Part shown: positions 1-64,000 of the stretch, in pieces
How the letters are laid out: each line of letters starts with the position of its first letter
Numbering within the stretch: position 1 is the first letter of the stretch
Source of the DNA: Tetraselmis striata
Taxonomy: Eukaryota > Chlorophyta > Chlorodendrophyceae > Chlorodendrales > Chlorodendraceae
DNA length: 64,000 bases
Assembly (NCBI GenBank): GCA_006384855.1
Contig: VCJN01000418.1
Span: 62,001-126,000, forward strand
Direction: 5' to 3'
Made by a program: the position numbers and the translations under genes
Notes under the pieces: generated by a model
Seen by the model: the letters and a program-made list of their open reading frames with translations, nothing else
The model's database searches: none
What the model was told of the DNA's origin: nothing

Positions 1-59
1 GGCATCTGCGATAGCGTCGTGTTGTACACGCCAGTGAGCGTCTCCAGGCGCCGGCAGAA

Positions 60-1205
60 TCATGAGCGCGTCGCCGTATAGGTCAACAGTGACGGGGTTG
101 TGCTCCGTCGGGGCTGAATGATCTGGCTCCCAACCACCGGGGCCAAGCACGGGCTAGGCACAAAGTACTCGGCAGCGACCTCTCGCAGCTCATGCGGAGT
201 CATGACCGTCCGCGCGGTGGGGATGGCCACTGTCCACATGCCTGACGCCGTGTCGAGCTGGTTGAACAAGATCCCTTCTCTACATGTGACAGGGAGAGCG
301 CACACCTCATTTCGAAGCCAGGAGTTGTTGGCCTGGTCTAGAAGTGCCGTCAGCTCCTTTTGCGAACCCGACGCAACCTCCACTTCCCGCTCCATCACGC
401 GCGCATCTGCGTCGCCGCGATGGCCAGCAGTAGCCGCTTGGAGGCGGCCCCACGCCTCGCGCATCTCCGCGGCGTAGCTGTCCGACCCATGAGCATCGTT
501 GAGGAAGTGGTCATACCGGCGGGCGGAAGAAGTTGCGTTGAAGCTGCCTCGGCCAAGTACGGACCCGAGCTGTGGGTCAAAGAAACCAGGGGTGGGGGTG
601 TTGGTGCCGGAGTTGCTAGTCAGGAACATTAGGAGGATGGCGTTCATGCAGCCGATGAAGGCGGCATCACGAACGGTAGCCATGCGGCGGATGCCAGCTC
701 CCTTCAACCGAGTGGGGAGGTGAAGCCTGTTGCGCGCCCTGGCCACTGCATCCTCGCTCAAGGTAGCCACCTCCGCTGCCATGGGGTCGGGGTCGTGCAA
801 AAGCTCCGCCAGGAAATCGGTGACCCCCGGTTTGGTGTCGGTGCCGTACGTGGAGGGATCAAAAGAAACCAGCTCCCTTCAACCGAGTGGGGAGGTGAAG
901 ACTGTTGCGCGCCCTGGCCACTGTTTCCTTGCTCAAGGTAGCCACCTCCGCTGCCATGGGGTCGGGGTCGTGCAAAAGCTCCGCCAGGAAATCGGTGACC
1001 ACCGGATTGGTGTCGGTGCCGTACGTGGAGGGATCAAAAGAAACCGCTAGCACCCGCTCGACCGCCGCGAGGACGGTGGCATCCACCGCCTCCGCAAAGG
1101 CCTCCACCTCGGACGGAAGGCAATTGCGGAGCCAATATCCCGCCTCGTGTTGCATGCAATGCTTGAGCAGGGCCCATGCGTGGTGATGCAGGGCGTGGGT
1201 GTACC
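60..1205 (-). pseudogene. 3' part of a reverse-transcriptase gene, split by a Ty3 element
   Basis: This is the C-terminal part of a minus-strand reverse transcriptase whose N-terminal part lies at 7373-8830, beyond the Ty3 element. Reading down from 1205, one frame gives HALHHHAWALLKHC, then DFLAELLHDPDPMAAEVATL and LPTRLKGAG. This resembles the C-terminal region of non-LTR-type RTs common in algal genomes. The 175-bp tandem duplication at 696-1045 is not a multiple of three and shifts the frame. The original frame resumes in the second copy and runs open to a stop at 60-62. With one target-site copy removed, the codons on both sides of the Ty3 element join in frame, so the element landed in an open reading frame. 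The family assignment comes from remembered resemblance; the split is seen directly. Confidence is good for a broken RT and moderate for the exact family. Confidence 0.7.
696..1045. repeat. 175-bp tandem duplication, two copies
   Basis: The block 696-870 is repeated at 871-1045 with only a few substitutions, for example CATCCTCG against TTTCCTTG, and CCCCCGGTTTG against CACCGGATTG. It lies inside the RT pseudogene and changes the frame, because 175 is not divisible by three. The few differences suggest that the duplication is not very recent. Confidence 0.9.
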
Positions 1206-1209
1206 GACG

Positions 1210-1560
1210 TGTTAGGGTTGCGCCTAGCGACTACCCTAATACCACCTGCGACGTTTTATGGCCAAGTAATCTTACTGTTGTACTGCTGATATTTCAGCAC
1301 GCGTATTATGTACTGGTACGGCCACAACCAGGCGCCAGTAATAAATATTCCTTGTAACATAAATACAGTACGCGCTACAACTCCTAATCATCAGGATAGC
1401 GCTACTAGCTGCCTGTCCGCGGTGCCCAGTTGGACCGCTATAGGATAAATATCCAATGCCACCAGCATGTTGTAAGAGATTACACTCAGCAACCAACTCA
1501 ATTCGCCAAACGCTACGAGTAAGAGTCTTGTTTCACTAAGTACTGCCACGAGTACTTACA
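1210..1560 (+). repeat. 5' LTR of the Ty3 element
   Basis: This 351-bp repeat starts TGTTAGGGTTGCG and ends GAGTACTTACA. It matches 7022-7372 base for base as far as can be checked by eye. It is followed directly by the primer-binding-site candidate. Confidence 0.95.
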
Positions 1561-1561
1561 C

Positions 1562-1574
1562 TGGTGTCGGCTTC
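1562..1574 (+). other. Putative primer-binding site
   Basis: TGGTGTCGGCTTC begins two bases after the 5' LTR and starts with TGG, the complement of a tRNA CCA end. This is where a tRNA primer would pair to start minus-strand cDNA. The tRNA cannot be named from the sequence alone. Confidence 0.5.
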
Positions 1575-2307
1575 TTGTTACGATCCATCTCCACCTGCCG
1601 ACCCACCGCGACCTGCTCTCGCACACACGACGATACATTCGCGATTTCGCTGGTCCTGCCGACCCTTGGTAACGATGATGTACCCTTCAACCCTTATCCG
1701 AGTCGCATGTCGCCATGGCATCGCACCGGAGCGCCCGTCAAGCCGGTTACCCTCCCGGTGGTCCACCCGCCGAGCAGTCTGAGTCAAATTGTCGAGAAGA
1801 AGATGCTGGAAGCCCGCGTTGTGGCGCCAACCCAAAACATCTCTCACAAGCTCGCCGACGTTCATGACTTCCCGGCACTCAAGGCCTTTCCGGAGAACTA
1901 TACGCGCGACACAGCAAGGCCCCGTCGGAGACTACGCGCGTGACATCGGCGCCATGCCGAGCGACCCCAAGATAGCTACTTGCTGCGTCGACTTGCAGCG
2001 CAAGCTACAAGCTGCATTTTTGCTTTGCTGCATGAACCTTTCGCTGTGCCTTGTTGCATAATGAACCTTTCGCTGTGCCTGAGTACTTGCAAGTGCAACG
2101 TATTTTGCAGGCGATTCCCAAGCACGAAAGAGCCGGGGTGAAAAGATGGCTAGCCACGCCAACGAGACTGTCTCGACTCAAAGTAAGTCCATGCAAAAAT
2201 ACATGCAGTGGCAGCTAATAAGCTAGCCAAGCAAGTCGACAAGATCGACTTACACAAAAACAAATGACGGTGTTGAGCAGAATGCCAACCTGTGCCTCTC
2301 AATGTAA
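1575..2307 (+). pseudogene. Degenerate gag region of the Ty3 element
   Basis: A gag gene should lie here. An open stretch at 1575-1943 is rich in Pro and Arg, and later frames are closed by stops. No CCHC zinc knuckle could be found. A short direct duplication (ATGAACCTTTCGCTGTGCCT near 2032 and 2061) sits in the middle. The region is too broken to give a capsid protein, so a copy with intact gag elsewhere would be needed for movement. Confidence 0.5.
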
Positions 2308-2886
2308 TTGAGACAATCGACATTGACATGTCGCCGAGTCCATGCAAAGAAATTGCATGTGAGTCCATGCAAACATGCATGCACTGCTAAACTGCCTGCT
2401 CAGCCCCTGCATGAGATCGAGGATACAGATGTCGATATGGTTGAGCATTGCGCTCCCGCGGCACTGAACCCCTCCGACTCACAACCTGAGCATGAAGCTC
2501 ATGGGTGTTCCTGTGCTCATTCACACCTCGTTGCCGACATCGAGGACGAGACAGGGTGCAGAGAAAATGTCGACAAAAATGTCAAAGACAAAAAGACGCA
2601 TGCTAAACTGCATGCCAAACTGACTATCATGCAAAAGAGATCTCGAGTGCGCAGAATGCGTACCAAAAACAGTAATCAAAAGAATGACACTGAAATTGAC
2701 AAATATGCAAAACCAAATGCATGTCCAACTGACTCTGTTGTGTTTGACCAAGCAGAATTCAAGAGACTGAATTATGCCTATGGTCCAGTCACTTTTGATG
2801 CCTGTGCCTCAGCATATGATGCTGTCTGTTCAGATTATTGCAGTGCTGAAAAACTTACCATTTCTGCAACAAAATATCAAAGGTAA
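2308..2886 (+). CDS. Ty3 ORF ending in the first half of a Dam-like methyltransferase domain
   Basis: This frame is open for 192 codons after a stop at 2305. The first half is rich in His, Cys and Lys (for example HEAHGCSCAHSH) and could be a remnant of a nucleic-acid-binding gag tail. The last 50 residues contain FDQAEFKRLNYAYGPVTFDA and then CASAYDAVC. These match the start of phage-type DNA N6-adenine methyltransferase (Dam) domains, in which an F-D-x-C-A segment precedes an NPP[YF] motif. The frame ends at TAA 2884-2886. The second half of the domain continues one base out of phase in the pol frame that overlaps from 2774. Either a +1 frameshift in translation or a mutation must join them; I cannot tell which. 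No AUG lies near the start of the frame; the first is around 2438. Confidence 0.6.
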   Translation: MRQSTLTCRRVHAKKLHVSPCKHACTAKLPAQPLHEIEDTDVDMVEHCAPAALNPSDSQPEHEAHGCSCAHSHLVADIEDETGCRENVDKNVKDKKTHAKLHAKLTIMQKRSRVRRMRTKNSNQKNDTEIDKYAKPNACPTDSVVFDQAEFKRLNYAYGPVTFDACASAYDAVCSDYCSAEKLTISATKYQR

Positions 2887-5800
2887 AACTGTGTTCATCA
2901 ATCCAGTGTATGATGACACAGCCCTGCCTATCTTGCAGCATTTTGAGATGCAAAGACAAGAGTCACCTTTTGACACAAGAGGTATTATTGTTATGCCCAG
3001 ATGGTCCTCACAATTAGGACAATCCTGGAAACCACTGCTTTCAAAATATAAGAAAATTCATAGCTACCCGCCTGGAACATATCTGTTTCACACACCCAGT
3101 TCAGCGACTGATACTGAACCCATGGGACCCACTGAGTGGTATGTTGATGTCTACCTGGCTGACTACACTGTTGAGGAACGTTCAGCCCAGGCAATTAATG
3201 ACGTCGTTACCACTGAGGAACTCAAAACCATGCTGGCTGAACAGCAAGGTAAGGAATATAAACCAAAAGCCACAAAGTCCCACCAGTCACGTATGATGAC
3301 AGAAAAATGTTTTGTTACCAGCAAGTCTGATCATGACTTATTGCTATTACACCCAACATGTGCTGAATTTAATATAACACCTTCCGTACTGGTTGACAGC
3401 GGTGCTACTTTGAACTTTGCCAGCACCAAGTATGTCAAAGAAAATAAAATACCAACTACACCACTTCAAAACAAAGTAAGAGTTATTCTTGCTGATGGTA
3501 GAATGGTTCTCGCCTCACAAAAAATCACCCTTGAATTAAATATCAACAATTATACAATACCCATTGACTTCACAGTCACACCGTTACAACATAATTTCAA
3601 TCTGGTTTTAGGGATGCAATTCCTGAAACAACACAACCCACATGTTGATTGGGAATCTGGTCTGATGACATTTTCCACAGGACTAAAAGTCCAATGCCAA
3701 ACAGAGCCCCGCCAGGCTAATGTCAGAATGGTTCATGCTAATGCCATGGCCAGAGAAATTGCCAAGCATGATCCTGACACAGTTTATTTCTGCGCCATTG
3801 TTAAACAATACAATGCCACCAAAGAGAGTGATGCGCTCGATATTGATGATGAGATAAATACAATTGACACTGACCAGTCTGCAGCTTATACCGCTCAGAT
3901 CAGAGACTTATTGCGAAAGCATAAACCAATATGCTCTCCGCTTGACAACCTTCCACAATTACGCCCTGGTCTTGATCATGAGATCCCTCTTGTTCCTGAT
4001 GCTCAAGTTCCTGCAGGAAAAATATACAGATTATCACCTGCAGAATTAGAGGAACTAAGAACACAACTGAATTCTTTTCTTGAGAAACAGTTTATACAGG
4101 AGTCCTTCTCTCCATATGCAGCTCCTGTTCTCTTCGCCCGCAAGGCCAATGGCGGTCTGCGCATGTGCATTGACTACCGTCAATTGAATAAGTACACCAA
4201 AAAGGTCGAGTTCCATGTTCCACCTGCTGATGCATTACTTGATATGCTATCTGGTGCTACTGTCTATTCAGCTCTTGATCTCGCCTTAGGTTATCACCAA
4301 CTCCGGATTAATCCACCTGATGTTCCTAAGACAGCGTTCCGAACTGTCTATGGCCAATTCGAGTGGCTAGTAATGCCATTTGGACTCACCAGTGCTCCCT
4401 CCTCTTTTCAACGCCTGATGACATCTATACTCCAGCCACACAAGCATACCTTTATACTTGTATACCTGGATGATGTCTTGATTTTTAGCAACTCGCTTGA
4501 GGAACATTTGCAACATTTGGACACAGCTCTTACTATGCTCGAGTCTAATGACATTAGACTACGATTACAGAAATGCTGGTTTGCCAAGAATGAACTAGAA
4601 TACCTTGGACATATGGTATCACACGCTGGCCTAAGACCCTCGCCTAATAAAATCAAGGCTGTTCAGGATTGGCCCAGGCCTAAGAACGTTCAGAATGTCC
4701 AACAATATCTTGGTTTCTGCAATTTTTACCGACGCTATGTGCGCAATTATTCTGCTATTGCAGCACCGTTATATGCCCTCACAAGAAAGGATAATATATT
4801 TGATTGGACAGTTGAATGCCAAGCTGCATTTGTAAAACTGAAGCAAGCCTTGTGCCAGTCCCCAGTGCTGGCAAGCCCTGTCACCGGCAAAGATGCTGAG
4901 TTTGTAGTGGCTACTGACGCCAGCAAATATGCCTTGGGTGCAGTTCTGCTCCAGGCTAATGCTGATGGCCACTTACACCCTTGCAGCTATTATGCAAAGA
5001 CATTGCAGGCTGCACAAACAAATTATCCCACCTATGACCAAGAGCTCTTGGGTGTGGTATGTGCTCTGAAAGAATGGCGCTGCTACTTGGAAGGCAGTCG
5101 CCGTATTACAGTTATAACTGACCATGCCACATTGAGGCATTTGCCTACACAGGAAGGACTAGGCAGACGCCATGCCCTATGGTTACATGAAATTTCACCA
5201 TACATGGCAGTCAACCCACAGACTAATGAACCCGTGTTGCAGATATTATATCGCAAAGGCGCTGACAATGAGGCTGATGCTCTCTCTCGCCGCCCTGACT
5301 TGCATTGTGCATTGACTGAATATGAAAACCAGCTGGTCGAAGCTGACCTTGAACAAATGCAGGACTATTTGTCAGCAATGTCCGCCTTGCAGATTGACAG
5401 CAAGCTAATAAACAAGATCAAAGCTGCCTACATCACTGATGTTGCCTACAGCCATGGACGCACCCCCAACGGTGTGCGACAAGATGAGACTGATGGTCTC
5501 TACTACATGGCAGATAAGGTCTGTATACCCAATGATTCTGAACTGAGAAAACTCATCATTGAGGAGTATCATGTTGGTAATGGACACCCCAACCATACCC
5601 GCACTCTTGCCAACATACTGCGTATGTTTTGGTGGCCACGTATGAATACCACAGTCAAGCATTTCTGCAAACACTGTGATACTTGCGTTAGAATCAAAGC
5701 AGCTACCACCAAGCCTCATGGTTCTTTATTTCCCTTGCCAAAGGCAACCAAGCCTTGGGAGATAATCTCAATGGATTTTATAACCAACTTACCTGAGGTG

Positions 5801-6901
5801 GATGGCTACGATGCTATTGCTACGTTTGTTGATACATTCACCAAAGAGTCACATTTTGTGCCATGCAATATTAAGATTGATGCGACACAGCTGGCCAGAT
5901 TATATTTGGACAATATTTACAGACACCATGGTCTCAGCAGATGTATCATCTCTGACAGAGATCCCAGGTTCACTTCAGTGTTCTGGAAATCATTGTTTAC
6001 AGCTCTGCAAACTAAGCTAAATATTTCCAGCGCTTATCACCCGCAAACTGACGGTCAAACTGAACGCACCCATAGAACTATTGAGCAAATATTACGTGCG
6101 TTTGTTCACAAGCAACATGACTCTTGGTTAAGTCATTTGGCTCTTGCTGAATTTTCTTACAACAATTCAGTCCATTCAGCAACACATTATGCCCCTTTTG
6201 AGGCAATTTATGGCATGATGCCACTGACACCACCTGATCTGATTGCTACTGCCAACCAAGATGCACGCAACACAGTTGCAAATATTCAAGATATTCACAT
6301 GTTGATTACTGAGCAACTGAAGCTTGCTGATGAATATCAAAAGGTCTATGCCGACCGCAAAACCAGCCATGTTGAGTTCGCAGAAGGAGACAAAGTCTGG
6401 CTCTCAACGGAGCACTTGCTCATACGCAACCAGCCGGCGCGCAAGTTCCGACAGCGTTACATCGGCCCCTACCCGGTCACAGCCAAGATCTCCAGCCAGG
6501 CGTATCGTCTGCGCCTGCCACCAACGTTCGACTGCCACAATGTGTTTCACATCAGTCGACTGCGCCAGTGCGTCAACCCAGATGCACAGCCCGATACAAT
6601 ACCGTCCAGTGTGGAGCCCCCTGTCGACGAGTTCGTCGTTGAACGCGTGCTCGATTTCTCTATCGAGCGCCGCGAGGATCTGTACAAGCGAGGACGCTGC
6701 CTCGTCTTTCTGGTGCGTTGGCTGAACTACGACTCAGGTCACGACAGCTGGGAACCATACAGCGCGCTGCGACGTGTCGAGGCGCTACACGATTTCGCGA
6801 GGACGAGCCGACATCTGCAAGACACGCTACGCTCAAAGGAATACGCCAACCTGCGAGCGCGCCACCCGTCACGTTTTCCAGAGTCCATCCCGGAGCGTTG
6901 A
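2774..6901 (+). CDS. Ty3 Pol polyprotein: (methyltransferase-like)-protease-RT-RNase H-integrase-chromodomain
   Basis: This is one uninterrupted frame of 1,375 codons. Around residues 35-110 lie GKTVFINPVYDD and VMPRW...PLL...YPPGTYLF, the second half of a Dam-like methyltransferase fold with NPVY where NPPY is expected. The aspartic protease has VDSGAT at about 207. RT motif A is SALDLALGYHQ (about 501) and the catalytic box is YLDDVLIF (564). RNase H begins VATDASKYALGAVL (about 712). Integrase shows the HHCC finger (GHPNHTRTL ... CKHCDTC, about 937-975) and the catalytic D, D and E in SMDFITN, SDRDPRF and DGQTERTHRTIEQ. A chromodomain (VERVLDFSIERR to SWEPYSAL, about 1289-1340) follows and would steer integration to marked chromatin. 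All RT and integrase catalytic residues are present. The annotated ATG is only the first in frame; the true upstream join is probably by frameshift from the preceding ORF. Confidence 0.93.
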   Translation: MPMVQSLLMPVPQHMMLSVQIIAVLKNLPFLQQNIKGKTVFINPVYDDTALPILQHFEMQRQESPFDTRGIIVMPRWSSQLGQSWKPLLSKYKKIHSYPPGTYLFHTPSSATDTEPMGPTEWYVDVYLADYTVEERSAQAINDVVTTEELKTMLAEQQGKEYKPKATKSHQSRMMTEKCFVTSKSDHDLLLLHPTCAEFNITPSVLVDSGATLNFASTKYVKENKIPTTPLQNKVRVILADGRMVLASQKITLELNINNYTIPIDFTVTPLQHNFNLVLGMQFLKQHNPHVDWESGLMTFSTGLKVQCQTEPRQANVRMVHANAMAREIAKHDPDTVYFCAIVKQYNATKESDALDIDDEINTIDTDQSAAYTAQIRDLLRKHKPICSPLDNLPQLRPGLDHEIPLVPDAQVPAGKIYRLSPAELEELRTQLNSFLEKQFIQESFSPYAAPVLFARKANGGLRMCIDYRQLNKYTKKVEFHVPPADALLDMLSGATVYSALDLALGYHQLRINPPDVPKTAFRTVYGQFEWLVMPFGLTSAPSSFQRLMTSILQPHKHTFILVYLDDVLIFSNSLEEHLQHLDTALTMLESNDIRLRLQKCWFAKNELEYLGHMVSHAGLRPSPNKIKAVQDWPRPKNVQNVQQYLGFCNFYRRYVRNYSAIAAPLYALTRKDNIFDWTVECQAAFVKLKQALCQSPVLASPVTGKDAEFVVATDASKYALGAVLLQANADGHLHPCSYYAKTLQAAQTNYPTYDQELLGVVCALKEWRCYLEGSRRITVITDHATLRHLPTQEGLGRRHALWLHEISPYMAVNPQTNEPVLQILYRKGADNEADALSRRPDLHCALTEYENQLVEADLEQMQDYLSAMSALQIDSKLINKIKAAYITDVAYSHGRTPNGVRQDETDGLYYMADKVCIPNDSELRKLIIEEYHVGNGHPNHTRTLANILRMFWWPRMNTTVKHFCKHCDTCVRIKAATTKPHGSLFPLPKATKPWEIISMDFITNLPEVDGYDAIATFVDTFTKESHFVPCNIKIDATQLARLYLDNIYRHHGLSRCIISDRDPRFTSVFWKSLFTALQTKLNISSAYHPQTDGQTERTHRTIEQILRAFVHKQHDSWLSHLALAEFSYNNSVHSATHYAPFEAIYGMMPLTPPDLIATANQDARNTVANIQDIHMLITEQLKLADEYQKVYADRKTSHVEFAEGDKVWLSTEHLLIRNQPARKFRQRYIGPYPVTAKISSQAYRLRLPPTFDCHNVFHISRLRQCVNPDAQPDTIPSSVEPPVDEFVVERVLDFSIERREDLYKRGRCLVFLVRWLNYDSGHDSWEPYSALRRVEALHDFARTSRHLQDTLRSKEYANLRARHPSRFPESIPER

Positions 6902-7009
6902 CACTTACTGCTGCTGTTGCTGTTGCTATATCACGCTTCCACCGCCAACCGACATCTGGGCCAGGCCTTCGGCGACGCGAAAAGACACTTTCCAGTTCGT
7001 CATTTATCA

Positions 7010-7021
7010 GAGGGGTGGGAA
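7010..7021 (+). other. Polypurine tract
   Basis: GAGGGGTGGGAA lies immediately before the 3' LTR, the position of the plus-strand primer in LTR retrotransposons. Confidence 0.8.
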
Positions 7022-7372
7022 TGTTAGGGTTGCGCCTAGCGACTACCCTAATACCACCTGCGACGTTTTATGGCCAAGTAATCTTACTGTTGTACTGCTG
7101 ATATTTCAGCACGCGTATTATGTACTGGTACGGCCACAACCAGGCGCCAGTAATAAATATTCCTTGTAACATAAATACAGTACGCGCTACAACTCCTAAT
7201 CATCAGGATAGCGCTACTAGCTGCCTGTCCGCGGTGCCCAGTTGGACCGCTATAGGATAAATATCCAATGCCACCAGCATGTTGTAAGAGATTACACTCA
7301 GCAACCAACTCAATTCGCCAAACGCTACGAGTAAGAGTCTTGTTTCACTAAGTACTGCCACGAGTACTTACA
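7022..7372 (+). repeat. 3' LTR of the Ty3 element
   Basis: This is the second 351-bp LTR, ending CA at 7372 and followed by GACG, the second target-site copy. Its match to the 5' LTR dates the insertion as recent. Confidence 0.95.
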
Positions 7373-8830
7373 GACGGCTGGGCTTGGCAGATAGGAGCTT
7401 GCTCAGGCTAGCGTCCGCCTCCTCTCGTAGCTCCTCCTCCTTGCCGAGCATGTACGCATGCACATACTCAGGCGATCCGAGCGGCACGTTGAGGACCGCG
7501 ATGCCGTGATGGCCATCTAGCTCGGGCCACTCGATATCGGCCGGAGCCTCACGCAGTCACGCCGCGCGGCCTCCATGTTTGCGTTGTACGCATGCATCTT
7601 GTCGAAGCGCACCTCAATCCCCACGGACGCCTTGATGGACGTGCGGAAGGCGTGAAGAGCCGGCCAAACGTGCTCCGGAAGGCCCACCTGAAACCCATCA
7701 TCGGCGTTGAAGCGCGCCGCCCCGTCAGTGACCTCCAACGTGCTATCACACTGCTGCACCTCGGGGTGAATCGCGACGCAAAAGGAAGTCTTGGCCAACG
7801 GTGCGCCCTGCTGCACGCCGTCCTCCGACCGCAGAGGGGCGGACCGGTCGTCCACGACCATATACGAATCCGTGGAGAGGGATGCTAGGAGCGCATGGAT
7901 GACAAGGTGTAGTGGAGAGCAATCGATGTGGCGTTGGATGATGGTGCGGCGCCATGCCTCGTTATGCGTTGCGTTGTTATGCGTTGCGAAGGTCGGTGTG
8001 AACGATGACGGCACGTGGGCAAAGCTTCTCGGCGATGAGCCGGACGCCGTGGATGAGCATAGAGTCATCGCCCGCGGGAATGCCAACGCCGAGCTGAGAT
8101 GGAGCAAGCACCGACACGTATGCCTCCTTCATGGTGTCCACCACTGCCCGCTACGCTGCGCGCCGCTCCGCCTCCCCGACTGCCACAGGCCGCACGTCCG
8201 GAGCCCTCCCCTCGCCTAGCTTCTTGACAGGTGCCACGAGCCTAGGAGAGGCGAAGAGCCGGTTGAACCACCCGGGCAGGCGACATTGGAGGTACATGGA
8301 GGCAACCTCCGACAGGGCGCGGACCGCCGTAGGCCCGGACGTATTCGCCCACCAAGCAGCGGAGATACTCGTTGCGCATGCATGAGTGCCCCGCCGCCAC
8401 GTGCTGCTTGAGTTGCTGGTACGGCACGCGCATGTCCACCGTCAGGGCGGCCTCGTCGACCGGAATTTCATACGCGGCGTCTGGGATCTGGTGGCTACGG
8501 GACGGGTGCTTGTCGCGCAGCTGGCTGGGCGAGGATATTAGGATCGGATAGGTCGCCCATACCCTTAGAAGATAGTCGGCCCGCCGCTCGGGAGAGCTCT
8601 CCGTCCTCCACCAACGCCACAACAGTGTCTGCGGTTCCAACGAGCCGCGCCGCAAAGAGATCGGCGTCCGTTCGACGCTGGCGGGCATGTCCGGCGTAGA
8701 ACGCCTCAGTGCGCGCGTCGTCCCATGAGCGCACGAGTTCGGTCATGCGCCTCTCCGCGAAAGCGCGGAAGCGCCACGCCAAGGCTTGTTGCCGCCGCCG
8801 CCCGCCTCGGCTCGGGGCCGCGGTGGTACA
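7373..8830 (-). pseudogene. 5' part of the split reverse-transcriptase gene
   Basis: On the minus strand this begins near 8830 with RSWDDARTEAFYAGH and LSRAAGRLSSKGMGDLSDP, followed in another frame by LRDKHPSRSHQIPDAAYEIP. Lower down come DGVQQGAPLAKTSFCVAIHP, the QG-PL block of reverse transcriptases, and ARFNADDGFQVG, the ADD catalytic box. The last part (FDKMHAY ..., then NVPLGSPEYVHAYMLGKEEE in a shifted frame) leads straight into the Ty3 target site. At least three frame changes are needed, so the gene is dead. The 3' part lies at 60-1205. The gene resembles the stand-alone or non-LTR RTs seen in many copies in prasinophyte genomes. Where it ends and the neighbouring DIRS fragment begins (near 8830) is uncertain. 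Confidence 0.7.
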
Positions 8831-9801
8831 GGTACCCGTACGGGCCCATGCCGCGGACAGGAGCTGCAGGGTCTGTGCACCTAGGTTATCAGACCCTAGT
8901 ACCTGGGCCATGCAATATGGCCGCATGGAGTTTGCCCACGGGTTCGTACGGGTACAGCCCTCGAGTTCGATCGCGTGTTCCTTGATCTTCCTGGCGCGCG
9001 CATCGCGCGGCCAAACCGCCGGGGGCATGTACTCGCATGTAGCCAAGTGCAGCGCCAACGTGGCACTAATCGTCCCCCGGTTCAAGTATATCCAGGCCGA
9101 CGAGAACGCGGAACACGATGACGGGCCAGTGAGACATGCCGACCATACCGCGCCTCGCTCGCCGCCCGGGACGGAACAATCCCGCGCGCGGCTCCACCAC
9201 CAGCTCCTCGATGGCTTTCTCGGTATACGCCCGATGCCACACCTTGCCCAGTCAGCGGGGGGGCACCACGGTAGCCACTGCGTTGCTCTGGCGCAGCTGT
9301 TGACGAGGGCGGATGGCAGGTGCCAAGGTGCGTTGCACCACTTGTTCTCGCATCCCCCATGTGGAGTGTGTCTACCGTCTGGCACGTAGGGTCGAGCCAT
9401 ATAGCGTTGTAGCAGGGCAGCAGGGCGGTGATGGCAGACGACGAGAACCGGTCGATCGTGTGGAGTCCGAACCGCGCATCCAGCTCCGTGAAGAGCAGTA
9501 GGTCGAGTTGTCAGTCGTCGCTGTCCACGTGCCGGCTCAGGCGGTCGGCCCACACGTTCGCCGCCGACCGAATGTAGCGCGCCCCTACCCGGATATCCTG
9601 CGAGTCCAGTAGGTACCACAACCGCCGTAGCTTTGCCATCATAGCCGAGGACCGGGACGTCAGGGGGGTCAGGACATGAACCACTGCTTGATTGTCCGCG
9701 TACATGAGGATGTTGCGGCCGGCGAGGTGGGGGAGGAACGACTCGACCGCCAGCCGGACGGCCTTGAGCTTTTTCCAAGATGTTGTTGCGGCTCATCCTC
9801 G
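8831..9801 (-). pseudogene. DIRS-type element 1: end of RNase H and methyltransferase-like domain
   Basis: Reading down from 9790, one frame gives WKKLKAVRLAVESFLPHLAG, MYADNQAVVHVL and YIRSAANVWADRLSRHVDSD. These are the central and final motifs of the RNase H domain in DIRS-type retroelements. Next come FSSSAITALLPCYNA and ENKWCNAPW, the counterpart of the NPPW motif of the Dam-like methyltransferase domain that follows RNase H in these elements. Several frame changes occur. The RT half of the same element lies at 13021-14300, beyond the hAT insertion, and codons across the empty site (GFWCTE + DEP) fit together. Confidence 0.72.
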
Positions 9802-9929
9802 ATAAGGCTCCGCATCGGTCTTGGGGACTTAAAGATCAAGAATTGATTATATTCAGAACCTAACTAAAGATCAAAATTTGATTCTTGATCGGGTTGATCC
9901 TATCTTTGTTTGATTTTATTTCGTTCGTA

Positions 9930-10115
9930 AATATCGGTGCACCAGTAAATCCCACCCCCTAAATACCAATGCACCGGTAAATTCCGGTACCTAAATATCG
10001 GTGCACCAATAAATCCCACCACCTAAATACCAATGCGCACCAGTAAATCCCACCACCTAAACATCGGTGCACCATTAAATTCCACCGCCTAAATACCAAA
10101 GCACCAGAAGTTCTG
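9930..10115 (+). repeat. Left subterminal repeat array of the hAT element
   Basis: Five to six units of about 35 bp with the pattern AAATATCGGTGCACCAGTAA then ATCCCACCACCT. The alternate variant AAATACCAATGCACCGGTAA is mixed in. Similar units occur in the same orientation at 12765-12985. Such arrays are typical transposase-binding regions of hAT elements. Confidence 0.8.
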
Positions 10116-10699
10116 TTCGAAACATTGGGGGATCAAAGTAGATTTAGGCAGTTTTAGGGATTTTTTTCGTGATTTTGCGATAATGCCGGAAAATATGAAC
10201 TTGTGTCCCGAATATCCGATGAATACTTGGCCTCTGGACCGCAAGCAATACATCATTATTACACAATTGTGCATTCAGCACAACAACATGTATACTACAG
10301 CACCTGCCATGTGCTAATTACTACAAAATATGTATGGGACCAATTCCATACAACTTGGGAAAAGTATGTGGCCCTTGCCCTCCCCCTTAGTCCGATGTAA
10401 TCATCAATGAGTTTAACCCTCTCCAGGTTGAGTATTATGTTATGCGCCTCTCTAGGACAGAGTTTAACCCTCTCCATGGTGTTAGGGATCATTGGGCAAA
10501 AAGTAGATACGCATCGCTGCTAGGTGATAACGATTTATATGCATAGTGAGTGAATGACAGTTGCTGGCATGGCTGGCATGTGTTGGTTGTTGCTGATGGC
10601 TGCGGTCTATCATGCCATAATGCAATGCCGCATGGTAAGATGTGTTTACATGTATGGGTGATTGGCTGCAATACCAACACAACCGACACGTAACCACAT

Positions 10700-10925
10700 C
10701 TACTCTAGGTTCTTGTACACAAGGAGCGAATGCTGCAGTGTCGTATCGGAGGTGGGCTTCTTGAAGTCGATGTGCATTCTCCCGGCGGCACAGAAGAGGC
10801 GCTCCACACCAGCCGACGTTGCATGGAACGCATGGTACGAGTGAGCCATCTTGCTCAGGCGAGGAAAGATTTTTGCCTTGCCTTCCACCATGCCAACAGG
10901 TCAAAGTTTGTTCCATCATCATTGA
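10700..10925 (-). pseudogene. hAT transposase, C-terminal dimerisation region
   Basis: On the minus strand, FDLLAWWKA is followed, after a one-base shift, by IFPRLSKMAHSYHAFHATSA, then GVERLFCAAGR and LQHSLLVYKNLE and a stop. This is the hAT C-terminal dimerisation domain (W-x-R-x-P-x-L-x-x-MA ... ATSAxSERxFSxAG). It is the last exon of the transposase. The frameshift within it argues against a working protein. Confidence 0.82.
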
Positions 10926-11139
10926 TGGGACTCACCAGGAGCCAATATTAGTTACGTCAGCATCATTTATGGCACAAAAGTGGTAGCGCATTAATATGGC
11001 ACATGAGCATCACTACTTCTCTACCACCAGTCAAATAGTAACTCAGTCAAACATAAGGCGGAAAATCAAACATCACAAGCATCAAAATCATTGCGGCGAA
11101 TTGCCTTGGGTCCAGACTTGTAGCAACCAAAGGCTAAAG

Positions 11140-11400
11140 CAGCACATGCACATTACGCACACCCTACCTACATCACTGGATAGCACTATACGGGGCTATA
11201 TGGCAGCATCTGCACATTTAGCGCACCCTACCTACATCACTGGATAGCACTATGCGGGGCTATATGACAGCATCTGCCCAATAAGCGCACCCTACCTGCA
11301 TCAATGGACAGCACTATGCGGTATTACATGGCAGCATCTGCACGATAAGCGCACCCTCCCTACATCATTGGATAGCACTATGCGGGTTACCTGATAGTAC
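11140..11400. repeat. About 62-bp tandem repeat, four copies
   Basis: Units contain GCACCCTACCTACATCACTG, GATAGCACTATGCGGGGCTA and CAGCATCTGCAC. They lie between two coding remnants of the hAT transposase, so probably in an intron. Confidence 0.85.
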
Positions 11401-11439
11401 CGCAGCTAATTAGGAATGATTGAAAGAGGGCCTAACCTG

Positions 11440-11660
11440 ATTGAATGGCTTGGCAAGGAGCAGCAGTACTTTCAATTCGAAGTCAGGTGTAATCCAACAG
11501 TCCATGATGGCAAGTAAATGGAAAATAATGCCGTTTTCACCCCAGATGTCCGCAGCAAAGGCGACATATAGTCCTTCCTTTTTTTACAAGTCCTTAATTT
11601 CCTGCAAGAAGTGGCAGCGGAAATGTGTGTGGGCATGCATGACGTGTCCTTATCGGTTTC
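11440..11660 (-). pseudogene. hAT transposase, catalytic-core fragment
   Basis: The minus-strand frame reads YVAFAADIWGENGIIFHLLA and then IMDCWITPDFELKVLLLL. This matches the hAT core around the first catalytic aspartate (usually T-x-DxWTS ... I-x-x-HF-x-D). A stop precedes it in the same frame (IKDL*KKEG). The remaining core (Asp and Glu motifs) was not found between here and 10925. Confidence 0.65.
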
Positions 11661-12066
11661 GATGAAAATGGGGGACATGGAGTAATTGCGCAACATACTA
11701 GTTACCTTTATCATGAGAAGGTTCTCCATGCGGGGCTGCACTGGCACTACACGATAAGGCGTACCCTCTGCAGATGGCAAGCAAATCTGCATCGTTAGCT
11801 CGGAAAGGGTAGAAGGGAGGCGAGGGGGAGTGTCAATGGAGGGGGCGGAGCGCGGCGCATCTCACCAGCGGCGGGCGTGTGGTTTTGTGTGTCGCCGACA
11901 GTCACCACCTCCTGGGTGTTAGCCGCTTCGTCACTGACTTTTACATCTTGCGGGAGGCTGCTAGTGCCTCAGGCTCCTTGACCACCCATGGTGCTCGGCT
12001 GCTTGTTACTGGGGCGAGCGAAGCTGAGGGCCTGTCTGGTCTCGAGAAACTCCTCGATCTTGGTCT

Positions 12067-12387
12067 TCATGTCGTCGTCTTCCATGTGCCGACGACAGCA
12101 ATCTTCGCAATAAGTATCGGCCTCCGCAGTATCGGCCTTCTCGCCGAGGCCATCCCAAGCGCACGATGTAACGCTCCACGCCCTTGCGTGTTATCTAGCC
12201 AAGGATCTTCTCGACTTTTGTACTCCTCGCGACCCTTATACAGGTCGGCGAAACTAATGGGTGTGCGCTTGGGTCCAGATGGGCTGGCTTCGGGGTCCAA
12301 TGTGGGATCCCGTGGAGGAAGTGGTGCCCGCGGGCGGCCGCGCTTCCTGCCCATATTGTTTGAATCGACAGCTTTGGTACCAAGCAA
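12067..12387 (-). pseudogene. Possible N-terminal exon of the hAT transposase (AT-hook-like)
   Basis: The minus-strand frame of 106 codons includes GRKRGRPRAPLPPRDP, an AT-hook-like GRP core. It then reads FADLYKGREEYKSREDPWL. An N-terminal DNA-binding segment would fit a transposase, but no BED finger is visible. Membership in the hAT gene rests only on position and strand. Confidence 0.4.
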
Positions 12388-12764
12388 GACTACATGTACT
12401 CGGATGATGAGTTAACCCGCAGTTCAAGCAGATTTGAACTGGCTGTCGCTATTGCCGTGTGCAGTATCGGTACAAGGTACTGGAAAAACGCGGCCACGCT
12501 CTGGGTTCCTACCGCCACCCCGCCGCGCTGTCGCCCACCCACCGTCCTCATGCCATGGGGACAAGGATCATGACGCCATTATCCCGTTATTGTTATATCT
12601 ATACCGTCCGATCCTTAAACCGGCTATTGAACTGCCGTCAATTAAATCGGGGAGCCAAGATCCCACATTTATTCAATGGCGACCGTGAGATCGTTGCAGT
12701 GATTCATCGTCACGACCTAAACCGTCGATGCTACATGTATCCCACGGTGGATGATTCTCGGTTG

Positions 12765-12985
12765 ATTCTTGGTGCACCAGTCGTCGATTCAATTACGCGG
12801 CTTAACATTGGTGCATCGATTAAATCGAGGGTTAAACATCGGTGCACCAATACATTCCACCACCTAAATATCGGTGCACTAGCAAATTCCACCACCTAAA
12901 TGCCAATGCACCATTAGTAAATCCCTGGCCTAAATATTGAATCGTGGTGCGATTTACGATCTGCCTGGTGCACCAAGTGTTAATC
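12765..12985 (+). repeat. Right subterminal repeat array of the hAT element
   Basis: Five or so diverged units with GGTGCACCAGTC, GGTGCATCGATTAAATC, CGGTGCACCAATACATTCCA and similar. They are the counterpart of the left array and lie in the same, not inverted, orientation. Confidence 0.75.
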
Positions 12986-13020
12986 TTTTATCAATACTTG
13001 ATGCGGATCCTTATTCCTCG

Positions 13021-14300
13021 GTGCACCAGAACCCCCGCATTTCCAGCTTGCCATTCAGCACACCCCCCTAGCCGTAGCCGGCGGAGCTGTCCGTGTGCAA
13101 ACTGCTTCCACCGGGCGATGGATGGGCTTGCCGTTGGCATAAGTGGGCACCGCTGTCCAGCATTGCATGTCTCGGCGCAGCTGGGACGTCATCCGCAACT
13201 GCGGCCGGCGACGCGGTCCCCTATGACGAAGTGGAGCTCCCGCAGGAAGAAACGGGCGGCCGGAATCGCCAGAAGAAAAGGTACTGCGCCTGGCCAGCCA
13301 ACGCATGTAGGTCCCACACCGGCAGCCGGCGGGCGGTGCGGGTCGCCTTGTTGAGCAAATGCTGGGCCTGGCTGGCCAGCTTCAACAGCTGCTTGGCCTC
13401 CGGGGCGTTAAATAGTCCCGCCGCTGAGTCGATGTTGATGCCCAGGTGGAGGCCAAACTGCGCGGGCTCCCAAAAGCCCTTCTCTGTGTGGCACTTCATG
13501 CCTAGCGCGTCCAGCACGCGCTGCAAGCGGGCTTTGACGCCAAGCGCCGCGGCCTCCGTGTCCACGAAGAGGAGGAAGTCGTCGACGTAAGGCAGGATGC
13601 GCGCTCCTTGCCAGCGTGTGCGCCGCAAGTAGCGCGTGGAGGGGGTGGGGGCAGAGGCTGCGGGGGCGGGCTCCGGCTCCGACGTCCGCATGTGACGCAC
13701 CATCACCTCCGTGAAGGTAGTGAAGTGGTTGGGGCTGAGGGACCAGCCCATAGGCAGCCCTAGGCGGTAGATGGTCCCCCGGATGTCCACGGTGAAGTAG
13801 TCCCGGTCGGCCTCCGCGATGCCTAGATAGGGCGTAGAACCCGTCCTTGAGGTCGAAGGAGAAGATGTAGTCGCCCTTCTTGGTGAGGTGCATGAGGCCC
13901 ATAAGGGTCTCCATCCGGATGCGCTGGCGGACGCAGTAGGAGTTGAGGTGGCGCAGGTCGATGATGAATCGCTATGTGCCGCCAGGCTTGGGAATTCAGG
14001 AAGGCCCGGGACACTAAGTCCCACCGGGAGCCGTACTCCCACGCGCCGCGCGCGAGGAAGCGGGCTAGCTCGGGCTCGAAGAAGGCTAGCTGAGCCGGGG
14101 AAGCGTCCATCATGGAGACGCCATGGTGGAAGGGCTTGGGGAGTCGGTTGCGCTTGAAGGTGATAGATACGCCCTCGCGGATCCATCGAAGCACTTGCCC
14201 GCTCGCGCCAATGGCTTCCCACTGTCGCAAGCTCCGCCTCAGTCACTCGATGTCGCATGTAGGTAGAGGTTGGGGAGCATGACTCGGCGCGGCGGCGCAC
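13021..14300 (-). pseudogene. DIRS-type element 1: reverse transcriptase and start of RNase H
   Basis: The minus strand from 14300 carries SRWDLVSRAFL, then in another frame FSFDLKDGFYAL (RT motif A). LPMGWSLSPNHFT, ILPYVDDFLLFVDT (the YVDD box) and KCHTEKGFWEPAQFGLHLGI follow in the main frame. The RNase H start (QLRRDMQCW ... GKPIHRPVEA) lies in a third frame just before the hAT insertion site at 13021. These motifs, with the H-x-x-KG-x-W-x-P segment after YVDD, are those of DIRS/Ngaro-type RTs rather than Ty3 or LINE. At least three frame changes show it is dead. Its downstream half is at 8831-9801. Confidence 0.8.
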
Positions 14301-14308
14301 ACCGTCAG

Positions 14309-14346
14309 TCGGTTTTAGGTTTCGGTTTAGGTTTCAGGTTTAGGGG
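14309..14346 (+). repeat. Short telomere-like degenerate tract
   Basis: The run contains GGTTTTAGGTTTCGGTTTAG and GTTTCAGGTTTAGGG, a degenerate array close to the TTTAGGG/TTTTAGGG telomere repeats of plants and green algae. It is only about 38 bp and lies between two retroelements. Confidence 0.4.
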
Positions 14347-14514
14347 ACTCGCATTTCGTATGTAAATACAGTAAATTAGAGTGTTTGCTCCAAGTGGCCC
14401 TGCCGCACAGCAGTCTTAGCCAGTCTGATTTGCTGGTTTTAGATAGGTTCATCGGTATTCCGAAATGGCGATGAGCAGCCAATACCTTAGATCGGCCTCC
14501 CAACAAACACCACT

Positions 14515-15690
14515 CAGAATATTATAGGTTACGCCGTAGACAACGGCGCCCGGATCAACACCCTTTGGTTTAGCTAGAGGTGCACGCCGACGTGTACGCA
14601 GTTGCGCCCATCGCAGGGCCATCAACAACGTGATATATTGCCGGTAAGCTAGTTCGAGGTACTTCTCCGACCCCTCATGCCGATCTCGTCGGATGCGCAT
14701 GACTACCGACCTATCGGTGGAGTGCCTCTAGAACTAGAGCCTTGCATGCTCTGCAAGGCACGCCGGCGTGTACGAGACGGGTCGCTATCGGTTGAGGGAC
14801 CACCTGCCGGGTAACTTCGTCCGAGTGACGAGCGTACGCATCGCGATCGCACGTGGCGCGGCGGTACAAGGTTATTACTTCGGTGCCCGAAAGATTTAGG
14901 TTCGCCGTAGAAAACGGCGCCCGGGTTAGCGCCCGCTGGTCTAGCTAGGTGTACTCCGGCGTGTATTCAGTTGCGGTCATCGCAGCGTCATCAACAGGGT
15001 GATCCGCTACCGGCAAGCTAGTTCTAGGTACTTCTCATACCTCCGTGCCGATATCTGCGGGTGCATATCCCCGACGCATAGGTGGGGTGCAATGAGAACT
15101 AGCGCCTCGCAGGTCCTGCGAGGCACGCTGGCGTGTACCCGCCCGCCGCGTACGACGGGGCGTCAATAGCATAGGGACAATCTGCCGCTATCCTTCGTCC
15201 GAGTGAGCATACGCATCGCGATCGTGCGTGTCGCGACGGTACTAGGGTACTACTTCGGCTGCCACTCGGAAATTGAGGGTACCTACAGGACAAAAGCGCC
15301 CGGGCAGTGAACACCAGCAGGTGGTCCATCTAGCGTACGGTTCCAGTACGAGGTTACTTCGGCTGTTACCCTCATCAGATATTAGGTTACGCCGTAGACA
15401 ACGGCGCCCGACATATAGACACATGATGGTTTAGCTAGGGGTACACGCCGACGTGTGCGCGGTTGCGCCCATCGCAGCGCCATCAACGTGATATATTGCC
15501 GGTAAGCTAGTTCGAGGTACTTCTCTGGTCCCTCATGCCGATCTCGTCGGATGCGCGTATGACTGACCTTTCGGTGGAGCGCCTCGAGAACTAGCGCCTT
15601 GCATGGTCTGCAAGGCACGCCGGCGTGTACGAGACGGGTCGCTATCAGCCGAGGGACCACATGCCGGGTAACTTCGTACCGACACTTAGC
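14515..15690. repeat. Three direct copies of a ~350-400-bp repeat upstream of DIRS-type element 2
   Basis: Copies at about 14515-14870, 14885-15240 and 15378-15690 share the blocks GGTTACGCCGTAGACAACGG, GCCGGTAAGCTAGTTCGAGG and CTTGCATGnTCTGCAAGGCA. Copies 1 and 3 are the closest pair. A related block occurs inverted at 26780-27125, after the recombinase gene. The arrangement fits the inverted or split terminal repeats of DIRS elements, with the left end amplified. The CTTGCAT-n-CTGCAAGG block is itself a small palindrome. Confidence 0.75.
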
Positions 15691-15849
15691 GGCACTATGT
15701 CGAACTAGGCATAGGGGGGCATGACATGCCCGCCATGCTCACACGTATTTATGGTACTTTACGCACCACAGAGCGCATGGTTGGAGAGGGCGGCATGGTA
15801 GAAGTGCAACCGGGGAGATAGGACTCCGTTTACGATATCCATCAGCCCG

Positions 15850-17495
15850 GGATGCGTGTCAACGTCGAGGCTTTACTAGTAGCATCGGGACACGTCCCCG
15901 CGGAGTTGAAAGAGGCGTTGCGGTATGAGTACGCACTGCGTTGGGCCGGCCGACCGGCGAAGCTGCGGAAGAAGGATTACCGATCTTGCCAAGATGGTGG
16001 CGCTGTAACGGGAACCGAGGTGGACCGGCAACACGAGCATGGGTAGTATGTTCAAGGCCCTTTGCAGCGCGTGCCCTGAACGGTTTGCGCGATCGCGTAC
16101 ATTATCAAACACGACCCTTACAAAGCTTCGGAACGTGTTCGATTTCCTTCGATCTGAAGTGAATCCAAATATCACGCGACATGCGTGCAAGTTCGACCTT
16201 CTTTCCGATGTACCCCCGGGCATTCATCAGTAGTATGATTCGTTGCGAAGTTTGACCTCACGGTCGCATTATACTGATGACCTATTTATGCCGGCGACGC
16301 CGGCTATGTGGGGAAGAAACATCCGGTGAGCGGCGAGACAGTATTTTCGATATCGCTTCGCCATGATGGGCGTTCCGTCGTCACCATACCGGCTTTACAA
16401 CAGCTGTGGGCGCGAGTGATTCGCAATATTCTGCTCGCGGAGGGCTTGAAATATTGTCGCCCGGGCAAACCCGAGGCCGACTATTCAAAGCTGCGCCGGC
16501 GGGGGGCGTATTTGGACGAACGCTCTCGCGGTGGCAACAACAGATAATGTTTTACTCCGTACTTTTGGTCCTCGAGGATTACGGCTTCCTAGTGAAAAAG
16601 GTAAAGACCGAGTGGACGAACAACGAATGGATTATACTGGCGTGATGATTGATTATGCGCGGGGCGAGGTATCCGCCACCGCTTCGCGGGCGGCCAAGTG
16701 GGCCGCTACCGCCCAACCCGTCTACGATTTGGCCCTAGCCGCGGGAACGGTACCCGGGGGCGAGTGGCCTCTGTCGTCGGGAAGATGCAGTGGGGCTGTG
16801 CCGTTTTACCCCGAGGGCAGGCATATTTGATGGAGTTATACGCAGCGCGAGACATGCTCCTCACCGGCCCGACGTCGAGCCGGACGGACGAGTACGCCCC
16901 GGACAAACTCTGCCGCGTTGGCGATCCCGCCATTGCGGAACTTCGTTGGTGGTTGTTACGCTGCGGGTGTGCGGTGCCGTCTGATCGAGGCGTGTAACCC
17001 GAGGAGGTGGTGCTTGCGCGGCCGTTTCTTTGGGGCGATGCTGGCCCGAGTACTACGCTCTGGGACAAATTGGTTTTACCTTTGCTGCCGGACGATGCGG
17101 AATTGTTGCAACCATTGCACAAGACCCGACCTGAACCGGAGTTAACGGGCGTACTGCAACCATTTCACGATTTCGAGGTCGTTACTTTGGACGCATATAT
17201 AGGGTTTTGCGGGTGGTGCCGGGTGGCGTAAAGAACGGATGCATTGTGGCTTTAGGCAACAACAAATGACGCGTACGAACCTCGGCGGGTCATCGAATAC
17301 GCGGGAATTATACATGGTGCCAGACACTTTCCATTAAGTGGGGCCACGCATACGCGGTAAACGCATTGTAACTATTACGTCTGGACAATGAAGCAGCGGC
17401 CGGTGCAATTAACAAGGGCGGATCGACGTACCCTCACACCAACAAGTTGTTGCTCGCGTACCACAAAAATGTGCCAGACGTACAATCTGCACGTA
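15850..17495 (+). pseudogene. DIRS-type element 2: reverse transcriptase and start of RNase H
   Basis: Broken frames on the plus strand read VEALLVASGHVPAELKEALR, then LEDYGFLVKKVKTEW, QRMDYTGVMIDYARGEVSAT, VASVVGKMQWGCAVLPRGQA and AIAELRWWLLRCG. The last three are the connection region between RT and RNase H in DIRS-type elements (x-x-LGKLxW-x-x-x-V-x-x-GR ... DL-x-WW). RNase H follows with EVVTLDAYIGFCGWC and NEAAAGAINKGGSTYP. Stops and frame changes are frequent. The frame QTYNLHV at the end continues exactly into VARHIPDKCNGLTDGLSR at 24901 once the CACTA element and one GTA are removed. Confidence 0.75.
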
Positions 17496-18127
17496 CACTG
17501 TGAGATTCAGATGTGACATACGGGTGACGAAGCACTACCGTACCGGTACCACTATTATCCGTGAAAGCTGCTGCTGGTGGCGGCATGTCCATCCAGTTAC
17601 GTGCGAGTACATCCGGCGTTATTGCCGGCGGGCGATAAATCCTATTTGTAATCATTGTGGAAGTCGTACATGACGTGTGATGTGTTACATGGCACTGAAG
17701 TACAAGGTGCGAGGTTGTCCGTGTAGTACTACCGGGTAGTACGCGATATATTTATTAAGCCGGTACCGGGTATCTAGTACGAACCCGGGCGCGATGACGA
17801 GTCGTCCTGTGGATAACTACGACTATTACTACATGGGAGCGCAAATCGCAGCCGTACTATTCGGCTAGGGGCCTGCCCGCCGTCCGATCAAAGGTCATCA
17901 GACGGGCGGTTTGGCTGCCATGTTTTGCCAAAGAGTGCTCACGCTACATAAATATTTGCGAGGGGGAGGGCGGGGGCAGGCAGCGGTTTGCCGAAGAATG
18001 TTTGAATTACAATATTCGCGACAGCTGCCATCGGGGAATGTGGCCCGGGGGGGGGGGGGGGGGGGACCCCCCCGCCGCCCGCCGCGCCCGCCGGGGGAGT
18101 GAGGGGAGGGGGGTAAGGGGGCGGGGG

Positions 18128-18403
18128 CTACTGCTTGTTCTTGTTCTTGCGTGCCCGGGGGACCCTCCGCTTCGACGATCTCGCTGCCTCCGCCTCCGCC
18201 TCCGCCTCCGCCTGCGCCTCCGACTCCGCCTCCGACTCCGCGACCGTCAGTTTCTTACCTCGGCGCTTCTTCACTGGCCTCTTCCGCTTCTTGTCATCCA
18301 TCAGTGTCTTCACCACCCCGGGAGGCTGTGCCGTCGACGACGCCGCCATGAGATTCCTTACCTTGGCGTCGGGACGCCCGCTGTGCCCAGACGCCCACAA
18401 CAA
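18128..18403 (-). CDS. Possible exon: Lys/Arg-rich tail with acidic Glu-Ala repeats
   Basis: The minus-strand frame reads DDKKRKRPVKKRRGKKLTV, then alternating EAESEAQAEAEAEA and KRRVPRARKNKNKQ before a stop. The composition suggests a nuclear-localisation tail, but the GCCTCC hexamer repeat at 18180-18240 alone could produce the Glu/Ala part. Function unknown. It lies in the left part of the CACTA element. Confidence 0.3.
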   Translation of the reverse strand: MLWASGHSGRPDAKVRNLMAASSTAQPPGVVKTLMDDKKRKRPVKKRRGKKLTVAESEAESEAQAEAEAEAEAARSSKRRVPRARKNKNKQ

Positions 18404-19483
18404 GCCACAATCGTTTCGCCTTTAAGCGGCTGAGGATGCGGCCTCCTCGGCCACCACGAGTTGCGCCGCTGGCACTGTGGAAGCCTTGGCGTTGAGGTGG
18501 GCCTTACGGCGCTCCCGGACGAACCTACGCGCGGCACAAGTTAGCCACGAGTGGGTGCGTGCTAATGTGGAGGATGGAGTGTTTTGTTGCGCGCCCACCT
18601 TGTCGCGCGTTTCCTCATGTCTTTCTCGTCCTCCTCGATGCCGGCGGCGCGGACACGCGAGACAACAAGGCTCGCCGCCCACTTTTGCCCGGGGGGGGCG
18701 AGGTCTGCCATAGCGCTGTGAGCGGTGAAGGGGGGGGGGGGGGGGGGCGGCCGAGGTGGAGAAACTAACACCCAGTCGACGACCGCCTTCCGCAGCAGTC
18801 AACGACACATCGGAGGCGAGGAGCAGCGCGCCACTACTATTTATATGCACGTATTGTCAAGAGCTAGTCGGTGCGGCATTGTGTCGGTGTAATTTCGCAA
18901 TGTTTATTGTTGAAGTAGCACGGCGTAATGAATACGGCGAGTGAATCCGGGATAATATGTGCGGTAGGGCGCGCGTATATGTGCGCGACGAATGTGCGCG
19001 CGCAGCGTTGTGCGGCGGTGTGCGGCGGCGGCACCGATGTTAATATAGTGTGAATATTATATCGGCCGTAGACGATCGGGTCTGGCAGCACCGCCCGTGC
19101 TTGTAAATAAGCGACAATGGATCACGTCATGCTCCGGTTGTACTCCTACACTTCCTCCACTTTGGCGGGTGGGGGGGGTGGGGGGGTCCTGTCCTTATTA
19201 CTTGCATCGGTGGACGTGCTGGATATGGAGGTCACCGGGCACATCGCGTGGTTTCGGAGCACTTCATTCGCGCCTCGCTCCTCGTCTTGTTTGCAATCGT
19301 CACCCTATCTAATCCAATGCAGGGTGAGTAGCGGGACACTGTGCCCCCCCGGTTTATGTAAACAAATATCTAGCCGTGCATGCGCCGCAATCGGTACCCA
19401 ATGAGCGAGGTATGTGACAGTGGTTTCGGAGCAGTGCAAGCATTCCGTGCGTGTGCACAAGCACGTACGACTGGGAATGAGGC

Positions 19484-20870
19484 GGGGGTTGCGGATGGAG
19501 TGCATTGGCGGTGCATAGAATAGCGTGTTCCTGGGGTTTTGGCTGCATCAGACGCCGTATTCCCATCCATCCGGCACGGAATGTCCGGTTTTCACACATT
19601 TGTGTGTTAATATAGTGTGAATATTACGTACGCGTCTTTTACGCCGGGTGGATGGGCATCCGGCGTCCGATGCACCCCAAGTATTTACAGCACGCTACTC
19701 TACGCACCGCCAACGCACTCCGCAAGCCCCGCCTCCATCCGCGTCGGAACCGGTAGTAAGTGTTGTTGTGTGCGCACATCGTGACAACATTACACGGTGG
19801 CAATTGCAATTAGCGGTGGATAATGTAAAGGCGTTTTCGAAATCGACAGAGAATGAGGCGGTGCTGGCGGAGTACATTGGCGGTGCATAGAATAGCATGT
19901 TCCTGGGGTTTTGGCTGCATCGGACGCCGTATTCCCATCCATCCGGCACGGAATGTCCGGTTTTCACACATTTGTGTGTTAATATAGTGTGAATATTACG
20001 TACGCGTCTTTTACGCCGGGTGGATGGGCATCCGGCGTCCGATGCACCCCAATTATTTGCAGCACGCTACTCTACGCACCCCCAACGCACTCCGCAAGCC
20101 CCGCCTCCATCCGCGTCGGAACCGGTAGTAAGTGTTGTTGTGTGCGCACATCGTGACAACATTACAGGGTGGCAATTGCAATTATTAGCGGTGGATAATG
20201 TGAAGGCGTTTTCGAAATCGGCAGAGAATGAGGCGGGGGTTGCGGATGGATTGCATTGGCGGTGCATAGAATAGCGTGTTCCTGGGGTTTTGGCTGCATC
20301 AGACGCCGTATTCCCATCCATCCGGCACGGAATGTCCGGTTTTCACACATTTGTGTGTTAATATAGTGTGAATATTACGTACGCGTCTTTTACGCCGGGT
20401 GGATGGGCATCCGGCGTCCGATGCACCCCAATTATTTGCAGCACGCTACTCTACGCACCCCCAACGCACTCCGCAAGCCCCGCCTCCATCCGCGTCGGAA
20501 CCGATAGTAAGTGTTGTAGTGTGCGCACATCGTGACAACATTACACGGTGGCAATTGCATTTAGCGGTGGATAATGTGAAGGCGTTTTCGAAATCGACAG
20601 AGAATGAGGCGGTGCTGGCGGAGTGCATTGGCGGTGCATAGAATAGCGTGTTGCTGGGGTTTTGGCTGCATCGGACGCCGTATTCCCACCCATCCGGCAC
20701 GGAATGTCCGGTTTTCACACATTTGCGTGTGAATATATATGGTGTGAATATTACGTACGCGCCTTTTACGCTGGGTGGATGGGCATCCGGCGTCCGATGC
20801 ACCCCGAATCTCACCAACACGCTACTCTACGCACCCCCAACGCACTCCGCCAGCCCCGCCTCTTTCCGCG
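19484..20870. repeat. About 372-bp tandem array inside the CACTA element, ~3.7 copies
   Basis: The marker GTGCATAG recurs at 19511, 19883, 20262 and 20634 (spacings 372, 379, 372). Each unit also holds an internal inverted pair, ACGCCGTATTCCCATCCATC against GGTGGATGGGCATCCGGCGT, about 110 bp apart, so each could fold into a hairpin. Copies differ by a few bases and by one 7-bp change. Open frames on both strands are by-products of the repeat. Confidence 0.92.
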
Positions 20871-21939
20871 CAGGTCCTACGTTCCATTGTATGTATATAC
20901 ATACGTGCATGTCCTGCTCCGAAACCAGCCCAAACTTAATGAGTGCACAAGTGTAAATGGGGGGGGGGGGGGGGGATGTGGCGGCGGGGCATCCACTCAC
21001 ACATACCCCGGCGATGCATGACAGATATTACATGCCGCGGCGGGTCGGCGGGCCGACCCGGCGGGGGGTGGGGGGGGGGGGGGGGGGGCGTCTATTCAAC
21101 TACACGTGCGACAGTGTCGTTTCGTGGAGCAGTATATGTGCCCGGCCTCATTTATACCGCCCCCTACCTGCGCTGCATGGTCCACCCCTACGAATTACTT
21201 AGCACAAACCGCCATTACTTAATAGGAACCTAGCACAGCCAGGCTTATATGCCCGCTTTGCCGATCAACTTCTACGCACTTTCCGTCCCTCAACCGCCGG
21301 ACATGGGGGTTAAGCCGCCAGCCTCGGCAGTTGCTTAGCCAGACTTGGCATCCCGTACCGTGTCCATGGCTTCGCAGCTCTGCCGCCGGCACACGCCGAG
21401 TCCGGCGCTTGCTGCCGCGGGGTTGCGCACGCATGCACCCACGGTAATACGCCGCCGACGCCGCCACGCTTACTTCCACCACCTTCGCCAGCCGCAGCTT
21501 CGCACGCCGTTCCGCCGACATACGAAACGCACGAATCCCCCCCCCCCCGCCCTGTCCCCGCGTCATGTATGATATATTCGAGGCGACTATGCGGGGCGCA
21601 GCACACGCCGCGGCGTGGGTCGGCGGAGCGGCAAGCGGCGGGAGCCCTAATGGCCGGGCAGTATCCACACCCACACAGGCACCGCCGCTCACCTCCGACG
21701 CGGATGAACCGCCTCCCAAAGTAAACATGCCGGTTGGTGGTAAGCCCAGCAGGCGTGGGGTGCCGGGGCCGGTACTGGTGCGACGGAGCTGTCGCGTCAG
21801 GAACCGCACTGCATGTGGAGCAACACATGGCGGTGCCGGCCCCACCTATGTCTAGGGCCACCTCCTCACAACACCCTGGGACGCCCTGCCAGGCGACGAT
21901 GATGCGCCTGGTGCGCCGCGTCAAGAGGCGGAGGAGGCC

Positions 21940-22413
21940 GTGGTCGAGGCGACTGATCGGGCTGAGGGGGTTGTCGAGGCGAGCGAGGCTGCGCTCGCGC
22001 CACCCGCCCCGCAGCCACCTGCGGGACATGCCGACTTGCTCGTCGCCATGTTGACCGGAGCACTACGAGCAGTGGCGGGAGGCGGCCACATGCACTATCA
22101 TGTGCGTGTCCTGGCCGGACGCCCGTCATGCGTGGACTGCGGCCAACGGACGGACTGGGAGTGTTGTTGCGACGGCACCCCGGCTTTGTGCGGCCCCAAG
22201 TACCCATGCATGGCGACCCATCAGCGGGCAGTCCCCTGCCCGACCACGGCCACGGTGAGGGCGGAGTTCCGCCATGTCAGGGACGCGTTCCACGACGCGA
22301 CTCGCGCCGCCGTGTGTGAGGCTTCCGAGAAGGCACGCGCGGCTGGTAGGGTGCGCAGGGTGAGGCGGCGGACGGCCCAAGAGCTGAAGGAGAGCGAGAC
22401 ATGCCGTCAGTGA
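21940..22413 (+). CDS. CACTA-internal ORF with a Cys/His zinc-ribbon
   Basis: This is an open plus-strand frame of 157 codons. It contains HYHVRVLAGRPSCVDCGQRT, then WECCCDGTPALCGPKYPCMA and TH. The spacing CxxCxxRT-x-x-x-C-x-C-x5-LC-x5-C-x3-H is that of the zinc ribbon at the C-terminus of piggyBac-type and some other transposases. A basic tail (VRRVRRRTAQE) follows and the frame stops at 22413. The region before residue 45 is Ala/Pro-rich and may be spliced from an upstream exon. The ribbon is clear; naming the transposase family is inference, and a piggyBac-like ribbon inside an element with CACTA ends would be odd. Confidence 0.5.
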   Translation: MVEATDRAEGVVEASEAALAPPAPQPPAGHADLLVAMLTGALRAVAGGGHMHYHVRVLAGRPSCVDCGQRTDWECCCDGTPALCGPKYPCMATHQRAVPCPTTATVRAEFRHVRDAFHDATRAAVCEASEKARAAGRVRRVRRRTAQELKESETCRQ

Positions 22414-22457
22414 GGTCGGGCGCAATGTCATTGGGTGGGGCACACGGACGTGTAACA

Positions 22458-22752
22458 CTTGCACTTTGCGCGTACTGCTGGGTTACATCCAAGCGGTGTC
22501 ACACTATGCAACCGGAAAGGCTGCGTTGCTACTGCAAACGATGCTACGCCTCACTCGGTAGCAACCGCTGCCGCGCCTATCCCTCAGCCGCTGCCCCCCC
22601 CCCCACCCCCCCCCCGCGGGATCCCCGCCATCAGCAGCTTGCACTTGCACTTTGCGCGTACTGCTGGGTTACATCCAGGCGGCGTCACACCGGAAAGGCT
22701 GCGTTGCTACTGCAAACGATGCGACGCCTCACTCGGTAGCAACCGCTGCCCC
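22458..22752. repeat. Direct duplication of ~110 bp, 184 bp apart
   Basis: Both copies (22458-22572 and 22642-22752) contain ACTTGCACTTTGCGCGTACT, CGGAAAGGCTGCGTTGCTAC and CCTCACTCGGTAGCAACCGC. Between them is a C-rich stretch. It follows directly on the zinc-ribbon ORF. Confidence 0.85.
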
Positions 22753-22835
22753 GCCCATCCCACTCGCGTTGGCGCCGCGCTGCCCCGGCCGCCGCGCCTT
22801 GGCGCCGCGCTGGGTATCGAGTCCTCCCCTCCCTA

Positions 22836-23134
22836 GTGAGCGCGTCCACCTGCGCCTTGCGCTCGGGGCCGTCCTCCTCCGTCACCACATTCTGCAACCC
22901 CCACCGCGTGACGAACCACGCAGCTCCTTGCATGCGCTTGTACATGTGCCCAAGCACCGCCAGTCGCGACACCGAACGCACCACCGCTGGGGACGCGAGC
23001 TCCTTCTCGGGCATGATCGCCTTCACCCGGGCCTCCTCGAACAGCGGACCGGCGTTAAGAATGGAAAACGTTTCCATGTGGTGCAAGCAGTCCTCCATGA
23101 CCCAGCCGGACTGCACCGTCACCTTGCCTGACCC
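22836..23134 (-). CDS. CACTA-internal exon of unknown function
   Basis: The minus-strand frame contains SGWVMEDCLHHMETFSILNA, LFEEARVKAIMPEKELASPA and LGHMYKRMQGAAWFVTRWGL. Codon use and composition look protein-coding and unlike the repeat frames nearby. An AG acceptor (GACTGCAG) sits at 23135. I do not recognise the domain. It reads in the same direction as the exons at 23211-23328 and 23715-24310 and probably belongs with them. Confidence 0.45.
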
Positions 23135-23210
23135 TGCAGTCATGGAGGGGAATGCCGTCACGCCCACGCCCACGCCCACGCCCGGGGGGGGGGGGGGGGG
23201 GGGGGTTTAC

Positions 23211-23328
23211 CTTTCGACTTCTTGGACACTGCAAACGAAGGGCGCAACCCGCGTCCAAAGTTGCTGGGTATCGGGACTAAAGCCTGGCGCCGGTCTTCCT
23301 GCTTCATAGCTCGGAATCCAATGTGGCC
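23211..23328 (-). CDS. CACTA-internal exon with clear splice sites
   Basis: The exon runs from acceptor GTGCAG (23329-23334) to donor AAAG|GTAAAC at 23210. It reads GHIGFRAMKQEDRRQALVPI, then PSNFG and SFAVSKKSK. The donor is followed at once by a long C run on the coding strand. Function unknown. Confidence 0.45.
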
Positions 23329-23714
23329 CTGCACGGTGACAAGTTTCCTCCAGAAGTCCCTTCCCAAGCCAAAAAAAACAGTTGGAACTGCGCGAGGGGG
23401 AAGAGGTTGACCATGCTGACATAGCCCAAGACCACATGCACATGGCACACGCCATGGCAGCCAGTGTTCTGCTTGGCCTCCGCCAGCCGGGTTGTGTTGA
23501 ACGCACGCCGGGCAAGGTGCGTGATTCACTGGACAAGTCATCGCCTTCATGGACGGTTACCAAGCGAGCATCCTCGTCCGCATCCACAGGGGGGTGCTCC
23601 TGGGCAGCCGCCATAGCCTCCACAACCTGCCACGCCGACCAGACGGGTGCGTGTGATTCCATACAACCGCAGTTGAGTGGTGCCACCAGCAGCACGCAGG
23701 CCGGGCCCACTCAC

Positions 23715-24310
23715 CTCTGAACGCAGAAGGTCCACAATGTCACCGTCCTCGAAAACAGCGCGCCACTGGGTCGCCCCGCCGTAGATTTCCAACACCCACT
23801 CGGTAACGACGCTGGTTATCACGCCGTAGTGCCATACTCCCCGGAACTTCTTGGCGATGACCTTCATGTAGAAGTCACCGGGATCGCCTTCCCGTACCAC
23901 GCCCTCATCGCGGGTTCCACGCCCGCCGGCGGCCACGCAGGCGCGTCGATGTCCATACCGTCTTCGCCAACGGGGTCCTCCCCCACGCCCATCACATCGT
24001 CCACCTTCGAGCCGCCGTCGTCCGAGACCGGCGCCGGCGGGCCGTTTCCGACGGCTGCAGCTACTCCTGCTGCCGCCCCTGTTGTTGTTGCTGCTGCTGC
24101 TGCTGCCGCCCCTGCTGCCGCTGCTTGTGATAAGGCGGCCTTGCGGCGCAACTTAGCCGCACGCTTCCACGAGTGGCTACAGTTCGGGAATTTTAGGAAG
24201 TGCCGCTCTCGCGCCATCTTATCACATGTGCCCGTCACGTTGCCCCGGCAGTGCTTGCATGAGTACACGCCATCCTTCGACACACTCGCTATCCATCCCT
24301 TTGCCGGCAT
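23715..24310 (-). CDS. CACTA-internal exon: zinc-finger-like segment and Tudor/chromatin-reader-like fold
   Basis: The N-terminal part reads YSCKHCRGNVTGTC ... HFLKFPNCSHSWKRA, a possible CxxC-C-H finger. An Ala run encoded by GCT/GCC repeats follows. After one frame change comes GDFYMKVIAKKFRGVWHYGV, then WRAVFEDGDIVDLLRSE. The last part matches the V-x-K-x-F-x-GVW-x-G-x-V ... FEDGD-x-x-DL pattern of Tudor-like domains found in many algal transposon proteins. The exon ends in a textbook donor, AG|GTGAGT, at 23714. The frame change shows either a missed mini-intron or decay. Confidence 0.5.
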
Positions 24311-24898
24311 GCCTGCTGCCGCGCGCGGGGGGCGGGGGGGGGGGGGGTGGGGGTTGAGAGTTGGGGTGGATGTAACCCATCACCGGCAGGCAACACAGAT
24401 GCGAGTGCGCGGTTGTCCGCGCTTGATTCAGCGGTGAGCGGCGGTGACCGTGAGACGACCCCGTACTTCATGCGCGTGCTAGGGGCGTACACAATCATCA
24501 GCAGATAGGGCGGCTGCATTAAAACGCGCACCTACGAACACCACCTACCGCCTACCACCTACCGTACCACCTACATCCGCCCACACCTCCGCCCGTCGTG
24601 CCGCACATCGCCGCACACCGCAGGGTCAGCGATGTGCGGCGATGTGCAGTGAGTGCGTACATCCGCATGTACTTAGCCCGGGTGCTCCGCGTCGGCGGGC
24701 GACACGCGAGCCCGCGTGCGCATATCAATTTGATGAAATTATGGAAACGAGAAATTCATATAGTACTTTACAGGTCGCGCGCGATAGTCGTCGCTACTCG
24801 GTATGAAATCCACGTCCCTCGTCCGTCCCGTATCGTCCCCGTATGTCGTCGTTCGTCACCGGTAGGGCACATTTACGTCACATCTGAATCTCACAGTG

Positions 24899-25660
24899 GT
24901 AGTGGCACGGCACATTCCGGACAAATGTAACGGTCTGACGGACGGCCTTTCCCGGTTAATGGGGCGGCTGGACGATCAAGATTGGCAGCGGCTGCTCGCT
25001 ATTTACCAGCGTCTCCTCGCCGAGGTCGAACCTTTGACGTCGATGCATGCTCCGAGTGACGCACTCGGCCGCAACGCTGGATGCGAGGTCTTTTGGTCGG
25101 CAGTCGATTGCTATCAACGTCATCATCAGTGCTGACATCGGCATGTTTACTGCAACCCGCCGTTCGCGCTGATCAAAGCGATTCTTTAACAGTTTTGGGC
25201 CAAGTTTTACGCAGCCCCCACCACGACGCACGCGACGTTCGTATTGCCAACGTGGTTCTCTGCACCGTGATGGAAATTGCTCGCGGGGAGTCTAGGACCC
25301 GCATCGTGGGTGATTCCCGGCAGGGCAAGGCCATGTTTGCGCGCCCGGACTAGCGCTTCCTGACGCGAGAGCAACCAGTGCCGCAACATCGCGTATTTGG
25401 CAGCCCCGCTGAGTGGCGCGTTGTGCTAATAAATTCATTTTCCCTCATGATGTGCTGTTGGAAAGAAGCGCCCGCCCGCATGACGTCGACCTGCTTCGCA
25501 GGACAGGCAACCGACACGCGGACTGTCTATTGTTGGGGGGTAGACTTGTGCGCGAAGGCGAAGAGACACCGGTGCGCCTGAATGGTTTATATGCACAGCG
25601 TGCACTTTGCCATATCTTGAGCAGCGGGTCATGCTGCGGAGTGGACTAGGCTAGGGCAAG
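24899..25660 (+). pseudogene. DIRS-type element 2: end of RNase H and methyltransferase-like domain
   Basis: VARHIPDKCNGLTDGLSR and GRLDDQDWQRLLAIYQRLLA are the end of the RNase H domain. SDALGRNAGCEVFWSAV, VYCNPPFALIKAIL and HATFVLPTWFSA follow, matching the D-C-A ... NPPF ... VLPxW layout of the Dam-like methyltransferase domain of DIRS elements. NPPF itself is intact, but in-frame stops and shifts break the domain. The RT half lies before the CACTA element. Confidence 0.75.
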
Positions 25661-25929
25661 TGACGGACAACCTGGAAACACAACGCTTGAGGATGTCATT
25701 TAAGGAAACTTACGAGTGAGGCATTGCATGCATTCTATCAGCGTTCATGGTCAGAGGGGTGTCACCCCTTATTGAAACAGTAGGACTGTTGCGAACCTTT
25801 ATTGCGCACTGCGTTTGTGACTAATAACCAGCTTACAACGGTAGGAGCTAGAATAGCCGCTATCAATGACTGGCATGGGCCCTAGCATCGGTCGCTATCA
25901 AGCGCCGGTTGGTCGCTGGCAAACCCATG

Positions 25930-26690
25930 CCACGAGGTGGCTGTCAGGGAATTGCTAAAGATGGTTGCAAAGCATGCTACACGCAAGCCCGGCACACACC
26001 TAGCACTTGCCTTGGTCGAATTCCGCAATATTTACATGCGGCGGGGCTTCAACCTTAGCCGGTCATATGGTTTCCACCAGCGGTTATGCCTAGTGTTTTT
26101 AAACCTAGGCTGCGTGAGGAGGGGCTGGAGCGCAGCTTCGAATAAAATTCATGTCCTCTAGGATGGGTCAATAACATTTGAGCCAGCCTCAGATGTGCGA
26201 ATTTGCAGAGATGCGCACTCCCCACATCCCTACATTCGAATTTGCGTTAATGTCGATAAATGTGGACAATTATAGGCAAGAGGCTCTTGTTTATACTCTA
26301 GACGACATCGCATCACTACATGTCAAACCGCCGTTGCAGCTAATAGAACAATACTCAAGGCATTCCGGCCCCCGACGGGCGGTTTCATCTTGCTCACACC
26401 ACCAACTACACCGGGGTTCAGGCCGGCTACATTTTCTGGCAAGCCTTATGCCGGATTGTCAGTAGAATTTAAGCAAGCATATGTCCGGGTGTATCCAGAC
26501 GCGGCAGCCCGCACTGCGGACTTGGCACGGGTTTCTAGCCATTCGGGCCGGAAGTCGCTCGCCACTTGGATGTGGAACACATACCAAAGTCGACGGTTGG
26601 TCGCAGATGTGGGCCCTTGAGCCTGCAGAGAGGATGCGATGGATGCGTATTTTCGCACATCTGTGGCGCGTATTATGCCGGTGATTCGTA
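25930..26690 (+). pseudogene. DIRS-type element 2: tyrosine recombinase
   Basis: The first part reads VRELLKMVAKHATRKPGTHL, then FHQRLCLVFLNLGCVRRGW, where the RRG corresponds to the first catalytic arginine region. After frame changes come SGKPYAGLSVEFKQAYVRVY and ARVSSHSGRKSLATWMWNTY. HSGRKS is the H-x-x-R motif of tyrosine recombinases, followed by a region (YFRTS-like in the alternate frame) where the catalytic tyrosine is expected. This enzyme replaces integrase in DIRS elements and fixes the element type. It is broken by stops. Confidence 0.78.
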
Positions 26691-26779
26691 ATTTATAATT
26701 ACACGATATCATTCAGTGTTGCGTCGCGCAGCGCGCGACACACGCACCAAATATAGCTTGTACCGTCGTGCCGTGCACG

Positions 26780-27130
26780 AGAACGCTGCATGAGGCTACA
26801 CGGACGAGTTTCTCCGGTAGAGTGCCTTCTCCGCTGTGATGCCCCGCTTTACGCATGGTGTGCACGCCGGCGTACCTCGCAGGTCATGCGAAGGGTTTGT
26901 TTGGGGGTGCCCCGCCAATACAACGCCATGCAGCAGCCCTGGCAAGGATCGCAAGAGGGTAGGGGGGGGGGGGGGGGGGGGAGGCGCACTTGGAACTAAC
27001 ATCCCGGCGGCGACTTCGCCGTTAATGACGCTACGTAATACGCAGCTGCGTAGACGTCGGCATACACGTGGCTGGCCCAACGGCTCTTAAAACGGGCGCC
27101 GTTATCTACGGCGTAACCTAAAATTTTGCA
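26780..27130 (-). repeat. Inverted copy of the 14515-15690 repeat (right end of DIRS-type element 2)
   Basis: ACGGGCGCCGTTATCTACGG (27084 onward) is the reverse complement of the CCGTAGACAACGGCGCCCG block of the left repeats, and GCACGCCGGCGTACCTCGCA also recurs. It begins about 90 bp after the recombinase frame. It contains a G-tract at 26967-26981. Confidence 0.65.
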
Positions 27131-27156
27131 ACTCTGTGAGTGGATTCTGTTGGGAG

Positions 27157-28000
27157 TCAGGTCTAAGTTATTGGCTGCTCTTCGATAATATCGAATATCG
27201 ATGAAGCTAGAGCCGGCACCTCAGATTGGCTATAACTATTGTGCGGTAGGGGCCACTTCGCGCAAACACGACAATGTATTGTGTTTACATCTCAATTGAG
27301 TGTGGCCCAACCCCTCGAAAAGGTCCATTCCGTCGACTTCAGAGCAATTGTGGTGACAGTAGCGGCCAAATTACGTGTATTTGGAAGGGGTGGCATGGCA
27401 AAGCGCGTCGCACGCTCTCCGCTTTACAAGTGGCGTTACGAACAATTAAACCTAGTTATGGTAACGCCTCCCAACACTTGCTGTGACAGCTGTACCAACT
27501 GAAGAAGCGTTGGCCTCTGACGGGCAAACAACCGCATGAGGGGCGGAAGAGGAAGATCAAGCCACACTAGGTCAAGGTGTAGTGAGCCACATGGTCGTAG
27601 GAGCCTCGGCTATCCCATTCCAAATAGTTAGGAGGTCTGCAAGATCCGGCTCAGTTCCGGCAATCGCTCCCGCCCACCTCGCCTAACAAGATTAAGCTGG
27701 AGGAGTAGGAGTCAGGTCTATGGTATTGGCCGCTGTTCGATAAAATGGAATATCGACGAAGCTAGAGCCGGAACCTCATACTGGCTAAAACCAGGGGCAA
27801 ACCCCAACGAAAACTACTGTGCGGCAGGGGCCACTTCGAGTAAATACTGTAATGTACTTTGCGCTTACATCTCAATTGAGTGTGGCGCAGCCCCTTCAAA
27901 AAAGAGCAAATATCGTCGCCAATAACCGCCCGGCCGTCGTAGAGACGCTGCAAGGGTTTCACTGGTGCCAGTCCTGTCCCGGGGGCGGGAAAAAAAAACC
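27157..28000 (+). repeat. Duplicated spacer and LINE 3' tail
   Basis: Two diverged copies of a ~170-190-bp block start at 27157 and 27709 (GTCAGGTCTA, then ATATCGATGAAGCTAGAGCC and TTACATCTCAATTGAGTGTG). At 27953 the sequence passes into AAGGGTTTCACTGGTGCCAG, then TCCTGTCCCGGGGGCG and an A run. The same tail occurs at the end of the LINE (62152) and, inverted, inside a gene at 48403-48438. I read this as the 3' end of a truncated LINE copy. Confidence 0.6.
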
Positions 28001-28345
28001 GCCCGCGCGCGTGCCCGCGTACCTCGCGTACCCGCGCTACTATCTAGTCGCCGCTACGACTCCCAACGCCTCGTCCTTAACAGTGGCTAAAAACCAGGCA
28101 TGCGAGTATTCGGCATGTGATCGTAACGAAACGACGATCGATGAGGAAGACAAGAAATAAGGACATTGTCACCCCAAACAGGCACGACTCGACGACCCCC
28201 TCGTCCGAAACCCGAGGTAAGACCAGCCGTTCCTAGCGTTTTCTCTCTAACTGAGGTGCACCCCGGGTCAGCGGGTGCATAATCTGCGCCGCGGATTTGC
28301 CTGCTTTCGGAACTCGCGCAGCAACCCGCCACCCGCGGACACAAT
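28001..28345. other. Spacer upstream of the six-exon gene
   Basis: GC-rich spacer with no recognisable coding or RNA feature. It should contain the promoter and 5' untranslated region of the gene that starts at 28346. No TATA-like box was clear. Confidence 0.4.
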
Positions 28346-30822
28346 ATGGATACAGCAGAACTTGGAAAGAGACGAATCACGCCGACACTCGACCCCAATG
28401 AGCCGACATGGAGCTCAAATGATTTAGGGCTGGATTTAAACTTTGAGTATACTGTGAAGCAGAGGCTGCCTGCAAAGGGGGGTCATCAGGAGCGCCATGA
28501 GGTGAGGTCATACAGTATACTATGACTGCTTGACAACCGTGGGCAAGGTGTACCTGACAATCCTTTTTGGGCTCCAGGCCCGGCGGAGCACGTGCAAGAT
28601 GATCCGCGCCATATCATACGGGGGTGCGACCTCGCTAGGCATGCTGTGTGAACAAGGACTATTTTCTTTGTTTGCTGCAAGGATCCTATACGCAACCGGT
28701 ACTGCATCAAATGTGTACCGTTTCCATGCAGTGTCCAAGCCTGTCGGTTTTGGAGCTACCCAGGACCGGCTGAAAGTGATGCCACACAACCCTGGCACCT
28801 TTCGGGAACCAGGTCATTCCGATTGGGGCAACGGACTGTAAGCCCCAGTTTAGCCACTGACGCCTGTATTCCACCTCTGTGGCAATGTTTTGCTCTGCGA
28901 GCGATCAGTCCCAATGGCCTTATGCAGTCTTTGCATGTGGCTTCAGTGTGGTGGGACATGGGCCCGACAGCCTGTGGGGCAAGCGGCAGCCTGTACCGGA
29001 CGAACTAAACATCTCTGGGCAAAGAAAAGCTGCGGAGCCTGGACAGCTGGTTGGCGACGTGATTCACATGGTTTGACCAGAACTTAAGCGTCATTCCCAG
29101 AAAGCTCTTTCTGTATTGTTTTCAGACCCTTGCGCTCAGCGTATGACAAGGGTTGGACAACCTGCAGGCCATCAATAACGATCTTCGCCCCATTGATGTT
29201 GCAGGAGCCGCAAACTCCATACAAAACCGCGCTTTGGGCAAAGACGAAAGAGCCTAGGATGGCCCCTTTGCCCCAAAAGCACTACGCACTGCATGTGCAG
29301 AGGTCTGTCGATCCATATGATTCGGTATCGAAGGTAAATTTGGAGCATTCCGACCTCTCAGGCGCCCGCCTCATGCATATTGAAGACAAAAAGCTCATTT
29401 TCTTGGTGTGTTGATACAGCGGGAAGCAGTACGCGAAATGGGGAGAATAGCATCCGACAGGAGGATAAAATCTGCCAGCTTTGCTGGCCGCCAGGTAGGC
29501 AAATATACTGCCAGTAGCAACTACATGGTGCGAGAGGTTTCCATCAGAGTGCCTTCCCACTCTTCGTTGCTCGCATCTGATTTGTCAACGTTTAATGGCG
29601 GGCATCGGTGCTGCCCTCGGCCGTCCAGGCGCGCACTGATATCAGCTACCAAACACAATTCCAAACGCTTCATTCGGCAAGCAGCAGTAAAGCTAGAGTG
29701 TTGCGGCCATCCACTGCCAAAGCTACACGTGCAACTCTATGCACAGCCGATGAGGATCGATGGAATATGGACCACATGGATCTGCAGAGGCAGAGTGACC
29801 AGGACAAGTGGCAAAGGCGCCTCCCGACCTTTCCCAAGGAAGAGCGCTTCAATGAAATAGTTGGAGCACAGTCCTTCAACTCAACCAACAGGGTACAATG
29901 CCTGACACACGTCCTTGGACCTCAACCTTCCCAGCTGCAGCGCGTGCGTTGACCACGCCAGCTTGCGCCTGACACTTGAGCTGACTTACAGGGCCTACTC
30001 AGTATTGCGCCCAACTGCACGCGATACATGCCAACTGACCCAGCACACAAGACAATCAGCGAAACCACTGTTCCCATCATGCGAAAGAGCGTCAATGGCA
30101 TCTGGCCAGGTGATGACGACGGGGGCACTTCCAACTTCATGTGAGCGCCCAACTCCTCAAAATCAACGTAATAAAGCATGATTACTGTCTTTACTAGCTA
30201 GACACCATGCCACAGGACCCTGATAGCACCACCGCCTGCTATGCTAATCAACAAGCTACATGAGCATGCTTTGAAACTTGGCGTTGATCCCCTGTGCCAA
30301 TGCTTTCCCTCTTGTACCCTGAACAATCCAATAGTTTAGTTAATTTTGACAGGATTGCTGTATATGGCCCTGCCCATCACTTGCTGGTAGACTTCCCATG
30401 GCCTACTACCACAGTCTTGACAGCTCTACCTCCCCCCCTCTCTCACCCCCACCACCACTCTCTCCCTCTGAGCCCTTTCTGTCATGTGCAGATCTGACAC
30501 GGAGCGCATGAAGGTCCCAGCCACTGCCAGTGTGATGGGCGTTGGCCCGCAGACCTACGCTGACGGTAAGCTAAGTATTTCGATTGCCAATCGGGCGCAG
30601 AGCGCCCGGTCCCGCCAGCAGTTTGCAGTGCGTGCGCCTGATGGACAATTAATCAGCAGGCGCCGCTGCATGAGCGCCTGCAAGCCAAGAGGCAGCAATC
30701 CCACAATTCCTATCCGTGGGACAGGACGCTATGATGAGCTTGCATCGCAAAACGATATCAAGCTGGGCGCCCGCATGATTACTGACCAGATGATCGAGCG
30801 CTGGTCTAAAAGGCTCTGGTGA
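28346..30822 (+). CDS. Six-exon gene, 455 aa, unknown; possibly axonemal (STPGR-like motif)
   Basis: Exons: 28346-28501, 28578-28837, 29126-29333, 29629-29892, 29992-30140 and 30492-30822. They total 1,368 nt and the reading phase agrees at all five junctions. Donors are GTGAGG, GTAAGC, GTAAAT, GTACAA and GTGAGC. Acceptors end CCAG, TCAG, CCAG, ACAG and GCAG, the last after a pyrimidine-rich run. The protein starts MDTAELGKRRITPTLDP, is hydrophilic and basic, and has no signal peptide or membrane segment. FHAVSKPVGFGATQDRLKV and MPHNPGTFREPG resemble a sperm-tail PG-rich (STPGR/SHIPPO) repeat. DISYQTQFQTLH and the many short Ser/Arg/Pro segments recall microtubule-associated axonemal proteins. 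That role is inference. Unlike its surroundings it has no stop or frameshift, so it is probably a working host gene, convergent with the gene at 31228-32643. Confidence 0.7.
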
Positions 30823-31227
30823 TTGCTGCTACCTCATACCGGTATAGGCAAGGGGCAGCCAAAATGCTGAACTAAATGGCTCGAGCAAGGACAGCATGCA
30901 ATTCATGGACATCAGAGTCGAGGCAGTGGCAGACGCTGCTGATAAAACATGTGGGCATCCTTCAGCCAGTTCGCCGCCGGCACGGGGCTGAACCATATAG
31001 CATGTAACAAGGTGCTGTCGGTGTGGCTAATAGCACTGTAACTCCATGTTTTTGCATCGGAGCCAGAGATCGGCGGGCGGAAAGGGGGGTGGGGGCATGG
31101 CAACACCCCTACCAGCTTCAGTCTCTCACTCTTACTCTCTGAGGGAGCCCGGGGAGGAGGGGGGGGGGGGGGGGGGTTGCGGTGCTCCTCGAATGAAGTC
31201 TGGTTGACTCAGGCCGCAGATGTCCTT

Positions 31228-32643
31228 CTAGGCATTCCTCAGGGTCACTGTGACGGGTGGCTTTGTGGGGCACTGGGGGGGGGGGGGGGGGCAATGCATG
31301 GCAGTGAGAGGAAGGAAAACAGAAACAGCGGCATCATCCGTTAAGACAAAAACAGGAGGGGTCAGTGCCATTTCCACCTGTGGACACCACCTCGGCCCTG
31401 GAGGTTGCGGGCCGGCGGGTCCTAGCGATGGTTCGGCAATGCCGCATTCGCAGGTAGCACTAATCACAGGTACTGCAGACGGCGGCTTGAACGGGCAGTT
31501 CGAGCACCAGCGAGCAGCGTTTGAGGGCTCTCCTGGCAGTGTGTATCCTATTTGAGGAGGGTGGAAGCGGATAAGGGCGGGCATGCAAGAATCATCTGCA
31601 GGAGGCACCTGAAGATGGGATTCTGACCTCGGCTTTCTGTATGGTATCTCAGGGACGTCTATCTACCCATGAGTACCACAAATATGCCCACCCTTCTACC
31701 CACCCACACAAAGTGCATACTTCAACACCGGGTAATAACATTACACTGCATGCATAAACGAGAGCACATGTGATTTATTAGCATCATTCTATCTGTACAC
31801 TCTATGTATGTGTTAAATTCCTAGTGCACTCCCCACATTCATGATCTCTGTCTCTGTCTCTGTCTCTCTCTCTAAATAAATATACATAAATAAATATACA
31901 TGTATATAATATACACACATATATATATATATATATATAACACATAAATAAATAAATATATATAAATAAATAAATAAATAATATAAATATATATATATAT
32001 ATATATTTTTATTTTTTTTATTTAGTTATGATGCCCTCCAACCACCTACAGCTCCGTGTAAGATTTCTCCCCCCCCCCCCCCCCCCCTCCACCCCCTCCC
32101 AAATATATGTTTACATAAATATATATGTATTTATGAAATATAAACACATATAAACATATATGTACGTGTGTATGTATATGTTCATTTATGTATATATAAA
32201 ATATGTGTGTGTGTGTGTGTGTGTGCATAATATATATGGACGTGTATGTCACAACCTGCATGTGATTGGCTGATGGGGTCGCAGTGTCAACCTGGGACCC
32301 AATCGCCGCATTCGCACGTCTCCAATGCATCCAGCGCCACCCGCGGCTTGCCCGGGCAGGCAGGGCACCAGCGTGCAGCATCTGGGTGCTCCAGCGGCAG
32401 CGCCAGACTGGGTTTCTCTTTCCCACACTCACACTTGGCAATTGTGACGTCAACCGCGCCAGGTGGCTTGAAGGGGCAGTCTACACACCAGCGAGCATCG
32501 GACTTGCTCTCGCCAGGTAACGCAAACGCCGGCTCAGTCATTCCGCACTCGCATTCCGCGGTGGCCAGCTGAGCCGCCTCATTTTGCGCCTGCGGCCGCA
32601 CCAGTGTTGCACGCCCAATCAGACCTCCATTGGCATGTGTCAT
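31228..32643 (-). CDS. Three-exon gene for four Cys4 repeats resembling EsV-1-7 repeats, 188 aa
   Basis: Exons on the minus strand: 32643-32292, 31547-31378 and 31272-31228, together 567 nt with matching phases. The introns (744 and 105 bp) have donors CAG|GTTGAC and CAG|GTGGAA; the second intron ends in a pure C run followed by AG. After a 30-residue leader (MTHANGGLIGR...), residues 31-70, 71-109, 110-149 and 150-188 are four tandem repeats. All have exactly C-x-C-G-x16-R-W-C-x2-C-P-x-K-P. Repeats 3 and 4 are each split by an intron, and splicing restores the pattern exactly, which confirms the model. The known EsV-1-7 repeat (C-x4-C-x16-C-x2-H, about 38 aa) has the same distance between first and third ligands and similar PSF-x-LPGE and VDV segments. 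Here the second Cys has moved and the His is Cys. Likely a small zinc-binding regulator; target unknown. The start may lie in an upstream exon, since an AG precedes the ATG by four bases. Confidence 0.8.
31840..32240. repeat. Microsatellite cluster within an intron
   Basis: The run contains (CTGTCT)n, (TAAA)n, (AT)n, a 17-base C run at about 32070-32087, (TATG)-like sequence and (GT)n at 32200-32225. It fills most of the first intron of the Cys4-repeat gene. Confidence 0.95.
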
Positions 32644-34039
32644 AGAGCTGCAGGCTTAGGGGAAACAGTAAGTTGGAAAGATGGAGGGGGAGGGGGGCTC
32701 TGACCGCGTCCATGGAGCACAGGGAAAGTCTGAGTAACTTTGCTGCTTGGGGAAGTTTCTATGTGAGTTGCTCCTTGCCTCTCTCGCAGTGCATGTATCG
32801 CGCTACCCTTTCCGTAGTCCTCAGGCTTGCGTGAGCACTGATTCACAGAAAGACAGCCTCAGGTGGCGCCTCATCACCGTAACCTTACTACCATTCATCT
32901 GAGTTGCCTGTGCTCACCGTTTATCTGTCTATTATGGAACATTGGAACATACTTACTGAACTTAGCCTGTCTGATAAGATGAAGCAGCATAGCCCTGCTG
33001 CAGCATCCCCTACTATGCGGCTACTGGCACAAGGCAAGAAAGAGGAGGGGGTAGGGGCACTGCAGCACCTAATGTACTTTCGCGCTATTGCCGTCTGCAT
33101 GCACACACGTGCGCGTAGCGTAGACGTCAAAGAGAGGGGGGGGGGGGGGGGGGGGGGGGGGGCGGAAGGGCGCGGCGAGCGGGGGGCTGAGAGGGGTAGC
33201 TGGGACCGGATGCAAACCGGTTAGCTGTACGCATCCTGACAGCGAGCCTTCTTATGATAGCGGAATCGGCTGGCAACGACCCGGGGCGGCAGGGCACGGA
33301 CTGCAGGAGGATAAATGCTGGTGATAAGGGAGGACGGGTGCAGCCGGCTAGTCAGTCAAGCAGCCTTGAGTGATGGCGCTCCTACTCTTACTCCGTGTCA
33401 TGCAACCCCAAAGCCGTGCGTACCTTACCTTACCACAATCGCGCCGAGGCAAGCCGCTGGAACCTGACACCTGCTGCAACCTGATAAAAAGGCTCGCGAT
33501 ACCGCGCTGCCGTCGGTGGGGGAAGACTGATTGTGTGTGTGTGGGGGGGGGGGGGGGGGGGGGCGCTGCGTTGTCTGCCTGGCCCCACGGGAGGAATCCT
33601 TTGTTGTGACCCTTTTTTTCTTATTGCGCCGTGGTTTGCCATTCTGAAAACAATTTCTCCATATAAATGAATAATTGTACTATATGTTTCGATATCGCTT
33701 TCTGCTGCTAGCTCATGTAATTACTATATGGGGCGACCAGCACGAAGAACTGTACTTACATACTATAGATGTATATATATGGTACATAAATAAATGCTGA
33801 TAATTCTTCTTACTACCAGCAGACGCTTTAATTCTCAGATCGCCGCACAGCAATATTTTAAAACTACTAGTATAGTATTATCATCTAGTTATACATGCTG
33901 AGCTGTAAAAGGCGATCAGGGAAGGATTATTGGTCGCTGGGATTGGTCGCAATTTAACAGCAGGGGACTATCATTTTGCCAACAAGTATCATACCTCTCT
34001 TATAACGTTCGGCCGAGGGGCGCGGGTCCCAACAACGCG
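32644..34039. other. Spacer with G-tracts, no gene recognised
   Basis: Contains G runs at about 33138-33162 and 33543-33563, the second preceded by (TG)n, and an AT-rich stretch at 33650-33930. Short open frames exist but none shows a domain, codon pattern or splice structure I could support. The first part should hold the promoter of the Cys4-repeat gene. Confidence 0.5.
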
Positions 34040-36780
34040 CAGTGTGAGGGATGGGTGGGTTGCGTGTGTGAGCGATGAGCTCGCGCAAAAGGAGAAGGTG
34101 AGCGCCCCTGGTGGGCTCGGAGTGTTAGATAGGGCCTGATCACTGCCCCCGGGCCGCGTGCGCTGGTAGCCGAAACGTCTGGCGTTACTCCGCGCGGACT
34201 GGACAGTACTAAGTCCGGGTGTAATTCAAACCTCTATAATTATCAATATGCCAACCCAGAAAAAGTGGGCGTTTAGGGGGTCGTTTATGCGGGGGGCGCA
34301 GCGGCTCTACCGGGAGGGGAGGGGCGACTGAGAGGGGGGCGCCTCGCGCCCAGGTGGTCCGGCCTGGAGAGTGTGTGTGGAGGAAGGGGGTTCGTCCGGT
34401 GAGCCCTGACTACCGACTTGCCGAGAGATGAGGCGGGTTGGCGAAGTGGGTTTACAATATATGCACAGGTCATGACATGATGCGGGCATGCGATTTCTCC
34501 TCAGGCAGACCTTGGGCAGACACCGTCATAGCACCTGTTGTAGTTGCTTTCTTGCACGAAGACTTGAACTGTGCCGTTGTCAAGGTACTTCAAGCACCAT
34601 ACTTACTTTGGCTCCGGAGGAGTCCTGTCCTTTTAAACTAGTGCGGGAGCTGTTGACATTCTGCAAGCAATGTGAAGACAAGTGTTAGCGATAAAGGAGC
34701 AATAAAAACGCGAATGTAATCTTGAGTCAGGCGTTTGCTGGCATGTGGCTTGCGTAGTTACCCGAGCGAATGCTGCGCGGTTGTATCATGCTTGGACGCG
34801 GCGTACCTTTGCGTTAGCCTCGGCATGTGCCGGCTGTTGTTTCGCCAAGGACTTTGGGGACCTATATCACCAAACAACGCCGAGGTAAATGTTAAGGATT
34901 ATATGTTGCTAATTGAGTTGTGTGTATCAAGCATCAATGAAATTACTTCGCCCGGCTAACGTACCCGCTTGGGACTTAGGATGCAGATGCATCATGTGTC
35001 GCCTTCCCCGGCGACTGTCCAAACACCATGTAATTAACACAGAGTGTAGCACATAGACACTGACGTGTTATCATGGTCTATGTTAGCCATGTTTATCCGT
35101 TTATTTCAATATCTTGTACTTATCCTGCAATTGAAGCTGGGGCGGCGGCCGGCGCCACGTGTGAACCGCGTGCGGCAGCCCCCGCTGGAATTGTTGGCTC
35201 GATAGGTGACCTAGAAAATGCAGCATTGTGTAAGGAAGAGTCATTGGTGCCTGTGCTTTAATTGACCGCTGACTTGGATACACGACTTTGCTTTACGGCA
35301 TAGGGACTTACCCTGGGGGGTATAGGCAGACCATGACTTGTTCGTTGCCTCCTTTTTTGCCGTCTTAAGCTTTCTTACCGGAAACCTAGAGGTCCTATAT
35401 ATATAACACAAAACATCGCACTATGTTACCTATTGCCGCAGTAGCAATGATAGATAACTAAGCCCTCAAGTAATATTAATGACGCATAGCTGAAGTTGCA
35501 TAGCCATGCGAATCTACCCGGAAGCGTCTTGAGATGCAGCTGCATTTTTGCGCTTCTTAGCAGCGGCCCTGCAACTACCGCAACGTGTAGCACAAAGTCA
35601 GTGTGTAAGCCACGTAACCATGTTATGACAAGAGTTAACATGCAAAGCAATTTTACAAAACACCAAATAATTTAGTTTGACTCCACTTCATTAATAGAAC
35701 ATGGTGACTTTCATAGATGATCTTGCGATCTTGCGTTGCGGCATTGGAACTTACCCCGGGGAAGAAGATGAAACAGTTGTCTATCATCACCAATATGCCC
35801 CTATCGCTTTTCAACTTGCGTTTCCCCAGTGTCACCGGACTGCCCGCCAGTGCCAGCACGACTTCCGAGGCACCAAGCTAACTGCCGTGACAAGCATGAA
35901 GAGCGTCTCGGGTATCAAGGACTCCAGACACAAGAACCTTGTAGTGCGCCGGTCCTTGGCAAAAGCTTCGCTACACCATGTAATTGCAAGAAGAGTTTAA
36001 TAGGGAGTGCTTCGTTGCCGCTCGACGTATCATGCACATGGAGATCGCATTACGACCTTGCAAGACTCCGCGCCGCGCTTAACGTCCACAAACTGGATGT
36101 CCACAACCAACGCAGGTGGTTCAACGACCTCTGCTTCAATGCAGACAAGAATAAGTGCGCTTTGGACATGATGACAATATAATGATAGTGGTGCGGTACG
36201 TATCTGTAGGGGCCGTTGTGTGTGTGTGTGGGGGGGGGGGGGGGGGGGCAAGTATGCGACTTTGCCATTGATTAGCCGTTAGTAGCCATGTCTAAGTGGC
36301 TATTACTGCCATTTAAACAATGCGATTTGAACACTGTAAATATTATACACTTCAAGTATTTATCCTCGCACGCCTGCCCCACAATCATACGCCGTCAAAA
36401 ACAATGAAATTATAAGGTGGCGCGTGTCCAAACAACGGCCGTTCCTCGCATCCGTGGTGCGCACGCTCAATTCTGCACGTGCTGCGCGGGCAAACAATGG
36501 GATTGAGTGCATTTCTCACTCCAAAACATGCGTTTTAGGAATTTGTTGCAAAATTTCCCAACGGACAAGCTACTTTCACAAGTAAACAACCTAACATTTG
36601 TTTTTGAACGTATGTTGAACGTCGAACGTCGTGACTCATGAAAGGGTTGTAGAGATCGGACCTTGCGAGACTATCCAAGTCCCGATGCCTTGCTTGAGCG
36701 ACGAGCTCACGCAAAAGCAGAAGGTGAGCACAAGGTAAGCATAAGGTGGGACCGGAGTGTTATATACGGCGGGTTGGGAC
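34040..36780. mobile_element. Unidentified element or segment between diverged direct repeats
   Basis: Sequences at 34068-34130 (GAGCGATGAGCTCGCGCAAA, AGGAGAAGGTGAGC, CGGAGTGTTAGATA) and 36693-36766 (GAGCGACGAGCTCACGCAAA, AGCAGAAGGTGAGC, CGGAGTGTTATATA) match at about 80 percent in the same orientation, 2.6 kb apart. The segment between them is less GC-rich. It has plus-strand frames such as GRPWADTVIAPVVVAFLHED (34520-34580) and LRAALNVHKLDVHNQRRWFN (36065-36130) that look coding but are unrecognised. Terminal direct repeats suggest an old mobile element; no target duplication was found. Confidence 0.4.
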
Positions 36781-37030
36781 CCGCGCGTCGCTGCCCGACG
36801 CCAGTCGGGACAGGACTCTTGGTGCATCCCGGCTCCGCTCTGCATGCAAGATTTTCCCCGCCCGCCCGCCCGCCCGCCCGCTCACGGTCAAACCGGCAGG
36901 CATAAGCGCCCCATCACGTACAAAGTAGTCCGTAACCGAGCGGTAACACCTATCGGACAGTGATGTCGGCCCTGTCCGGCCGGCGACTCGGGGATCCATA
37001 ACCCTTATACCTCGCGCTTGGCGGGAATGT

Positions 37031-38240
37031 TTGCCAGGACCCTACCGCTTTGCCAAGTTTTCCCGCCTGGTGTATCATATCCGTAGCTCTGGTAGGGTTG
37101 GCCCCGAGATGGGCAGCCGCGCGCCACCGGGTGCAGCCGTAATAGCGACTGGGGTTCGCCATTGGACGGCTGGGCACCTGGCCGGGGGCGCTGGGGCGTC
37201 CCTGCGTCGTGTGTGTTGTTGGGGGAACCCGTCGCCACTACGTGCCATTTGGAACCGCGTCGATTGGGCGTTAAATGACCGGCCCTCGGCCATTCCGAAG
37301 ATCGATCGTGTGTTGCAGCGGGATGGGCTAGTGTGCTTTGCTGTTTATTATACCCAAGGGCAGGGTGCGCATGTCCGCGAGCGTACAACGTTTTGCATGC
37401 CGGCGGGGGTGGTACTAGCGGGAACACCGCTCGTGCTGGGATCGTACGCCACCCGCCCTCCCCCTCCTCTCCACCCCTCGCCCCTCCCCTTCCCTCCCAT
37501 GCCCGCCCACCTGTGCGTTGCGACGCTTAATGTGAATGAGTTGTCTTCAAAGGTGAAGGATGTTGGCGCGCTGCTGATCGAGCGATCCGTACATGTTCTG
37601 CTCGTTCAGGAGACCACGGTTAGGGCGACCGATATGCGAGTGCGTTTGAATGGGTACTGTGACTACTATTCTTTCGGCGACCGCGTTGCATCGGAGCGTG
37701 GGTGTTGTGTGTTAGACCGGTCGCCGTATCGGGCGCGGGCAGTCGGCGCCCCCCACACATGTTGGACATGTGTCCGGGTGAAAGAAGGTTGCAGTGACTC
37801 CGCGGCCACTATATGTATCTCGGTCTATTTGCCCAGCGGCTCACAGGGGGAACCGTATCGGGACCGCCTGCGCGAAGAGTTGGCGCGGCTTCACACGAGC
37901 GAGTTAACCGAGGGATATGATCGTGGTGTGTGTGTGTGGGGGGGGGGGGGGGGGGGGTTGGAACATGGATCAAAGGGAGTTGGCGGCTCTACTCAGGTGT
38001 TGGCGGTGCCTTCCCGACGGAAAGCCCAGGTAGCCGCGTGATGTGTCGGCGCGCGAACGCGGCACTTGCCGAAGGGGCCGCTGCCGCGTTCTCCACCACT
38101 TCATCGCATGCCCCCCCCCCCCCCCCCCCCCACCGACCATAGGCCCTCCCCCCCTCTCTAGCCCTCGGCATGGGTGGACTAGTCTTGGGACACATCCTAT
38201 CACCTCCCGATCATGTCTTCTTGCCGTGTGGGTCGCCATC
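37031..38240 (+). pseudogene. LINE 5' part: apurinic-type endonuclease domain
   Basis: The open frame of 336 codons ends in the endonuclease: LCVATLNVNELSSKVKDVGA, LLVQETTVRATDMRV, then AATICISVYLPSGSQGEPYR. The N-V-x-x-L and QET motifs are those of APE-type endonucleases of non-LTR retrotransposons, which nick the target before reverse transcription. Where GGDFN is expected (37920-37960) stands a (GT)n-(G)n microsatellite, and the frame beyond is shifted. Later pieces (LAVWVAIRE at 38224) fit the end of the domain. The first 150 residues are basic and Pro-rich with no named domain. The RT part is absent here; a candidate is at 59300-62187. Confidence 0.7.
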
Positions 38241-38610
38241 CGTGAGGATACCCGTCCACCTCCTCTGCATGAACGCCTGTCTGCAAGGTCCATTCTCAAA
38301 CCGGCCCACGGCGACTCTCCCTCTGAATGGCCGAAGATGTCCCACAATTTCGTCACCGCTAATCCGTTCGCGGTGCTCGCCCCTCTGGATGCCCCACATG
38401 TAGACGGCATGCCCTAGGGAGGGGCGGGGATCCCTAGACACCGGCGCAGATCAATTTGTCCGGGCGGTATGGTTGGCGGCGCGCGGGGTAGGGGTTGTTG
38501 TCAAGCCCACGCGTCGCAGCCTAGGCCGCCGCTGCAACGGTCTATCCTAGGTGCGATAAATCGTCGGCGCATGGCCTTTATAGCATGCCGGGGGACTAGG
38601 GGCCCTCGAC
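38241..38610 (+). pseudogene. LINE remnant between endonuclease and foldback element
   Basis: Broken frames such as SEWPKMSHNFVTANPFAVLA and VRAVWLAARGVGVVVKPTRR continue from the endonuclease. No RT motif is present. The sequence stops at the left end of the inverted-repeat element at 38611. Confidence 0.45.
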
Positions 38611-38913
38611 GGGAATGGGACAAGATTATAGCGTAAACGGTACATGCCACTATACTTCACTTATGACCTACTGAAAAGGGACAATTTACTAGCTTTAAAC
38701 CCTGTGCATGTGTTTAGGGTTCGCGTGTACTGGCGCAAAGTACATGATCACTTGGTGGCGGCGGAACGAGGCAAAGGCGGCGGGTCGATGAGGCAGGTTC
38801 TCCGAAGGTAGGTAGGTAGGTAGGTTGCCGCGAAGTCGAGGTAGTTCTCCGCCTCCCACACCTGTCTAACAGTTCTCGCTGAAACAAGTAGGAAGTAGGG
38901 CTGCGGGGTCAGT

Positions 38914-39413
38914 ATGGGTTCCCCCTTGCGGACTATACACGAACTTCGCGCTGCACTTGGGAAGGTGCGGGAACTCCTTCAAGATCATGAGGGAATGTTG
39001 AGTAGGGAAGTTCTTCTCGAGATGGCAACAAGTTGTATCGGGTCTGCCGTCGGGCGGCCCGTCTCCTCGCGTGGGGCAGCATTGCGTGATGTTGCGACCT
39101 TCGAAGAGTCGTTAAGGGGGGGTGGCCAGCGCCCCTCTTCGTCTTTGGCCGAAGTAGTGGCGTATGAAGAGGGTGCCGCAGGCAGGCAGCCCCGGTATGC
39201 AAGGCATCGCTAAGCGTTCCGACACGGCAGTTGCAGGGGCCCCACGGCCCACCCCGGCTGGGATTGAGGTACAACCACACCATATCGGTCACTGGCTTCC
39301 TGCCGAAGACGGCCACACTGAATATGCCGACTACAAAGCGGTCAAGTCGGTAATCTCAGGCCTCCCTACTAATTGGCGGTTCTTGTATGCCTCGGCGGCT
39401 ACAAAGGTATGCT
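38914..39413 (+). CDS. Foldback left arm: two open exon-like segments
   Basis: The first segment reads MGSPLRTIHELRAALGKVRE, then LLQDHEGMLSREVLLEMATS. The second, in another frame from about 39165, reads VQPHHIGHWLPAEDGHTEYA, then DYKAVKSVISGLPTNWRFLY and ASAATK before GTATGC. The right arm encodes the same first segment on the minus strand at 46543-46343 with only conservative changes, suggesting past selection for protein. The domain is unknown; a transposase N-terminus is possible. Confidence 0.4.
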
Positions 39414-39469
39414 GATGCCCCTCGTCAAATAGTTTCCGCGTGCAGGTAGCAGTCACCTGCGGTTGAACC

Positions 39470-40610
39470 AACGGATACATTGCAGCAAGGCCGCCCACCT
39501 TGCGACTGTCGTCGCTTCTTTTGAGGCCGGTTGCGACTATGCGGCAGCAAGGCGAGGGGGTGCGTCGCTCGTGCAGCTAGCAGTCGGGGGATGTGGGTAG
39601 GTTGAACGCGCGATGGCGACATTAGTAGCAAGCCATAAAAATGCAAAGGTGGACAACAGCATTATGTCGCAGCAAGGCCGGCCACCTTGGCGACGTGCGT
39701 CGCTTCTTTTGAGGGCGGCTGCGACTCGTTGGCGGCGGGCGAGGAGATGCGTCGCTTGTGCCAGCTTATTTTGCACTCGGGGATGTGGGTCGAACGTGCG
39801 ATGGCGACATTATAATTAGCAAGCCGAAAACTGAAACAGCCCAGCATAGCCTTACCTCGCAGAAAGGCCGCCCACCTTGGCGACTCGCGGCGCCTCTTGC
39901 GAGCCGGCTGCGACTCGTCGGTAGCAAGGCGAGGGGGTGCGTCGCTCGTGCCAGCTTTTGCACTCGCGGGCTGTCGGACTACGAACGTGCGATGGCGACA
40001 TAATTAGCAAGTCGGAAACTAACTAAAACAACCTAGCATAGCCTTACAGCATCGCAGCAAGGCCGCCCACCCTTGCGACTCCCGGCGCCTCTTGCGAGCC
40101 GGCTGCAACTCGTCGGCAGCAAGACGAGGGGGTGCGTCGCTCGGGGGTTGTGGGTGGAACGTGCGATGGCGACTCTATTAGCGAGCTGGAAACTACATGA
40201 GCCCACAACCCATAGCCTTGCATCACAGCAAGGCCGCCCACCTTGGCGACTGGCGTCGCTTCATTTGAGGCCGGCTGCGACTCGTCGGCAGCAAGGCAAG
40301 GGGGGTGCGTCGCTCGTGCCAGCTTTTGCAATTGGGGGCTGTGGGTCGAACGTGCGATGGCGACATATTTAGCAAGCCGAAAACAACATAAGCCCAGAAC
40401 AACCTTACATCGCAGCAAGGCCGCCCACCTTGGCGACTGGCGTTGCTTCTTTTAAGGCCGGCTGCAACTCGTCGGCAGCGGGGGCATGGAGTGCGTTGCT
40501 CGTGCCAGCTTTTGCGCAGTCGGATGCTGTGGGTCGAACATGCTATGGCGACATAATTAGCAATCCGTAAATTTACAAAGGTGCACCACAACATTATATC
40601 GCAGCACGGC
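39470..40610. repeat. About 185-bp tandem repeats, left arm, six copies
   Basis: Units contain GCAGCAAGGCCGCCCACCTT, GACTCGTCGGCAGCAAGGCG, GTGCGTCGCTCGTGCCAGCT and CGAACGTGCGATGGCGACAT. They are interrupted by AT-richer linkers (AATTAGCAAGCCGAAAACTA). Further units lie at 41690-42720 and, inverted, at 43340-43640 and 44880-46010. Similar frames on both strands are by-products. Confidence 0.9.
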
Positions 40611-40675
40611 CACCCCCTCTTCCCCCCCCTCCACCCTGCCCTCCATCCCGCCTATTCCGCATCTCTTACAGTGGG

Positions 40676-41050
40676 CATGGTGGTTGTCGCGCCTTTAGCC
40701 TCCGGGCCCCTGGCATCCGGCACGGCCTCACCCCCGCCTAATGCGAGCGCAAGTCCAGAGAGTGTGGCTGCCGACGCGCCGGCTCCATGCCCGCCGCTCT
40801 CCCCCGCGTGGCTATTGCCAGGCGTAGGCAAGCCCTCGGCCGCATTGCCAGTGGCAGCCCCCAAACTCGGCGACATGTCTGCCGCTGGCGGGCCCTGCCC
40901 CTCACCCGCCACTGCCTACGTATCGGCCCGGCTAGGTCCAACGGCAAGGGCCGCCACGCGACGAGAGCGTTTGGCCGGCGGGTCAGGAGCAGCGCCGCGA
41001 GGGGGTTTCGTCGCTCGGGCCAGCTTCTGCGCTTGGGGTCTGCGGGGGCC
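40676..41050 (+). repeat. Exon-like Pro/Ala-rich block present three times in the foldback element
   Basis: A block starting GTGGGCATGGTGGTTGTCGC encodes MVVVAPLASGPLASGTASPP in the left arm. It recurs in direct orientation at 42824-43120 and inverted at 44815-44450. The frame stays open in all copies, but the composition (Pro, Ala, Ser) carries little functional information. Confidence 0.7.
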
Positions 41051-43479
41051 AACGTGCGATGGCGACTCAATTAGCATGCCGTAAAAGTAATACGTGCGCA
41101 ACGGCAACAAAGGTGCAGCGGGTCCAACCCACCTTGGCGACTCGCGGCGCCCCTGTCGAGGCCGGCTGCACTCGGCAACATGCACGCAAGGGGGTGCGTC
41201 AACACGAATGCCATACAACACGACTGCCACTCCGAGTACCACGTCACCCAGGCGCGCATTGTCGCGTATACCAACAGTAGGCGAGGATTGCTGCCCCAAC
41301 CTTGTCGCTCCTTGAAAGGCGTCCACAGAGTTTGTTGTCGACTGAAGTGCGTTTCTGCGGGCGACAATTAATGGGGTTTCCTGCGAGTGCGACGAGTTCA
41401 GAAGGTGCCGGCAGTGCATCCACCTTTATCTCTGGCGGGCACTTTTGCATACATCACCAGGGTCTCGGCTCCGCTGCGCCCGGCACCACTTCAGCGGTGC
41501 CCACCCCATAGTAGAGCTGGCCATCCTGCGCTCCGCCCTCCTCCTCACGGCCGCGCTTGAAGCCAGCACCACCCTGCCCGCGTTTGCCCTTGCCTTTTCC
41601 CCCTGTTTGCTTCTCCCGGCCTGCACATGCGTCATCAAAAGGATTGCCGCCACTGTGAGCAAACTGTGAGGGTCGTTCGGGCCTTTTGCAGCGGGGCAGC
41701 GGGTGCGTCGCTCGTGCCAGATTTTGCAGTCGGGAGGTATGGGTCGAATGTGCGATGGCGACTACATAATCAGCAATTCGGAAACTAAAAAACCCAACAT
41801 AGCCTTACATCGGAGCAAGGCCGCCCACCTTGCGACTGGCGTCGCTTCTTTTGAGGCCGGTTGCGACTCGTCGACAGCAAGGCGAGGGGGTGCGTCGCTC
41901 GTGCAGCTAGCAGTCGGGGGGGGGGGGGGGGGTAGGTCGAACGCGCGATAGCGACATATATAGCGGGCCATAAAAATGCAAAGGTGGACAACAACATTAT
42001 GTCGCAGCAAGGCCGCCCGCCTCGGTTGAAGCCGGCTGCGACTCGTCAACATCAGGCGAGGGGATGCGTCGCTCGTGCAAGGTTTGGCACTCGGGGGCTA
42101 TCGGTGGAACGTGCGATGGCGGCATAATATAAATAGCAAGCCGGAAACTGCAAAAGCCTAGCTTAACCTTACATCGCAGCAAGGCCGCACACCCTTGCGA
42201 CTGGTGGCGCCTGCGAGCCGGCTCCGACTCGTCGGCAGCAAGGCGAAGGGGCCGCGTCGCTTGTGCCACATTTTGCACTCGGGGGCTGTGGGTGGAACGT
42301 GCGATGGCGACTATATTAGCCAGTCGAAAACTAAAACAGCCTAGCATAGCCTTACATCGAAGCAAGGCCGCCCACCGTGGCGACTGGCGTCGCTTCATTC
42401 GAGGCCGGCTGCGACTCGTCGGCAGCAAGGCAAGGGGGGTGCGTCGCTCGTGCTTTGCAATCGGGGGCTGTGGGTCGAACGTGCGATGGCGACATAATTA
42501 GCGCAAGCCGAAAACAACAGAAGCCCAGGACAATAACATTACATCGCAGCAAGGCCGCCCACCTTGGCGACTGGCGTTGCTTCTTTTGAGGCCGGCTGCA
42601 ACTCGTCGGCAGCGGGGGCAGGGAGTGCTGCGTTGCTCGACCTAGTTTTTGGAGTCGGGGGCTGTGGGTGGAACGTGCGATGGCGACATAATTAGCGAGC
42701 CGTAAAATTGCAAAGGTGCACCACACTACCGCAGCATTACATCACAGCACGGCCACAACCTCCCCCCCCCCCCCCCCCCCGGCCCCCCCGCCCTCCATCC
42801 CGCCTATTCCACAGCTCTTACAGTGGGCATGGTGGTTGTCGCGCCTTTAGCCTCCGAGCCGCTGGCATCCGGCACGCCCCCACCCCCGCCTAATGCGAGC
42901 GCAAGTCCACAGGGTGTGGCTGCCGATGACTACGCGCCAGCTCCCTGCCCGCCGCTCTCCCCAGCCTGGCTATCGCTATGCGTAGGCAAGCCCTCGGCCG
43001 CATCGCCAGCGACAGCCAAGCTCGGCGACATGTCTGCCGCTGGCGGGCCCTGCCCTTGACCCGCCATTGACTGCGTATCGGCCCGGCTAGATCCAACAGC
43101 AAGCGCCGCCACGCGACGAGAGCGTTGGGTGGGGGCACGTCGAGCAGACGCAGCCCTTGGTCGAGCGGGTCGGGCGGACCGGCTGGCAGACTTTCGAGAG
43201 GGTGGCCGCGTGCGGGGGGAAGGGGGGGGGTTGCTTGGCACCTCCATCGCGATGGGACCTACCCCAGCCTGCATGGCAGTAACCGATAGCGTGAGCTGCA
43301 ACTCTCGCGACATGGCAGGGAATGCATGGCAAGTAAGGTTAAGCTAGTCTTTTGTAGTTTCCGGCTTGCTAATTATTATGCCGCCATCGCACGTTCCACC
43401 GCTAGCCCCCGAGTGCCAAACCTTGCACGAGCGACGCACCCCCTCGCCTTGCTGCCGCATAGTCGCAACCGGCCTCAAA

Positions 43480-46400
43480 AGAAGCGACGCCTACGATGTG
43501 AGGCTATGTTGGGTTTTTTTAGCTTCCGACTTGCTGATTATGTAGGCGCCATCGCACATTCGGCCCATACCTCCCGACTGCAAAATCTGGCACGAGCGAC
43601 GCACCCGCTGCCCCCGCTGCAAAAGGCCCGAACGACCCTCGCAGTTTGCTCACAGTGGCGGCAATCCTTTGGTGACGCCTGTGCAGGCCGGGAGAAGCAA
43701 ACAGGGGGAAAAGGCAAGGGCAAACGCGGGCATGGTAGTGTTGGCTCCAAGCGCGGCCGTGAGGAGGAGGGCGGAGCGCAGGATGGCCAGCTCTACTATG
43801 GGGTGGGCACCGCTGAAGTGGTGCCGGGCGCAGCGGAGCCGAGACCCTGGTGATGTATGCAAAAGTGCCCGCCGTAGATAAAGGTGGCTGCACTGCCGGC
43901 ACCTTCTGAACTCGTCGCACTCGCAGGAAACCCCATAGTCGCCCGCAGAAACGCACTTCAGTCGACAACAAACTCTGTGGACGGTTTGCAAGGAGTTGCA
44001 AGGGCAACAATCCTCGCCTACTGTTGGTATACGCGACAATACGCGCCTGGGTGACCTGGTACTCGGAGTGGCAATCGTGTTGTATGGCAGTCATGTTGAC
44101 GCACCCCCTTGCGTGCATGTTGCCGAGTGCAGCCGGCCTCGACAGGGGCGCCGCGAGTCGCCAAGGTGGGTTGGCCCCGTTGCACGTGTTGCCATTGCGC
44201 ACCTATGAATTTACGGTTCGCTAATAGAGTCGACATCGCACGTTGGCCCCGCATACCCCGAGCCCAGAGGCTTGCCCGAGCGACGCACCCCCTCGAAGCG
44301 TTGCTCCCGAGTCGCAGCCGGCCTCGACAGGGGCGCCTCATGTCGCCAAGGTGGGTTGGACCCGCTGCACCTTTGTTGCCGTTGCGCACTTATTACTTTT
44401 ACGACATGCTAATTGAGTCGCCATCGCACGTTGGCCCCCGCAGACCCCAAGCGCAGAAGCTGGCCCGAGCGACGAACCCCCTCGCGGCGCTGCTCCTGAC
44501 CCGCCGGCCAAACGCTCTCGTCGCGTGGCGGCCCTTGCCGTTGGACCTAGCCGGGCCGATACGTAGGCAGTGGCGGGTCATGGGCAGGGCCCGCCAGCGG
44601 CAGACATGTCGCCGAGTTTGGGGGCTGCCACTGGCAATGCGGCCGAGGGCTTGCCTACGCCTGGCAATAGCCACGCGGGGGAGAGCGGCGGGCAGGGAGC
44701 CGGCGCGTCGGCAGCCACACTCTCTGGACTTGCGCTCGCATTAGGCGGGGGTGAGGCCGTGCCGGATGCCAGGGGCCCGGAGGCTAAAGGCGCGACAACC
44801 ACCATGCCCACTGTAAGAGATGCGGAATAGGCGGGATGGAGGGCAGGGTGGAGGGGGGGGGGAGAGGGGGTGGCCGTGCTGCGATATAATGTTGTGGTGC
44901 ACCTTTGTAAATTTACGGATTGCTAATTATGTCGCCATAGCATGTTCGACCCACAGCATCCGACTGCAAAAGCTGGCACGAGCAACGCACTCCATGCCCC
45001 CGCTGCCGACGAGTTGCAGCCGGCCTTAAAAGAAGCAACGCCAGTCGCCAAGGTGGGCGGCCTTGCTGCGATGTAAGGTTATCCTGGGCTTCTGTAGTTT
45101 TCGGCTTGCGCTAATTATGTCGCCATCGCACGTTCGACCCACAGCCCCCAATTGCAAAAGCTGGCACGAGCGACGCATCCCCTTGCCTTGCTGCCGACGA
45201 GTCGCAGCCGGCCTCAAATGAAGCGACGCCAGTCGCCAAGGTGGACGGCCTTGCTGTGATGCAAGGCTATGGGTTATGGGCTCATGTAGTTTCCGGCTTG
45301 CTAATAGAGTCGCCATCGCACGTTCCACCCACAGCCCCCGAGCGACGCACCCCCTCGCTTTGCTGCCGACGAGTCGCAGACGGCTCGCAAGAGGCGCCGG
45401 GAATCGCAAGGGTGGGCGGCCTTGCTGCGATGCTGTAAGGCTATGCTAGGTTGTTTTAGTTAGTTTCCGACTTGCTAATTATGTCGCCATCGCACGTTCG
45501 TCCAACAGCCCCCGAGTGCAAAAGCTGGCACGAGCGACGCACCCCTTCGCCTTGCTACCGACGAGTCGCAGCCGGCTTGCAAGAGGCGCCGCGAGTCGCC
45601 AAGGTGGGCGGCCTTTCTGCGAGGTAAGGCTATGCTGGGTTGTTTCAGTTTTCGGCTTGCTAATTATAATGTCGCCGTCGCACGTTCGACCCACATCCCC
45701 GAGTGCAAATAAGCTGGCACAAGCGACGCATCTCCTCGCCCGCCGCCAACGAGTCGCAGCCGCCCTCAAAAGAAGCGACGCACGTCGCCAAGGTGGTCGG
45801 CTTTGCTGCGACATAATGCTGTTGTCCACCTTTGCATTTTTATGGGTTGCTACTTATGTCGCCATCGCGCGTTCAACCTACCCACATCCCCCGACTGCTA
45901 GCTGCACGATCGACGCACCCCCTCGCCTTGCTGCCGCATAGTCGCAACCGGCCTCAAAAGAAGCGACGCCAGTCGCAAGGTGGGCGGCCTTGCTGCAATG
46001 TATCCGTTGGTTCAACCGCAGGTGACTGCTACCTGCACGCGGAAACTATTTGACGAGGGGCATCAGCATACCTTTGTAGCCGCCGAGGCATACAAGAACC
46101 GCCAATTAGTAGGGAGGCCTGAGATTACCGACTTGACCGCTTTGTAGTCGGCATATTCAGTGTGGCCGTCTTCGGCAGGAAGCCAGTGACCGATATGGTG
46201 TGGTTGTACCTCAGCCCCAGCCGGGGTGGGCCGTGGGGCCCCTGCAACTGCCGTGTCGGAACGCTATACCGCTGCCTTAGTCCACCCTCTTCAGACGCTA
46301 CTACTTCGGCCAAAGACGAAGTGGGGCGCTGGCCACCCCCCCTTAACGACTCTTCAAGGTCGCAACATCACGCAAGGCTGCCCCACGCGAGGAGACGGGC

Positions 46401-46846
46401 CGCCCGACGGCAGACATGGTACAACTTGTTGCCATCTCGAGAAGAACTTCCCTACTCAACATTCCCTCATGATCTTGAAGGAGTTCCCGCACCTCCCCAA
46501 GTGCAGCGCGAAGTTCGTGTATAGTCCGCAAGGGGGTACCCATACTGACCCCGCAGCCCTACTTCCTACTTGTTTCAGCGAGAACTGTTAGACAGGTGTG
46601 GGAGGCGGAGAACTGCCTCGACTTCGCGGCAACCTACCTACCTACCTACCCTCGGAGAACCTGCCTCATCGACCCGCCGCCTTTGCCTCGTTCCGCCGCC
46701 ACCAAGTGATCATGTACTTTGCGCCAGTACACGCGAACCCTAAAAACCTGCACAGGGTTTAAAGCTAGTAAATTGACCATTTTCAGTGAGTCATAAGTGA
46801 AGTATAGTGGCATGTACCGTTTACGCTATAATCTTGTCCCAGTCCC
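43480..46846. repeat. Right inverted arm of the foldback element
   Basis: This is the reverse complement of 38611-41800. It carries an extra duplicated block near 44160-44400 (GCAGCCGGCCTCGACAGGGG twice). Within it the frame GREKQTGGKGKGKRGHGSVG at 43686-43745 is a basic segment that also lies, on the opposite strand, in the left arm at about 41600. Confidence 0.85.
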
Positions 46847-48392
46847 CAGTGCAGCATTCATCAGCGTGCAGGCCAGCCGCGACGCATATCCAATGTTGGT
46901 TTTGGAGCATTTTGTCCAAATGGGACAAGATGAGGCAATGAAATCAATATTTATTATGATGATTACATCCATCGGCTAGCCACAAGACGTTGCTGATAGT
47001 TTTTTCGATGAGCATCCCCAACTCAAACAAGTCCTTCTTCATGGCTGAGTTAAACTTGACGACTCCGCCGGGTTTGCGTTGCGCTTGGGTGGTTGATATG
47101 ACGTGGACGCAGTTGTTTCGTGGCTGGCTGATTTGCCACCCAGTTTGCGCATATGTCTTCACGACTTGGACGCTTTTACCGTACCACTTCTTTCTGACCA
47201 TGGTGCCGTCCTCGTTGAACACCTTTCGACTTCCCGACGCGTCGTGGATGGCCTTCGCGTACGACAAGGGGACGGCTTCAACAAGCTTCCAAGGAAGCGT
47301 CAGGCACTTCTCCCAGCTTTGTGTCAACTGGCTTCTTCCCTCCTTTTGTCTGCGCGTACAACCATAGGGGCATTAGGGGTTTGCCCTTTGCATCGGCATG
47401 GAAGGGCTCGTATACGGCCACGGTCAACGTGTCTTCGGTAGTCTCGCGCGACTTCACAAGCCTGATGACGAATCTCGACTCCCAATCACCAAGAGTTTCA
47501 GCACACTTGTCGTCCTCATGCACCTAATGATGGCCAAGACCGCGAGCTATGTTAGTCCCGAGCGAGACGCCACGCCATTTTTGTCCCAGTTGGGACAAAA
47601 TAACAAGCAAGGTAGATGAACCAAATTGTTTTGTCCCGTAAAGGACAAAAATGACAAACAATGGGACTCACATCGGAGACGTCGATGGCAACGAGGTTCG
47701 AGCCCTTTGCATCGCTGGGCGATGTGTTGTCATGAAGCCTCTCCTTGGCGCCGGCGTGAACTCCCCGGAAGGCGCTGTCATCTTGAAGCACTTGAGCACG
47801 AACCTCGGCTTCAACGCGAGCGGCTTCGGCATTGTTGAGGCATGCGTTGGTAGCCATCGTGTGACGTGCCTCAGCAGGCGCGGTCTGCCCATGCTCGCGC
47901 AAGAAGTCGTCAACTTCCTCTTTCCGTTGCGGCCAGAACCCGGAGAAAGCTGCCGAAGGAGCAGTTTGCATCTCATCCAAGTCGTCGAGCAGATTCTTCC
48001 AACTCTCGCGCTCGACTGGGGAGAAGTGCCACTAGACCGCTAGGTCCGTGATGTACGACCTGACCTTCTTGAAATCATCCAAGTCCCTCTGGACCTTCAC
48101 CGCGTCGGGCTTCTTTTTGTCGCAGAGAGCGTACAAAAGGGGCCGGCCCGCACGAATCTCGGGCGTCCCAGTTGGCGCGCTCTTTAAGATCTGCACGGGC
48201 TCAGAAAGCGGTGTGTTGGACCACAAGGCGGTGCGCACTGAGCCGCCAGACGCGGCGGCGTCGTCACGGGTAAACGCGAATTTGTGCGGCTTACTGATGT
48301 CCTGAATGTGGTCTTGGAAATGGGGCCTTAACCACTCAGAGAAGTCGAGGGAGAATGAGAGCTCAGCAATCTCCGGAGTGGGCGAGAATGCC

Positions 48393-48439
48393 TTTTTTTT
48401 TTCGCCCCCGGGACAGGACTGGCACCAGTGAAACCCTTC
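48393..48439 (-). mobile_element. 47-bp LINE 3'-tail insertion in exon 3 of the DUF7869-type gene
   Basis: On the minus strand: G, then 36 bases AAGGGTTTCACTGGTGCCAG plus TCCTGTCCCGGGGGCG, then ten A. The 36 bases are identical to 27953-27988 and nearly identical to the end of the LINE at 62152-62187. The insert is flanked by GCC (48390-48392 and 48440-48442, plus strand). Removing it and one GCC restores an open frame, FLDLVAFSPTPEIAEL, so it is an extremely 5'-truncated LINE copy that shifts the reading frame (50 bp net). Confidence 0.85.
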
Positions 48440-49192
48440 GCCACCAAGTCAAGAAAGGCCTCGATTGTGTAGGCGGAGCTGCGAGATAGCGCAAGACTGA
48501 TGCGGCTGAAGATCTGGTCAACCCGTTCGTGAGTGTGCCCGACAGGCAAGAAGACCAAATGAATGACGTCGCAGATGCCGATAGACACAAGCCAATTGCA
48601 GAGGGCCGCCACGTTCCTATTCTTGTTCTCCCTGACGGTGTTGTCCATCTGGATTCTGATGTACGGAATCTTTCTACCACGGTGTTGAATGTCCTGCATC
48701 GCAGATCAGATTTCATCAGTCCATGGCTACCGGACAACCACGGCGAACCGGTACAGGGCACATTTTTGAGCCAAAACGGTCCAATTCCTGGACTCAAAAA
48801 TGTGCCCCCCACGTGATCGCTTAGGCTGGGATATGTACCCATTTTTCGGTCACATTTCAGGTGCAATGCAATACTATACGAGAGTACTAGAAATGGCACA
48901 TCGGTGTGTCCTCTTCGCGCCCTCAGTCGCGTAAAGTACTATCCGCCTCACCTTGGAAGATTGCGGACGCGAGGGCGTGGCGACTGCGTTTCAAGCAGCG
49001 TTTCAAGCCTGGAAATCGAGCCTCACTCGCGCAGAGATGACGCCCCGGGCCTACGAGTCTATCGCCGACCTCAGAGATTGTGTTCGTCGCAACGAGATGC
49101 TACCTCTGAACCCTGCTGACAGCGACGCGGCGTTGCGGCGAGATGTCGGCGCAGGCGGCGGTGCGGGCTTCGCGTCCCGAGATGAGGGCTCC

Positions 49193-50180
49193 TTAGGCGG
49201 AGATGCGGGTCGGGGAGGCGGAGATGCGGCACCGCCACGTGAAGATGTGGCCCTGCGACTCCCACCAGCGGCACCCGAAGGCGCCTGACGGCTTGACGTG
49301 GCTTCGCGTTTCGGCTTAGGCGCCTGGAAGGGGTCGTCGTCCTCCAACTCTTTCGCCATCTTAAAGGAGGAGTCGGCCCACGCTTCTTGGAATGCTTCTT
49401 GCGCAGCTTAATGGGCGACAAGCTGCTGCTCTTACCTCCATAGGCGGAGATGCGGGTCGGGGAGGCGGATATGCGGCACCGCCACGGGAAGATGTGGCCC
49501 TGCGACTCCCACCAGCGGCACCCGAAGGCGCCTGACGGCTTGACGTGGCTTCGCGTTTCGGCTTAGGCGCCTGGAAGGGGTTGTCGTCCTCCAACTCTAT
49601 CGCCATCTTAAAGGAGGAGTCGGCCCGCGCTTCTTGGAATGCTTCTTGCGCAGCTTATTGGGCTACAAGCTACTGCTCTTACCTCCATAGGCGGAGATGC
49701 GGGTCGGGGAGGCGGAGATGCGGCACCGCCATGGGAAGATGTGGCCCTGCGACTCCCACCAGCGGCACCCGAAGGCGCCTGACGGCTTGACGTGGCTTCG
49801 CGTTTCGGCTTAGGCGCCTGGAAGGGGTCGTCGTCCTCCAACTCTTTCGCCATCTTAAAGGAGGAGTCGGCCCACGCTTCTTGGAATGCTTCTTGCGCAG
49901 CTTATTGGGCTACAAGCTGCTGCTCTTGCCTCCATAGGTGGAAATGAGGGTCGGGGAGGCGGAGATGCGGCACCGCCACGGGAAGATGTGGCCCTGCGAC
50001 TCCCACCAGCGGCACCCGAAGGCGCCTGACGGCTTGACGTGGCTTCGCGTTTCGGCTTGGGCGTCTGGAAGGGGTTGTCGTCCTCCAACTCTATCGCCAT
50101 CTTAAAGGAGGAGTCGGCCCGCGCTTCTTGGAATGCTTTTTGCGCAGTTTAATGGGCGACAAGCTGGTCTTGCCTCCCGT
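49193..50180. repeat. 247-bp tandem repeat, four copies
   Basis: Copies start at 49193, 49440, 49687 and 49934 with the marker TAGGCGGAGATGCGGGTCGG, exactly 247 bp apart. On the minus strand each encodes MAKELEDDDPFQAPKPKREA, then TSSRQAPSGAAGGSRRATSS (or MAIELEDDN...). Since 247 is not a multiple of three, the copies cannot be one frame; each would be a separate exon or non-coding. Confidence 0.93.
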
Positions 50181-50520
50181 GCTCAACGCACCGTGCGGGC
50201 GCTTCGTCGCACTCGAAGGCTGAGGCTCACTCGGCGGCTTGGCAGTCTCCGAGGGACCAAGCCTGCTCGGGGGAGGGGCGGAGCTGCTCGAAGCCCTATC
50301 AAGAGACCTGCTGCAGCGCCGTTTTGGGAGCCATCTCCGCCGGACCCCGGTGGCGGTGGTTGAGATGCGGGCTTAGAGGACCCGCCAGCCTGACGCGGCG
50401 CCGCTACGACCTGGTAGTAGCGGTCGTCGACCAAGACGGTGGGGGGTAAAGAGCCGGCTCGGCAACCTTCCAGTGTGAGGATTTTTATGACAAAAAGGGG
50501 ATTTAATTGCCCATATGCTT

Positions 50521-51058
50521 TACAATACTATACAGATTGCAAGGCAGTACCACTAATGCCTGATATTTGCTCGCGGCACGCCACAGATTGCTGCAGCGCT
50601 GCACCGCAGATGCTGCCTTTAGGCATGCTTCTATTGCCTAGATGGCTGCAAACCATTTCGTATGCGGGGCTGCATGGCATAGAAGGGATGTGAACACGCA
50701 CCTGCTTGACGATACTATGCAGATTGCAAGGCAGTAGGGCTAATGCCTGATATTTGCTGGCGGCACGCCCCAGATTGCTGCAGCGCTGCACCGCAGATGC
50801 TGCCTTTAGGCATGCTTTGATTGCCTGGATGGCTGCAAACCATTTATTAGTATGCGGGGCTGCATGGCATAGAAGGGATATGAACACGCACCTACTTGAC
50901 GATACTATACGGACTGCAGGGCAGTAGGGCTAATACGTTATATTTGCTGGCGGCACGCCGCAGATTGCTGCAGCCCTGCACCGCAGATGCTGCCTTTAAG
51001 CATGCTTTGATTGCCTAGATGGCTGCAAACCATTTAGTATGCGGGGCTGCATGAATCA
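50521..51058. repeat. About 185-bp tandem repeat, three copies
   Basis: The marker AGATTGCTGCAGC recurs at about 50583, 50771 and 50953 (spacings 188 and 182). Units contain GCAGATGCTGCCTTTAGGCA and TATGCGGGGCTGCATGGCAT. Confidence 0.9.
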
Positions 51059-51090
51059 CCAACATGCGCCGGTCGCCGCGCGTTGGCGCG

Positions 51091-51270
51091 TTGGCGCCCC
51101 GCTGCGCCGGCCGCGGCGCGTTGGCGCCCCGCTGCGCCGGCCGCGGCGCGTTGGCGCCCCGCTGCGCCGGCCGCGGCGCGTTGGCGCCCCGCTGCGCCGG
51201 CCGCGGCGCGTTGGCGCCCCGCTGCGCCGGCCGCGGCGCGTTGGCGCCCCGCTGCCCCGGCCGCGCTAGC
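51091..51270. repeat. 30-bp tandem repeat, six copies
   Basis: The unit is TTGGCGCCCCGCTGCGCCGG CCGCGGCGCG, repeated exactly at 51091, 51121, 51151, 51181 and 51211, with a slightly changed sixth copy at 51241. Very GC-rich and able to form hairpins. A related piece (GCGTTGGCGCCGCGCTGCCC) occurs at 22767 in the CACTA element. Confidence 0.97.
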
Positions 51271-51431
51271 AAAGGAAGTGCGGTTTGTGAAATCGACGGA
51301 CATGAGTCAATTAAACTCTTATCTGCGGTTGAGAATGATTTGTTGTGATAGTTGATTATGATTAATGAGGTATTGTCCAGGGAGCTATGGCAGCGAATTT
51401 CAAGCTGCATGAATCCCTTGTCACGGACCAG

Positions 51432-52690
51432 ACACGAACCCACGTTGCTTGCCGAGGTGCTCCGAGAGATGCGCCCTTAAAGTCGCCGAATCTCTTCCGA
51501 TGACCAACCACAAGGCGCGTCCGTTGGTGTCGGGGTTTCTTGGGTGCTTTGGCGCGATGAGAAGTACACGACCCGCTGTCAACATGCTGTCGAGGTAGTC
51601 CATTAGCGGCAGGGGCCTTTGCGTCATGTAGGTGCTCGGAATCTGCACGCGATAGATTACCGCCTTGGAGGCCGCCAGCAGCTATAGGAGCAAATTCAGG
51701 TGAGTGAACCAAGGCGACATGGCAACGACAAAGGGCTCCTTGCCTAGGGCAGCGTTACAAGAGCTAGGAGCGACAGTACACGGGTTTGCACGCGAGAGAT
51801 GCGAGCGCTCATATGCCCCCACTGCGGAGATGCGGGTAATCCCACCCTCTACCTTTAAATTCTCTCCACCCTCCGCATCTCTTGCTCGTCAGTCGTGCCA
51901 GCGGTGGCCTCAGCCACCGCTGCTTTGACGTCCGCGAGGACGTACCCATCGTCTTCAATGTGGGCCTCCGGGTTCCAGTGCCGCATCTCTTTCGCCGCCG
52001 TCATGGTTCTCGCCGTCTCGCATACACGAACCCACGTTGCTTGCCGAGGTGCTCCGAGAGATGCGCCCTTAAAGTCGCCGAATCTCTTCCGACGACCAAC
52101 CACAAGGCGCGTCTGTTGGTGTCGGGGTTTCTTGGGTGCTTTGACGCGATGAGAAGTGCACGACCCGCTTTCAACAGACTGTGGAGGTAGTTCATTTGCG
52201 GGCGGGGCCCTTGCGTCATGTAGGTGCTCGGAATCTGCACGCAACAGATTTCCGCCTTGTAGGCCGGCAATAGCGGTAGGAGCAAATTCAGGTGAGTGAA
52301 CCAAGGCGACATGACAACGACAAAGGGATCCTTGCACAGGGCAGCGTTACAAGAGCTAGGAACGATAGTTCACGGGTTTGTACGCGAGAGATGCGAGCGC
52401 TCATATGCCCCCACTGCGGAGATGCGGGTAATCCCACCCTCTACCTTTAAATTCTCTCCACCCTCCGCATCTCTTGCTCGTCAGTCGTGCCAGCGGTGGC
52501 CTCAGCCACCGCTGCTTTGACGTCCAGGAGGACGTACCCGTCGTCCCCAATGTGGGCCTCCGGGTTCCAGTGCCGCATCTCTCGCCGCCGCCATGGTTCT
52601 CGCTGTCTCGCATACACGAACCCACGTTGGTTGCCGAGGTGCTCCGAGAGATGCGCCCTTAAAGTCGCCGAATCTCGTCCGACGACCAAC
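51432..52690 (-). repeat. About 591-bp tandem repeat, 2.1 copies, with coding potential
   Basis: ACACGAACCCACGTTG recurs at 51432, 52024 and 52614. On the minus strand the copies keep the same open segments: MNYLHSLLKAGRALLIASKH, WLVVGRDSATLRAHLSEHLG, KQRGFVYARRREPW, then after a frame change HWNPEAHIEDDGYVLADVKA and AVAEATAGTTDEQEMRRVER. Protein-level conservation between copies suggests duplicated exons of a transposon gene. No domain recognised. Confidence 0.8.
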
Positions 52691-52709
52691 TTCAAGGCGT
52701 CGACAATTG

Positions 52710-53057
52710 TCACATCTCGCCCCCTCCTGACGGCAGTGAGTGGCACGCAGCAATTGAGAAAGATGATGAGGAGCAGCCCCCCCCCCCCCTCCCCCGCCAC
52801 GCTGTCGACATTGGCAGGACCCGAGCCGTAGTCCGGGTCTGCCATGACGAGGGCTTTTGCCGGGCCATTTTACCAGGGGACGAGATTCGCATCTGCCGGT
52901 GAGCTTCTTCGACATACTCGTTGCAAATCCCCCGCAACTCGTTGTACACAAGCCGGTGGCCTTCAGAGGCCAAGAAGGCCCGCATGTTCACCATGCTGCC
53001 TCTCGCCCCTGCCCCTCTCTTGCAGTCTGAGGTCATCGGGTATCGCGGATCGTGCAT
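52710..53057 (-). CDS. Exon-like ORF in the 5.2-kb insertion, unknown
   Basis: The minus-strand frame contains GSMVNMRAFLASEGHRLVYN, then ELRGICNEYVEEAHRQMRIS. This looks like a helical protein segment upstream of the repeated exons. A C run at 52779-52791 follows and may mark an intron. No family recognised. Confidence 0.35.
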   Translation of the reverse strand: MHDPRYPMTSDCKRGAGARGSMVNMRAFLASEGHRLVYNELRGICNEYVEEAHRQMRISSPGKMARQKPSSWQTRTTARVLPMSTAWRGRGGGGCSSSSFSIAACHSLPSGGGEM

Positions 53058-53160
53058 GATGTGTTAGAGGTCGTTGGCAGACAAGGACGAAAACACGAAG
53101 CGGGTGGGAAACGGGGCGGGTGTCACCACTCATGTCGAGATGCGCGACGGCGAGGTGCGC

Positions 53161-53766
53161 TTAACGCAGCCCACGGCGCCCTGATGAGAGATGCAAGCGA
53201 AGATGCGAGTCCGCGTACCGTTGGAGTCGCTCCTGGGAGAGGGACCAAAGGTGGCACACCTTGAGGCTTGGGGGGTCAGGCTGAGGCTCGCCGTGAGGCG
53301 AAGGCTGCGAATCTCCGGCCCCGGGCCATAGCGGTCCGCTTCCATGTTGCCCACCGCCCGGCTGCATGGGCCTCATGGGCTGAGTCGTGGGTATTGGCGC
53401 CTGAGACGCCCTCCTGCCGGAACGCAAGTGCATCTGCGGAGAATCTTGCGCCATGGGGGTCACTAGCAGTGTGTCGAGAGCCCTGCTCGTTGGGTCAAAG
53501 CCAAGTGCAGCCGCAGATGTCCCCGCCACGCACAGAACTGTGCAAGCGGGCAGATGTGCGTTTTGCTCTGCGAGGACGGTCTGCCATGCTTTTGTGCACC
53601 GAGAAGCGTTAAGATGCCTCAAAGAATACAAGCGCGAGAGAGCTTGCGAGGGGTAGATGAGTGGGAAGCACAGTGGCGGCGTAGCATTCGAGACCAGAAA
53701 AAACGGTTGGCGTGGAAGGGTAGCGACGCATCTCGTCAAAGGGCGGTGGACAGGCGTGTAGTACAT
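53161..53766 (-). CDS. ORF of 201 codons in the 5.2-kb insertion, unknown
   Basis: This is an open minus-strand frame with FLVSNATPPLCFPLIYPSQA, LRHLNASRCTKAWQTVLAEQ and QMHLRSGRRASQAP, ending in a Pro/Gly-rich stretch. It is the longest frame of the insertion and reads in the same direction as its other coding pieces. No domain was recognised; it could be the first exon of the element's gene. Confidence 0.35.
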   Translation of the reverse strand: MYYTPVHRPLTRCVATLPRQPFFLVSNATPPLCFPLIYPSQALSRLYSLRHLNASRCTKAWQTVLAEQNAHLPACTVLCVAGTSAAALGFDPTSRALDTLLVTPMAQDSPQMHLRSGRRASQAPIPTTQPMRPMQPGGGQHGSGPLWPGAGDSQPSPHGEPQPDPPSLKVCHLWSLSQERLQRYADSHLRLHLSSGRRGLR

Positions 53767-54639
53767 AGTGAAGGTTCATTTCACTGAACAGTACCTCGTA
53801 CAGTGTTGGCAAGAAAAGGAAGCCAGTTTCACAGTACATTCGTACAGTGTTAGGCTGGACTCAAATTTGCACCCCCCAAAAGGGGTACAATATTGAGTTA
53901 AGGGGGGTGCAATTTTGAGGCCAGAAATGTGCCAATTTTGACTCAATAATCGCCCTTTTTCCACGGCGAACCTATCGGGAGGCTGACGAGCTCACCTTCA
54001 TGATCGTGATCCATATTAGAGTGCACGTCGTGGACGAGTCGTGGGGGGTGGTGTTGGTGTAGTAGTAGATGTCGTCCGGGCGGTATCCGTCGTACTTCAC
54101 ACATGTGAGGTGGTACTTGAGGAGCATGTCGGGCTTCACAGTCTTGGGGATGCGAACCCAGTGAGGCAGCAGGTCTTCGCGGAGTCCATGCTATCAATTT
54201 CGAAGAAGAACAAGTTTCCATGGCCAAGGCGCGACTGGAAGACGGCGTTGTTCAGATCCCTTCGTTCCTGGCGCACTCTCTCGAGGTGTACCTTCTGCTC
54301 AGCTCTGACCTGACGCCTCACGAGCTGCTGATGTTGACGGTGCACTTGACGTTCCTCTGGCGTCATGTCCTTTGTGCAAATCTCGCGAGCTTGGTCTCTG
54401 AGTGCTTTGCCCGCCGCGCACATGGGACAGTGGCTGAATCGCTTCACCTTTGGCGTGGTGACATCCGGGAAGTCTTCCTTCCAAGTCCGGCGGAAAGTGT
54501 CGAACGATGCGAGCTTCACTTCGCTCTCGGTAGCCAAATCTATAAAGCGGCATGGGCATGATAGGTCGGTATACAAATAAGGTCTCATAATGCGAGACAG
54601 AAAAGTTCGGTCTAAAGTGGGTCGAGATAATTATATCGA

Positions 54640-55595
54640 TAGTGGGTGAATAATTCTGTATTGTGGGCGAAACAATCTGTCATCAGTGTGACGAAACGGT
54701 ATGTCAGTAGTGGGACAAAACCGTCTCTCACCAGTGGGACAAAACATTCTCTCTGCAGTGGGACGATATCGGCTAATTATCTGGGAGAAATGGTTTTGTG
54801 GTCGGTGGGACGAAACGGTATGCCATGAGCGGTGCGAAACGTTCTGTCATCAGTGGGACGAAATCGGTCCGGCATCAGTGTGACTAAACGTTATGGCGAA
54901 GGCGGGACGAAACGCTTTGTCAACAGAGGGACGAAACGGTTTGTCATCAGCGGACAAAACGATCTGTCGTCAGTGGGACGAAACGGTTTGTCATCAGCGG
55001 GACAAAACGGTCTGTCATCAGCGGGACAAAACGGTTTGTCATCAGTGGGACGATATCGGCTGATTATGTGGGACAAATGGTTTTGTGGTCGGTGGGACGA
55101 AACGGTATGCCATAAGCGGTGCGAAACGTACTGTAATCAGTGGGACGAAATCGGTCCGGCATCAGTGGGACTAAACGTTCTGGCGATAGCGGGACGAAAC
55201 GGTTTGTCATCAGAGGGACGAAACGGTTTGTCATCAGCGGGACGAAACGGTCTATCGTCAGTGGGACGAAACGGTTTGTCATCAGCGGGACAAAACGGTA
55301 TGTCATCAGCGGGACAAAACGGTATGTCATCAGTGGGACGAAACGGTTTGTCATCAACGGGACGAAACGGTCTGTCATCAGTGGGACGAAAACGTTCTGG
55401 CGATAGCGGGACGAAACGGTATGTCATCAGCGGGACGAAACGGTCTGTCGTCAGCGGGACGAAACGGTACGGTTTGTCATCAACGGGACAAAACGGTCTG
55501 TCATCAACGGGACGAAATAGTGTGTCATCAGCGGGACGAAACGGTCTGTCATGAGCGGGACAAAACGGTTGGTCATCAGTGGGACAAAATGAGCC
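54640..55595. repeat. 24-bp minisatellite forming intron 1 of the DUF7869-type gene
   Basis: Some 40 units of CAGTGGGACGAAACGGTTTG TCAT and variants fill the intron 54540-55599 almost completely. A longer-period copy is visible: the irregular run GGACGATATCGGCTAATTAT ... GGTCCGGCATCAGTG at 54759-54884 recurs at 55050-55170. The array reads open in several frames only because 24 is a multiple of three. Confidence 0.95.
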
Positions 55596-56425
55596 TCACC
55601 ACGGAGAATGGCGTTGTCGTCCTCGGCCCACGACTTGTAATAGTAGTAGACGCAAATCTTGGTCATCCAGGGAGGTAGGTGCTTCTTGAAGGTCTCGTTG
55701 TTGCCGTCGTGAAAAGGCATGATCTCGACGTGACCGAGGTCATCTGAGAAGAAGTGCTCGAGAAACATGCGCACATGCTCCCTCGGTCCGGTTTGTCTGC
55801 TCTCGTATTGCTTGCGCTGCCTGATGTACGTGGGTTCGTTATCCACCACCGACCGCTGGATCAGGAGACGTCTGTGTTTCGAGACCTGATGCAAGGCCTC
55901 CCACGCACGCCCACACGTGTAGATGGGGCCTCGATGATCGAAAGAGCGCAGGTAGCCACCGTGATCAAACATGTAATCGAACTTGTCGGATGCCGACTCG
56001 TAGCCACCCCTGAGAACCTGAGCGAGCCGGTCAAAGGAGCGGTTCTGATTGCCACAGTATACGGTCAACGCACGGTCCAACACGGCATCAACGAGGGCCT
56101 CTCCGCACGGTGTGTATAGCTTGTGCACGCACTTCCGCGAACAGCATGGCGACTGCTCGCTAGCTTCCTTGGCGAGCATGAGGCGGATACAGTCGCGAGA
56201 GGTGCGCTTGCTGATCAGAGACGAGACCTTGCCATTATCGCTATCGGCGACCTTATCGGAGCCCTTGCCCCACGTGTACTTCCTTTTCTCAGGCTCCTTA
56301 CGATCACTAGCACGCGCGTCGCAATCACACGAGTACCCGCTGCGGCACGAACACGGCGGTAATGTAACTGTGGTGTCCGACGCGCCGGATCCTGGAGAAG
56401 AGGCCATGCTTTCGACCGCCGCCAT

Positions 56426-57069
56426 GCTCCAGCGTGGGGCGAGTGGGGGGGGGGGGTGGGTGAAGGACTGTGATTTGCGGTGAGAAAGACTGACGGCCGA
56501 TGACCGTTCTCGGACGGGCCGTTGACCGGGGTGCATAATATCCAGCTACGGGTCAAAATAATTGAACCTGATGACTCAAATACCTGAGCTGTACTGAGCC
56601 AAAATACAGGATGCCGTACAGGTGAGTTTGTAAATCGTACTACAGGAAATATTTAGGAAATATATTAGTGGTAGTATTTCGTGTTATTTCGTGTTTCTTT
56701 CGTATGTCGGTAATAGTTCTATACTAGTATGTACACCCGAATCCAATCCAAGGAATATATCATCCCATGAAGGAATATTATTGCCACGCCACTGTACTCT
56801 CGTACAGGTATGACTCTCGAGTAGGGAATATTTTATCTTCCATTAATAGTAATATATGGTCGCAGTAGTTAGCCCTGTATATTCGTCGCGGTGCAAAATA
56901 CATGAACCTGATGACGACGACGAGGTGCACTATAGTGTGTGCACGCGCGCCGTTGGTCCAGCATGGGTCAGAGCGGCGGCAGACAGAGACCACGTCATTA
57001 CCACCTCGCCCACACCGCTTCCCACGAAGACACTCGCTCATCTACCGCGTCAACCTACCTACCGCCAGA
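56426..57069. promoter_or_regulatory. Shared intergenic region of two divergent genes
   Basis: Start codons of the DUF7869-type gene (56425, minus) and the methyltransferase-like gene (57070, plus) face away from each other across 644 bp. The middle (56590-56860) is AT-rich, unlike the flanks, and contains near-repeats of AGGAATATWTYATCC and GTACAGGTATGACTC. A bidirectional promoter is the simplest reading. No specific factor site can be named. Confidence 0.5.
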
Positions 57070-59054
57070 ATGGCGCCGAAGAAGAACGAGCCTGCCAAGG
57101 ACAAGGAAGACAAGGACGACGCCACCCTAGGTGAGTTGCGTGCGCGTACATTAGCTGCCTGCCTGCTCGACGCGTGATGCGGCCAGATCTAGCGAGTTCG
57201 GTTAGGGTTCCCTGTAGAAGCGGTGTAATCTAGGACCGCTCGAGGTGTAGGCAGACGAGTGGGAATAGAAACCCAAACGAGACGAGCGGCATCAGGATCC
57301 TGCACGGTAGTATTACATCCCGTCGAGGCAGCTGCGGCAAGTTCAGTAAGGATGCTAATTGGTGGTGGGAGGGGGATGGGGGTGGAGAGCGGCCATGTGG
57401 ACCATGTGCATATACTCCGCCGTAAGGAGTGGTTTAATATTAGTGTGAAGCGCAGTACTTAAAGACATAACATTATTAAACCGCAGTACTTAAAGACATA
57501 ACATTATTAAACCGCAGTACATAATGTATTGGAAATAGTTCTGTCATCAGTGGGACGAAACGGTTTGTCATCAGCGGGACGAAACGGTTTGTCATCAGTG
57601 GGACGAAACGGTTTGTCATCAGTGGGACGAAACGGTTTGTCATCAGTGGGACGAAACGGTTTGTCATCAGTGGGACGAAACGGTTTGTTATCAGTGGGAC
57701 GAAACGTTTTGTCATCAGTGGGACGAAACGGTTTGTCATCAGTGGGACGAAACGGTCTGTCATCAATGGGACGAAACGGTATGTCATCAGTGGGACGAAA
57801 CGGTCTATTTGAGGTCGACAAGAATGACAAGGTCTGGTTGAACACGGAGCTTTGCAAGACTTGCATTGTGGAGGGGGACTTCAAGGCTCCCGCGACAAAA
57901 CAAGCCGTCGCGGACGCCATGTCGGTAGTTCGTGCAAGAAAGGCAACAGTCTTCATTGCCGACGCGCTTTTCGGAGCTGATTCGCACACATGGGACTCGA
58001 AGGATGCTGCGTGGGGTACGGACGACTTCAACGACGTGTTTGCTTTCGCCAGGCAAGACACCCCCCACAACCCCGGTGCGTAGATGACTGTGCTTTCATT
58101 TATCTCATTCCAGATTTCCCCGCGCAGGCAGTTGAATATCCCGACTGGATCTTCTGACGTCCACACTGCTCTCAATGGGTGCCATTTCTTCATTCACCTC
58201 TCGGACCAGCAACTTGGATCCGCAATCACAGCCGTTCAAAAACAAGCTGAGGACCTCATCTGTCACGTCCTGACTTGGGCCAAGGATTGCGGGATGAAGA
58301 TGGGCAGCTCTCTGCGTCACGACGCTGAGTACTACCTCTACGTCAGGAAGCCCCCGCCAAGCATCATAGCTGACAACATCCGTTTCGATGATCCCCGAAG
58401 GTGAGATATGATCCGTGGAAAATAGCCGGCTTGTATTTATTTACTCGCTAATCCGGTTGTGCCTTTCCAGGTTCTCTACATCCATCATGCTGGGTCCCTT
58501 CAAAGACAGTTCGAAATTGAAGGACGAGAACAGACAGACGGTGAACAAGTACCAAAAGCCTATCGCTCTCTTCGCCAAGCACCTTAAGATGGCGGCAACA
58601 GACGGGACAACAATCGTCGACGTCACAGCCGGAACCGGGACAACCGCGGTGCGTGAGGGTGCAACCCGGGTGAGTGTCTTAATGGGGTCAACATAAAAAA
58701 ATTAACGCCTTGTGCGGTTTGCCACGCCTTTTCCAGGTCGCTGCGGCCTTTTCCGTGTGGTGGGACCATATGCATCCGAGCTACCCGTTCACATACAGGA
58801 ACTTGAAGACGATCCTCATTGACAACCAGAAGACGCAAATCGCTGGGATGAAGTCCAGGATGACCTCATGGTTCAAAGAGAAGCCATGGGACGAGACTCA
58901 AAGACTGCGTCCAGATGACTTCGAGAAGTGGCCGGGTCTACCCCTTCCAATGACCCTGGGAGAGGTGTACGCAGAGCGTGCAGTGGCGGAGAAGAGGAGG
59001 CAAGAGGCGGCAGATCGCCGAGGGGATTATGTGATCGAAGATGATGATATGTAG
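57070..59054 (+). CDS. Methyltransferase-like gene with degenerate catalytic motif, five exons, ~363 aa
   Basis: Proposed exons: 57070-57130, 57791-58052, 58128-58400, 58471-58648, 58737-59054. Phases agree and the total is 1,092 nt. Exon 1 (MAPKKNEPAKDKEDKDD) ends in a classic donor, GTGAGT. The start of exon 2 is inferred and lies in the last minisatellite unit; intron 2 would be GC-AG. At residue ~76-82, FIADALFGADSHTWDS fits the position of motif IV (normally DPPYG ... WD) but reads DALFG. HFFIHLSDQQLG follows. At ~247-258, IVDVTAGTGTTAVAAAFSVW is motif I, the SAM-binding loop with D-x-x-AG-x-G-T-T. The order IV before I is that of beta-class N4-cytosine/N6-adenine DNA methyltransferases. 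The SAM loop looks sound but the catalytic DPP[YF] is lost, so it may bind SAM or DNA without methylating. No stops or shifts were seen, unlike its divergent partner. Confidence 0.65.
57535..57808. repeat. 24-bp minisatellite in intron 1 of the methyltransferase-like gene
   Basis: Eleven units of CAGTGGGACGAAACGGTTTG TCAT, nearly uniform, end directly before the coding sequence of exon 2. It is the same unit as in intron 1 of the divergent gene. Each unit holds TCATCAG|TGGG, so every copy offers an AG that could serve as a splice acceptor. Open frames (SVGRNGLS repeated) are by-products. Confidence 0.97.
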
Positions 59055-59299
59055 TACAATTCCGCAAATTAGCCGCTCATATGTTTTGTCCCGGCTTTGA
59101 CAGAGTTTCAGCCCCGGACGGCACAAACTTCTTGTAACCATCCCGTTTCCTTCACTCTTTTGATTTGTCCCTGTTTGGACGGAATTGGTTTCCCCGACTT
59201 GGCACAAAATGAACCAACTGTCATTCATATTAGCTTTCAATCCCGCTGCTGCCCCAAACCCTTATTTAGACCTAACCACAATGCACCGCGTGCCTCGGT
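59055..59299. other. Spacer after the methyltransferase-like gene
   Basis: AT-richer 3' flank with several TTTTGTCCC and TTTGTCCCTG words, which also occur near the other gene's 3' end at 46909 and 47580. No gene recognised. It probably holds the 3' untranslated region and the border of the transposon that carries the divergent pair. Confidence 0.4.
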
Positions 59300-62187
59300 G
59301 CAAAATAGGTTGCATTACTGTTATAGAGTTCGGACCCTAGTACGTAATAACCGCCGCCGCCGCCAGAGGGAGCGGGCCGTGCAGAAAGCGGTTCGGGATT
59401 TTAACAAGGGTGGCGGAAGACGGGAGTTCTGGAAGTGGGCGCACTCTCTCCGTGAGGGACAAGGTTCATTCCAGGGGGCGAACGACCAGCGAATACGCGA
59501 TCCGGTATCGGGCGTACTTTATACCGAGCCGAGCGGAATCAATGTGTGCTAGGCGCGGCACGGTCGGGAGCTGTTGCGTGACCCCCACCTCCTAGCACAA
59601 CGGGTTGCGATAAACCGTGCGGCGCGGGAACACCGCCACGGTACATCGCCACCCATTGCCCCCGCACTAAACGGGATTAAAAGGCCTACATCATGGGAGG
59701 AACTAGTCAAGGCTCGTTGGCGTTTAAAAATAGTAAGGCCCAAGAGCAGGATGGGATTACTGCGTAGGCTTTAGATTGGCGATATACGCCCCGAATAGCC
59801 ATTTTCGCAAGGCATTGCTGGCCGTAATCAACGGGATATGGACTAAGAGCTATATCCCTCAGCAATGAGGAAGCTCGGCCATAGTATCGGTACCCCAAAA
59901 AGGCGACTCGACCGTTATGGACAATTATAGGGGCATTACGATTATTATGGGTGCCGCTATGAAACTCCTTGCAAGACGTCTGTCAAGCTAAAGGGATACT
60001 TCGTCATCGGCAAGCGGATTTTATGCGGGATGAGGAGGGCCCCATGCAAATCGCCGGTATGTTCGATATCGCGCGGCTCGTCGCCAAGCGTTAGGACTAC
60101 CCACGTACGCGGAATTTATTGACTATAGGAAGGCATATGACACCGTACCTCGTGAGCCTTTATTCCTAAAATTATAAGCCATGGGAGTCACGGGTCATAT
60201 GCTTACCTTCATTAGAACTCTACATAGGAATAGTATGGTACGGGTTAAGACATGGGTGGCCCCGGGAACGCTATCAGACCCCATGCCCATAGAGCGTGGC
60301 CTCCGACAGGGGTTCCCCACTCCCCCCATCCGATTTAACATATTTATTTATTTAAAACGATATATTCGATGGGGTAGAACATCTAGGGTGTGATATACAA
60401 GGTAGTGCACCGACACATTAGCGGCAAGGCAATCACTGCGGGTGCCAAGTCACTTATATGCGGCCGATGCTGTTGATATCACATGCTCGTTCTATAACAT
60501 GCATGCCATGTTCGCCCACTTATCGCAATGGGCAGAGGACCATTTTATGGGGTTTGGGGTACTCAAGTGTGGGGTGATGGCATTAGGCCGATATTCCGAC
60601 GAGAGCGCGTTACGCGAACAAGCTGCCCGATGGCAGCTTGTGGGGGAACGGGTACCGGTTGTAAATGCATATAGGTATTTGGGTTCGGTCATTAACTCGG
60701 ATGATGTAGCTATGCGGCACATAGTAGACAACCGGATTAAGAAGGGTATACGCGCCATTGAGGCGCTCGATTCGGTATTAGTCGGTGGACGGGACATAAT
60801 TCCTAGAAATGTGCGTGTGTCTGTCTTTAAAACTTGTACACTACCGGTTCTAAGTTACATGCGTGAATATGGGGTATGGATAGAACTAGCGGCGCAAATA
60901 AATTACAAACCGTACGCAATCAGTGCTTGCGGTGCCTTATCGGGGTGAGTAAAATCTCCCATGTGGTGGCCACTGCACCGATGATGCGGGATTTGGATAT
61001 TGCGCCCATAGAGGCTACGGCCGCTGCGGCACAAGCTCGGGCGTTCCTTAAAGCACCCGACTTGAAGACATGTATAACACCTTTAGTAAATCAGCCAAAT
61101 CGGGCGCGCCCTAACACATGGACGTCGGGGACTGTGCGGTGGTTAGATCAACTAGCCATGGCGAACGTAGCGCTAGCTGAGGAGGCGCACATTCCACTTG
61201 ACTGGTGGTCACTATCAGCGCGCGATGCCGCTTAACTAGTAAAGGCATCGGTGTGGGCGCGTTACGAATCGCCGGCGGCAGCGTTCGCACACACTAAAAC
61301 CTGGGGTATATATGTCTAGGCGTCTTATGCGTCAAACCCGTTGCCGCAATATGGTGTAGTGGGTGTCCCGCGGGGTTGTGGCCGGCTGCACATTATGATA
61401 CAATTACGCACCCGTTGAGTATTTCCCACTGCCCGCCGATTGGCCTGGATTCATGCCATAATGCCTGAGCGGTTCCTTGAACATTGCCCTGCATGTGGCG
61501 GAAGTAAACCTGAGACTATCGAACATATGTTGGTGGAGTGTCCGCGGTGGGGGTATCACTGTCATAATTTGGGGTTGTTAGTTCCGGAGTTTAGGGATTT
61601 AAGTTGTAGTCAAGTTATTGCGTCAACACATTGCCTTTATTTTGGGCGGGCTACTCCCCTCCCTTCACGGCGCCCTGGATGTTACTGGGAATGGGAAAAT
61701 TTTCAAGCTATTGCGCCGGGCGGCCCTCCGTCACAATGCCTTTTTTTTTGCTACACATGTATCGCACTCCCGAAATGCTTTGCTCCGCGGGATGGGGCTT
61801 GCCCCAACTCGCATTACTCGAATGGGCCGACGCCCAAACGGGCAGGGCGGGCCTTTCGTTGTCAGTGTCGGGTATTTCACTTTTTGATGGCATTGTTTTA
61901 GACGGTGATCCAACAGCTGGATTTCCTTCTCGATTTCCTTATGGATTTCTATATGGATTTCTTGAATGTTGCGTCTAGCACATGTAATCACATCCAACAG
62001 TGTTGGAAATTCCGTGACCTTCAATTAGTCTTGCGGAATGCTTCGGCAATTTGCTTGTTGACTATGGGGTCAATAGCGGAGTGTCGCCTACTCAGGGCTT
62101 TCCGTAGCTGGATCGCTGCCTAAACGGCCGTCGTCATTGAGACGCTGCAGCAAGGGTTTCACTGGTGCCAGTTCTGTCCCGGGGGCG
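59300..62187 (+). pseudogene. LINE 3' part: reverse transcriptase and C-terminal zinc finger
   Basis: Plus-strand frames in order: LVRNNRRRRQRERAVQKAVR, SWEELVKARWRLKIV, GVTGHMLTFIRTLHRNS, IERGLRQGFPTPPIRFNIFI (RT motif B), HLYAADAVDITC (motif C, normally YADD; the first Asp is Ala), VVNAYRYLGSVINSDDVAMR and VFKTCTLPVLSYMREYG. The C-terminal finger is HCPACGGSKPETIEHMLVEC. These are non-LTR (LINE) RT motifs. Stops between the pieces and the lost Asp make it inactive. The element ends in the tail AAGGGTTTCACTGGTGCCAG plus an A-rich run at 62188. No endonuclease precedes it here; one lies on the same strand at 37031-38240. Confidence 0.8.
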
Positions 62188-62679
62188 GAAAAATAATGAC
62201 CATAAACCATCACAGAGGGGCCGCCGCCTCAGCGTTGCCGGGATTACGGTAAAAAGGCCGCACCGCCACTACCCGTAGGGACTTATTTAATATCTATAAT
62301 TAATTTACGTCAGAACTAACCAGCCGCGCAGAATTCTCACAACGGCTCGGTGCGACGACGACAGTAGCAGTGCCTCTCATTCTAACCTCCTACCCGTACC
62401 TATACTACCAGGTACTCTGGACATCCTCGCCTGACGGATCGCTACTGGTACTCCAGATCGAGCGCTATCTTGTACCTGCCCGTTGTGAGAAGTCCTGCCA
62501 GCAACGAAGTTCTCTGCCGCGCAGTGTCTGCGACGTACCAGCAAGGCTACCCAGGCGGTCCCGCAAGGCTCACGCGCTCAGCCGGCCCCTGGCGGCCGCT
62601 CACCTCTAGCGCGGCGCACCCCCAACCTAGCGTCCCGCGCGGGGGGGTGGCGCAGCGGCTGGCCGCCTGGGCGGCCAGG
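62188..62679 (+). other. Upstream region of NAA35
   Basis: The spacer begins where the LINE ends and runs to the proposed NAA35 start. An open frame continues upstream of the proposed ATG to 62470 in phase with it, so a longer N-terminus is possible, though that part (MYLPVVRSPASNE...) shows no conserved feature. It should hold the promoter and 5' untranslated region. Confidence 0.45.
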
Positions 62680-64000
62680 ATGGCGGCCCGCAACGCGCCG
62701 ACGCCAGCGGAGATGCCGCACATTCCCGTGGACGAGCTGCTGGCTGCCGCGGCGAGCGAGCTGGTGCCGGGGCAGCTGCTGGCGGGCGAAGGCTTCAGCC
62801 TTTTCGAGGCGATGAGCGCCATCGTCATCGGAGACCCAAAGATGGACGGCGGGTGGGTAGCGGTACAGGGTGTGTGTGCCCTGCCACAGGGGGGGGGGGG
62901 GGGTTCAGACTACCCGTCCAACACACTTAGACGTTACACGGGCTCCACAGCCAGCTACTTCGCCCCCCCTTCCCCCCCCCCCCCCCCTTCGGCACGCGAG
63001 CTGCTGGTCACCCATTTGGAGGCTGAGCGTGCGCCTGCCCACTCCTCCCTGCTCCACAGCCTGCACCGCTGTGACGTGCCAGTGGACGCGCTGCTGGAAG
63101 GGCAGGCGGCCCCAGAGGGCCTGTCCGTGGGCGCGCTGCTGGGCGTAATGGATCGCTTGCTGCAGTGCGAGGCCAGCTGGCATCGAGGCAGCCCGCTTGC
63201 ACAGACTGTTTACACTTCCCTCTTCCTGCTTCGCCTGGAAAGGTGCCGCCCTGCCACTCGCCGCAATTCCCTGCGCTGCCAGCCAGCTGGGCCGCCTGTG
63301 CCGCGGAGTGGATGGCTAGGAGAGGATAGGGACGGGCAGCCGGGTGGCAGCCCTCTCCCTCCCCCTCTCTCCGACAGCAGGCATGCTGCGGACCATCCTC
63401 TGACGGCCGACCCCAAACCCCACCCCACACATTCCCAGGACTGCGGCCAGCCCATTGTTGCACACCTATTGCAGTGGTGTGCAGGCAACAGCACAGCTTG
63501 TGCGCAGCCTTGTGCTGGCGGGTGGCGTATGCATGGTGCCAGCTCCCCCTCCTCTATCTGAGTCTGCCCTTTTCCCCTCCGCTCCGCCCTGTGAGGGTCC
63601 ATCAGACTGACCCCGCTTGCCGTGCTATCCCTCGTCTCTGCTTGGTGCATGGACCAGGAGGAGGACTTTCTGCCGCACACCGCCGGGCTACCCCTGAAGG
63701 AGGGCAGCAGCGCTGGTCGCCGGGCCACCATCAGCGCACTAGAGAGCCTGGAGGAGGCGCTGCTGGGCAAGTGGCCGGGCCAAGTGCGTCCTGTGCCTTC
63801 CCTTCGTGCTCCCTGTCTCGTGGCCAACAACCAATGGAATAGCACTCATAGACCCTTTCGGCCTTGAAGACTGACCACACACATACCCCCCCCCCCCCCA
63901 CTAATGCTCACACAATCACACACTGCCAGGAGCTGCTGCTGGGGCCGCTTGTTGTGGCACCAGAGCAGGCATCAGCTCTAGCTGCACGGCTTCGATTTCG
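62680..64000 (+). CDS. NAA35: NAA35 (Mak10), auxiliary subunit of the NatC N-terminal acetyltransferase, 5' part
   Basis: NatC acetylates Met-Leu, Met-Ile and similar protein N-termini co-translationally; NAA35 is its large ribosome-anchoring subunit. Exon 1 (from 62680) reads GFSLFEAMSAIVIGDPKMDG, the strongest signature of the family (LFEAMSAIE-x-x-DPKMDAG). Exon 2 (63001-63242) has VMDRLLQCEASWHRGSPLAQ then TVYTSLFLL. Exon 3 (63475-63526) has GVQATAQLVRSLVLAGG, exon 4 (63658-63783) EEDFLPHTAGLPL, and exon 5 starts at 63930 (ELLLGPLVVAPEQ) and runs off the window. Phases agree from exon 2 to exon 5. The exon 1-2 junction is unsure: exon 1 may end at 62852 or 62862, and exon 2 may start at 62955 or 63001. 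Introns contain pure G or C tracts (62889-62903, 62972-62987, 63886-63899). No defect was seen; this is a working host gene. Confidence 0.92.

Follow-up and report, generated by a model that had tools for sequence, protein, structure and literature searches.

A two-gene DNA transposon family of Tetraselmis striata combining a DUF7869 protein with a divergent methyltransferase-like partner

Two divergent genes in a damaged element copy

The window analysed is a stretch of 64,000 nucleotides from Tetraselmis striata (contig VCJN01000418.1, positions 62,001 to 126,000). As a first-pass annotation of the sequence had read it, the window carries two divergent multi-exon genes: gene A, whose ATG lies at 56425, is read from the minus strand, and gene B, with its ATG at 57070, from the plus strand. 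That annotation had placed a two-gene module at 46944..59054. The module stood, while its boundaries had to be moved outwards on both sides (Table 1).

Table 1. Positions of the element, its genes and its repeats in the window.
Feature	Position	Strand	Description	Basis
Transposon copy	46847..59322		left end missing, right terminus intact, nested foreign repeat inside	blastn against C1496 copy, left ends of other loci
Gene A	46944..56425	-	four exons	splice sites from window sequence and C1496 copy; Pfam
Gene A exons	about 56425-55600, 54539-53996, 48693-47672, 47523 to about 46944	-
Dyad	47579..47600		near-perfect, TTTTGTCCCAGTTGGGACAAAA, intron 3 of A
DUF7869 stretch	48412..48705	-	second and third catalytic-type motifs (QMDN, GHTHERVD)	PF25273, motif spacing
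Nested foreign repeat	48750..53960		5211 bp, high copy, outside the module
24-bp minisatellite array	54663..55589		intron 1 of A	TRF and pattern scan
Divergent intergenic region	56426..57069		644 bp
Gene B	57070..59054	+	internally deleted	fuller gene models P0058-P0091
Gene B exons	about 57070-57130, 57814-58075, one ending at 58400, 58471-58648, 58737-59054	+
24-bp minisatellite array	57542..57804		intron 1 of B	TRF and pattern scan
Right terminal inverted repeat	59297..59322	-	ends ...GCATTACTGTT at 59322

The window copy is left-truncated, its homology to other copies starting at 46847. The reading frames of gene A are disrupted by indels in exons 2-4. The nested repeat is flanked by a 12-bp duplication (CCACGGCGAACC) at 48738-48749 and 53961-53972, and the C1496 copy has an empty site at this position. 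A search with 51200-53000 of the nested repeat gave 209 matches, 64 of these longer than 700 bases and some of them lying within one copy. Compared with the C1496 copy, the array is joined to the exon at 57814 by a deletion of about 5.4 kb that took out several B exons. With its left end lost, a 5.2-kb nested insertion, broken frames and an internally deleted gene B, the window copy is dead. The distance between A and B in this copy equals that of most other copies, a coincidence resulting from two opposite changes, the insertion and the deletion.

The first introns of both genes consist of the same 24-bp minisatellite, which was found nowhere else in the window, as had been noticed at first pass. 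Its 33 occurrences (at 3 or fewer mismatches; 0 expected from shuffling) form two clusters at 54676-55591 and 57540-57802. The arrays occupy the same introns in other copies, and the C1496 copy contains three of them, one in A and two in B. The shared minisatellite had been taken to argue that the two genes arrived and evolve together. The sharing is real, but it is weaker evidence of common arrival than claimed, since arrays occur in three introns of the C1496 copy and tandem arrays can spread through unequal exchange. The case for one element is carried instead by the termini and target duplications described below. The repeat unit of the T. striata element is a degenerate dyad-type sequence with the core TTTGTC...GGGACRAAA, present in three introns. 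As for the dyad in intron 3 of A, 28 of 30 A loci contained TTTTGTCCCANNTGGGACAAAA, and it was perfect in 20 of the 30.

Termini, target duplications and gene linkage across the genome

In T. striata, the window copy is one of a family of DNA transposons that are 11-13 kb long. A genome-wide search for further copies, and their alignment to locate ends and target duplications, had been suggested at first pass, and both supported the proposal. The family is bounded by 26-bp terminal inverted repeats (AACAGTAATNNAACCTATTTTGCNCC), for which 541 termini were found in the genome (control: 0). Exact 4-bp target duplications were present in 14 of 19 end pairs and were of mixed sequence (GGTA, TCAC, GCCA, ACGC and others). 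Terminal inverted repeats common to copies at unrelated sites and a target duplication of fixed length are both features of DDE/D DNA transposons. Contig C326 held one terminus only, among the places listed, which fits the missing left end of the window copy.

Order, orientation and distance of the gene pair were conserved: 82 of the 150 B matches listed had a listed A match within 25 kb, and 80 of these 82 were divergent, giving at least 80 B places with a divergent A. The two genes diverged in step between copies (15 pairs from six copies), in line with the claim that they evolve together. For A, the selection and divergence estimates were made on the best-scoring matches, a choice that favours low divergence. 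Further instances of the pair were found in a second T. striata group and in contigs of a MAG, which are probably eukaryotic and whose B contains a ParB-like stretch. The same divergent pairing is present in three groups, one of them from another organism. The similarity between B and the MAG partner was weak (hhalign probability 8, E 0.0043; BLASTP E 0.03 in the ParB region and 2e-4 in the methyltransferase region, E-values for a 6-protein set). A PDB sequence search with the MAG partner gave 0 matches.

As to whether the two genes also occur independently, pairing is common but may not be obligatory: in a P0052-like DUF7869 group of T. striata, a PF01555 match within 30 kb was found at 0 of 34 places among the matches listed, a test that a diverged partner could escape. 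The partner test covered 34 + 25 places from 140 matches, as a rule one per locus, and used 51 of 118 PF01555 matches; the other 67 were omitted and taken as B family. By eye, C1531 was the only case among these 67 in which a match shared a contig with a tested place, at a distance of more than 100 kb.

Protein domains and the proposed roles of the two genes

The assignment of A as a DUF7869-type protein was confirmed with Pfam (PF25273 in the third exon, E 2.7e-28). For the DUF7869 stretch, 150 genomic matches were scored out of 534 candidates, and one search yielded 312 relatives with E-values of at most 0.001, of which the 120 listed were mostly from ENA and JGI collections. DUF7869 was not named in the literature searched, and papers pairing GHTHE with transposase were all unrelated. 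The A protein contains a conserved D...D-38-E/D pattern. Both E507 and D510 (P0011 numbering) are conserved, which bears on whether the triad is DDD or DDE. The structural model of A was weak over its full length (mean pLDDT 45.6) and of moderate confidence in the domain that resembles retroviral integrases and Mos1. Within it, an RNase H-like fold places three acidic residues on the expected strands; the Foldseek search, weak when taken alone, returned no match at E 0.001 or better, and a PDB sequence search with A returned 0 matches. From the conserved motif pattern and the domain match to retroviral integrases and Mos1, A is strongly inferred to be a DDE-type transposase.

Gene B was correctly anticipated to encode a DNA-methyltransferase-like partner. 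Its last domain is of the N6/N4 DNA methyltransferase type (PF01555), and its C-terminal part is methyltransferase-like (FIADALF, KPIALF, VTAGTGTT). Many genomic B copies, read through intron stops, scored above the curated cut-off of 26.7 bits, and single B gene models just below it. The catalytic motif IV of N6_N4 DNA methyltransferases is of the DPPY type. Among 30 T. striata loci searched, motif IV was found in 27 and read DALF in 26 and DAFF in one; it reads DIPY in L129 and L130. With the DPPY motif replaced, methylation by B of the T. striata family is doubtful. The structure prediction for B was uninformative (mean pLDDT 31.2), and a PDB sequence search gave one match at chance level. 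The ParB assignment was made without Pfam, PHROG or NCBIfam support, from a stretch read by eye (GSHRREAKR / GGSHSAEARR) that had no profile-library match and resembles the P motif of the ParB-CTPase fold, GxxR (PMC12704722).

The repeat family, its termini and target duplications, the linkage of the genes and the sequence relationship of both domains led us to conclude that A and B very probably make up a single defective DNA transposon of the cut-and-paste type, with A as its DDE/D transposase and B as a presumed self-marking or self-masking partner. The original proposal, a two-gene transposon in which one partner moves DNA and the other marks it, is supported by copies, linkage, arrays, ends and target duplications. 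A would recognise the 26-bp terminal inverted repeats and insert the element through a 4-bp staggered cut. B would most likely bind repeats of its own element and mark or mask it, which could affect its expression or silencing.

We consider it unlikely that A alone is the transposon gene and B a captured passenger, carried by linkage and without a role in movement. A passenger would fit the finding that exons 9 and 12 of B are weakly constrained (0.74 and 0.62; in the window and C1496 comparison their ratios exceed 1, from 3 and 1 synonymous changes), the degenerate motif IV and the DUF7869 group in which no partner was detected among the matches listed; in giant Ectocarpus elements, too, most accessory genes are described as having no known function (PMC12477816). 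However, exons 10 and 11 of B are under constraint, the divergent pairing is repeated in three groups, and the Ectocarpus Sola1-1 transposase likewise has an opposite-strand partner (PMC12477816). An integrated virus, polinton-like or other, is very improbable. T. striata is named in papers on polinton-like viruses, and size and inverted repeats fit loosely, but Pfam matches in the scanned A and B exons were convincing for PF25273 and PF01555 only, capsid, DNA polymerase B and packaging ATPase were absent among these exons, and DUF7869 and B were not found in the viral contigs scanned. The target duplication of 4 bp also differs from the 6 bp given for Polinton (PMC10045372), and a viral origin was rejected. 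Segmental duplication of adjacent host genes, which the multi-exon structure and gene models would allow, is contradicted by terminal inverted repeats, hundreds of termini and 4-bp duplications at unrelated sites, and can practically be discounted.

Comparison with known systems

A phage fusion of a ParB-CTPase fold with an N6_N4 methyltransferase puts into a single protein the two domain types that B appears to combine and is associated with mobile elements; it is enriched in prophages, and the cited passages describe no DDE transposase partner (PMC12704722). Elements of the Sola superfamily are described as 2 to over 15 kb long, bounded by terminal inverted repeats and 4-bp target duplications, and moved by a transposase of the DDD type (PMC10741241, PMC3627910). 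The T. striata element shares the 4-bp target duplications and terminal inverted repeats, the combination expected of Sola-1, and lies within the size range, whereas Sola2 target duplications are AT-rich (PMC3627910) and those found here are mixed.

The first-pass annotation knew of no described element with this gene pair, but Sola1-1_Ec32 of the brown alga Ectocarpus has a similar one, and the pairing of transposase and methyltransferase is therefore not new (PMC12477816). Sola1-1_Ec32 is likewise a large DNA transposon; its transposase gene is accompanied by an opposite-strand gene whose 1104-residue product has ParB-like and N4/N6 DNA methyltransferase domains. It measures 21.5 kb, compared with 11-13 kb here, and dyad arrays, present in the T. 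striata element, are not mentioned in the cited description (PMC12477816). By analogy with this description, the T. striata element is probably Sola-1-like, and DUF7869 may represent the Sola-1 transposase.

New here are the reading of DUF7869 as a transposase, the termini and the dyad-type repeat arrays. A Pfam domain whose function was unknown thus receives an identity at the level of mechanism, and the transposase and methyltransferase pairing recurs in distant groups. The MAG elements contain perfect GTCGATGC...GCATCGAC dyads approximately 51 bp apart in the intergenic region, and dyad-type arrays may be self-recognition sites. If they were the partner's binding sites, eukaryotic transposons would have their own sequence-addressed DNA marking system. 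We tentatively raise the possibility, in our view rather doubtful, that DUF7869 transposons of distant eukaryotes share a kit of three parts: the DDE transposase, a ParB-like methyltransferase encoded divergently from it, and a dyad array specific to the element. The array would act as a parS-like self-recognition site where the partner loads and marks no family but its own; eukaryotic DNA would then contain a self/non-self system encoded by the element. Fungal DNA transposons that carry TET/JBP dioxygenase genes, thought to counter silencing, encode a dioxygenase instead of a methyltransferase and belong to other superfamilies; they resemble the T. striata element in pairing a transposase gene with a DNA-modification gene (PMC12730594).

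Repetition, termini and state of the element

In the window, the starts of A (minus strand; putative DDE-type transposase, with DUF7869 in its third exon; PF25273, E 2.7e-28, Pfam search) and of the methyltransferase-like gene B (plus strand) are separated by 644 bp. The first-pass annotation had proposed that the two form one transposon module sharing a 24-bp minisatellite unit, and the unit was indeed restricted, in the window, to introns 1 of A and B (33 matches vs 0 expected). In the 224 Mb genome (G000; window on contig C326), whose proteins are recorded under Tetraselmis striata names, the DUF7869 exon of A and the last exon of B each had at least 150 matches (150 scored of 534 and 468 candidates, respectively). 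Among the matches listed, the pair was repeated genome-wide: A lay within 25 kb of 82 of 150 B places, in divergent orientation in 80 of the 82 pairs and at 9.3–10.3 kb in most. The remaining 68 B places are uninformative on an A partner, because the A matches compared were 150 of 534. Eleven A–B gene-model pairs had consecutive TSEL tags. In five copies besides the window copy, A was 97.9–99.9% alike (10 pairs); the family therefore probably spread recently.

The right terminus, GCAAAATAGGTTGCATTACTGTT, was found in 29/30 B loci and the left terminus in 19/20 fetched loci, C450 being the exception (≤2 mismatches each). Together they form a 26-bp inverted repeat, and the flanking DNA beyond them differs between loci. 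The terminus pattern AACAGTAATNNAACCTATTTTGC matched 541 genomic places (≤1 mismatch; about 100 listed individually), its reversed control none. The target duplications sought at the element ends were present, as exact 4-bp copies, in 14 of the 19 elements with both ends fetched. No exact 4-bp duplication was found at C58, C488, C455, C200 and C226; at C488 and C455 three of four bases were identical. In a by-eye set of 12 elements, which shares C226 with the 19, seven had a 4-bp duplication. The span between termini was 11.1–12.8 kb in 14/19 elements, about 7.3 kb in C70 and C200, and 18.6–28 kb in C345, C264 and C483, where nested insertions presumably account for the length.

The window copy is a relic. 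Compared with the fuller copy on contig C1496, its left end is missing (homology begins at 46847), about 5.4 kb of B is absent and the frames of A are disrupted. It also holds a nested foreign repeat whose empty site is present in C1496. This high-copy, 5.2 kb repeat contains 247-, 190- and 30-bp tandem arrays, and its long genomic matches are 92–97% alike. The insertion in exon 3 of A ends in a run of A bases and resembles, by eye, the window stretch near 62155–62200, as if it were a short retro-insertion. By-eye inspection of the sequence immediately right of the element suggests a decayed reverse transcriptase; the single frame scanned gave zero matches to Pfam.

Coordinates of features in the window and of perfect inverted repeats in Trichormus MAG contigs
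Feature	Sequence	Position	Remarks
Insertion in A exon 3	Window	48395–48438	44 bp
Nested foreign repeat	Window	48750–53960	5211 bp; flanking 12-bp duplication
Stretch right of element	Window	59323–62000	
Mak10/NatC subunit gene	Window	62.4–63.6 kb	PF04112; beyond the preceding stretch
Very long perfect inverted repeat, intergenic dyad array	L130	3105–3185	arms 31–36 bp (all three)
Same	L133	2702–2779	
Same	L134	4593–4658	

Domains of B and constraint on both genes

The 34 listed B models (685–1042 residues) comprise acidic repeats, a middle part without assignment and, where retained, a C-terminal methyltransferase part. The middle carries IDGSHRREAKR...KMYIGLSPEVCRYM, which by eye resembles a ParB-type stretch. 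The PF01555 (N6_N4 DNA methyltransferase) score fell slightly short of the cut-off in single B models, and many genomic copies, translated through intron stops, exceeded it. Motif I (AGTGTT) was detected in 25/30 loci and motif IV in 27/30 (DALF in 26, DAFF in one). Stronger PF01555 matches (61–117 bits) occurred outside the B family (G000 C1010:99804–100724, C2009, C1597 and C803) and could be of organelle, contaminating bacterial, viral or host origin. Two gene models, P0034 (DUF7869 plus PF01555) and P0051 (DUF7869 plus phage-integrase SAM-like domains), are probably merged neighbours or nested elements.

A is clearly under constraint: pN/pS of exons 1–3 was 0.17, 0.17 and 0.23 between the window copy and C1496, and 0.25 and 0.34 for exons 2 and 3 over all pairs. 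In B, exons 10 and 11 are constrained and their neighbours little (exons 9–12, all pairs: 0.74, 0.26, 0.37, 0.62).

Pairing in other groups, and dyad arrays

Nine DUF7869 loci were found in prokaryote assemblies, eight of them in one Trichormus MAG. Since their partner gene reads across introns, these loci are interpreted as contaminating eukaryotic DNA. Five of the eight MAG contigs carry, divergent from DUF7869, a gene that combines a ParB-like stretch with a methyltransferase part; the other three are too short to show a partner. Motif IV there reads DIPY (L129 and L130), and motif I reads FSGTGTT. A second T. striata DUF7869 group had a PF01555 match on the same contig in 6/25 places, five divergent (four at 9.5–12.6 kb, one at 24 kb) and one on the same strand, and a P0052-like group in 0/34. 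Among the matches listed, the proposed association therefore recurs in other groups and is not universal.

The exact 24-bp unit (core TTTGTC...GGGACRAAA) occurred 2604 times in the genome; visual inspection of the places listed, on six contigs, put them no more than about 11 kb from a terminus or from a match to A or B. In C1496 the unit forms three clusters, one in intron 1 of A and the others in two introns of B. A 22-bp dyad was present in intron 3 of A in 28/30 loci (perfect in 20/30). Outside the arrays, TTTYGTCC or GGACRAAA occurred 6 times in 6072 bases of the element, vs 2 times in 56735 bases of the remaining window. The T. striata element held only one perfect dyad with arms ≥9 (mean after shuffling 0.4) and three whose arms measure 8 (mean after shuffling 1.6). 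The arrays there are thus degenerate rather than perfect dyads, and the low perfect count speaks against the dyad reading.

In the MAG contigs, perfect dyads of other sequence cluster in the divergent intergenic region (L130 11/12, L133 8/8, L134 3/4, L129 1/3) or lie near the contig start, upstream of DUF7869 (L131 two, L132 three, L135 one); the same scan found zero in L136. Shuffled L130, L133 and L134 (40 shuffles) gave means of 0.05–0.18, maximum 2. Lying beside a gene for a ParB-like protein, these dyads invite consideration as candidate self-recognition sites; a cruciform-forming or promoter role is possible.

Comparison with Sola elements

In duplication length and transposase type the element fits published descriptions of Sola (PMC10741241), and it may be a Sola-1 member. 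The arrangement of A and B is matched by Sola1-1_Ec32 of Ectocarpus, described in PMC12477816 as a transposase gene with a ParB-methyltransferase gene on the opposite strand; for cases in green and red algae, that paper refers to Iyer 2011 and Petroll 2025.
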